Origin: Ktedonobacteria bacterium
GTDB lineage: Bacteria > Chloroflexota > Ktedonobacteria > Ktedonobacterales > JACDGC01
DNA: 35,455 nt
NCBI GenBank assembly: GCA_027459705.1
Contig: DAIDHM010000075.1
Location: forward strand, 1 to 35,455
Direction of reading: 5' to 3'
In this document: positions 1-35,455 of the stretch, piece by piece
How the letters are laid out: each line of letters opens with the position of its first letter
Position numbering within the stretch: position 1 is the stretch's first letter
Program-made: the position numbers and the translations under genes
The notes under the pieces: model-generated
What the model saw: the letters and a program-made list of their open reading frames with translations, nothing else
Told to the model about the DNA's origin: nothing
The model's database searches: none

Positions 1-2
1 TG

Positions 3-488
3 GATACAGTCGATTTTCCCCTGACCATCGAGAAAGTTCGCGCGAGGTTTGGACAGGACCTGTCCGACCAGGTGTGGAACGTCATCTGGAATTACCCATT
101 CCCAGACCGGCTCTATCCTGCTAGTCTGGCAGTTCTCAAACAATTGCGCGACCGGGGTATCGAGCTAGGGATCGTTTCTGATGGCGATATGGTCTATCAA
201 CCTCATAAGATTGCGGAGAGTGGTCTAGAGAATGCAGTAAACAGCCATGTCAAAATCTATGTGCACAAACAAGAACATCTCGACGAGATTCTGGCCTGGA
301 TCCCGGCAACTCATTATATTTTTGTTGATGATAAAGCCGCGATCCTGGGTGATATCAAACGGAGGCTGGGTGCTCGCGTCACGACCGTCCATGTCCGCCA
401 GGGGCACTATCGCGACCAACCCGGTACGCCAGCTCCAGACGTCACCATCGAGCATATCGCCGATCTGTTGAGAAGGAATCTCGTCTAA
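3..488 (+). CDS. HAD-superfamily hydrolase, C-terminal part (5' end outside window)
   Basis: The reading frame is open from the first bases of the window and ends in TAA at 486-488, so only the C-terminal ~161 residues are present. Visible HAD features are the motif II strand GIVSDGD, which supplies the phosphate-binding Ser, a Lys in the HKQEH segment that could serve as motif III, and the motif IV acidic pair in FVDDKAAI, followed by the usual surveillance helix (LGDIKRRLGA). The nucleophile motif DxD must lie upstream of the window. HAD enzymes of this kind hydrolyse phosphate esters through a phospho-aspartate in the cytoplasm; the substrate cannot be told from this fragment. An internal GTG at 72 could be mistaken for the start, but coding continues upstream of it. 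The next gene, prfB, begins 244 bp further on and has its own promoter-like element, so co-transcription is not evident. Confidence 0.8.
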   Translation, partial: DTVDFPLTIEKVRARFGQDLSDQVWNVIWNYPFPDRLYPASLAVLKQLRDRGIELGIVSDGDMVYQPHKIAESGLENAVNSHVKIYVHKQEHLDEILAWIPATHYIFVDDKAAILGDIKRRLGARVTTVHVRQGHYRDQPGTPAPDVTIEHIADLLRRNLV

Positions 489-674
489 CACATCCGGTCA
501 GGATTGCCTGGTTTTTGTGGATACATCGCCAACAAAGGTTTGCGCATCACACGTCGGCTTTCCATGAAGTGTCAATCAGGCGTAGTAATCCATAACCTGA
601 GTGAGCAGAGAATGCCCTTTTCAGCGCGGATGAGCGCGCGCACCACAAAATTCTGGCGCACCGGCCACCGCGTA

Positions 675-683
675 TGCTATAGT
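675..683 (+). promoter_or_regulatory. extended -10 promoter element upstream of prfB
   Basis: TGCTATAGT is a TGn extended -10 hexamer located about 50 bp before the prfB start. No good -35 box is found 16-18 bp upstream. The same nonamer occurs upstream of the ClgR-like regulator and of the RibD/DHFR-like gene, which strengthens the call. Confidence 0.45.
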
Positions 684-732
684 GAAGGGGTCCGCTCGGG
701 GGCGATCCATTCAAAAGGAGTACCATTGTCAA

Positions 733-1828
733 ATGAGTGAAATGTACACGCGTATTCAAGACTTGCGCCGCCAGGTCGAGGAAGTTCAGGTGCGTCTTTG
801 ACCTCGTTAACAAGGTCAATGAGATCGCCAAATTAGAAGAACTCACCTACGCACCTGACTTTTATGCCGATCGCCAACGCGTCCAGGAGGTTATGCAACG
901 GATTGCGGCATTGCGCGATGAACAGACAACCTGGAACAGCATGGTCGAGCAACTCACCAGCCTCGCTGAACTGCAAGAAATGCTCGATAATGAGCCAGAC
1001 GACGAGTTGAATGCCGAGATCTCCGAGCAATTGAAGGTGATTGAAGCGCGCTTCGCGAAGCTGAAACTCGCAATGGTCCTCAATGGCGAGCATGACCCGA
1101 GTGATGCCATCCTCACCATCCATGTTGGCAATGGGGGCGTGGACGCGCAAGATTGGGTGGAGATGCTCCTGCGCATGTATCTGCGCTGGGCTCAGGCACA
1201 CAATTATAAGACTGAGATTCTGGATCTCTCTCCAGGTGAAGAAGCCGGACTGAAGAGCACCACCATTACGGTCAGCGGTCGTTATGCCTATGGATACCTG
1301 AAAGGCGAAGGGGGCGTCCATCGACTGATCCGCCTGTCACCCTTCGATGCAGCGCATCGCCGACAGACCTCGTTCGCCAAAGTCGAGGTCCTACCAGAAG
1401 TAGAGCGCGCCGATAGCATTGTCATTCGCCCGGAAGATCTGGAGATTGACACGTATCGCGCCACCGGTGCGGGCGGCCAGCATGTCAATAAAACCGATTC
1501 GGCTGTGCGCATGCGCCACATCCCCACGGGTATTGTCGTGACGTGTCAAAATGAGCGATCGCAGATCCAGAACCGTGAAGTGGCGTTGCACATCCTGCGG
1601 GCGAAGTTGCTGGAATTGCAAGAGCAGCAACGACTGGCGGCGGAGGCTAAGATGCGCGGCGAGCATATCGAAGTGGGGTTTGGGTCGCAGATACGCACCG
1701 TCACGCTCAATCCTTATACCCTCGTCAAGGATCACCGCACCAATCAGGAGATGGGCGATACATTGGCCTATCTCAATGGCGAGGTTGATCCATTTATTGA
1801 AGCTACCCTCGCAGCCAAGATGCATTGA
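733..1828 (+). CDS. prfB: peptide chain release factor 2, programmed +1 frameshift
   Basis: Release factor 2 recognises UGA and UAA and triggers peptidyl-tRNA hydrolysis on the ribosome. The body shows the SPF stop-codon recognition tripeptide (in LSPFDAAHRRQTSF), the catalytic GGQ loop (GAGGQHVNKTDSAVR) and the typical GFGSQIRTV and C-terminal FIEATL segments. The initial part is in another frame. ATG 733 opens a 22-codon ORF ending CGT CTT TGA C (793-802), with an SD-like AGGTG at 788-792. This is the classical RF2 autoregulatory site: the ribosome slips +1 at CTT 796-798 and continues with GAC at 800. The product is therefore join(733..798, 800..1828), about 364 residues, normal for RF2. 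An SD AGGAG lies at 716-720, 12 nt before ATG 733; ATG 742 in the same frame is an alternative. A start at GTG 737 in the body frame would be an artefact. Low RF2 activity should raise frameshifting, giving feedback control. Confidence 0.95.
788..802 (+). promoter_or_regulatory. prfB: programmed +1 frameshift signal in prfB (SD-like AGGTG, CTT-TGA-C)
   Basis: An internal SD-like AGGTG is followed by a 3-nt spacer, the slippery codon CTT (796-798) and an in-frame TGA (799-801) with C as next base, the weak termination context known for RF2. The downstream frame resumes with GAC and encodes the conserved RF2 N-terminal coiled region. Confidence 0.93.
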
Positions 1829-1900
1829 TTGTCGCGCGCGCACTCCTCACATGAGTCAGGTGTGTTGGGTGCGTGAGACATCCAATCACTCAGAGCAAAA

Positions 1901-1942
1901 ATGGCAGAGTATGGTAAGGACTTCCGTGCCTTGCTCTGCCAT
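1901..1942 (+). terminator. stem-loop downstream of prfB
   Basis: A perfect 9-bp inverted repeat, ATGGCAGAG (1901-1909) and CTCTGCCAT (1934-1942), with a possible inner AAGG/CCTT pair, lies 72 bp after the prfB stop. There is no T-tract, so it may be a weak or Rho-assisted terminator, or only an mRNA 3' hairpin. Confidence 0.4.
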
Positions 1943-2036
1943 GTTCTATGCAACAGAGTGCGTTGCTCAAGCGAGGCTCGTTTGTACGGCAAATTGAATG
2001 AGGCGATATATCAATCGCTCTGCCCCTTCCCAGCCG

Positions 2037-2064
2037 TTGCGCCACGCGATACAATGCCTATAGA
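2037..2064 (+). promoter_or_regulatory. possible promoter of the four-gene paralogue array
   Basis: TTGCGC (2037-2042) and TATAGA (2059-2064) are separated by 16 bp and lie ~120 bp before the first array gene. Both boxes deviate from consensus, so this is a candidate only. Confidence 0.35.
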
Positions 2065-2184
2065 TGCTGCGCGATTGTCCGTGCATTACTAACACAAAGC
2101 TGGAGGATGGACGGGAACGTCGCGCAATTTTCCGCATGCCGCCACACACTGGCGAGATTATTCGTAGAGCGAGGTCTCATCACT

Positions 2185-3561
2185 ATGCAATGCACGCACT
2201 GTGGACGCATCCTCACTCCCTCCCAGATCGCCTCCGGGAATTGTCCCAGTTGTGGCGCTGCGATCGTTACCGCGCCACCTACCGCACATATGCCTCAAGC
2301 TGCCGTGACTGAGGATTCCACCGTCATCGCCCCCACCGCGTTGAGCGACCCGGCTCCCGCGACGACCGTCGCACCGACCGCAGCTCCACACCTTTGTCCG
2401 CAATGTGGTCGCGCCTTGACCGCCGCTCATTTCGCGGCTGGCGCCTGTCCGTCTTGCGGCCAGGTCCTCGTCGCCCCTGCGTCTGTCGCTGCGGTGGAAC
2501 CTGCCGCTACCTCTGAACCCGTCGCCGCCGCAGAACCCGTCGCGGCCGTCGTAGAGCCTGCCGCTACCCCTGAACCCGTCGCGGCCGTCGTAGAGCCCGC
2601 CGCTACCCCTGAACCCGTCCCGGCCGCCGCAGAACCCGTCGCCGTCGCCGCAGAACCCGTCGCCGTCGCCGCAGAACCCGTCGCTGCCGTTGTAGAGCCT
2701 GCCGCTACCCCTGAACCCACCCCGGCCGCCGTAGAGCCAGTCGCGGCCGTCGTAACGCCTGTCGCTATCCCTGAACCCACCCCGGCCGCAATGGAGCCGG
2801 TTGTCGCCACGCCAGCACCTGTCGCCGCTACGCCAAAGAGTGCGGCGCAACCGCTTCCTCCGCCGCCTATCGCTAAAGTATTCGAGAATCCTCCCCCTCC
2901 TCGACAGCGCAGTCCCCTCTTGATCATTATCTTGATCATCGTTGTTCTGCTAGCAATCATCGCTGGCGCCTATGCATTGATTACGCGGTCGGGGGGGACA
3001 TCGACCGGGGCGGCGGTGGCTACGGCAACGCTCGCGCCTACCGCTACTCTTGCGATCCCCACTCCTACACTGATTGCCGGGTTGCCGACTCCGGCCACAG
3101 GCTTCAGCCAATTCGCGAGCGCCGATGGCACGTATGGACTGAACTATCCTGCATCATGGGTACTCACAACTCAGCCAGTGACCACAGGGACGACCACGAC
3201 CACCGCGCAGATCTTCGCCAATCCCGATCTCAGCGCTGCTCTTTTGATTGCGCCGATCGCTGCGCAATTTGATCCCAAGTCGTACCAGACCTTGATTCAA
3301 ACGGCGTTTCAAGGTGTCAATGGCGCGACGAATGTCCAGATCAGTACACAGCCCACAAGCAGCACACTGGGCGCGAATACCTGGGCGGAGTTGACGGGGT
3401 CTTTTACGTATCAAGGTCAGTCGGAGAACGCTATCGCACTCATCGGGGTGCATAACCAGCAAACCTATGTCATCGCATTCTATGCAACCAACGCCACATT
3501 CAGCACCGCGCAGACGGACTTTTTTTTGCCAATTGCGCAATCATTCACGTTTCTAAAATAA
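2185..3561 (+). CDS. double zinc-ribbon, single-pass membrane protein with exported PsbP-like domain (array member 1)
   Basis: 458 residues. Two zinc ribbons with identical spacing C-x2-C-x13-C-x2-C sit at Cys 3/6/20/23 and 71/74/88/91. A low-complexity Ala/Pro/Glu/Val linker follows (about 100-230), then an R-Q-R stop, one membrane helix (about 244-266), a Thr/Pro linker and a C-terminal domain (about 306-458). The charge pattern predicts ribbons inside and C-terminal domain outside. The C-terminal domain carries the array signatures YGLNYPASW, LGANTW and a terminal SFTFLK. It resembles the PsbP/Mog1-like or DUF1795 type domains of many Chloroflexota proteins; that fold is an inference. Start ATG 2185 is chosen because GAGG (2171-2174) precedes it and the ribbon begins immediately; an in-frame upstream ATG at 2107 adds residues with no family character. 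Function unknown; a surface sensor or adaptor coupled to a cytoplasmic ribbon is plausible. Confidence 0.85.
   Translation: MQCTHCGRILTPSQIASGNCPSCGAAIVTAPPTAHMPQAAVTEDSTVIAPTALSDPAPATTVAPTAAPHLCPQCGRALTAAHFAAGACPSCGQVLVAPASVAAVEPAATSEPVAAAEPVAAVVEPAATPEPVAAVVEPAATPEPVPAAAEPVAVAAEPVAVAAEPVAAVVEPAATPEPTPAAVEPVAAVVTPVAIPEPTPAAMEPVVATPAPVAATPKSAAQPLPPPPIAKVFENPPPPRQRSPLLIIILIIVVLLAIIAGAYALITRSGGTSTGAAVATATLAPTATLAIPTPTLIAGLPTPATGFSQFASADGTYGLNYPASWVLTTQPVTTGTTTTTAQIFANPDLSAALLIAPIAAQFDPKSYQTLIQTAFQGVNGATNVQISTQPTSSTLGANTWAELTGSFTYQGQSENAIALIGVHNQQTYVIAFYATNATFSTAQTDFFLPIAQSFTFLK
2480..2800 (+). repeat. coding tandem repeats in the linker of array member 1
   Basis: A 39-bp unit occurs at 2542-2580 and 2581-2619 with one mismatch, with a diverged third copy around 2686-2718. 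A 21-bp unit is exactly duplicated at 2630-2650 and 2651-2671 and partly repeated at 2672-2683. All are in frame and encode Glu-Pro-Val-Ala type linker blocks, so copy-number change would lengthen or shorten the linker without breaking the gene. Confidence 0.85.
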
Positions 3562-3568
3562 TCGGCGC

Positions 3569-3607
3569 GCCAGCGGCGGATCGCGTAAGATCCGCCGCTG
3601 GCTTTAT
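3569..3607 (+). terminator. rho-independent-like terminator after array member 1
   Basis: A perfect 14-bp GC-rich stem (3569-3582 with 3589-3602) encloses a 6-nt loop GCGTAA and is followed by TTTAT. It begins 7 bp after the stop codon, so array member 1 is probably a separate transcript. Confidence 0.75.
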
Positions 3608-3700
3608 GATCGACACCCCGGCCTGGCAGTCGATTTCTCGCATTCCCAACTATCACGTCGCGCAGTGACCAATGCACACCCTTAGGTCCGGTTTTAGGCA

Positions 3701-3729
3701 TTGCAGGGTGGCTCGCTGTGTGCTAGCGT
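3701..3729 (+). promoter_or_regulatory. promoter of array member 2
   Basis: TTGCAG (3701-3706), a 17-bp spacer and TAGCGT (3724-3729) preceded by TGC, giving an extended -10. It lies between the terminator of member 1 and the start of member 2. Confidence 0.4.
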
Positions 3730-3853
3730 ACTATATGAAGGGCATACAGGAAGGCTGGGTTGCGCAACCCAATGGCAATTTCTGGGTGATCAGCCGCTGG
3801 TGTGGCGATTCTTTCAGGTTTTCGTCAAGTCATCAGGATCGAGGAATGAGAGC

Positions 3854-5038
3854 ATGCGCTGCGGATATTGTGGTCGTCGACTGACCGATGCCGCACAGGC
3901 AATGGGATATTGCCCGAGTTGCGGCACGCATGTGGATATGGCCGAAGCACCGGTTGCCGCTGGCAATATTCCCTCGGTGCATGGTACACCAAGCGGGTAT
4001 GCTCAGGCGAGCAAGAGCGGATCGCGAAGCACCAGTCAGCGCATTGTGGATGCTGGGCCACCGCTCTTCCCCGAAGCGCTGAATAATGGGCGCATGTCTG
4101 GCGCCAGATCGGCAGCGGACCTGCCGCCTGCCGTGGCACAACATCCACCATACGCTGTTTTTCCACCTGATGCTCAGTCTGATCCCGCGACAATCTATCC
4201 ACCTCATCCGCTCAGCAGGTCGCGCCAGCAATCTGCCGCCATTCCTCTCGGACCTGTGCCAGCGTCACCCTATGAATTGGCTACGCCACCAGCGGCGGTC
4301 GTCAGCGTCCGCCGTCGCGGTAGTTTCGTGCTCTATCTCTTCATCGTGCTCCTCATGGTGTTTTTGGCAAGTTTTGGGACGCTCTTTATCGCGGGAACAC
4401 AGGGGAGCGGTCCTTTCGCGGCCTATTTTCAACGCCATGGTCTTACCATAACTACGGGACTTTCCGTTACCGCGACCTCAATTGCGCCCACGGCAACCGC
4501 GCTGCCCACGGCGACGCCGCTACCCACGGCGACCCCTGTGCCCACGGCGACCCCTGTGCCTACAGTCCCGCCCGCACCACCAAATTACGCTACCTACACC
4601 AGCACAGATGGCGTCTTCGGCGTGAATTATCCATCGGCCTGGAGCGAATCGAGCAATCCAGCGAGTAACCTGATCAAATATCAGTTCATCTCGTCGGACC
4701 AAAGTCAAGTAGTGCAGATTACGGAGTATGCCAGCGGCACCACCTTCGATCCAACCCAGATCGCCGCCTATCTCCAAAGTTATGTCAGTGCAACGCCAGG
4801 CACGGCATCTTACCAGAATAGTCAAGATGCGACAGGAAAAACTATCGGCGTGAACCAGTGGCAAGAAGCGCAAGCGACCTATACGATCAACAGCGCGCAG
4901 CAAAACATCATTGGTCTGGCGATCACGCACGCGAACCAGGGATTCTTGATTATATACGCAGCGCCCGCTGGCAATTTCGATACCTCAAGTGGGATGGCTT
5001 ATGACACGATCGTGAAATCTTTCACATTTCTCCATTGA
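3854..5038 (+). CDS. single zinc-ribbon membrane protein with exported PsbP-like domain (array member 2)
   Basis: 394 residues. One ribbon (Cys 3/6/20/23) has exactly the C-x2-C-x13-C-x2-C spacing seen in member 1. Then come a Pro/Ser-rich cytoplasmic segment to about 150, three Arg, one membrane helix (about 157-180), a Thr/Pro/Ala linker built from an 18-bp DNA repeat, and the C-terminal domain with FGVNYPSAW, IGVNQW and terminal SFTFLH. The start is ATG 3854, preceded by GAGGA (3841-3845); the frame is open further upstream to 3701, but that stretch lacks an SD and contains the promoter. The next paralogue starts 82 bp after the stop with no clear terminator, so members 2 and 3 may be co-transcribed. 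No enzymatic motif is visible; function unknown. Confidence 0.85.
   Translation: MRCGYCGRRLTDAAQAMGYCPSCGTHVDMAEAPVAAGNIPSVHGTPSGYAQASKSGSRSTSQRIVDAGPPLFPEALNNGRMSGARSAADLPPAVAQHPPYAVFPPDAQSDPATIYPPHPLSRSRQQSAAIPLGPVPASPYELATPPAAVVSVRRRGSFVLYLFIVLLMVFLASFGTLFIAGTQGSGPFAAYFQRHGLTITTGLSVTATSIAPTATALPTATPLPTATPVPTATPVPTVPPAPPNYATYTSTDGVFGVNYPSAWSESSNPASNLIKYQFISSDQSQVVQITEYASGTTFDPTQIAAYLQSYVSATPGTASYQNSQDATGKTIGVNQWQEAQATYTINSAQQNIIGLAITHANQGFLIIYAAPAGNFDTSSGMAYDTIVKSFTFLH
4505..4558 (+). repeat. three copies of an 18-bp in-frame repeat (Pro-Thr-Ala linker)
   Basis: Units at 4505-4522, 4523-4540 and 4541-4558 each begin CCCACGGCGAC; the last two are identical. They encode the Pro-Thr-Ala-Thr-Pro repeats linking the membrane helix to the exported domain of array member 2. 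Confidence 0.8.
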
Positions 5039-5120
5039 GGTTTTGTCGCATACTTCAGGGAGGCGGCGTCCATTGCGGTGGGGCGCCCGGGCTTTTGTTT
5101 GCCTGGAGGTCTTATTCTCT

Positions 5121-6089
5121 ATGTATTATCCACCCCCCGATCCGGCGCAGGACGGAATCTCAACCGATATCCATCGTCGCGTCGAACCACCTGATGTTTC
5201 GCCCCCCACCCAGCCTATGGCGCCTGTCCCGACACCTCGACCAGTCATTCGACGGTTGCAGGGGAATCCTGATCCTTATGCTATCAACGCCATTCCACCG
5301 GTGGCCGCACCACCGCCGCCCCAGCCACGAGCCCCAGCATCGATGCGCGCGTTGCTCCTGGGCGTCCTGACGGCCTTCATTGTGGTGGGAATGGTCCTCG
5401 GTGGTGCCCTGTATGTGATGGGACGGACCGATCTGTTCACGCGCTTCACCGGTCAGGCGCACTCTACCCCCAACCCCACCGTTCCGACGCTGGGGGTGGC
5501 CACACCTGTCGCGCCGGTACCCACGACCACACCGGCGCCCATTGCAACGCCGATTGCCACGGCTACACTACTACCCCAACCAAGCGAAACCCCCATTGCC
5601 GCTACTATGATACCCAGCACACCCGCCATCACGTACGCGACCACCACTGATCCCCAGGGAATCTGGCGGATCAATGCTCCATCGGATGCGCAAGTGACGC
5701 CAGGCAGCTATCCGATCCTCGGTGTGCAAACCCCTGATGACCAGTTCGCGCTGGCGGATGGCGCATCCCTGACCATCTATGATCTCGCCGCGCCGATCTC
5801 GACCGCGCAGGCGCAAGGAGTGCTGGATACCATTGCCAGCGCGGAAGGTATCACCGCCGTCACCATCATTCAGCAACCGCGCCAAATGGTTATCGGCACG
5901 AATAGCTGGAGCGAGACACTCATCAGCGGCAATTTGCAGGGGCAAGTGATCGAGAGCGAGCTCCTCTACGCGCCACATGGGCAGGGTGCCATAGCTATCA
6001 ATTGCCTGGCAGTTCAATCCAGTTTCGCCACAACGTCGCAACAACAATTTCTCCCGATGGAGCAGAGTTTTACGTATTCGCAGGGATGA
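5121..6089 (+). CDS. proline-rich single-pass membrane protein with exported PsbP-like domain (array member 3)
   Basis: 322 residues. There is no zinc ribbon: the first ~75 residues are Pro-rich (starting MYYPPPDP) and presumably cytoplasmic. One membrane helix spans about 76-100, a Thr/Pro/Ala linker follows, and the C-terminal domain retains the array pattern as WRINAPS, IGTNSW and a terminal QSFTYSQG. The domain is more diverged than in members 1 and 2. ATG 5121 has GGAGG at 5105-5109. An upstream in-frame TTG at 5043 would add an Arg-rich stretch without family character and is rejected. Function unknown; it probably works on the cell surface like its neighbours. Confidence 0.8.
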   Translation: MYYPPPDPAQDGISTDIHRRVEPPDVSPPTQPMAPVPTPRPVIRRLQGNPDPYAINAIPPVAAPPPPQPRAPASMRALLLGVLTAFIVVGMVLGGALYVMGRTDLFTRFTGQAHSTPNPTVPTLGVATPVAPVPTTTPAPIATPIATATLLPQPSETPIAATMIPSTPAITYATTTDPQGIWRINAPSDAQVTPGSYPILGVQTPDDQFALADGASLTIYDLAAPISTAQAQGVLDTIASAEGITAVTIIQQPRQMVIGTNSWSETLISGNLQGQVIESELLYAPHGQGAIAINCLAVQSSFATTSQQQFLPMEQSFTYSQG

Positions 6090-6093
6090 TTGA

Positions 6094-6124
6094 TTGCATG
6101 GGTGTGGAGTGATAAGCATATAAT
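6094..6124 (+). promoter_or_regulatory. promoter of array member 4
   Basis: TTGCAT (6094-6099), a 19-bp spacer and a perfect TATAAT (6119-6124), followed by an AGGAGG SD and the start codon of member 4 at 6156. The spacer is slightly long. Confidence 0.5.
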
Positions 6125-6155
6125 ATCTGCATACACCCAGGCAGGAGGATTCAGC

Positions 6156-6827
6156 ATGGAGACTCGACCGCGAACACGGCAGCCAATCCAGGCAAACCCA
6201 ACACCGCGTGGACGAACCGGCATGAGCATCATCGGCTCACTCCTCGTACTTTGCGGCATCGGCCTATCCGCGTGGGTTGCTCGCGGTGGCCCCACGATCA
6301 ACACCACCCCCAGCACCATAGATGTCACCAAGCAATTGCGACCAATTGGGACCGCACCTGCGACGTTTTCCATTTATCTTGATAGCAAAAATCAGTTCGC
6401 CCTCTTTGTATCTACAACATGGGGGCATAGCGCAACGACCTTTACGATTGATCAGCAGACGGCTCCCGCGACGACCTTCGCGCCTCCTGGTGTCAAGACC
6501 CCCAGTTTAACGATTGCTATTTTCCCGCAACCGCTCGCGCAAGATCAATTTCTGCTATCCTTTGGGGCGGCGATACAGCAGAGCGAAGGTGGCACCTACA
6601 CACCGCGCAATACCATAGACACGGTGTATGGCAATCATAGCTGGCATGAATATGATGGGACGTTACTGCTCAACGGCACAACTCTTTCGATCACCGCCCT
6701 GATCCGTGACTACCATGGGGGCACGGTGCTGGTCTATTATGATGATTTGTCTCTGACCTTTGCCGGCTCGCAGAAACAGGATTTCATCCCAATGTTGAAT
6801 AGCCTGGGTCTGTCAGGTGATCAATAG
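6156..6827 (+). CDS. short-headed single-pass membrane protein, diverged array member 4
   Basis: 223 residues. The cytoplasmic head is only ~21 residues, Arg/Pro-rich, followed by one membrane helix (about 22-41) and an exported domain. Array signatures persist in weakened form: NQFALFVSTTW for the first strand, YGNHSW in place of the G-x-N-x-W motif, and PMLNSLGL near the end in place of PxxQSFTF. The start is ATG 6156 behind a strong AGGAGG (6143-6148); the frame is open back to 6090, but that part contains the promoter. The 3' end overlaps the convergent apt gene by 7 bp. Membership in the array rests on aligned motifs, gene order and topology; function unknown. Confidence 0.75.
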   Translation: METRPRTRQPIQANPTPRGRTGMSIIGSLLVLCGIGLSAWVARGGPTINTTPSTIDVTKQLRPIGTAPATFSIYLDSKNQFALFVSTTWGHSATTFTIDQQTAPATTFAPPGVKTPSLTIAIFPQPLAQDQFLLSFGAAIQQSEGGTYTPRNTIDTVYGNHSWHEYDGTLLLNGTTLSITALIRDYHGGTVLVYYDDLSLTFAGSQKQDFIPMLNSLGLSGDQ

Positions 6828-7366
6828 TCGACCACGACATGAATGGGGTAAGGCGCCAGGCGCGACCGGCCATCAAGCGCGCGCAATTCAATCACGAATG
6901 CCGCGCCGACAATCTGCGCGCCCAGGGTCTCCATCAATTTCATGGCCGCGAGTGCCGTCCCGCCGGTCGCCAAAAGGTCGTCGACGATCAAGACTCGTTC
7001 ACCTGGCTTTATCGCATCAGCGTGGACCTCGACGATATTGGTGCCGTATTCCAGGGCATATTCGCGCGAGATAGTGGTGTAGGGAAGCTTGCCGCGTTTG
7101 CGGACAGGGACGAAGCCGGTCCCGAGCTGATAAGCGAGTGGCATTCCAAAGAGAAAGCCCCGCGATTCGATCCCAACAATATGGTCAATTCGCTCTGCTG
7201 GGTGGTCTGGTGCCGCGCGAAAAGGCGCGCTTAACGCGTCAATTGTCTTGTGCAGCGCCTGCGCATCGCCCAGAAGAGGCGTAATATCACGGAAGATTAT
7301 GCCTGGTTCTGGAAAATCCGGTATGTCGCGGATGTACGGCTTGAGTTCGCGCGCGAAATCTGCCAT
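6821..7366 (-). CDS. apt: adenine phosphoribosyltransferase
   Basis: 181 residues, the usual length for APRT. It converts adenine and PRPP to AMP and pyrophosphate in cytoplasmic purine salvage. The diagnostic PRPP-binding loop VLIVDDLLATGGTA is at about 125-138. Upstream are the family segments FPEPGIIFRDITPLL and GIESRGFLFG, and the hood region around RKRGKLP. ATG 7366 gives the standard N-terminus MADFAREL; a further in-frame TTG at 7408 extends the frame but has no family support. The gene stands alone and ends within the last codons of the convergent array member 4. Confidence 0.95.
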   Translation of the reverse strand: MADFARELKPYIRDIPDFPEPGIIFRDITPLLGDAQALHKTIDALSAPFRAAPDHPAERIDHIVGIESRGFLFGMPLAYQLGTGFVPVRKRGKLPYTTISREYALEYGTNIVEVHADAIKPGERVLIVDDLLATGGTALAAMKLMETLGAQIVGAAFVIELRALDGRSRLAPYPIHVVVDY

Positions 7367-7410
7367 GGTCGCTTGTTTCCCCTTTGTGCGGTATCGATCC
7401 CCTATCAACT

Positions 7411-7439
7411 ACCATACTGTACCACGCAGACCGACGCAA
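7411..7439 (-). promoter_or_regulatory. apt promoter
   Basis: On the minus strand TTGCGT (7439-7434) and TATGGT (7416-7411) are separated by 17 bp. An overlapping extended -10, TGGTACAGT (7424-7416), is an alternative reading. The element lies ~45 bp upstream of the apt start. Confidence 0.5.
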
Positions 7440-7758
7440 GCTCTGGATACCCTAAAACACACTTCCGGATACCTCCCGCCTGCGATTGTCCTAGCCCAAA
7501 CGGGAACTCCATAACAAAAATGGGGAATCAGGCACTATATGCCTACAGGGTATTGGTAAAGACACAATCCATGGGGAATACATACCAAGACATCGCGGTA
7601 CCACTCTGCAACTGGTCGCGAGTGGTGACCATAGGTGCGGGCCAACGGCGCGGACTATACCAAGCGAGAAGAGGAAGGAACCGGGGGATAGCGGGAGAGA
7701 CAGCGCACGATGTTTCACCAGGTCCGACCACCCCTGGCTGCGAATGGGGTAAATGGTG
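7440..7758. other. intergenic stretch without a recognised gene
   Basis: This region lies between the divergent apt and GT-C genes. Open frames here have no recognisable domain and no SD. A short direct repeat ATGGGGAAT occurs twice (about 7519 and 7571). I see no RNA gene or strong hairpin. Confidence 0.5.
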
Positions 7759-7767
7759 TGTTACACT
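7759..7767 (+). promoter_or_regulatory. extended -10 element upstream of the GT-C gene
   Basis: TGTTACACT has the TGn extended -10 form and lies 41 bp before the start codon at 7809. No convincing -35 was found. Confidence 0.4.
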
Positions 7768-7808
7768 GCACTCCAACTACTCCATCACCAGAAACGGGAT
7801 GTACTACC

Positions 7809-9200
7809 ATGATGCGCCGTGAACAAGGGATACCTTTCACCACACGTTGGAGCCAGGTTGGTCGACAGCATTTCGTTGTCGTGACGATCGTGGCCGCGCT
7901 CGTTGGCGTCGTAGGTGCCGTGCTGAGCACACTCTCCGTTGGTCCCTTTCAGTCACTTGCCGATGTCGGGGGTCGCAACGGATCGGACCAGTTAGCGTTC
8001 TTCTTTCCCGCAGCACAATACATTTTGAATGGGCACCCATTCCAAATATATGCGGTACGTTTTTTGGGATACCCCAACTATAACCCACCGCTCAGCACCA
8101 TCTTGATCGCGCCCCTCCTTGCCATTGGTCAAGCGTTTTTACCTGGGAGCCAGGCGTGCGTAGCCGCTGGTTATGCCAGTGTCGCGTGCCGACCGTTGCT
8201 CGGATTCGTCGCCATCGCGTTCATCCCCTTCGTCATTATGCTGGGAATCGCACTGGTTGCGGCGTTGCGCGCCAGCGACCCAGACATCGGCCAGGGGCAA
8301 TTGTTGGTAGCCTATGCCCTGGTGCTCTTCTCGCCGTTGGTCTGGCAAGATTTCACGACCTGGTGGCATTTCGAACAACCCATGATGCTCTTTTTCTTCG
8401 TCGCTGGCATGACGCAGTTGCGGCAACGGCCATGGTTGGCGGGCGTTTTGTTGGGGCTGGCGTTGCTCTCGCGCACCACCGCAGCGGTGCCCCTCATTGC
8501 AGTGCTGGTTATGTTGCTGCTACGGAGGGACTGGCCAAGATTGATGAAGTTGGTTGCGCCCATCGCGATCGTTGTCGCCATTGGCTTTGGCCCCTTCTTC
8601 CTCTTTGACCCACACGATACGATCTTTTCGCTGCTTACCTGGCGCGGCAGTGAGGCCGTTGGCAACTCGATCTGGTCGGTCCTATCGATCGGTCCACTCA
8701 GACCTATCGTGCCGCACCTGGATATCTTCGCAGCGGCGCTCCTGGCAGCCCTGGCAGGGTGGGCAGGCGTGTCACGTTGGCAGCTTGATCCCACGGACGC
8801 TGATGGGTGGGGTATCATAGCGCTCGCCGCACTTACCATCCCAATGCTCAGTAAAACAATCTGGCCTTACTATGCACTTGAGCCCTGGATGTTGTTGACG
8901 ATTTGGGAATTTGGCACCTTGCGGCAGATGCCTAACGGCATATGGCGATGGCCAATTTTGTCGCTGATTGCGCTGGGACTCTCGCTGACACTAGGCCAGT
9001 ACATCACGGTTGAGACCGGTGGTGGGCTATTACAGCGGCTGGTTGGTATCATCCAGTTCATCGCAATGGGCCTGGTTGGAGGGGCAATAATCGTACGGTT
9101 GGAGCATCGCTGGCAAACGAGGAGCAAAGAAAAAAATGGCCTATCGCTTGCGCAGGATAGATCACGTACTTCAAGTGCTGAGTCTTTCCATGGAGCGTAA
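7809..9200 (+). CDS. multi-pass membrane glycosyltransferase, GT-C fold (GT87/DUF2029-like)
   Basis: 463 residues with about ten hydrophobic helices. GT-C enzymes of this kind move a sugar from a polyprenyl-phosphate donor on the outer face of the membrane. Supporting features are the first helix followed by an exported loop with acidic residues (the GGRNGSDQLAFF region), the loop motif NYNPPLST between early helices, as in GT87/DUF2029 proteins, and the ordered series of hydrophobic segments. Start ATG 7809 (or the adjacent ATG 7812) follows GGGAT at 7796-7800; the open frame upstream to 7710 has no SD. The histidine kinase gene follows after 36 bp, so the two may share a transcript. Acceptor and donor cannot be deduced, and the family assignment is by general pattern. 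Confidence 0.7.
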   Translation: MMRREQGIPFTTRWSQVGRQHFVVVTIVAALVGVVGAVLSTLSVGPFQSLADVGGRNGSDQLAFFFPAAQYILNGHPFQIYAVRFLGYPNYNPPLSTILIAPLLAIGQAFLPGSQACVAAGYASVACRPLLGFVAIAFIPFVIMLGIALVAALRASDPDIGQGQLLVAYALVLFSPLVWQDFTTWWHFEQPMMLFFFVAGMTQLRQRPWLAGVLLGLALLSRTTAAVPLIAVLVMLLLRRDWPRLMKLVAPIAIVVAIGFGPFFLFDPHDTIFSLLTWRGSEAVGNSIWSVLSIGPLRPIVPHLDIFAAALLAALAGWAGVSRWQLDPTDADGWGIIALAALTIPMLSKTIWPYYALEPWMLLTIWEFGTLRQMPNGIWRWPILSLIALGLSLTLGQYITVETGGGLLQRLVGIIQFIAMGLVGGAIIVRLEHRWQTRSKEKNGLSLAQDRSRTSSAESFHGA

Positions 9201-9236
9201 CTCACTCTGTGGACTTGAAGGATCAGGAGAAAAAAC

Positions 9237-10922
9237 TTGGCACAATCAGAACCATTCCCGGCTGAATATCCAACTTCAACTGGGTGGCCGGTTGCCCCTG
9301 TCACTGAGGTTACCATGCTGCCCATAGCCGCCATGATCCAACAACGTGTCTGGGGAGTGGTCCGCTGCACGACCCAGATGCCATACCTTATCACAGAGAT
9401 GAATGAGGTGGTTGCTAACTGGATCGATGCGGCCCGACCCACCGCGCTGGGACGACCACTCACAGAGGTTGTTCCGCTGGCACGCGGCGAATGGGTGGCA
9501 GCGATTACCCACACGATCGTCGCAGGTGAAAGCTCTGCTGTTCAGCGGCTCGTGGCGCAGTGGCCCGACGGGCGAGAGCGCGCACTCTCCATCTGCTGTT
9601 TGCCGATTTTTGAAGACGAATCATCGCATCCCACCTCTGTCATCTCGTTGATCGTCGATATCGAGCAACCTTCGGAAGTGGAGCCTACCGCCGATCAACT
9701 TTTGCAACAGGTCGGGATGAGTTGCGCTTTGCTGCCAGTGCCCATTTGGATCTTTGATGCACATGGCCATTTACGTACTGTCAATGAAGCGGCATTACGG
9801 CTTTTCGAAGTCACTTCCTTCGAGGCGTTCGTCGGACTGGTGGGGAGTACCGCTACCTCGCAATTTACGCGGCTGCAGCCACGCATTACGTCGGCACGGA
9901 CAATCGCCAAAGCTACGGAAGATAGTACAATCGATGCCGTCCATCAGGCTGAACGCGCCCATCGCCCTCCTGATAGGCCCAGTTCCGCTCTGCGGCGCCG
10001 ACAGCATGCCGCGGCCATCCGACCAGTGGAGTTGGCGTCACTGCGTGCTTTGCAGCGACGCTCGGTCACCGCGAATCAGATCGTGAGTTTCATACATCCG
10101 CGCACTAACTCGGAGTTGATTGTAGAATCCTCCGCTGCCCCGATACTCGATGCCAGTGGGAATATGTTGGGAGCTATTTTTGTCACGCTGGACATGACGG
10201 AGCGTATGTTACGGGACGGGCAACGTGACGCTATCATTTCGATGCTCGGCCATGATCTGCGCAATCCACTGACTCCCGCGCGCCTGTTGCTGCAACAGTT
10301 GCGCCAGACACTCGTTCGTGAAGGCGACTACGAGCACGAAGTGGAAGATATTGACAGTGTGTTACGCCAGTTGGGGGCGATCGATCAACTCTCCAAAGAT
10401 ATCGACGCGATCAGTGCGGTCATTCAAGGTGAGATGGCACACCTTCCACCGACGTGCGATGTCGTCGCCCTCAGTCAGGAGGTCGCCAATCGTCTAAAAA
10501 AACATCACCAGGAGGTGACCATTATAGTAGACGCGAACCAATCGCCTATCAAGGGGGTCTTCAGTCATAAACATCTCGAACGGGCAATGGTCATCCTGGT
10601 TGCCAATGCAGTCCAGCGCTCCGCACCGGGCAAGATCGTGACCATTCGCATTCGAGCGCAACGTGAACGCGTCAAGATCGAAGTCCGGGATCATGGACAA
10701 CCACTCAGTGCGGAGCAATTGGCCAGTATCCGCGAAGTTCTCACGCGCAAAGGTGCGGCCCTCTCCAAATCTGACGGGACGGAATTGGATATCGCTATCG
10801 TGGAAACGATTCTCAGTCTCTATCGCAGCCAGCTGTTAGTCAATTCCACTCGTCAGGGAACCACATTTTGGTTCTCGCTGTCTCTCGCGCATGCCGGTCC
10901 CGCCCAGGTCTTTCAGGGATGA
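9237..10922 (+). CDS. PAS-domain sensor histidine kinase with degenerate ATP lid
   Basis: 561 residues, no membrane helix, so a soluble kinase. A PAS-like region covers about 30-145. A second PAS begins near 162 (PVPIWIFDAHGHLRTVNEAA) and its closing strands (SSAAPILDASG, then IFVTLDMTER) come only ~100 residues later, separated by an Arg/Ala-rich insertion. The HisKA H-box is intact (LGHDLRNPL, His339). In the HATPase part the N-box keeps Asn457 (VANAVQ), but the G1 box reads RDHGQPLS and the G2 box reads DGTELDIAI where GxGLGL is expected. The TTG start at 9237 is supported by AGGAG at 9225-9229 with 7-nt spacing; no ATG fits as well. No response regulator lies nearby. The 3' end overlaps the convergent Asp-box gene by 10 bp. 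Confidence 0.85.
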   Translation: MAQSEPFPAEYPTSTGWPVAPVTEVTMLPIAAMIQQRVWGVVRCTTQMPYLITEMNEVVANWIDAARPTALGRPLTEVVPLARGEWVAAITHTIVAGESSAVQRLVAQWPDGRERALSICCLPIFEDESSHPTSVISLIVDIEQPSEVEPTADQLLQQVGMSCALLPVPIWIFDAHGHLRTVNEAALRLFEVTSFEAFVGLVGSTATSQFTRLQPRITSARTIAKATEDSTIDAVHQAERAHRPPDRPSSALRRRQHAAAIRPVELASLRALQRRSVTANQIVSFIHPRTNSELIVESSAAPILDASGNMLGAIFVTLDMTERMLRDGQRDAIISMLGHDLRNPLTPARLLLQQLRQTLVREGDYEHEVEDIDSVLRQLGAIDQLSKDIDAISAVIQGEMAHLPPTCDVVALSQEVANRLKKHHQEVTIIVDANQSPIKGVFSHKHLERAMVILVANAVQRSAPGKIVTIRIRAQRERVKIEVRDHGQPLSAEQLASIREVLTRKGAALSKSDGTELDIAIVETILSLYRSQLLVNSTRQGTTFWFSLSLAHAGPAQVFQG

Positions 10923-12238
10923 CTCAGATCGTGCCAGGTAGCCCCAGACTGAGATCCATTGAAGATTTGCACAGGAAACGAGATCGCGACATAGACGTGG
11001 TCCGAAGCAGTAGCTGGCACTTGCAACAACGTCAAGAAGATGTTCTGCCCACCCGCCCACTGGGGGGTATTGTTGCCGGTCGCGCTCCTCAACCCGGCCT
11101 GTAACTGCGAGACATCGCGATTCAACTGACCTGCTCCAGTCACCTGCCAGTGCACACCGCCGTCCAGTGAGATACGCACGGCGTTGTCGCGCGTCACCCC
11201 GTAGACTACCTGTCCACCTGGAGTATTGAGCGCAGCAAGACTTGTGAAGGTCAGCGCGCCTTCGGCCACATTCGAGATCGCATGTAACGTTGAAGAACCA
11301 GGCGATCCGGTTGGTCCGGTGTCGCTCGCAAAGAGCCCCAGCGCAGTGCTGACATAAATCTTTGGATTGCTGGTATGGGTCACGGTCACGGCGTAGACAT
11401 AATTTGTGACCAGGGGATCTGCTGTCAGAACGAGCCGAGTACCAACGTCCGTCCCGTGCCAGAGACCCTGGGTTGTCCCGATGAGAAAGTTTTCGGGGCA
11501 GTCTGTCTGACCACTGGGCGGCTGATTGCCACAAGCGAGATACGGGAGGAATGCTGTTACCTGGCCAGGAAAGGGTGGTGCGATATTCGTCCAGTGGGTC
11601 CCATGATCGAGCGTGCGATAGAGACCGGTATCAATCGAGTATGCATAGGCTTCTCCGGCGGTTTGCCACCCGGCGGCCACAAATAATAAACGCGGGTCAG
11701 GAATTTGACCAGCGCCACCGGTGGGCAGATGATTCCAGTGCAACCCATTATCCAGAGTGACGTAGACGCCCGCCGCACTCCCGTCCCCCAGGTTGTAACC
11801 CGTCGCATAGACAGTCGCACCAGCCAGCGGACTGATACTGACACTGGTCGCGACCAGCGTCGCGGCGATTCCACCCTGGCCATTGAGTCGACGCCAGGTG
11901 GCGCCCCCGTCATCCGAGACGAAAAAGCCGAAATGGGTGCCGACGTAGAGGTGATTGGGCTGTTGTGGATCCAGAGCGAAGGCGTGCACGTGATCGCCGG
12001 ATCCTCCAGCAAACGGGTTCGAAGGTTGGTAGACCGTATTTTGGGCGTAGACTAATAAGATCGAGACAACGATCGCTAATCCAATTAAAATCAACAACCA
12101 GCGGTAGCGCATCGGCGCGGGTGGCGTCATGGTGACATCATCTCCCACCACCTGGCCAGTAGGTCCGGTGCCACCGCTTAATGTTGTCGCATCCTTTGCT
12201 CCTGGTTTGGATAGCTTACTGCTTGGTCCGGTCGTCAT
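10913..12238 (-). CDS. membrane-anchored Asp-box (BNR/Ycf48-like) beta-propeller protein
   Basis: 441 residues. A cytoplasmic N-terminus of ~43 residues rich in Gly/Pro/Thr is followed by one membrane helix (about 46-65), after which the chain should be outside. The exported part has four Asp-box motifs, the hairpin signature S-x-D-x-G-x-T-W of BNR/sialidase-like propellers: SDDGGATW (108-115), TLDNGLHW (161-168), TLDHGTHW (209-216) and SLDGGVHW (357-364), with a degenerate copy near the C-terminus. Repeats such as LYVGTHFGFF and LIGTTQGLW are typical propeller strands. No sialidase catalytic set is visible, so a binding or assembly role is more likely than hydrolysis. ATG 12238 overlaps the stop of the upstream small membrane protein as ATGA, suggesting translational coupling. 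Confidence 0.85.
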   Translation of the reverse strand: MTTGPSSKLSKPGAKDATTLSGGTGPTGQVVGDDVTMTPPAPMRYRWLLILIGLAIVVSILLVYAQNTVYQPSNPFAGGSGDHVHAFALDPQQPNHLYVGTHFGFFVSDDGGATWRRLNGQGGIAATLVATSVSISPLAGATVYATGYNLGDGSAAGVYVTLDNGLHWNHLPTGGAGQIPDPRLLFVAAGWQTAGEAYAYSIDTGLYRTLDHGTHWTNIAPPFPGQVTAFLPYLACGNQPPSGQTDCPENFLIGTTQGLWHGTDVGTRLVLTADPLVTNYVYAVTVTHTSNPKIYVSTALGLFASDTGPTGSPGSSTLHAISNVAEGALTFTSLAALNTPGGQVVYGVTRDNAVRISLDGGVHWQVTGAGQLNRDVSQLQAGLRSATGNNTPQWAGGQNIFLTLLQVPATASDHVYVAISFPVQIFNGSQSGATWHDLSHP

Positions 12239-12516
12239 TGCAGTGTTCCGGTCTCTGGAGCCGTTGTGGTCTCCAACGGCTCAGCACTGATCGCCGTGTC
12301 CATAGATTCATGTACCAACGCTTTGCGGGCCCTAGATCGGGCCATGGCCCGCGCGGCGGATTGCGCCTGATCATGCATGCGCGATTGGCGTGAGACCATG
12401 ACGATCAGCAGGATGGTGAATGCGATCGAGACGATTGTCACCAGCGCATAGGCAGCATCATTATCCCAAACCGTGTAATCGAGGAGAACGCGTGAAAGCA
12501 GCAGTGTTTGCAACAT
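12235..12516 (-). CDS. small single-pass membrane protein
   Basis: 93 residues if started at ATG 12516, which has GAGAGG about 10 nt upstream; the longer open frame to 12666 lacks an SD before its other ATGs. One hydrophobic stretch (AYALVTIVSIAFTILLIVMV) is followed by a basic, Ala-rich tail with RSRARKA and an acidic, Thr-rich end. No family recognised. It sits between the TIGR03943-like gene (142 bp upstream) and the Asp-box propeller gene, to which it is joined by an ATGA overlap. A partner or membrane tether for the propeller protein is an inference from that coupling. Confidence 0.65.
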   Translation of the reverse strand: MLQTLLLSRVLLDYTVWDNDAAYALVTIVSIAFTILLIVMVSRQSRMHDQAQSAARAMARSRARKALVHESMDTAISAEPLETTTAPETGTLQ

Positions 12517-12658
12517 CAGTGAAGTTCCTCTCATCGGGTCAGCCAGCAGGCGACCAAACTGGGCAGTCTCCCATGGTTCTGCGAGCGGATGGTGGAAAAG
12601 CGAAGGCAGATAGTGGAGGCATTCGCAACCCGTCTGTTCACAGGACAGTGTCGACGAA

Positions 12659-13471
12659 TTAATCAATCAGGTATGGATCTGGCGGTGTCGCAATTGCCTC
12701 CCATGTCGCGGGCTGGAGCACGGCGATGGAAGCGCCATTCATCGTCGCGGCGGTGACCGGGCCCACCACCGTCACCCAGGCATTATCCCGGGGCGCGCTC
12801 TCACCGGGCCCAGCGCGGATCAATAGGCCCAGCGGCTGCGCCTCGGCCATGCAGTGCGGCGTGACAAATCGTATGAGGAGCCAGGTACCAGTCGGAAGAT
12901 CTGAACGATGTAAGGCGAATCCAGTGACCTGGACTGTCGAACCTGTCGCCAACTGGTTATGCGCGGTCTGATATTGGAGTTGCAAGATTGACGCTATCTG
13001 TACTCTACCAGGGGGCATGTTGGTGCCGTTCGGCAGGTTCGGTGCTGGCGCGGGGGCATGCACATACGTGATGACGACCTCATGTGCCAGGATGCTCGAT
13101 GCTCCCAGGGTAAGAGGAGGAACCAGAATCCCCAGCGCACAGGGCAGGAAGAGCAAGGCGAGATCGGGACGGAAGCGTCCGCCTGGCAACCAGGCTAACG
13201 CAGGCACAATGCCGCGCTCCAGCGCCGCGGCGCCATCGGCCAGAGCAAGCACGAAGCTGACGATCACCGCCAGCCAGACTGTCCAACGGACGTTGGGGGC
13301 GATGTACAGATCGGTTTTGCCGCCCAGCAGCACCCAGAGAGCGACGACACACAAGCTCAGCCAAAGGGCGACGCGCAGCCACGCGCGCCCTGGTGGATCC
13401 GCATGGGAATGTTCAATCCCCGACGCTGGTCCGGTGATGGTCTGGTGCGTGGGTGAGGTCGGATGGGTCAT
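12659..13471 (-). CDS. TIGR03943/DUF1980 family membrane protein (YcgQ-like permease partner)
   Basis: 270 residues. Three hydrophobic segments occupy the N-terminal half (around ALWLSLCVVALWVLLGG, WTVWLAVIVSFVLALADG and LALLFLPCALGILVPPL), followed by an exported C-terminal domain. In it, GFALHRSDLPTGTWLLIRF and then TPHCMAEAQPLGLLI match the DUF1980 core, where the family normally shows RF-V-x-x-C-C-A-A-D-A-x-P-L-G. Members usually sit beside a DUF318/UPF0718 permease and are linked to metal or redox-responsive transport; no such permease is in this window. The ATG at 13471 overlaps the plsC stop as ATGA, with GAGG 8 nt upstream, inside plsC. Confidence 0.75.
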   Translation of the reverse strand: MTHPTSPTHQTITGPASGIEHSHADPPGRAWLRVALWLSLCVVALWVLLGGKTDLYIAPNVRWTVWLAVIVSFVLALADGAAALERGIVPALAWLPGGRFRPDLALLFLPCALGILVPPLTLGASSILAHEVVITYVHAPAPAPNLPNGTNMPPGRVQIASILQLQYQTAHNQLATGSTVQVTGFALHRSDLPTGTWLLIRFVTPHCMAEAQPLGLLIRAGPGESAPRDNAWVTVVGPVTAATMNGASIAVLQPATWEAIATPPDPYLID

Positions 13472-14244
13472 GCTTGCGCCTCGGTCGTTGGTTCGCTGAG
13501 CACCGGCGTGGCCGCTGTCTCTCGCTTGGTGGCCTCTTCCGCATAGACACCGCGATATTGCGCGGGGAGCATCGATGCGATGGTACCCATCAGCTGATTC
13601 GTGGCCAAGATGAGGTCCTCCTTCGACACGCGCTTCCCGGTGGCCGTCAGCCGCATGGGTGGGCCATACCGGATATGGATGGTAGGTCGCCAGAAGGCGA
13701 AATGGCCCCCCTTGCCGACGTTTTCAGAACCCCATGTCGCCACAGGGATGATGGGCGCACCGCTCTTGATGGCGATTAACGCCAGGCCCTCGTGCGCGGC
13801 AATCAAGGAGTGCGTCTCGCTACGATGACCTTCGGGATAGATGATCAATACCTGCTCGGCTTTCAAGACTGCCAGGGCGTTGCGGATCGCTTCCATGTCG
13901 CCTTCACCACGACGGACAAAGAAAGCTTCCAGTTTGGTGAACAGCCAGCGAGCCTGGGGGTTGCGCGCGTACTCGGATTTTGCCATGAAATGTAAGAGAC
14001 GCCGGGGAAGGAGCGCTACCGAGGGAATATCCCAAAAACTGAGATGATTGCTGGCCAGTATGACCGGTCCGCTAGCGGGGATATGTTCCAATCCGCGCAC
14101 ATCTAACGCGAAAAAGAAATGTCGCAGGACCAGGACGACCCGACGCAACGATTCATAAAATGCCGGACGTTCCCGCGAGCCCGGGACATAGACCGATCGA
14201 CCGGTCGCGGGGGTGATGGCAGTCCGATCAGGGGTATCGTTCAT
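13468..14244 (-). CDS. plsC: 1-acyl-sn-glycerol-3-phosphate acyltransferase
   Basis: 258 residues. LPLAT/PlsC enzymes acylate lysophosphatidic acid to phosphatidic acid at the cytoplasmic membrane. The catalytic NHx4D motif is NHLSFWD (66-72), the glycerophosphate-binding motif is YPEGHRS (136-142), and the block IIPVATWGSENVG gives the later conserved Pro region. ATG 14244 is chosen because GGAGG lies 6 nt upstream; a start at 14271 would add nine residues and overlap cmk more. It overlaps the end of cmk by 17 bp and the start of the TIGR03943 gene by 4 bp, so the three are almost certainly one transcript. The cmk-plsC pair is a common gene neighbourhood in bacteria. The C-terminal tail is Ala/Thr/Glu-rich and unconserved. 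Confidence 0.92.
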   Translation of the reverse strand: MNDTPDRTAITPATGRSVYVPGSRERPAFYESLRRVVLVLRHFFFALDVRGLEHIPASGPVILASNHLSFWDIPSVALLPRRLLHFMAKSEYARNPQARWLFTKLEAFFVRRGEGDMEAIRNALAVLKAEQVLIIYPEGHRSETHSLIAAHEGLALIAIKSGAPIIPVATWGSENVGKGGHFAFWRPTIHIRYGPPMRLTATGKRVSKEDLILATNQLMGTIASMLPAQYRGVYAEEATKRETAATPVLSEPTTEAQA

Positions 14245-14914
14245 GGACGACCTCCAGGATGCGTTCGACAACCTGGTCCACGCTCAGGTCATCAGTTGCG
14301 ATGATTACTGTGTCTGGCATCTCTCGCATCTGCGCGCTATCTTCACGGTCGCGCCTGGCGATATCCTCACGGAGGAGATCGCGATCGACAGCCTGGCCAC
14401 GCGCTGCGATCTCTGTGGCGCGGCGCGCGACGCGCGTTTCCAGGGCAGCGACCAAGACGATTTTTACCCGTGCATCTGGCAGGACCACCGACGCGATATC
14501 GCGACCCACCATCACGACGGGTTGGGCCGCGGCGATGGCACGTTGTGCCGCCCGCAATGCGCTCCTCACGCCAACGTGCGCCGCGACTTGCGACACGATG
14601 GCGTTGACGGCCTGCGTACGAATCTCCCAGGTGACATCGCGCGATCCCAGCAGGACTGTCGCCTGGCGGCCATCGGCGATGGTCGGCGGCACAATGCGCA
14701 AATCAAGCGCAACGGCGCATCGCGCACAGGCGTCGGCGTCTGTTGGACTGATTCCCTGCTCCAGGACCTCGAATGCCACCGCGCGATACATCACGCCGGT
14801 GTCCAGATACAGAATTCCCAGGCGACGCGCGACCATCTCCCCAATCGTGCTTTTGCCGGTAGCGACAAAACCATCGATGGCGATCTGCACGGGCAGGTCT
14901 CCGGTTGATGTCAC
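14228..14914 (-). CDS. cmk: cytidylate kinase
   Basis: 228 residues. It phosphorylates CMP and dCMP with ATP in cytoplasmic pyrimidine nucleotide synthesis. The P-loop is GFVATGKST (15-23), the CMP-binding segment YLDTGVMYRA (36-45) is diagnostic, and GRDIASVVLPDA (137-148) is the conserved NMP-domain/lid motif, followed by the Arg-rich lid (RVARRATE, RREDSAQ-like region). The frame is open back to 15025, but the GTG at 14914 has AGGAGG 8 nt upstream and gives the standard N-terminus just before the P-loop. It is the first gene of a five-gene minus-strand operon reaching 10913. Transcription probably starts near 15019. Confidence 0.95.
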   Translation of the reverse strand: MTSTGDLPVQIAIDGFVATGKSTIGEMVARRLGILYLDTGVMYRAVAFEVLEQGISPTDADACARCAVALDLRIVPPTIADGRQATVLLGSRDVTWEIRTQAVNAIVSQVAAHVGVRSALRAAQRAIAAAQPVVMVGRDIASVVLPDARVKIVLVAALETRVARRATEIAARGQAVDRDLLREDIARRDREDSAQMREMPDTVIIATDDLSVDQVVERILEVVHERYP

Positions 14915-15025
14915 GCTGATTCCTCCTGACGCATTTGCCCACCACGCGGAAGTGTTATAACGACAGGTGGTCACCCGCTTGCGAGTAGAGTCCGGATGAT
15001 ACCACGTTGTCGCTCTGATGCCCAT

Positions 15026-15034
15026 AGTATAACA
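15026..15034 (-). promoter_or_regulatory. extended -10 promoter of the cmk operon
   Basis: On the minus strand this reads TGTTATACT, an extended -10. The nearest -35-like TTTACA is 21 bp upstream, too far to count. It predicts a ~105-nt leader before the GTG start of cmk. Confidence 0.45.
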
Positions 15035-15100
15035 CCACTGATGGCCGGGATTTGTAAACGATTTGGTGAATGCTGGCAGTGGAGGGGATAGCCCACAACA

Positions 15101-15143
15101 ACGTGGAACGGCCTGGAGATCGCATCTTCAGGCCGTTCCACGT
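15101..15143 (-). terminator. strong hairpin after the chemoreceptor gene
   Basis: A perfect 15-bp inverted repeat (15101-15115 with 15129-15143) with a 13-nt loop, part of which can extend the stem, starts 18 bp after the stop of the chemoreceptor gene. On the minus strand it is followed by TTGTTGTGG, a poor T-tract. Confidence 0.65.
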
Positions 15144-15160
15144 CTCAGGAATAAGGCGGT

Positions 15161-16876
15161 TCATGCCGCGCGAGGTAATGTTTCATGCGGTTGTGACTGT
15201 GAGGTGGGGGAAGCGGTGTAAGGAACCTTGTCGTTATAGGTCCAGTTGAAAAGTCGTGCGGCGTCACTCAATTCGTGCGCTATCGCGTCGATGGATTGCG
15301 CTGCCTGCACCACTTCGGCCACTTTGGCCGACATCTCCTCGGTTGCCGCGGAGACTTCTTGAGCGGCCGCGCCATTTTCCTGGCTGACACTGGCGACGCT
15401 GGTGATGGCGACATTTACGGACATGACGCTCGAACTCATCGCGCTGGAATCACGCTGTGACTGTATAACGCGCGCTACACCAGCATTGACTTCCTTCACT
15501 CCTTCGTCCATTGCCATAACGGCTTCGGCGGTCTCAGTCTGGGTCTCGCGAATAATACGCTCGATCTCTTTGGTTGCACCTGCCGAGCGTTCGGCCAATT
15601 TGCGCACTTCATCAGCGACCACCGCGAAACCACGACCATGCTCACCAGCGCGCGCGGCTTCGATGGCGGCATTCAGGGCCAACAGGTTCGTCTGGTCAGC
15701 GATCTCATCGATGGTCTGGATGATGTGTCCAATCTCGGCGGAGCGCTCACCCAGACGCTGGACCCGTTCCGAGGTCTGGCTGATGCGGACTTTGAGTGTC
15801 CCCATCGATTCCGCTGTGATCGTCGCGTTCTCCTGCAGTGCAGTGCTTTGCCGCGCTAACTCGTCGGTCGCTTTAGCGGCCTGGAAGAGCTGTTCGCTCT
15901 GCGTCTGGGCACCCGTAGCGACCTGCTGAATGGATTGCGCCACCTGGTCGGTGGCCTGGCTCGTCTGCTCAGTGGATAGCGCAATCTGACGAATCGTTTC
16001 CGACATCGTTCCGCTCATTTTGGTGACGCGGCCAATCAGGCCGCGCAACTTTGTCAGCGACCCATCCAGGGCGATGACGAGCTGGCCAATGGCATCCAGG
16101 CCACCGCGCTCCGCGACAAAGTCATGAATCTCGGACAATTCACCCTTGGCCATGCGTTGGACGATAGCGGCGATCCGCCGTAAGGGAACCGTCACCATGC
16201 GTGAGAGCACCTGCCCCATGACATAGGCCAGACCAGCTGCCAAGATCATCGTAATGCCGATGATCCACACCATCTGGTAATACGTGCTATCGACTTTGCC
16301 ACTGGTACTCACCACTTGCCGCTGTTGCAGACTGGTCAATTGATCGACCGCACTCAGCACTCCGTCAGTCTGGGTGTCCCAGGGGGAGATCTGCGTGATG
16401 GCTGCCGCCAGGTTGCCATGCTGGGCATCGGCCTGAATGGTGGTGGTCGATGTCTGCCAAGCTTGCTCAACGCTCGTGAATTGCGCGATGGCGTTCTGAA
16501 TCGCGCTGGAATGCGGCATTGCCTGATAGGTGGCGATATCACTGTTGAGGGTCTGGATATCACCAGTCGTGTAGGACATGAACTTATTGATGGCCGTGGG
16601 GTCGGTGCTGAGCAACGCGGCTTCGAGATCGGCCTGAGTCGATAGTAAATCTTGCCGTAGTGTCGTAAGGTTTTGTATGTTTGGGATGCTATTCGAGGTC
16701 AAAGTCTGGGTATTGGCGCGTTCCTGGCCAATCGCCCAGATACCTATCGTGCCAACGATAATGACGATGGCAGCAATGATCAGGGATGCGACGGTAAATT
16801 TCACCGAAAACAGGATGTCGTTCAAACCCCGGCCACGTACTGGTTGTGGCACAGTCGCTGTTACTGGTGTGCTCAT
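15161..16876 (-). CDS. methyl-accepting chemotaxis protein
   Basis: 571 residues. The N-terminus is cytoplasmic, TM1 lies at about 26-49, an exported ~150-residue helical sensor of four-helix-bundle type follows, TM2 is about 203-224, then a HAMP linker and a long coiled-coil signalling domain. The hairpin tip, which contacts CheA/CheW, is essentially canonical ([22 protein letters not shown] followed by [12 protein letters not shown], interrupted here by EHGRG). The ligand is unknown. ATG 16876 has AGAGGA ~8 nt upstream. No che or flagellar/pilus gene is in the window, so the output pathway is elsewhere. The ClgR-like regulator gene lies 75 bp upstream on the same strand without an obvious terminator, so read-through is possible. 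A strong hairpin follows the stop. Confidence 0.95.
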
Positions 16877-16951
16877 GCAACTTCCTCTCCGCTCCTGGTG
16901 TCAAATATTGCTATCGACATGCTTAAGGAAGCACATTAGGGTACACCCGCG

Positions 16952-17425
16952 TCACTCTGCTTGAAAGACCAGAATTCGTGGTTGCCACCAATCCAGTGAC
17001 TCCGGCGCTGGTTTGGGGGTCTCCGCAGTCGATCGATTCATGGTGGTCGGGAGCCGGATGGTAAATGTTGGATAACGGTTCGCGCGCTGCCAGTCCGGCG
17101 ACTGGAAGGAGGAGTGACGCTGGCCGATGGTACGGCGCGTCACTGTATAGCCTCCCACCAGGGCAATCGGCCCGTGTAGAGGTTGCTCCGTCACACCGCG
17201 CAAGGCAATGACAACGAGGCCAAGGAGATCGGGGGTCTCCAGTTCCAAAGCCGCCGCCAGACCCTCCAACACTCGCGCAGAAGGATATTTCTGGCCGCGT
17301 TCGACCTCGCCCAGATAGACAGTCGAGACGGCCGCGCGTTCGGCCAGGGCGCGGCGCGAGAGGCGGCGTTTGCGCCGCTCACGTCGGATAACCGCACCAA
17401 CGGTGCTCTGGAGATCTTCTCGCAT
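16952..17425 (-). CDS. XRE-family transcriptional regulator, ClgR-like
   Basis: 157 residues. An XRE helix-turn-helix fills about residues 5-70: VIRRERRKRRLSRRALAERA, then VSTVYLGEVERGQKYPS and VLEGLAAALEL. The arrangement, with RALAERAxVSxxYLxEVERGxK, is that of ClgR/PopR-type regulators that activate clp protease genes in Actinobacteria. A ~85-residue C-terminal extension (GYTVTRRT... to WWQPRILVFQAE) has no match I recognise. ATG 17425 is preceded by GGAGGAGG with about 8-nt spacing; the frame is open to 17584, but that stretch holds the promoter and an operator. It is transcribed divergently from the DUF4177-like gene and clpP, with two palindromic operators between. Activation of clpP and autoregulation are inferences from this layout. 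Confidence 0.8.
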   Translation of the reverse strand: MREDLQSTVGAVIRRERRKRRLSRRALAERAAVSTVYLGEVERGQKYPSARVLEGLAAALELETPDLLGLVVIALRGVTEQPLHGPIALVGGYTVTRRTIGQRHSSFQSPDWQRANRYPTFTIRLPTTMNRSTAETPKPAPESLDWWQPRILVFQAE

Positions 17426-17495
17426 AACCAGGCCTCCTCCGCTTGGCGTACCGTCTGCCATGAACGCATCGCGCTGAACCAGATCCTGTCTTGAT

Positions 17496-17504
17496 ACTAT
17501 AGCA
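17496..17504 (-). promoter_or_regulatory. extended -10 promoter of the ClgR-like regulator
   Basis: On the minus strand this reads TGCTATAGT, identical to the elements before prfB and the RibD/DHFR-like gene. The first operator is centred ~59 bp upstream of the predicted start of transcription. Confidence 0.5.
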
Positions 17505-17537
17505 TGATCGAGTGTGTTGATCGCGCGCCAGCCAGAA

Positions 17538-17588
17538 AGGTATGCCGCAAGCATATCTGAAACAGAACGGTATGCTCTAGGCATATGC
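17538..17588. promoter_or_regulatory. twin palindromic operators TATGC-N5-GCATA
   Basis: Two copies of TATGC-N5-GCATA lie at 17541-17555 (spacer CGCAA) and 17571-17585 (spacer TCTAG). Both are preceded by GG and the first extends with one mismatch to 8-bp arms. Their centres are 30 bp apart, about three helical turns, so a dimer on each would face the same side. They end 10 bp before the -35 of the plus-strand promoter, an activator position, and also precede the minus-strand promoter. The half-site/5-bp/half-site design matches known ClgR sites (CGC-N5-GCG), with different half-site bases. Confidence 0.7.
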
Positions 17589-17595
17589 CGACCTC

Positions 17596-17624
17596 TTGGC
17601 GAAACCCCTGCACCGCGCTACATT
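17596..17624 (+). promoter_or_regulatory. promoter of the DUF4177-clpP transcript
   Basis: TTGGCG (17596-17601), a 17-bp spacer and TACATT (17619-17624). Each box matches consensus at 4 of 6 positions, a weak promoter that could need the activator sites just upstream. Confidence 0.5.
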
Positions 17625-17669
17625 CCCGATTGCGGGGATATTGAGTCAGCTTCCCGCCAGGAGGTTTTG

Positions 17670-17906
17670 ATGTCTACTTACAGCATGTTGGGTCGGCTGA
17701 CGCCAGGTTTTCTCCCTGCTCCACCAATCGTGGTGGAGGTGGCACCCATCCAATGGGAATATCACCAACTGGTCGTGTCGATGCGCGATCTCCCAACGAC
17801 CGAGCACCTCAACGCACAGGGTATGGCAGGCTGGATGCTCGTCAATACCATCGTCGATGGCGTGGAGCGGCGCGTGACGTATCTTTTCATGCGGCGTGTT
17901 GCGTGA
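17670..17906 (+). CDS. small DUF4177-like protein
   Basis: 78 residues. After a hydrophobic-neutral N-terminus, the part from about residue 29 (QWEYHQLVVS), through LNAQGMAGWMLVNTI to the closing YLFMRR, follows the DUF4177 pattern: W/Y-E-Y-x-V at the start, L-N-x-x-G-x-x-G-W-x-L-V in the middle and a Phe-x-x-Arg end. The role of the family is unknown. ATG 17670 has CAGGAGG 5 nt upstream; the longer frame to 17514 runs back through the promoter and operators and is rejected. It is the first gene of the transcript shared with clpP, starting 70 bp before it. Its position between a protease regulator and the protease suggests an adaptor or modulator, which is only inference. Confidence 0.7.
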   Translation: MSTYSMLGRLTPGFLPAPPIVVEVAPIQWEYHQLVVSMRDLPTTEHLNAQGMAGWMLVNTIVDGVERRVTYLFMRRVA

Positions 17907-17955
17907 CCTGTTCATGTACAGTGGCGCTGTTTCGCCAATCCGCGCGGCAGGTCAC
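17903..17955 (+). other. 8-bp inverted repeat spanning the DUF4177-clpP gap
   Basis: GTGACCTG (17903-17910) pairs perfectly with CAGGTCAC (17948-17955); inside is a second short pair TGGCG/CGCCA. The mRNA could fold this whole gap just before the clpP SD (AGGAG, 17964-17968), which might affect processing or translation. No T-tract follows. Confidence 0.4.
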
Positions 17956-17975
17956 CCTTGGCTAGGAGTACAGCT

Positions 17976-18638
17976 ATGCCTTCACGTTTGTTCTCAACCG
18001 CACAGGCGGCCAATCTTGTCGTTCCTACCGTCATCGAGCAGAGTATGCGCGGTGAACGCGCCTACGATCTGTATTCGCGGCTCTTGAAAGAGCGCATTGT
18101 CCTGATCAATGGCCCTATCGAAGAGCAAATGGCCGGGCTAGTGGTCGCGGAATTACTCTTCCTGGCAAGCGAAAGCCAGGACCGCGAGATCAACCTGCAT
18201 ATCAATTCACCGGGTGGGGTCATTACCGCTGGTCTGGCAATCTATGACACGATGCGGTCGCTGGCCGCGCCGATCACGACGACCTGCGTCGGCCTGGCGG
18301 CGAGTTTCGGCACTCTCTTACTGATGGCTGGAGATCCTGGTCATCGCTATGCGCTGCCACACGCGCGCATCCACCTCCATCAGCCGCTGATCACCGGTGG
18401 AGGCATCGCCGGCCAGGCGACTGATATCGATATTCAAGCGCGCGAGATGTTGCACACGCGCGACGTCATCAATGAGATCATCGCGCTGCATACTGGCCAA
18501 TCGCTGGAGCGCATCCGCCGCGATACCGAGCGCGACATCTACTTCAGCCCAGAGGAAGCGCGCCAGTATGGCATCCTCGACCAGGTACTGGAGCTGCGCG
18601 AATGGCGCCAACGTGGCAATGGCGCAGAGCGAACCTAG
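17976..18638 (+). CDS. clpP: ATP-dependent Clp protease proteolytic subunit
   Basis: 220 residues. ClpP forms the tetradecameric serine-protease chamber fed by ClpX/ClpA/ClpC unfoldases in the cytoplasm. The catalytic triad is complete: Ser110 in GLAASFG (usually GQAASMG), His135 in IHLHQPL and Asp187 in TERDIYFS. The head-region motif [10 protein letters not shown] and the oligomerisation segment [18 protein letters not shown] are canonical. The Gln-to-Leu and Met-to-Phe changes around the nucleophile are unusual but do not touch the triad. ATG 17976 follows AGGAG with 7-nt spacing; an ATG at 17958 in frame has no SD. No Clp ATPase is in the window. It is the second gene after the DUF4177-like gene, opposite the ClgR-like regulator. 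Confidence 0.95.
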
Positions 18639-18677
18639 GGCAGCACCCGAATGCTCTGCTCCCCACCACTTTCACCG

Positions 18678-18709
18678 AACAGGACGAGACCATGCGGTTC
18701 CGTCCTGTT
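18678..18709 (+). terminator. hairpin after clpP
   Basis: A perfect 9-bp repeat AACAGGACG/CGTCCTGTT (18678-18686, 18701-18709) with a further GACC/GGTT inner pairing lies 40 bp after the clpP stop. The following sequence GCGCTACTTTAC is not a true T-tract. Confidence 0.45.
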
Positions 18710-18833
18710 GCGCTACTTTACTTATCTGAAGTAACGCGATCCTCCGAGGGGGCCACGCGGTCTCATGGCACGTTTCTTGATCATGTTCGTTGCTTGGGTG
18801 ATGGCGTAGCATAGAGATGCAGCATAAGAAGGA

Positions 18834-18845
18834 GCGGTATACCGC
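18834..18845 (+). promoter_or_regulatory. 12-bp perfect palindrome between SD and start codon
   Basis: GCGGTATACCGC lies exactly between the SD (AAGGAG, 18829-18834) and the ATG at 18846 of the first glycan-cluster gene. It could be an operator or a translational hairpin. Confidence 0.5.
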
Positions 18846-20525
18846 ATGGAGAGCGGCATCCATCAACGAACGATATCCATCTGGCCGTGGCGCGATCCGC
18901 GGACGTGGTGGGCGGGTGTCTGGCGGGCGATCGTTGCCGGGCGCTACGCCTTGCTTATTGGTGTGGTGACGATCCTCGGAGGCGCCATCCGCTGGTGGGG
19001 GCTGAGCGCCAAGAGCCTCTGGATCGATGAGACGTTTTCAATCGGGATGGTATCGCAGTCGTGGTCCTCTTTCTTCGCGACCGTTGGCGGCGTCCAGCCC
19101 AATATGGAAGCATTTTATCTGATCTTGAAGATCTGGCGGATGGTGACTCCCGCCACCTGGCACAGCGCCGAGTGGTTCTGGCGCGCGTTGCCCGCGCTCG
19201 CCGGCATGCTGACCATCCCCGCAACGGCCTGGTTGACCCGGCGACTCTATGGTCCCATCGTCGCCGTGCTCGCGGCGCTGCTCGTCGCAGCCAACGAATT
19301 TCAGGTCGAATATGCCCAGCAAGCGCGGGGTTACACGCTGTTCGTCCTCTTCCTTATCCTGAGTTATATCGCCCTGGAACGCTGGGTCACGCGTGGGGAT
19401 CGTCGCGCTCTGATCGCCTTCGCCGTGCTCGCCGCGGTGGGATTCCTGACACAGGCCTTCGAGGTCGTTTTTTTGACGGGCCAGATCGTCTGGTTGATCG
19501 CCATCGATTTGCGTTGGCGGTACCTCGCGCGGCACGCTGGGGTACGCTGGTGGCCGTTGGCGTTGGCATTGTTGCTGCTCGTCGCCGTCGTCGCCTGGCG
19601 TTACCCGATCTACGCCGCGCATAGCGACCAGGTCGCCTGGATCCCACGCCCCACTACCACCGACCTCTTCCACGGACTGCGTCAACTGGCGGGTGGCGAT
19701 GGTGGCACCCCGTCGCGGATTGGCGATGGCGTGCTGGTGGTGTTGCTCCTCGCCGCGCTGGGCCTGACGGCGCTGGTGGTCTGGCAACTCGTGACCTTCT
19801 GGCGCCAGCGCGCGGCGGCAGATCACCGTCGCGCGTCCCCGGTAACCGGGATGGATGATCAGCTCGCCACCATCGACGCTCACCTGCTCGTCCTCTGCTG
19901 GCTGGCAATTCCCGTTCTGGGAACCTGGGTTGGATCGCAGATCAAACCGGTCTGGGTGACACGCTATCTCGCCCCGACGGGTATCGCCGCCACCATCTGC
20001 GTCGCGGCGGCCATCGCCACGCTCGCCCACCAGCTTCCCTGGCAGCGCTGGCAGCCCGTCGCGTTGCTGGGAATGCTGGCGATCTGTGTCACCCTGCAAG
20101 CCGGACCGCTCCACGACTACTTCGCGCGGCCTGGCTGGGAAGATTGGCGGGGCGCAGCACACTATGTCGATAGCCAGTATCAGTCAGGCGATGGTATCGT
20201 CTGCTACGATAATCAATGGGGGTGTGACTTTGGCTTCAGCGTCTACTTCCACCATGCCCAGCTAGATCCGAATGCTCCCGGCGCCTTCTCCTGGGCAACC
20301 TACAGTCGCCCGGACCGCGAAGCGATCTTCGCCCGCGCCGTCGACCCAACCGCGTTGGCGCCGTACCTGGCAGCGCATGGGCGGGTCTGGGTCTTGCTGG
20401 GGCACTATATAAGCGGGCAAGGTCATTGGCAGGCGACGTTGGAGTGGCTCAACCACCATGCCCACCTGATCCAACGCGTCGATTTTCGCGGGGATGTCGT
20501 AGCCATCCTCTATCAAGCTCCCTGA
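18846..20525 (+). CDS. membrane glycosyltransferase, GT39/ArnT-like (GT-C fold)
   Basis: 559 residues with about a dozen hydrophobic helices. The first exported loop has SLWIDETFS with the acidic pair Asp61-Glu62, the catalytic-site signature of PMT/ArnT-type GT-C enzymes, followed by QPNMEAFYLILKIW, the usual second-loop region, and helix-bounded LTRRLYG. The C-terminal ~130 residues form an exported domain. Such enzymes transfer a sugar from polyprenyl-phosphate to protein, lipid or glycan outside the membrane; the acceptor is unknown. ATG 18846 follows AAGGAG with 11-nt spacing containing a palindrome. It is followed after 41 bp by a GT2 gene that probably makes lipid-linked sugar, then a second GT-C and an MBOAT gene, all on the plus strand. 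Confidence 0.8.
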   Translation: MESGIHQRTISIWPWRDPRTWWAGVWRAIVAGRYALLIGVVTILGGAIRWWGLSAKSLWIDETFSIGMVSQSWSSFFATVGGVQPNMEAFYLILKIWRMVTPATWHSAEWFWRALPALAGMLTIPATAWLTRRLYGPIVAVLAALLVAANEFQVEYAQQARGYTLFVLFLILSYIALERWVTRGDRRALIAFAVLAAVGFLTQAFEVVFLTGQIVWLIAIDLRWRYLARHAGVRWWPLALALLLLVAVVAWRYPIYAAHSDQVAWIPRPTTTDLFHGLRQLAGGDGGTPSRIGDGVLVVLLLAALGLTALVVWQLVTFWRQRAAADHRRASPVTGMDDQLATIDAHLLVLCWLAIPVLGTWVGSQIKPVWVTRYLAPTGIAATICVAAAIATLAHQLPWQRWQPVALLGMLAICVTLQAGPLHDYFARPGWEDWRGAAHYVDSQYQSGDGIVCYDNQWGCDFGFSVYFHHAQLDPNAPGAFSWATYSRPDREAIFARAVDPTALAPYLAAHGRVWVLLGHYISGQGHWQATLEWLNHHAHLIQRVDFRGDVVAILYQAP

Positions 20526-20566
20526 ATCGTCAGCCCGACAATACGAGAGGAAAGGATTCCACCACG

Positions 20567-21949
20567 ATGGCCATACTCTCCCCCGATCCCCTCCGACCAG
20601 ATCAGCAGGGTGACCCGGCGTCGGTCGCCAACCCGTCGCCTGGCACCAGAGCGCCGGGGCCACATCCAGACGCGCAGCTCGTCGAGGCGCATGCCCAGCC
20701 TATGCGCGCGCCCGGACCGGCGCGGGACCATCGACAGATTGATATATCATTCGTCCTGCCCTGTCTGAATGAAGAAGCGGCGATAGGCGGCTGTGTCGAC
20801 CGGTTGCGCACGGTGATCGCGCGCCAACAATGGCGGGCCGAGATCGTCGTGGTCGACAATGCCTCCACTGATCAATCGGCGGCGATCGCTCGCGCACATG
20901 GCGCGCGAGTGGTCGAACAACCGGTGCGCGGCTATGGCAATGCCTACTTGAAGGGCTTTGCCGAGGCGCGTGGCGAATATCTGGTCATGGCGGATGCGGA
21001 TAATACCTATGACTTCGCGGAGATCGATCGGTTTCTGGATCTCCTGCGCCAGGGCTATGACTTCGTCAATGGCAATCGTTTCACTGGCCAGATGGCGCGC
21101 GACGCGATGACCTTCTCGCATCGCTACATCGGCAATCCTTTGCTCTCCGGGTTGCTCAATCTGTTCTTCCATACCGGCCTGCGCGATGCCCATTGCGGTA
21201 TGCGCGCCTTCACCCGCACCGCATACCAGCGCATGCGCATGCGGACGGGCGGCATGGAATTCGCCAGTGAGATGGTGATCAACGCCGCCAAAGCCGGATT
21301 GCGCATTACCGAGGTACCGATCTCGTATCATCCGCGGGTGGGCGAGACCAAACTCAATACCGTTCGCGATGGCTGGCGCCATCTGCGCTTCATGCTCCTG
21401 TATTCGCCGACTCATCTCTTCCTCATCCCTGGTCTGACATTGATGGGGCTGGGATTCCTGGCACTGACTCTGCTGTTACCAGGTCCGTTTCCCCTTTTTG
21501 GACATCGTTGGGATGTCCACGCGATGGTGCTGGCCTGCCTGGTGACCTTGCTGGGCTACCAGATCGTGACACTGGGTTGTTATGCGCGCTTCTATTCGTT
21601 GACAGAGCATCTGGACGGCGAACGCGACCCTTTGTTGCGCTGGTTAGATCGCTTCGTCACACTGGAACGCGGATTACTGGTAGGTGGCGCCATCACATTG
21701 CTCGGCCTGGGGTTGGATGGTTTTGTCTTCGCCCGCTGGTTGGCGGTGAACCTGGGACCGCTGGATGAAGTGCGGCCGGCGCTCTACGCGACGACGCTGG
21801 TCGTCATCGGCGTCCAGACGATCTTTGGTGCCTTTTTCCTCAGTCTCCTGCGCATTCGCAAGGGGCAAGTAGAGGTCGGCGGGCGCCCAGCCAATTGCCA
21901 GAGCGGCGCCAGTCCGCTCTCAACGGCGGACCAGTCGATCATGGAGTGA
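20567..21949 (+). CDS. GT2 glycosyltransferase, polyprenyl-phosphate sugar synthase-like
   Basis: 460 residues. A disordered Pro/Ala-rich leader of ~55 residues precedes a GT-A catalytic domain. It starts FVLPCLNEEAAIG, continues through VVVDNASTD (nucleotide-binding Asp) to the metal-binding DADNTYDF with the D-x-D at 143-145, then NRFTG and MEFASEMV. This order is that of dolichol/undecaprenyl-phosphate glucose or mannose synthases (DPM1/GtrB-like). The C-terminal ~130 residues contain about four helices, as in membrane-anchored members. It should transfer a sugar from a nucleotide donor to polyprenyl phosphate on the inner face, supplying the adjacent GT-C enzymes. ATG 20567 has AAAGGA ~10 nt upstream; a frame extension to 20426 overlaps the previous gene and is rejected. 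Confidence 0.85.
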   Translation: MAILSPDPLRPDQQGDPASVANPSPGTRAPGPHPDAQLVEAHAQPMRAPGPARDHRQIDISFVLPCLNEEAAIGGCVDRLRTVIARQQWRAEIVVVDNASTDQSAAIARAHGARVVEQPVRGYGNAYLKGFAEARGEYLVMADADNTYDFAEIDRFLDLLRQGYDFVNGNRFTGQMARDAMTFSHRYIGNPLLSGLLNLFFHTGLRDAHCGMRAFTRTAYQRMRMRTGGMEFASEMVINAAKAGLRITEVPISYHPRVGETKLNTVRDGWRHLRFMLLYSPTHLFLIPGLTLMGLGFLALTLLLPGPFPLFGHRWDVHAMVLACLVTLLGYQIVTLGCYARFYSLTEHLDGERDPLLRWLDRFVTLERGLLVGGAITLLGLGLDGFVFARWLAVNLGPLDEVRPALYATTLVVIGVQTIFGAFFLSLLRIRKGQVEVGGRPANCQSGASPLSTADQSIME

Positions 21950-21967
21950 CAGAATGGGAGTTCAAGG

Positions 21968-24391
21968 ATGAGTCGTACGATCGTTCCGCCACCCGATGGC
22001 ACCGACCACCTGGCAGAGGATGCCATGGCGCGCCATCCATCGAGACCGCTGGCGCCTTCGAGCGCGCCTGGGCCGCGCCGTCAGGTGGGAGATCACGATT
22101 CGCCTACCCGTCCTCTGGCTGGCCCGAGCGCGCCACGCCCCACACCAGCCTGGCGCGGCCGACTCCTGCGGGGCGGATTCCTGCTCGGCGGCATCCTGAC
22201 CCTGATCGCCGCCACAGTCTTCCACTATGCCTACTTTTTGCCACAACCATTGAAGCCGACGAAATTCTATCTGGTCGACACGATCTTTCAAGCTGCGGTC
22301 GCCGTCAGCATCATGCTGAGCGCGGCGACGGTTGGCGCGCGCGCGTTGCGCTGGTTGCGTCTCGCGCCGCGAATTGGCCAGGATCCCCTCACGGCGCTGG
22401 AGCGCGCGTTGCTGGGGTACGCGCTGGGAACCGGGTTGCTGGCGCTGGTAACGGCGGCGATTGGTCTGGCCCATGGCTACTATCCTCCCGTACTGATCGC
22501 CGTCGTGCTTACTCCCTTCATCATCTGGCATCGCGACCTTCGGACGGTCTTACGTGGCCTCAACCCAGGCCCGATCTTCCTGGGCGGCGATGGGTACCGC
22601 CCGATCGCGTCGCGCCCGATTGTGGCGGATCCCCTGAACACCCCGTGCGCGTTGTTGGAACTGGTGCCACGCACTGTCTTCGAGAGCGCCATGGCCGCGA
22701 TCGTCGTCTCGGTCAGTCTGCTCATCCTCGAACACCTCATTGTGCCGTTCTGGGGCTTCGATGTCTTCATGTATCATTTCGCGTTGCCCAAGCAATTCCT
22801 GGCGTTGCACGCACTGGTCGGCACACCGGGGGTTCCCCAGGCCAACCTGCCCTATAACAATGAGATGCTGAACCTGCTGGCACTCAACGTGCAGGCCGAA
22901 GTCGCGGCGGCCATGGTGCAGAGCAGCTTTGTCGCCACCGCGGGGCTGGCGATCTTCGCGCTGGGAGTGCGCCTTTTCGGGCGGCGCCCCGCCTGGTTGG
23001 GGATGGCGCTCTTCCTCGTTCTGCCGCTGGTCCTGGCATATGCTTCCAGCGGTCTGATCGACCCCCAATTTGCCTTTGTCACTTTGATGATCATCATCGC
23101 GGTGGAACATTACCGCGTCCAACCCGATCGCCGGTGGATCTTGCTGGCGGGCGTCCTGACTGGTATCGGCTTCGGCATCAAGTATCAGACGGTCTATATT
23201 GTCGCCCCGCTTATGGTCGTGCTGATCTGGGCTTCGCGACCCGCGCGCGCAGCGGCGCCCGACGGGGAAGCTCTCGCCAATAGACGCAACCCACAAGGCG
23301 AGCCGCCGGAGGCGGCGCGGGAGGGGCAACGCAGGACGGATGGCGGTGGGTACGCGTGGCACTGGCTACGAACCGTTGTGATCAATGCGGCTCTCCTCGG
23401 GGGGACGGCGCTGATCGTCTTTGGCCTGTGGGCGGCGCGCGAGTGGATCCAGGTCGGCAATCCGATCTATCCTTTGCTGTGGGGTGGCGCGGAGTGGTCC
23501 TCGGCGCGGATGATCGTCTATAAAGCCCAATTCGATAATTTTGGGTCATTGCACCATTCGATTGCGCGCTATTTCATCGCCACATTCGACTGGTATCTGC
23601 ACTGGCAGAAGTACGATTATTCGCCAACACCGCCGGGCCCTGCTCTGGCGCTGGCGGCGCTGGCGCCCTTCGTTGCGCTGGCGCGCGGCACCCGGCGCGT
23701 GCGCTATGGCATCTGGCTGTTGCTCTGGCTCAGTATCGCCAGTTTCACGCTGTGGGGATTGGTCGATCAGCTGGTGCCGCGCTACGTTCTGCCGAGCTTT
23801 GGTTTGCTGGCTCTGCTCGCCGCCGTCGCCATCGACCGCGTGACGCAGTGGCTGACCCACGCCCTCAATCCGCGCGGCCGCGAACTGATCGTGACAGGCG
23901 TCGCTTTGCTCGCCTTGCTCCCTGGCGTCGTCTATGCCGTGCAGACGCGCATCCAGAACGATCCCTCATCGGTGTACCTTGGTCAGCAATCCTACGGCGC
24001 GCAATTGCAGGCCACGCAACTCTGGCCCAGTTATTGGCGCACCGTGGACTATTTCAATACCCAGGTTCCTACGAATGCACGCGTCCTGGGCATCAACCTG
24101 GCAGCGACCTATTTCTTCGATGATCCCCACATCACCCCAGACATGAATCGCGACGTGATCGTCTATCTCGCGCAGGTCGCCCCGACCGATGCGCAGAAGC
24201 TGACCTGGTTACGCGCCCATGGCTACACGTTTGTCATCTATGACCGTAACGTGACGCAATGGTCAATCGACCGCGATCCCGATCATCTCCTCACGCCGCT
24301 TTATCCGCCCTTCGAGGCTTTTTTGGCCCACGCGCTCATCCTCGTTCGCTCGCTGGATGGCACGGATGTTTATATGGTTCCCCCAAGTTGA
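21968..24391 (+). CDS. large membrane glycosyltransferase-like protein, GT-C fold
   Basis: 807 residues. A ~65-residue Pro/Arg-rich cytoplasmic leader is followed by some twelve to fourteen helices and a C-terminal exported region with periplasmic-domain character (SVYLGQQSYGAQLQATQLW to DVYMVPPS). The loop WGFDVFMYHFALPKQF, with Asp265 and His270 after a helix, resembles the first exported loop of GT-C transferases, where an Asp is catalytic. A hydrophilic insert near 420-455 (Arg/Glu/Gly-rich) lies in a cytoplasmic loop. ATG 21968 is 18 bp after the GT2 stop, with GGGAG 7-8 nt upstream. Function probably parallels the first GT-C, acting on a different linkage; the substrate is unknown. Assignment is by fold pattern rather than a single family. 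Confidence 0.7.
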   Translation: MSRTIVPPPDGTDHLAEDAMARHPSRPLAPSSAPGPRRQVGDHDSPTRPLAGPSAPRPTPAWRGRLLRGGFLLGGILTLIAATVFHYAYFLPQPLKPTKFYLVDTIFQAAVAVSIMLSAATVGARALRWLRLAPRIGQDPLTALERALLGYALGTGLLALVTAAIGLAHGYYPPVLIAVVLTPFIIWHRDLRTVLRGLNPGPIFLGGDGYRPIASRPIVADPLNTPCALLELVPRTVFESAMAAIVVSVSLLILEHLIVPFWGFDVFMYHFALPKQFLALHALVGTPGVPQANLPYNNEMLNLLALNVQAEVAAAMVQSSFVATAGLAIFALGVRLFGRRPAWLGMALFLVLPLVLAYASSGLIDPQFAFVTLMIIIAVEHYRVQPDRRWILLAGVLTGIGFGIKYQTVYIVAPLMVVLIWASRPARAAAPDGEALANRRNPQGEPPEAAREGQRRTDGGGYAWHWLRTVVINAALLGGTALIVFGLWAAREWIQVGNPIYPLLWGGAEWSSARMIVYKAQFDNFGSLHHSIARYFIATFDWYLHWQKYDYSPTPPGPALALAALAPFVALARGTRRVRYGIWLLLWLSIASFTLWGLVDQLVPRYVLPSFGLLALLAAVAIDRVTQWLTHALNPRGRELIVTGVALLALLPGVVYAVQTRIQNDPSSVYLGQQSYGAQLQATQLWPSYWRTVDYFNTQVPTNARVLGINLAATYFFDDPHITPDMNRDVIVYLAQVAPTDAQKLTWLRAHGYTFVIYDRNVTQWSIDRDPDHLLTPLYPPFEAFLAHALILVRSLDGTDVYMVPPS

Positions 24392-24502
24392 TATGAGAGG
24401 CGGCCGGTGGAAAATCGGCTGCCGGTCTCCGCTGCCAGTCACTGTCCATTGCCTAATCGATCCACAGTGCCCCTGCTGCCAGTCTGCCGCAAAGGAGGTC
24501 AG

Positions 24503-26008
24503 ATGCTCTTCACAACGCTGGAATATGCCGCATTTTTTGGTGTGGTCCTCACCATCCATTGGCTCTTGCCGCGCCCCATCCGGCGCTACTGGCTACTGGC
24601 GGCGAGTTACTTCTTTTATACGCGGACTTTTCCCCAGTATGGCTGGCTGATCGCCGCGATGACGGTCTGGAATTATCTCTTTGGACTGCTCATCTGGCGT
24701 ATCGGGCAGCGTCCCATTTCACCCAGGTTTCTCGCCCGGGCCGTGTTGGTGGTGGGGATTGCGGGAAATCTGGCAACACTGGCGTTTTTCAAATATGCCA
24801 CGTTGCTGCTCAGCACCTGCTGGCCCGCGCTACGAGTGATCTTGCGAACGAACGCGCCGCTACCCCCAACGCTGGCGATCTTACTGCCACTGGGCATCTC
24901 GTTCTTCACTTTTGAGTTCATCCACTACCTTGTCGAGATCGCCAAGGGGCACGCGCCAATCCGCGATCCGATTGAATTCGCGCTTTTCGCGGCCTTCTTT
25001 CCCACGCAGATCGCCGGGCCGATCAAGCGCTTCCCAGATTGGGTGAAGGCGCGCGCCGTCCCAACGCGGTTCCGCGATATCAACGTCGATACAGGGATCT
25101 GGTTGATCGTGCGCGGCATGGCAAAGAAGATTATCATCGCTGACCAGCTCGCGCCGCTGGTAGCCAGCGGTTTTGGGCATCCCGAGCGGTTGGGCATCGT
25201 CGCGACCTGGTTGGTGATTCTGGCCTTTGCGGCGCAGATCTACGCGGATTTCTCGGGCTATACGGATATCGGCCGGGGATGCGCGTTACTGTTGGGCTTT
25301 TCGACCCCGGAGAATTTCCGCAATCCATATCTGGCCGCCGATCCCTCAGAGTTCTGGGAGCGCTGGCACATCTCGCTTTCGCGCTGGCTCCGCGACTATC
25401 TCTTTATTCCGCTCGGTGGGTCGCGGGTGGTGGAGTGGCGGGTCGCCCTGAATCTGATGATCACCATGGGGCTGGGGGGCCTCTGGCACGGTGCATCGTG
25501 GCATTATATGGTCTGGGGACTGTACCAGGGCGGCTTATTAGTGGCGACGCGCGCTTGGAAGCGGCAAAGCGCGCGCGCGCCGCGCCTGGCCCGCGTCCTC
25601 GCCACACCGCATAGCGTCCTACTCGGACGCATCGTCACCTTCTTTTTAGTCTGCCTGGGCTGGCTCTTTTTTCGCGCAGATACCCCCGCACTCACAGCGA
25701 CGATGCTGCGACATGCGATCCATGTCAACAGCCCACTGGCGCCGCTGGCTGGCTACGCCCATCTCCTCGACCATGCCGCGCTGGGCTTGCCGAGCTTGAT
25801 CCTGGCGCTCTGGATTGCGACCGTCGTGGGCGGCTGGCTCTGGGCCTGGTTGGATGCCCTCCTGCCGCGGCCCGTCTCGCCGTCCCTGGCGGCGACCTGG
25901 GTCCTCTGGCAGCCGTGGCTCCAGCCGTTCGCCGCGGTGGCGATCTTGACGCTGGTGGCAATCTGGCCAGCGGGGCAAGCACAGACGTTCATATATTTTC
26001 AATTTTGA
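24503..26008 (+). CDS. membrane-bound O-acyltransferase (MBOAT, AlgI/DltB-like)
   Basis: 501 residues, multi-pass. The family core is clear: LPLGISFFTFEFIHYLVE, FFPTQIAGPIKR, DFSGYTDIGRG, then FWERWHISLSRWLRDYLFIPLGG (His289 region) and the invariant catalytic His329 in GGLWHGASWHYMVWG. AlgI-type MBOATs pass acetyl groups across the membrane to O-acetylate polysaccharides, normally with an exported SGNH/AlgJ-AlgX-like partner, which is absent here. ATG 24503 has AAAGGAGG ~4-8 nt upstream; the frame extends to 24407 without an SD. It ends the glycan cluster, 111 bp after the second GT-C stop, and would decorate the glycan made by its neighbours. Confidence 0.92.
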   Translation: MLFTTLEYAAFFGVVLTIHWLLPRPIRRYWLLAASYFFYTRTFPQYGWLIAAMTVWNYLFGLLIWRIGQRPISPRFLARAVLVVGIAGNLATLAFFKYATLLLSTCWPALRVILRTNAPLPPTLAILLPLGISFFTFEFIHYLVEIAKGHAPIRDPIEFALFAAFFPTQIAGPIKRFPDWVKARAVPTRFRDINVDTGIWLIVRGMAKKIIIADQLAPLVASGFGHPERLGIVATWLVILAFAAQIYADFSGYTDIGRGCALLLGFSTPENFRNPYLAADPSEFWERWHISLSRWLRDYLFIPLGGSRVVEWRVALNLMITMGLGGLWHGASWHYMVWGLYQGGLLVATRAWKRQSARAPRLARVLATPHSVLLGRIVTFFLVCLGWLFFRADTPALTATMLRHAIHVNSPLAPLAGYAHLLDHAALGLPSLILALWIATVVGGWLWAWLDALLPRPVSPSLAATWVLWQPWLQPFAAVAILTLVAIWPAGQAQTFIYFQF

Positions 26009-26104
26009 ACGTGGCATTCAGCCGAGAGGGTGGGATCAGTTATCTGCTTGCGTGGTGCCGGAGTATTGGTCTACCATCCACATGAATCCTGTGCCTCACC
26101 ACGC

Positions 26105-26134
26105 TTGCTAGACACAAAGCCCCAATGGTATACT
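26105..26134 (+). promoter_or_regulatory. promoter far upstream of the UPF0175 gene
   Basis: TTGCTA (26105-26110), an 18-bp spacer and TATACT (26129-26134) preceded by TGG. This is one of the best promoter matches in the window, yet the next called gene starts ~400 bp downstream. Confidence 0.55.
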
Positions 26135-26149
26135 GAGGAAACATTACGA

Positions 26150-26172
26150 GGCCGTATGCAGCATATGCGGCC
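26150..26172 (+). other. imperfect palindrome at the start of the predicted transcript
   Basis: GGCCG and CGGCC flank TATGC-A-GCATA and an extra TGC over 23 bp, about 9 nt after the predicted start of transcription. It may form a 5' stem-loop or bind a protein. Confidence 0.45.
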
Positions 26173-26489
26173 GATATGGACACTCGAAGCATGGCTGCTC
26201 TTCGGATGATAAGGCGATCTACCGTGCGGTTGGCAGAAAGCCACGACGCGGACTGCACATGCCACCGTTGGGGAGTATCGAGCAACTAGCCAATCCCAAA
26301 AATCATTTACAGGATGCTTTCAGGGAAGCGTATGGTGGAACGGGCCGCCGTCGAGCGAGCTTCATACCTCATCACACTCGCTATTACCTCGCGCTGGCAA
26401 GTGAACTGGCCGCCAGACCCGATGCATTTGCCCTGTCTTTGCCCTGCTTTTGCTATCAGTTGCTTGCTGCAATGTAGCTGATACGATCA

Positions 26490-26495
26490 TATACT
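26490..26495 (+). promoter_or_regulatory. possible proximal -10 of the UPF0175 gene
   Basis: TATACT lies 46 bp before ATG 26542; a TTGCTG is 20 bp upstream, a long spacer. Confidence 0.3.
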
Positions 26496-26541
26496 GAAGT
26501 CTGAGATCCCAGCTGAACTTTGAGAATAGGGGGGCAAGTGC

Positions 26542-26796
26542 ATGACCATACATACGGTACAGGTGGCCTTTCCTGATTCGGTGTTGACGAGTCTGAGTGA
26601 AGAACAGGTGCGTTTCCTTGCTCAAGAGGCGCTCGTCGTCCGGCTCTATTCTCCAGGTCTCATTTCCTCCGGCCAGGGCGCTGCTATGCTTACTCTATCC
26701 CGCTCGGATTTTCTTGATCTCCTTGGCACGTATGGCGTCTCGTATTTTGATGATCAGATCGATTTCGCTGAGGAACTGCGGAATGCCCAACCTTAA
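26542..26796 (+). CDS. UPF0175 family antitoxin-like protein
   Basis: 84 residues. The sequence follows the UPF0175 layout: an N-terminal strand (VQVAFPDSVL), helices with EEQVRFLAQEALVVRLYSPGLISSGQ, the central AAMLTLSRSDFLDLLGTYGVS and an acidic tail after YFDDQIDF. UPF0175 proteins are small DNA-binding antitoxin-like proteins commonly paired with a DUF3368 PIN-type ribonuclease. ATG 26542 has a G-rich SD (AGGGGGG) ~8 nt upstream. A toxin-like ORF overlaps its 3' end by 14 bp but is broken after 23 codons, so this antitoxin appears to be a survivor of a decayed pair or to serve another role. Confidence 0.8.
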   Translation: MTIHTVQVAFPDSVLTSLSEEQVRFLAQEALVVRLYSPGLISSGQGAAMLTLSRSDFLDLLGTYGVSYFDDQIDFAEELRNAQP

Positions 26797-26854
26797 CCCG
26801 GTGGTCTCGAACACAACGCCTTTGATTGGTTTGTGGGAACAGGGACTGGTGTAG
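26783..26854 (+). pseudogene. truncated DUF3368 (PIN-fold) toxin remnant
   Basis: An ATG at 26783, overlapping the antitoxin stop, opens 23 codons: MPNLNPVVSN followed by TTPLIGLWEQGLV, then TAG at 26852-26854. The VVSNTTPLI strand with its following helix is the typical beginning of DUF3368 PIN-domain toxins, which normally run ~150-160 residues. No continuation of the domain could be read in any frame up to 27052, so the gene is truncated rather than merely frameshifted. The remaining ~200 bp before the GNAT gene hold nothing recognisable. Confidence 0.65.
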
Positions 26855-27052
26855 AACGGCAAGCAGCAACGACCTCGTGCGCATGAGATACACCCCAATG
26901 AAATCATGACCATGCTGATGGTCGTCAACGACCAAAGGGGAGATCCTGGCGTTCTGCCTCATTCCAACAAACCCCTCACTTTATCGAGCAAAAAGTCATG
27001 CAGTTCTTGGCTGGGTAAGCTGACCTGTCCCAGCGTGGCGCAGCATGCGCGT

Positions 27053-27982
27053 TTAGCGTTGCAGGCGATATTCCTGGCTGCGATATTTGCGGGTGAACCC
27101 AACCGAACGATAGAGCGCGGCGGCGGCTGGGTTGTCATCCGGGGATTCGTGGACCACAACCGCCAGCGTCATGCCCTGAGCGGCCAGACACCGCATGCCC
27201 GCATACAACAACGCCCTGGTCAATCCGCGCCGCTGGAAATCTGAGTGACAACCAACCGGCTCAAACAAGCCACTTTGGCTGATCGGATCAATCCAGTACA
27301 CGAGAAACGCGGCAAAACGTCCATCGGGAGCAACCACCACCAATTCGTGATCGCTCTGAAAACTGGGCGAGCGCATGACCTGAAGGTATTCTCCTGGTTG
27401 CCATTGGCGCCCGAAGGCGCTCATGTGGACGGCTTGCACCGCATCAGCCTCGTGTTCACCCGCGACGGCTCGTATGCTAAAGCCGTCGGGCAGTACTGAC
27501 GGGGGTATTGTTTCCTGGAGCGAGTGGGTGGTCACCATCATCTCGGATACGGCAGTATATCCGCGTGACGTTAAAAGATCGCGCCGCTGCGTATCACAAT
27601 CCAACACCTCGCTCGTGAGCCACTCTTTGACGCTGCCGTTGACGGTCAGCAGATCTCGCAGATGCTGTTCAGCCCACGTCACCAGCGCCACTTCCAGGAC
27701 GGTGTCGCGGCGGCGTGGGTGCATGAGGAGCCCCCATGAACTGGACCGAAGCGCCTGCAACAGGATCAGCGCATCTATGGTGCCGTTCACTTCGTAGACA
27801 AAGCAATAGGGGGCCGGATCGCGCCCAGCCATCCCATTGCTCAGAAAGTGGCCGATATCGCCAGGATGCAGGCTACAACACAAATCGGTGAGGCGATTAC
27901 ATTCGCCCGCAAATTGTAGCATTCGCGGCACATCGTCTGGTCCGCTATAGGGTCGGAGCCTGGCGGGATCAAAAATAGTCAT
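27053..27982 (-). CDS. GNAT acetyltransferase, tandem-domain
   Basis: 309 residues, twice the length of a single GNAT domain. The N-terminal half (1-150) is a degenerate GNAT without a clear acetyl-CoA loop. The C-terminal half (about 165-309) has motif A as FEPVGCHSDFQRRGLTRALL with the Arg/Gln-x-x-Gly-x-Gly/Ala-type pyrophosphate loop (QRRGLTRA), and motif B with AALYRSVGFTRKYRSQEY. Such tandem proteins (MshD-like layout) use the C-terminal site. Substrate unknown. ATG 27982 has only a weak GGTGA upstream. It lies 88 bp downstream of the NB-ARC regulator on the same strand and may be co-transcribed with it. Confidence 0.85.
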   Translation of the reverse strand: MTIFDPARLRPYSGPDDVPRMLQFAGECNRLTDLCCSLHPGDIGHFLSNGMAGRDPAPYCFVYEVNGTIDALILLQALRSSSWGLLMHPRRRDTVLEVALVTWAEQHLRDLLTVNGSVKEWLTSEVLDCDTQRRDLLTSRGYTAVSEMMVTTHSLQETIPPSVLPDGFSIRAVAGEHEADAVQAVHMSAFGRQWQPGEYLQVMRSPSFQSDHELVVVAPDGRFAAFLVYWIDPISQSGLFEPVGCHSDFQRRGLTRALLYAGMRCLAAQGMTLAVVVHESPDDNPAAAALYRSVGFTRKYRSQEYRLQR

Positions 27983-28070
27983 TGCTCACCATCTTTCTCG
28001 ACGGATTGGCGCTCTGTACTCTGAATCAGGCGCGCGCAACTGCCCGTCAGGACTCGCGTGGCCCTCGTTG

Positions 28071-30509
28071 TCACGGTTGGCCGAGCGCTTCGTCGATGGC
28101 TTCCGCCAGCGTGAGGGCCTGGCCTGCCGCGTAAGCCGCTGCCCAGCGATTCGCACCGAGCGCGTCCCGCGCCTCCGCCACCCATTGCTCGATATCCGAT
28201 TGCTCAAGGGGTGGCAATGGCGCGCCGAGCTTGGTGCGCAAGGTTGCCGCCACGCCGAGGAGCCGGGCCGCGCGTTCTCCCTGCCCTGCCATTCCGGCGG
28301 AGCTCGCGAGGCCTTCCAGACCTACGGCACATCGCCGCGGATCGCCCAATTGCCAGTAGAGCGCCAATACTTCGCGCCCGAGCGCCTCGGACCGGGCAAT
28401 CTCGCCTTGTCGCAACGCCACCCCCGATAGATTCGCCAGGTTCGTAGCCGTCAGATCCTGATCACATGCCTGGCGCGCATAGTCAAGGGCCTGCGTAAAG
28501 GCATCCGCCGCCTCTCCCAGATCCCCTTGACCGTAAAGGACTATACCCAAGTTGGTCAACACGACCGCTGTCCCGCGTTGCTCATGCAGGGCGCGCATGA
28601 GTGCCAGGCTCTCCGCGAGGCAAGCCTGTGCCCGTGCCAGATCTCCTTGCTGGATCGCCATGACCCCCAGACTGCTCAGCGCATTCGCCTCCGTATGCAG
28701 GTCGCCTGCCGCGCGGCCGAGCGCCGCCGCCGCCACCAGCCGCTTCTCCGCCGCGAAATTATCCATTTGATAGACCGCCAGCACACCGGCGGCGAAGAGC
28801 GCCCGCGCGCGGATCCCCTGCGCCACCGCGCCCTCATCGGCCGCATTTGATGCTGGCACGATCGCCAGCAAGGATTCTGTCCATTGTCGACCCTCTTGCA
28901 GGTAGCCGCGCATCATCCAGAAGCGTAAACCCGCGCCCACGATGCGCAATCCGGTCTCCACCGCGTGCTGGTCGCGTGCCCACTCCAGCGCCACCCGCAG
29001 ATTGTCATGCTCGCGTTCCAGACGATCCAACCATTGCCCGGCGTCCTGTCCGGTCAGCGCTGGCGCTGCTCGTTCCGTCAGTGCCAGCATTGCGTACGCA
29101 TGTGCCTGCTGCAACGCCGCGGCCTCGCCACTGGCACGTAGCTGTTCCAGGGCATATTCGCGAATAATGCGCAACATACCAAAGCGAAGTTCACCAGCTT
29201 CCTCGCGCGGCTGTACCAGGGACTGGTCGACCAGCGCATCCAGCCCATCCAGGAGGTCACCACTGAGTGCGGCTATCCCTTCCGGCGCGACGCAGACAGT
29301 CTCGGCGGCCTCCAGCGTGCACCCACCGGCAAAGACCGCCAGTCGCCGGAACAACATCCGCTCCTGGGGGGAGAGCAGTTGCTCACTCCAGGCCAACGCC
29401 TTGCGCATTGTTTGCTGATGATCGAGCAGATCGCTGGGACCGCCCGACAACAATCCCAGACCCTGTTCCAACTGTGCCAGCAGGGTGGCCGGAGGCAGCA
29501 GCTTGGTGCGCGCGGCGGCCAGCTCGATTGCCAGGGGAACCCCATCCAGGCGCGCGCAGATCGCCGCGACCGCCGACGCGTTGGCCGGTGACAGTGCGAA
29601 AGCCGGGCGGAGCGCCCGGGCGCGTTCGACGAACAGTGCCACCGCCGGATATTCTGTCAGGCGCTCTGGCATACTGACCAGTCCTGGGACGGTGTCTGTG
29701 GGTGGGAGGCCGAGCGGCGCGACGGGATATTCGTGTTCGCCACGCAAGCGGAGCGGCATGCGGCTGGTCGCGATGATCGAGAGCGCGGGGCTGTGGCTCA
29801 GCAACAGAGCGATCGCTGGCGCCGCTGCCACAACATGCTCGCAATTGTCCAATACCAGCACCATGCGGCGTCCACGCAGATAGGCACATATGAGGTCAGC
29901 GATCGGTTGATCGCCTGTCACCTGTAGACCCAGCGTCTCAGCGATCTTGGGCAGCACCTGATTGGAATTGGTCAGGCGCGCGAGTCGTACGAACCAGACA
30001 CCATCCGTGTGATCCTGCAGCAATTCGGCGGCAACTTCGAGCGCCAGGCGCGTCTTGCCGATGCCGCCAGGTCCAAGCAGGGTGACGAGTCGGACATCCG
30101 CGCGGCGCACCAGCGCGACGATGGCACGCAGCGCATCCGCGCGGCCCAGGAGCGGCGTTGGCTGCACAGGCAGATTGTGGGACGTTTGGCCCTGCACCAC
30201 AGGCCACACGGACCCGTCGCTCGCGGGCTCCATGGCGGGGATCGGCACCTGATCTGGCCAAACCACAGGAGCGCGGGAGCGCTGCGCCGCGGCTAACAAG
30301 TCCTGCGCATCCTCAGGGCTGCTTCCGAGCGCTTGTAACAGCAGGGTGACGGTGTCGCGTCGTGGAGAGCGCCGGACCCCTCGTTCCAGGTCAGCGATGC
30401 CGCGCGCACTGAGCCCCGCCCGGCTCGCGAGTTCCTCCTGTGTCAGCCCGGCCGCGCGTCGACAGCGCCGCAGCAGTTCGCCAAATGCCAGGTTCGTCAT
30501 CTCTGTCAT
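28071..30509 (-). CDS. XRE-NB-ARC-TPR transcriptional regulator (AfsR/MalT-like STAND ATPase)
   Basis: 812 residues. An N-terminal XRE helix-turn-helix (FGELLRRCRRAAGLTQEELA followed by SRAGLSARGIADLERG) covers about 5-70. A linker leads to an NB-ARC/STAND ATPase with Walker A GPGGIGKTR, Walker B VLVLDNCE and the sensor IIATSRMPLR, then the winged-helix segment with LDGVPLAIELAAAR. The C-terminal ~350 residues are TPR-like helical repeats. STAND regulators bind a ligand or partner through the TPR part, exchange ADP for ATP and multimerise on DNA. ATG 30509 is favoured by GGAGGGG five bases upstream; ATG 30500 is possible and the frame is open to 30557. The target may include the GNAT gene 88 bp downstream. 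Confidence 0.92.
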   Translation of the reverse strand: MTEMTNLAFGELLRRCRRAAGLTQEELASRAGLSARGIADLERGVRRSPRRDTVTLLLQALGSSPEDAQDLLAAAQRSRAPVVWPDQVPIPAMEPASDGSVWPVVQGQTSHNLPVQPTPLLGRADALRAIVALVRRADVRLVTLLGPGGIGKTRLALEVAAELLQDHTDGVWFVRLARLTNSNQVLPKIAETLGLQVTGDQPIADLICAYLRGRRMVLVLDNCEHVVAAAPAIALLLSHSPALSIIATSRMPLRLRGEHEYPVAPLGLPPTDTVPGLVSMPERLTEYPAVALFVERARALRPAFALSPANASAVAAICARLDGVPLAIELAAARTKLLPPATLLAQLEQGLGLLSGGPSDLLDHQQTMRKALAWSEQLLSPQERMLFRRLAVFAGGCTLEAAETVCVAPEGIAALSGDLLDGLDALVDQSLVQPREEAGELRFGMLRIIREYALEQLRASGEAAALQQAHAYAMLALTERAAPALTGQDAGQWLDRLEREHDNLRVALEWARDQHAVETGLRIVGAGLRFWMMRGYLQEGRQWTESLLAIVPASNAADEGAVAQGIRARALFAAGVLAVYQMDNFAAEKRLVAAAALGRAAGDLHTEANALSSLGVMAIQQGDLARAQACLAESLALMRALHEQRGTAVVLTNLGIVLYGQGDLGEAADAFTQALDYARQACDQDLTATNLANLSGVALRQGEIARSEALGREVLALYWQLGDPRRCAVGLEGLASSAGMAGQGERAARLLGVAATLRTKLGAPLPPLEQSDIEQWVAEARDALGANRWAAAYAAGQALTLAEAIDEALGQP

Positions 30510-30568
30510 GACGTCCCCTCCACCAATTGACCACATTATCAAGCATGATGTCTGCATGCCATTAACTT

Positions 30569-30577
30569 ATCATAACA
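30569..30577 (-). promoter_or_regulatory. extended -10 promoter of the NB-ARC regulator
   Basis: On the minus strand this reads TGTTATGAT, an extended -10 ~60 bp before the start codon. No good -35 was found. Confidence 0.4.
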
Positions 30578-30751
30578 CGTTGTCCGCGATATTGCGTGGG
30601 TAGTTGCGTGGGGTATCGCGGCGATTGCGTCTGGTGACTGGGACGGTGGTTGGGCATACTTGGGATATCGATCGTCGCGGCGACTGACGCCAACCAGGTC
30701 GGAATAGCGGGTGCCATTCGACACCCCAGCAAACAGCGGGAGAAACCACCT

Positions 30752-31255
30752 ATGGCGACCTATACGAGTACTTCCACGCGTTCCCCGATCGCCTTGATGC
30801 GGGCGATTCTGGTCACTGGACTTATCATCGGTGTTCTGGGCGGTCTTGATTATATGATCTTTTTCAATCTGACTCTTCATTTCTCGCCTGAAGCGGTGCT
30901 GCAATACATTGCCAGTGGGTTGCTCGGAAGAGCCAGTTTCACCGGTGGGTGGAATACCGCTCTGCTTGGGCTCCTGATCCACTTCGTGATCTCCTTTGTG
31001 GTGGCAGGCGTCTTCCTCTACGCGGCAACGATCATTCCACTGGTGCGGCGCTTCGCGTTCGTCAGCGCGCTGGTCTATGGAGTGGCGGTCAATATGTTCA
31101 TGAGCTCCCTTGTCCTGCCTCTCAGCGCCGCGCCCAAGATGCACGTCACAGCGCTACTCGTGGTCCATGGGCTGATCGCCGACGCCATCTTTGTCGGCCT
31201 GCCCCTCGCGATCGTGCTCTGGCGCGAATCCCGCGCCCAGCAGACCAACGGTTAA
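30752..31255 (+). CDS. small four-helix membrane protein
   Basis: 167 residues with four hydrophobic helices (around MRAILVTGLIIGVLGGLDYM, LIHFVISFVVAGVFLYAATI, SALVYGVAVNMFMSSLVLPL and LLVVHGLIADAIFVGLPLAI). The overall look is that of YagU/DUF1440-type or related small inner-membrane proteins often found in Chloroflexota and Acidobacteria, but I do not recognise a definite family. His residues in helices 2 and 4 (LLIHF, VVHGL) and the loop APKMHVTA are noticeable. ATG 30752 follows GGGAG with 9-nt spacing; the frame extends to 30650 without SD support. It is divergent from the NB-ARC regulator and ends just before a strong terminator, so it is a single-gene transcript. Confidence 0.7.
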   Translation: MATYTSTSTRSPIALMRAILVTGLIIGVLGGLDYMIFFNLTLHFSPEAVLQYIASGLLGRASFTGGWNTALLGLLIHFVISFVVAGVFLYAATIIPLVRRFAFVSALVYGVAVNMFMSSLVLPLSAAPKMHVTALLVVHGLIADAIFVGLPLAIVLWRESRAQQTNG

Positions 31256-31286
31256 CATGAACCTCCACACCGATCTATGAGAATTC

Positions 31287-31328
31287 CCCGCTCCATACCA
31301 TGGCAATGGTGTGGAGCGGGAGCGTTTT
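31287..31328 (+). terminator. rho-independent terminator
   Basis: A 15-bp stem with one T-G wobble (31287-31301 with 31306-31320), a GGCA tetraloop and TTTT at 31325-31328. It closes the four-helix membrane protein gene. Confidence 0.85.
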
Positions 31329-31331
31329 CTA

Positions 31332-31361
31332 TTGGAACATGCTGTCCAGAAGTGGTAGGAT
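31332..31361 (+). promoter_or_regulatory. promoter of the DinB gene
   Basis: TTGGAA (31332-31337), an 18-bp spacer and TAGGAT (31356-31361) preceded by TGG. It starts directly after the upstream terminator. Confidence 0.45.
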
Positions 31362-31432
31362 GGATGGGTCGTCGGTGCGATTGCGCTTCAGCGGGAAGGG
31401 CATCACCCAGGACAAGACAAGGAGTCGCGGGG

Positions 31433-31927
31433 ATGGCTGAGGAAAATTTCACGCTTACCATGTTTTACACGCAGTGGCAAGCGTACCAGGAGCAGATCAA
31501 GCGGACAATCGTGGCGCTCACCGATGATCAACTCGCGTTGCAGGCCGCACCGCACCTGCGCTCTATCGGCGAGAATACCGCGCATATTATCGGTTGTCGC
31601 GCTGGTTGGTTCATTTACACCCTGGGCGAGGTCGGCAATCCGGCCGCGCAGGAATGCGCGAAATGGGGCGATCGCGGTGAGCCCGCGCGATCGGCCGCCG
31701 ACCTGGCGGCGGGCCTCGATGCCACCTGGCAGTTGATGGCCGACGCCATCGCGCGCTGGAGTTCCACCGATATGCAGACGACCTTCCCGGATGATTGGGA
31801 TGGCACGATTGTCCACCTGTCGCGCGCCTGGGTGGTCTGGCACGTCCTCGAACACGACCTGCATCATGGCGGCGAGATCTCGCTGACCCTCGGCATGCAC
31901 GGACTCAAATCGGGTTTCACAAGCTGA
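31433..31927 (+). CDS. DinB-family metal-binding protein
   Basis: 164 residues, normal for DinB-like four-helix-bundle proteins. The three-His metal site is visible: His51 in GENTAHIIG and the pair His141/His145 in HVLEHDLHHGGEI, where the final HxxxH followed by G-G-E is the family hallmark. DinB-like proteins include thiol-dependent S-transferases and many of unknown function; this one cannot be placed further. ATG 31433 follows AAGGAG (31419-31424) with 8-nt spacing; the longer frame to 31277 runs back through the terminator and promoter and is rejected. It faces the convergent cupin gene across a long palindrome. Confidence 0.88.
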   Translation: MAEENFTLTMFYTQWQAYQEQIKRTIVALTDDQLALQAAPHLRSIGENTAHIIGCRAGWFIYTLGEVGNPAAQECAKWGDRGEPARSAADLAAGLDATWQLMADAIARWSSTDMQTTFPDDWDGTIVHLSRAWVVWHVLEHDLHHGGEISLTLGMHGLKSGFTS

Positions 31928-32045
31928 AGTTGCGGTTCTGGTCATGCCGGATCGGCAGCAAGGCAACCTGGGCTAGCCCCGGCCATAGAGCGGCGGCACC
32001 GAGCCACCAGGCCGGTAAGCAGGGGCGTGGCCTCTCGTCAGCAGT

Positions 32046-32081
32046 TACGGGCCGCGATCGTGATCACGATCGCGGCCCGTA
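32046..32081. terminator. 36-bp perfect palindrome between convergent genes
   Basis: Bases 32046-32081 are perfectly self-complementary around TGA/TCA with no unpaired loop base beyond what steric limits impose. It lies between the ends of the DinB gene (+) and the cupin gene (-), 10 bp from the latter stop, so it probably serves as a two-way terminator. T-tracts are lacking on both sides. Confidence 0.65.
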
Positions 32082-32090
32082 GCGTTGATG

Positions 32091-32507
32091 CTACCAGGTT
32101 GTTGGCACCGGTGGCTGACCGTACTCCTCATCCGTGACGTGCACTCCCCATGTAGCATTGTTGCCTGCTTCGTCCACCTCGAGCATGGCCAGATGCGTCA
32201 TGAAGCGATTGGGTGCGGCGCCATGCCAATGTTCCTCGCCTGGCGCGAATGTGACGCGGTCCCCCGGACGGATGACTTCGATCGGAGCGCCGCGGCATTG
32301 CGCCAGGCCCACGCCCTCGGTGACATAGATGGTCTGGCCATTGGGATGGGTATGCCAGGCCGTTCGAGCGCCCGGCGCGAAATGCACGAGACTGGCGCTG
32401 AGGCGCGAGGTCGCGGTTGGCGCCACGACCGTATCGATGAACACGGTGCCGGTAAACCACGTGCTTGGCCCTGGTGTGGTATCGAGCGAGTTACGAATCA
32501 CCTGCAT
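32091..32507 (-). CDS. cupin-domain protein
   Basis: 138 residues, a single cupin barrel. Motif 1 is ARTAWHTHPNGQTIYVTEGVG with His52, His54 and Gln58 as metal ligands; motif 2 is FAPGEEHWHGA with His93 as the fourth ligand. Sequences of this sort accompany carboxymuconolactone-decarboxylase-like or quinol dioxygenase-type cupins; the substrate is unknown. ATG 32507 has GAGGAGG about five bases upstream. It is followed by the long palindrome and converges on the DinB gene. The RibD/DHFR-like gene upstream ends 105 bp away on the same strand, so a shared transcript is possible. Confidence 0.9.
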   Translation of the reverse strand: MQVIRNSLDTTPGPSTWFTGTVFIDTVVAPTATSRLSASLVHFAPGARTAWHTHPNGQTIYVTEGVGLAQCRGAPIEVIRPGDRVTFAPGEEHWHGAAPNRFMTHLAMLEVDEAGNNATWGVHVTDEEYGQPPVPTTW

Positions 32508-32612
32508 AGGGCCTCCTCAATGCTGGAAAGGGGGATTCCTGTGGACCACCCCCACTACAATCATGGCGCAGCGCATCGCCTGAATACAAGACGACGCGCG
32601 AAGGATTGCCCA

Positions 32613-33194
32613 TCAGGCACGAGCATAGCGCATGAGTACTACGCCGGAAGGAAACGGTTTCGTTTCGATCAGTCGCAAGGAAAAACGCATGCCATCAGGA
32701 AATAACTTCTTCCCACTCCCGAGGACGATAGGATAGACAATGAGCGCATAACCATCGATCAGGTCGTGCGCGGCCATGGTATGCACGAGCACGCTGCTCC
32801 CATCGACGAGAATGTCTTTGCCGGGCCGATCTTTCAAAGCCCGAATCTCCTCGACGACATTGCCGCTGATCACCGTCGAATTGCGCCAAGCCGCGGCTGA
32901 AGTCAATGTCGTGGACACAACATATTTGGGCATGCCATTCATGACATCACCAAACGGGTCACCGGCTGGCATCGGTTCGAACGCGCCACCATGGATCTGC
33001 CACGTTTTGCGCCCTAACAGGAACGTGTCACTCTGGCTTATCGTATGAAAGAACTCCGCACCAAGGTCATCGTGCCAGTAAGGCCACGTCCACCCGCCAT
33101 GGGTAAAGTTGCCCTCTGTATCTTCTTCGGCACCGCCAGGCGCTTGCATGACATTGTCCAAGGTCACAAACTCTGAGACGATGATGTTTCGCAT
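32613..33194 (-). CDS. RibD C-terminal/dihydrofolate-reductase-like protein (YyaP/YwjB type)
   Basis: 193 residues. The fold signature of the RibD-C/DHFR superfamily is present: an N-terminal strand and loop IIVSEFVTLDNVMQAPGG, the NADPH-site region TFLLGRKTWQIHGG, PKYVVSTTL, the glycine-containing ILVDGSSVLVHTM and the terminal YPIVLGSGKKLFPDG. Members are NADPH-dependent reductases of mostly unknown substrate; true folate reduction is not expected. ATG 33194 has AAGGAAGG ~5-8 nt upstream. It carries its own extended -10 promoter. No riboflavin gene is nearby. Confidence 0.9.
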   Translation of the reverse strand: MRNIIVSEFVTLDNVMQAPGGAEEDTEGNFTHGGWTWPYWHDDLGAEFFHTISQSDTFLLGRKTWQIHGGAFEPMPAGDPFGDVMNGMPKYVVSTTLTSAAAWRNSTVISGNVVEEIRALKDRPGKDILVDGSSVLVHTMAAHDLIDGYALIVYPIVLGSGKKLFPDGMRFSLRLIETKPFPSGVVLMRYARA

Positions 33195-33238
33195 GCTTTC
33201 CTTCCTTATGAGCAGGCACTCTGACCTGACTTGAGTAT

Positions 33239-33247
33239 ACTATAGCA
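33239..33247 (-). promoter_or_regulatory. extended -10 promoter of the RibD/DHFR-like gene
   Basis: On the minus strand this reads TGCTATAGT, the same nonamer as before prfB and the ClgR-like gene, about 45 bp before the start codon. Confidence 0.5.
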
Positions 33248-33411
33248 CAACAGTTCATATCGCCATTGGGCGCGGCGGGCTAGCTCCGCCTGGTTGGCGA
33301 TCTCTTGGCGCTTCGGAAATGCGCGAGTCGGAGGTAGTGCGCGAAGCAACGCCTGACGTGGTCGATCGCTGTGGCGCGCAATCCAATGCTGATTGGCCTC
33401 GGGTTGAAATA

Positions 33412-34848
33412 TCATGAGCCCTGGATGCGCTCGACTGGTGTATCTGCCACACCTGGTTCCAGTGGTCGAGGAGGCTGTGCCAGCAAGACTGGCCAGAGGT
33501 TGATGAGCAAACACCAAGCAGCAACCAATCCCAAGGGACCCGCGAGAGCGAGGGTGGCCGTCGTCCAGGATGGATCGATGGGGAAGACCGCGATCAAGGC
33601 ACCCGCGACACGTAGGACCGCCGCTCCCATCCCCAGCCAGAGGGTTGCCCGGACCAAAAGTGGGGAGCGCAACGGCACACCCGCAAAACTCGGCAGCATA
33701 CGCGGAGCGACGCCGAAGATGAGAGCGGCGATGAAGCCCATCCCCAGGCTATGGCGGAGAGCATCGAATGGCAGGAGCATGCCGACCCCCATCAGCAAGG
33801 TGACCCCATCGGTCAGCGCGACACCGCCTGCGATGATCAGCCAAACGTTGGCCCAGATAACCAATGCGACATAGGGGCCATAGGTGATGTTCTGGGCGAC
33901 GAGGTGACGTCGATAGATCTTGACCATCAACGCGGGCGTGGGGGAGAGTTTTTGCACGTGCTGTGGTACATCCTTGCGGCGCGCCATGCGAGTGAGAAAG
34001 ATGCCACCGAAGACGATGAGTGTCGTGCCGATCACGAGCATGCCGCTGCCAGGCAACATTGTCGCGAAGGATCCGAAGAAGGATAACCCGATCAGCAGGC
34101 CAATCACTCCCACGCCATAGCCACCGGCCAGTGGCATGAGATAGCGGCGTGGAAACGCCTCTAACCCGCCCACAATCGGCAGCGTCTGCACCATCATCGC
34201 CAGAGCTACCGGGACGACGAAGGCGAAGAGGGCGACATTGACACCGTTATCGGCTCCAATGCGGCCGGGCGCGATCCATGCGCTGATCGCCTCACTCAGG
34301 CCAAGCAAGCCGGATATGGCGAGCCCCACCACTGCGATGCCCAGCCAGGGCAGAATGCTCAGAAACTGCGTCCTCGTAGAGATCGGCGGTCCGCTCCACG
34401 CCAGGCGCCAGAAGATGGCCAGCGTCAGCGCGATCGCGAGGGTTTCCAGCGAGGCGCTCAGCACCCACCCGGTGGCCCAGAGCCGTGATCCGGTCGCCAG
34501 AGTCCATGGCTGGCAGAGGATGCGCAGGACCAGGCCGCTCCCCCAACACGCCACAATCCAGGGGATCAGTTGTGGCATCGGTAGCGGCGCGCCGCGCAAG
34601 CGCGGCATGAAATGCCACGCGACCCCGATGATGAGCAGTCCAGCCCACCCTACTACCTGGACGTGCCCATGCGCGCGCACCAGCCCTTCCCACCACATGC
34701 CCAGTGGCAAGTGCAAAAACATCGCGCTTGTGATGATGGTCGCGAGCACAAATCCACCACCAGCGCCCATCCACAACGCCATCATGATCAGCGGGACAGT
34801 TTGCGCGAAGGTGATGTTGGGGCGACGAGGCTGGGATGACGCTGACAT
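33412..34848 (-). CDS. nnrS: NnrS-family heme-copper membrane protein
   Basis: 478 residues, about twelve membrane helices. NnrS proteins contain heme and copper and are associated with nitric-oxide stress and denitrification. Characteristic stretches are VRAHGHVQVVGWAGLLIIGV followed by WHFMPRLRG near residues 58-86, an inner HVQ/His-rich segment, and DALRHSLGMGFIAALIFGV followed by APRMLPSFAG near the end, which carries the second conserved His region. ATG 34848 follows GAGGATGTGTCACC, an SD at ~10-nt spacing. The neighbouring YwiC-like gene upstream on the same strand also occurs in nitrate/nitrite contexts. The C-terminal ~30 residues are Pro-rich and unconserved. Confidence 0.85.
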   Translation of the reverse strand: MSASSQPRRPNITFAQTVPLIMMALWMGAGGGFVLATIITSAMFLHLPLGMWWEGLVRAHGHVQVVGWAGLLIIGVAWHFMPRLRGAPLPMPQLIPWIVACWGSGLVLRILCQPWTLATGSRLWATGWVLSASLETLAIALTLAIFWRLAWSGPPISTRTQFLSILPWLGIAVVGLAISGLLGLSEAISAWIAPGRIGADNGVNVALFAFVVPVALAMMVQTLPIVGGLEAFPRRYLMPLAGGYGVGVIGLLIGLSFFGSFATMLPGSGMLVIGTTLIVFGGIFLTRMARRKDVPQHVQKLSPTPALMVKIYRRHLVAQNITYGPYVALVIWANVWLIIAGGVALTDGVTLLMGVGMLLPFDALRHSLGMGFIAALIFGVAPRMLPSFAGVPLRSPLLVRATLWLGMGAAVLRVAGALIAVFPIDPSWTTATLALAGPLGLVAAWCLLINLWPVLLAQPPRPLEPGVADTPVERIQGS

Positions 34849-34905
34849 GGTGACACATCCTCGCTGATCTCTCCGGGATCGCGATCCGCGCGTGGATCAT
34901 GCTGC

Positions 34906-34914
34906 ATCATAGCA
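34906..34914 (-). promoter_or_regulatory. extended -10 promoter of nnrS
   Basis: On the minus strand this reads TGCTATGAT, ~55 bp before the start codon. No good -35; this fits the extended -10 class of the window. Confidence 0.4.
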
Positions 34915-34992
34915 GATAGCAGCGGTGTATGGGGCTCAACGGTTTTATTGCATAGACCACGATGAAGAGGTGGGGAGAAGTGATCACGCACA

Positions 34993-35455
34993 TCAATGCG
35001 GCAATGCAAAGCCTAGCGCGACGAGCGCGACAGTGAGAGCGCCAAAACCAAGCTCACGCATGCCGATGATTTTGGCGGCCACGGCACGCTGGGAGCGCCA
35101 CCCCACTACGGCCCGCGCCAGCAGGATCCCCAGTGCCACGGTTGCCAGCCAGGGGAGGAGTCCCACCACGGTGGCCACCAGCCCGACCGCCAGGACTGCA
35201 GCATGTGCCGCCAACACTGGCGCACCCGCCACCTGTTGCCCGCGTCCACGCCGCAATACGCTGCGCACATACGGAATCGCTGTCAGCGCGCGTGCCGCCA
35301 ACAATGCCCAGAGGGCCCAGGCAACGCGCGGTTCGCGGCCTCCCGCCAGCGCGATCATCGCGGCGCTGGCGCTCAGCGCCAGCGCGCCACAGATCTCCGC
35401 CGCCAGGGTGCGTCCCTGATTGCGGACGCGTAAGACCACCTGCACCAGCGCCAGC
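34993..35455 (-). CDS. YwiC-like membrane protein, partial (5' end outside window)
   Basis: The frame is open to the right edge of the window, so ~154 C-terminal residues are present and the start is missing; a GTG at 35445 is internal. Four to five hydrophobic helices are visible (AAEICGALALSASAAMIALAG, AWALWALLAARALTAIPYV, AAVLAVGLVATVVGLLPWLA and GALTVALVALGFAL). The cytoplasmic loop RSVLRRGRGQQ between them, with ARALTAIPYVRSVLR, matches the YwiC-like family. B. subtilis ywiC lies beside the narGHJI and fnr region; its role is unknown. Here it precedes nnrS by 144 bp, supporting a nitrogen-oxide link by context only. Confidence 0.75.
   Translation of the reverse strand, partial: LALVQVVLRVRNQGRTLAAEICGALALSASAAMIALAGGREPRVAWALWALLAARALTAIPYVRSVLRRGRGQQVAGAPVLAAHAAVLAVGLVATVVGLLPWLATVALGILLARAVVGWRSQRAVAAKIIGMRELGFGALTVALVALGFALPH

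Follow-up and report, generated by a model that had tools for sequence, protein, structure and literature searches.

Four tandem genes of a Ktedonobacteria bacterium, here named A, B, C and D, encode exported domains that are homologous by sequence comparison, and modelling of two of these domains supports one fold common to all four. Domain phylogeny resolves B, C and D as separate, old orthologue groups found across the family, and their array is kept in relatives; A, a fourth member of the family, is outside the conserved array and adjoins B–C–D in this genome. The reading towards which we lean, as somewhat better than an even choice, is that B, C and D are a conserved set of wall-located binding modules of the PsbP fold, whose cytoplasmic heads would couple to different inner partners and which would act together.

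Gene layout and cytoplasmic heads

The window is the whole 35,455-nucleotide stretch that was analysed (contig DAIDHM010000075.1, positions 1–35,455, forward strand). Genes A–D are four tandem plus-strand open reading frames at 2185–6827, encoding proteins of 458, 394, 322 and 223 residues, respectively. They are flanked upstream by a peptide-release-factor-like gene (737–1828) and downstream, on the opposite strand, by an adenine-phosphoribosyltransferase-like gene (6821–7408), both named from reading their translations. The four proteins follow a common plan of a head, a single hydrophobic helix, a linker (Thr/Pro-rich in A, B and C) and an exported domain of about 150 residues. Hydropathy and charge predict a single-pass topology with the N-terminus inside and the C-terminus outside. 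Relatives have lipoprotein versions in which a lipobox adjoins this domain, which argues that the domain is exported. The features are listed in Table 1.

Table 1. Coordinates of genes A–D and of their parts in the window.
Feature	Position	Strand	Remark
Gene A: two zinc ribbons, Glu/Pro/Ala repeat region, TM helix, Thr/Pro-rich stalk, PsbP-fold domain	2185..3561	+	
A, zinc ribbon 1 (C-x2-C-x13-C-x2-C)	2191..2253	+	Pfam PF06221 and others
A, zinc ribbon 2 (spacing as ribbon 1, which it resembles)	2395..2457	+	
A, imperfect tandem repeat of EPVAA/EPAATP units, lengthening the head	2494..2823	+	
A, TM helix	2917..2973	+	Hydropathy 3.29
A, exported PsbP-fold domain	3100..3558	+	pLDDT 87.7; 2xb3 E 2.4e-7
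Terminator-like hairpin directly 3' of A (14-bp perfect stem, weak T tail)	3569..3602	+	
Gene B: one zinc ribbon, Pro-rich linker, TM helix, Thr/Pro stalk, PsbP-like domain	3854..5038	+	
B, zinc ribbon	3860..3922	+	
B, TM helix	4307..4363	+	
B, exported PsbP-like domain	4583..5035	+	
Gene C: Pro-rich head with conserved TQP motif, TM helix, stalk, PsbP-like domain	5121..6089	+	
C, TQPM motif of the head (TQP part kept in all C orthologues)	5208..5219	+	
C, TM helix	5349..5405	+	
C, exported PsbP-like domain	5625..6086	+	
Gene D: Arg-rich head of about 22 residues, TM helix, PsbP-fold domain	6156..6827	+	
D, TM helix	6222..6278	+	
D, exported PsbP-fold domain	6363..6824	+	pLDDT 92.4; 2xb3 E 1.3e-6

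The heads form a series from two ribbons and a long repeat (A) through one ribbon (B) and a Pro-rich tail (C) to the short head of D. All three ribbons have exactly the same cysteine spacing. Within the window's family the x13 spacing is common too; across the order, x10 is found in 23 of 48 ribbons and x13 in 15 of 48. The cysteine pattern, together with Pfam matches that are mostly sub-threshold (one, PF06221, exceeds its cut-off), points to putative zinc binding. The second ribbon of A and its 330-bp repeat look like gains. Since TQP is present in every C orthologue and the D heads of the window genome and of relatives G004 and G002 share a PxGRxGM stretch, the heads of C and D are not simply decaying. 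TQP also occurs in the first gene of another locus (L026), and another group of heads has FYxDATEAM. The Thr motifs were found in nine heads against 0.4 in shuffles, a count in which two orthologue groups enter repeatedly and for which the motif was chosen post hoc; TQP and DATEAM are thus a lead as possible phospho-Thr/FHA motifs. A kinase-domain search of A–D gave no match.

The A–B spacer is 292 bp long and contains the hairpin; in a promoter scan, the number of matches was not above that in shuffles. A 25-nt stretch is 92% identical between the head of A (2351–2375) and the domain of D (6460–6484), by chance or conversion. Elsewhere in the window, a large minus-strand gene (28071–30557) with an HTH start, an NB-type ATPase and a repeat-rich C-terminus reads as AfsR/LAL-type regulator-like.

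Homology and fold of the exported domains

The exported domains were compared pairwise by BLOSUM62 local alignment. The scores of A–B (186), A–C (140), A–D (93), B–C (79) and C–D (69) were reached by none of 1000 shuffles (z = 19, 15, 8.7, 6.4 and 7.1, respectively). The B–D pair is undetectable by pairwise comparison, with 75 of 1000 shuffles reaching its score. A profile search joined all four domains, B–D included; the profile was seeded with A–D themselves, and independent relatives nevertheless join the tree groups. The open reading frames, shuffle tests and profile agree with the first-pass annotation, which had described four tandem genes, each with one helix and a homologous exported domain, and the stepwise head series with its exact ribbon spacing. 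It had also aligned three motifs in all four domains. GxNxW is literal in A, B and C (GNHSW in D), but NYPxxW is literal in A and B only (NAPSDA in C and FVSTTW in D), as is the SFTF end (SFTY in C and SLGL in D). The progressive divergence that it proposed is only approximate: D has the lowest identities (19–23%), but A–C (27–28%) is about equal to A–B (28–29%).

Structures were predicted with AlphaFold2 for the domains of A and of D, the most divergent member, from alignments of only 11 sequences. The two models have high pLDDT values (Table 1) and a nearly equal order of elements. Their top Foldseek matches are PsbP-family structures (2xb3, probability 1.00; E values in Table 1), and the best PDB sequence match of the family profile is also PsbP (E = 2e-4); a fold of the PsbP/Mog1/DUF1795 type had been anticipated from the sequence. 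Tsi3, EagT6/SciW and LpqN are also among the fold matches of the two models. The cut-off of the Pfam PsbP family (PF01789, 23.5 bits) is not reached by the A domain alone (20.7) or by the full-length B protein (14.2), and a scan of full-length C and D gave no match to PF01789; at E ≤ 0.1, 18 of 41 relatives match it, the best at 2.4e-6.

Most of what is known about PsbP concerns photosystem II. CyanoP and PsbP (PF01789; 2xb3, 1v2b) have a similar fold (TM ~0.65), are the best profile match in the PDB and share an extracytoplasmic site; the window proteins differ from them in identity (~15% or less), in a domain below the Pfam cut-off, in a membrane anchor with a cytoplasmic head and in a genome without a photosystem. 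The fold class is shared with LpqN, DcrB and DUF1795-Mog1 proteins, of which LpqN and DcrB, in common with several members of the present family, are lipoproteins, but the fold match is weaker (TM ~0.4–0.5) and those proteins lack a zinc ribbon or stalk.

Distribution, array and age

The domain was found in all 47 genomes of the order (1–10 copies each); elsewhere in the phylum sample it is sparse and weak. The heads of 82 distinct domain proteins were classified automatically, and hence approximately, with some open reading frames cut by locus ends: 44 have one ribbon, two have two ribbons, ten are lipoproteins, two are kinases and 24 are others; Pro-rich heads also occur in the order. A narrow-alignment search of named genomes gave three relevant loci, all in Ktedonobacteria or Chloroflexi metagenome assemblies, and one ribbon-only match. 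The two kinase heads, the only ones found, belong to tandem Ser/Thr kinases with a PsbP-like outer domain in G044 (L058:1923-5698, G044:C1); the first gave a Pfam E value of 1e-34, and the outer domains are 33–43% identical to those of ribbon-headed relatives in other genomes. The closest copy within G044 itself (L111) has no ribbon in its open frame. The head position thus looks like an inner-coupling site, judged from this one genome. At L042:2080-3267 the same outer domain follows a head, about 100 residues long, that is TIR-like by eye; a Pfam search was without match.

The order B–C–D is kept in G004 and G002, which belong to one genus (in G002 the B gene is cut by the contig end), and B and D lie together in G003 and G005 of another genus, both of which have a divergent C-type gene elsewhere. 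The C–D (or B–D) gaps are ~20–65 bp. The genes flanking the array differ in each genus, so that the conserved unit is the B–C–D set itself. The survey of relatives that the first-pass annotation had proposed therefore recovered an ordered array; the genes are not scattered in all relatives, and the A and D folds are not unrelated. The nearest relative of A in G004 lies on a separate contig and has a single ribbon. Without A, which happens to adjoin B–C–D here, there would be no four-step head series. A second, divergent tandem pair of the family with other heads is present in the window genome (L025:504-2864, G000:C84).

Trees were built on the family domains from six genomes of the family. 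B, C and D each form a clade (support 100/99, 95/92 and 99/97, respectively), with C and D as sister groups (87/84). These groups bear on the proposal of the first-pass annotation that the array arose by local duplication in which the cytoplasmic head was lost by degrees, here taken as a recent event of this lineage. The tandem order, the monotonically shorter heads, the sister grouping of C and D, and the predominance of ribbon heads among the 82 domains, which makes loss in C and D parsimonious, all speak for such an origin. It is nevertheless improbable: forcing the four window copies into one clade made the log-likelihood 102 worse (AU p = 0.0002), and forcing window B, C and D alone gave p = 0.0003, while the relative of A in G004 is on another contig, the second ribbon and repeat array of A look gained and the heads of C and D are conserved. 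The AU test does not reject a single origin for all B, C and D genes (p = 0.44), nor one that includes A (0.17). Window-only duplication being rejected and a common B–C–D origin being compatible, an ancient tandem duplication with a single loss of the ribbon before the C/D split is possible.

Proposed function and alternatives

In the reading that we favour, the linker would hold the PsbP-fold domain away from the membrane, and the outer domain would most likely serve as a module that binds proteins or lipids in the cell wall, by analogy with the extracytoplasmic PsbP-fold proteins CyanoP and LpqN. The heads would be interchangeable inner-coupling parts, namely a zinc ribbon, a short-motif tail or a kinase; B, C and D would most likely form one surface unit to which B contributes a zinc-ribbon contact. 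We infer both the binding role and the joint action of B, C and D, and it is plausible, as previously suggested, that only some members signal inward. Gene proximity alone is no proof of a B–C–D complex, and the separate C-type gene in G003 and G005 indicates that strict co-action is not required everywhere.

Several other roles were weighed against these data. The proteins might be accessories of transport or envelope assembly that hand over lipid or protein, as LpqN may, with heads that are mere anchors without signalling. LpqN is among the fold matches and is reported to interact with the MmpL3 and MmpL11 transporters (PMC7458404), and D and the lipoprotein forms are virtually headless; the other heads are, however, long and include conserved elements, namely the ribbon and the TQP motif, G044 has a kinase in place of the ribbon and the array has no transporter gene, so we consider this account unlikely. 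Rather doubtful is an order-wide receptor system, with a PsbP-fold sensor, swapped heads (ribbon, kinase, or short Thr motifs that the many Ser/Thr kinases of the cell would phosphorylate and FHA proteins would read) and B–C–D as a three-part receptor. Bacterial receptor Ser/Thr kinases do have a kinase inside, one TM helix and a stalked sensor outside, and the relatives in G044 carry such a head, whereas the window genes have no kinase domain; the 28 kinase and 15 FHA profile matches in the window genome make a phospho-Thr link possible, no more.

The array might instead confer Tsi3-type immunity, Tsi3 having a PsbP-like fold, with members diversified in tandem to neutralize wall-acting toxins. 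Tsi3 and EagT6/SciW are indeed fold matches, and T6SS operons include PsbP/MOG1 proteins, which are also found as fusions in polyimmunity contexts (PMC3482391). The fixed order of one-to-one orthologues in different genera, the zinc-ribbon and kinase heads with their stalks, the much closer fold match to PsbP and the lack of a recognized toxin gene beside the array on inspection of the open reading frames, in the window or in relatives, make this very improbable. Although PsbP is the best match in both fold and sequence, a role as photosystem-type extrinsic subunits deserves almost no credence: a search for the reaction-centre family PF00124 gave no match in the window genome (a 95% complete assembly) and was positive in the Synechococcus control.

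The membrane plan has a counterpart in TcaA of Staphylococcus aureus, which is predicted to have a zinc finger inside, one span and most of the protein outside (PMC10328498). A and B follow this plan, with an N-terminal Cys4 ribbon, one TM helix and an exported C-terminus, and C and D lack the ribbon; the likeness is one of predicted plan. The resemblance to LpqN and to TcaA is one of analogy, not membership. A literature search among open papers turned up none that treats PsbP together with Chloroflexi and a zinc ribbon, which hints that a stalked PsbP-fold family with zinc-ribbon heads may be undescribed in the literature. That all sampled genomes of this non-cyanobacterial order carry the PsbP-fold domain, stalked and with swappable heads, suggests a general surface-binding role for this fold in such bacteria, and the B–C–D set is a small, defined target in which such a role could be tested.
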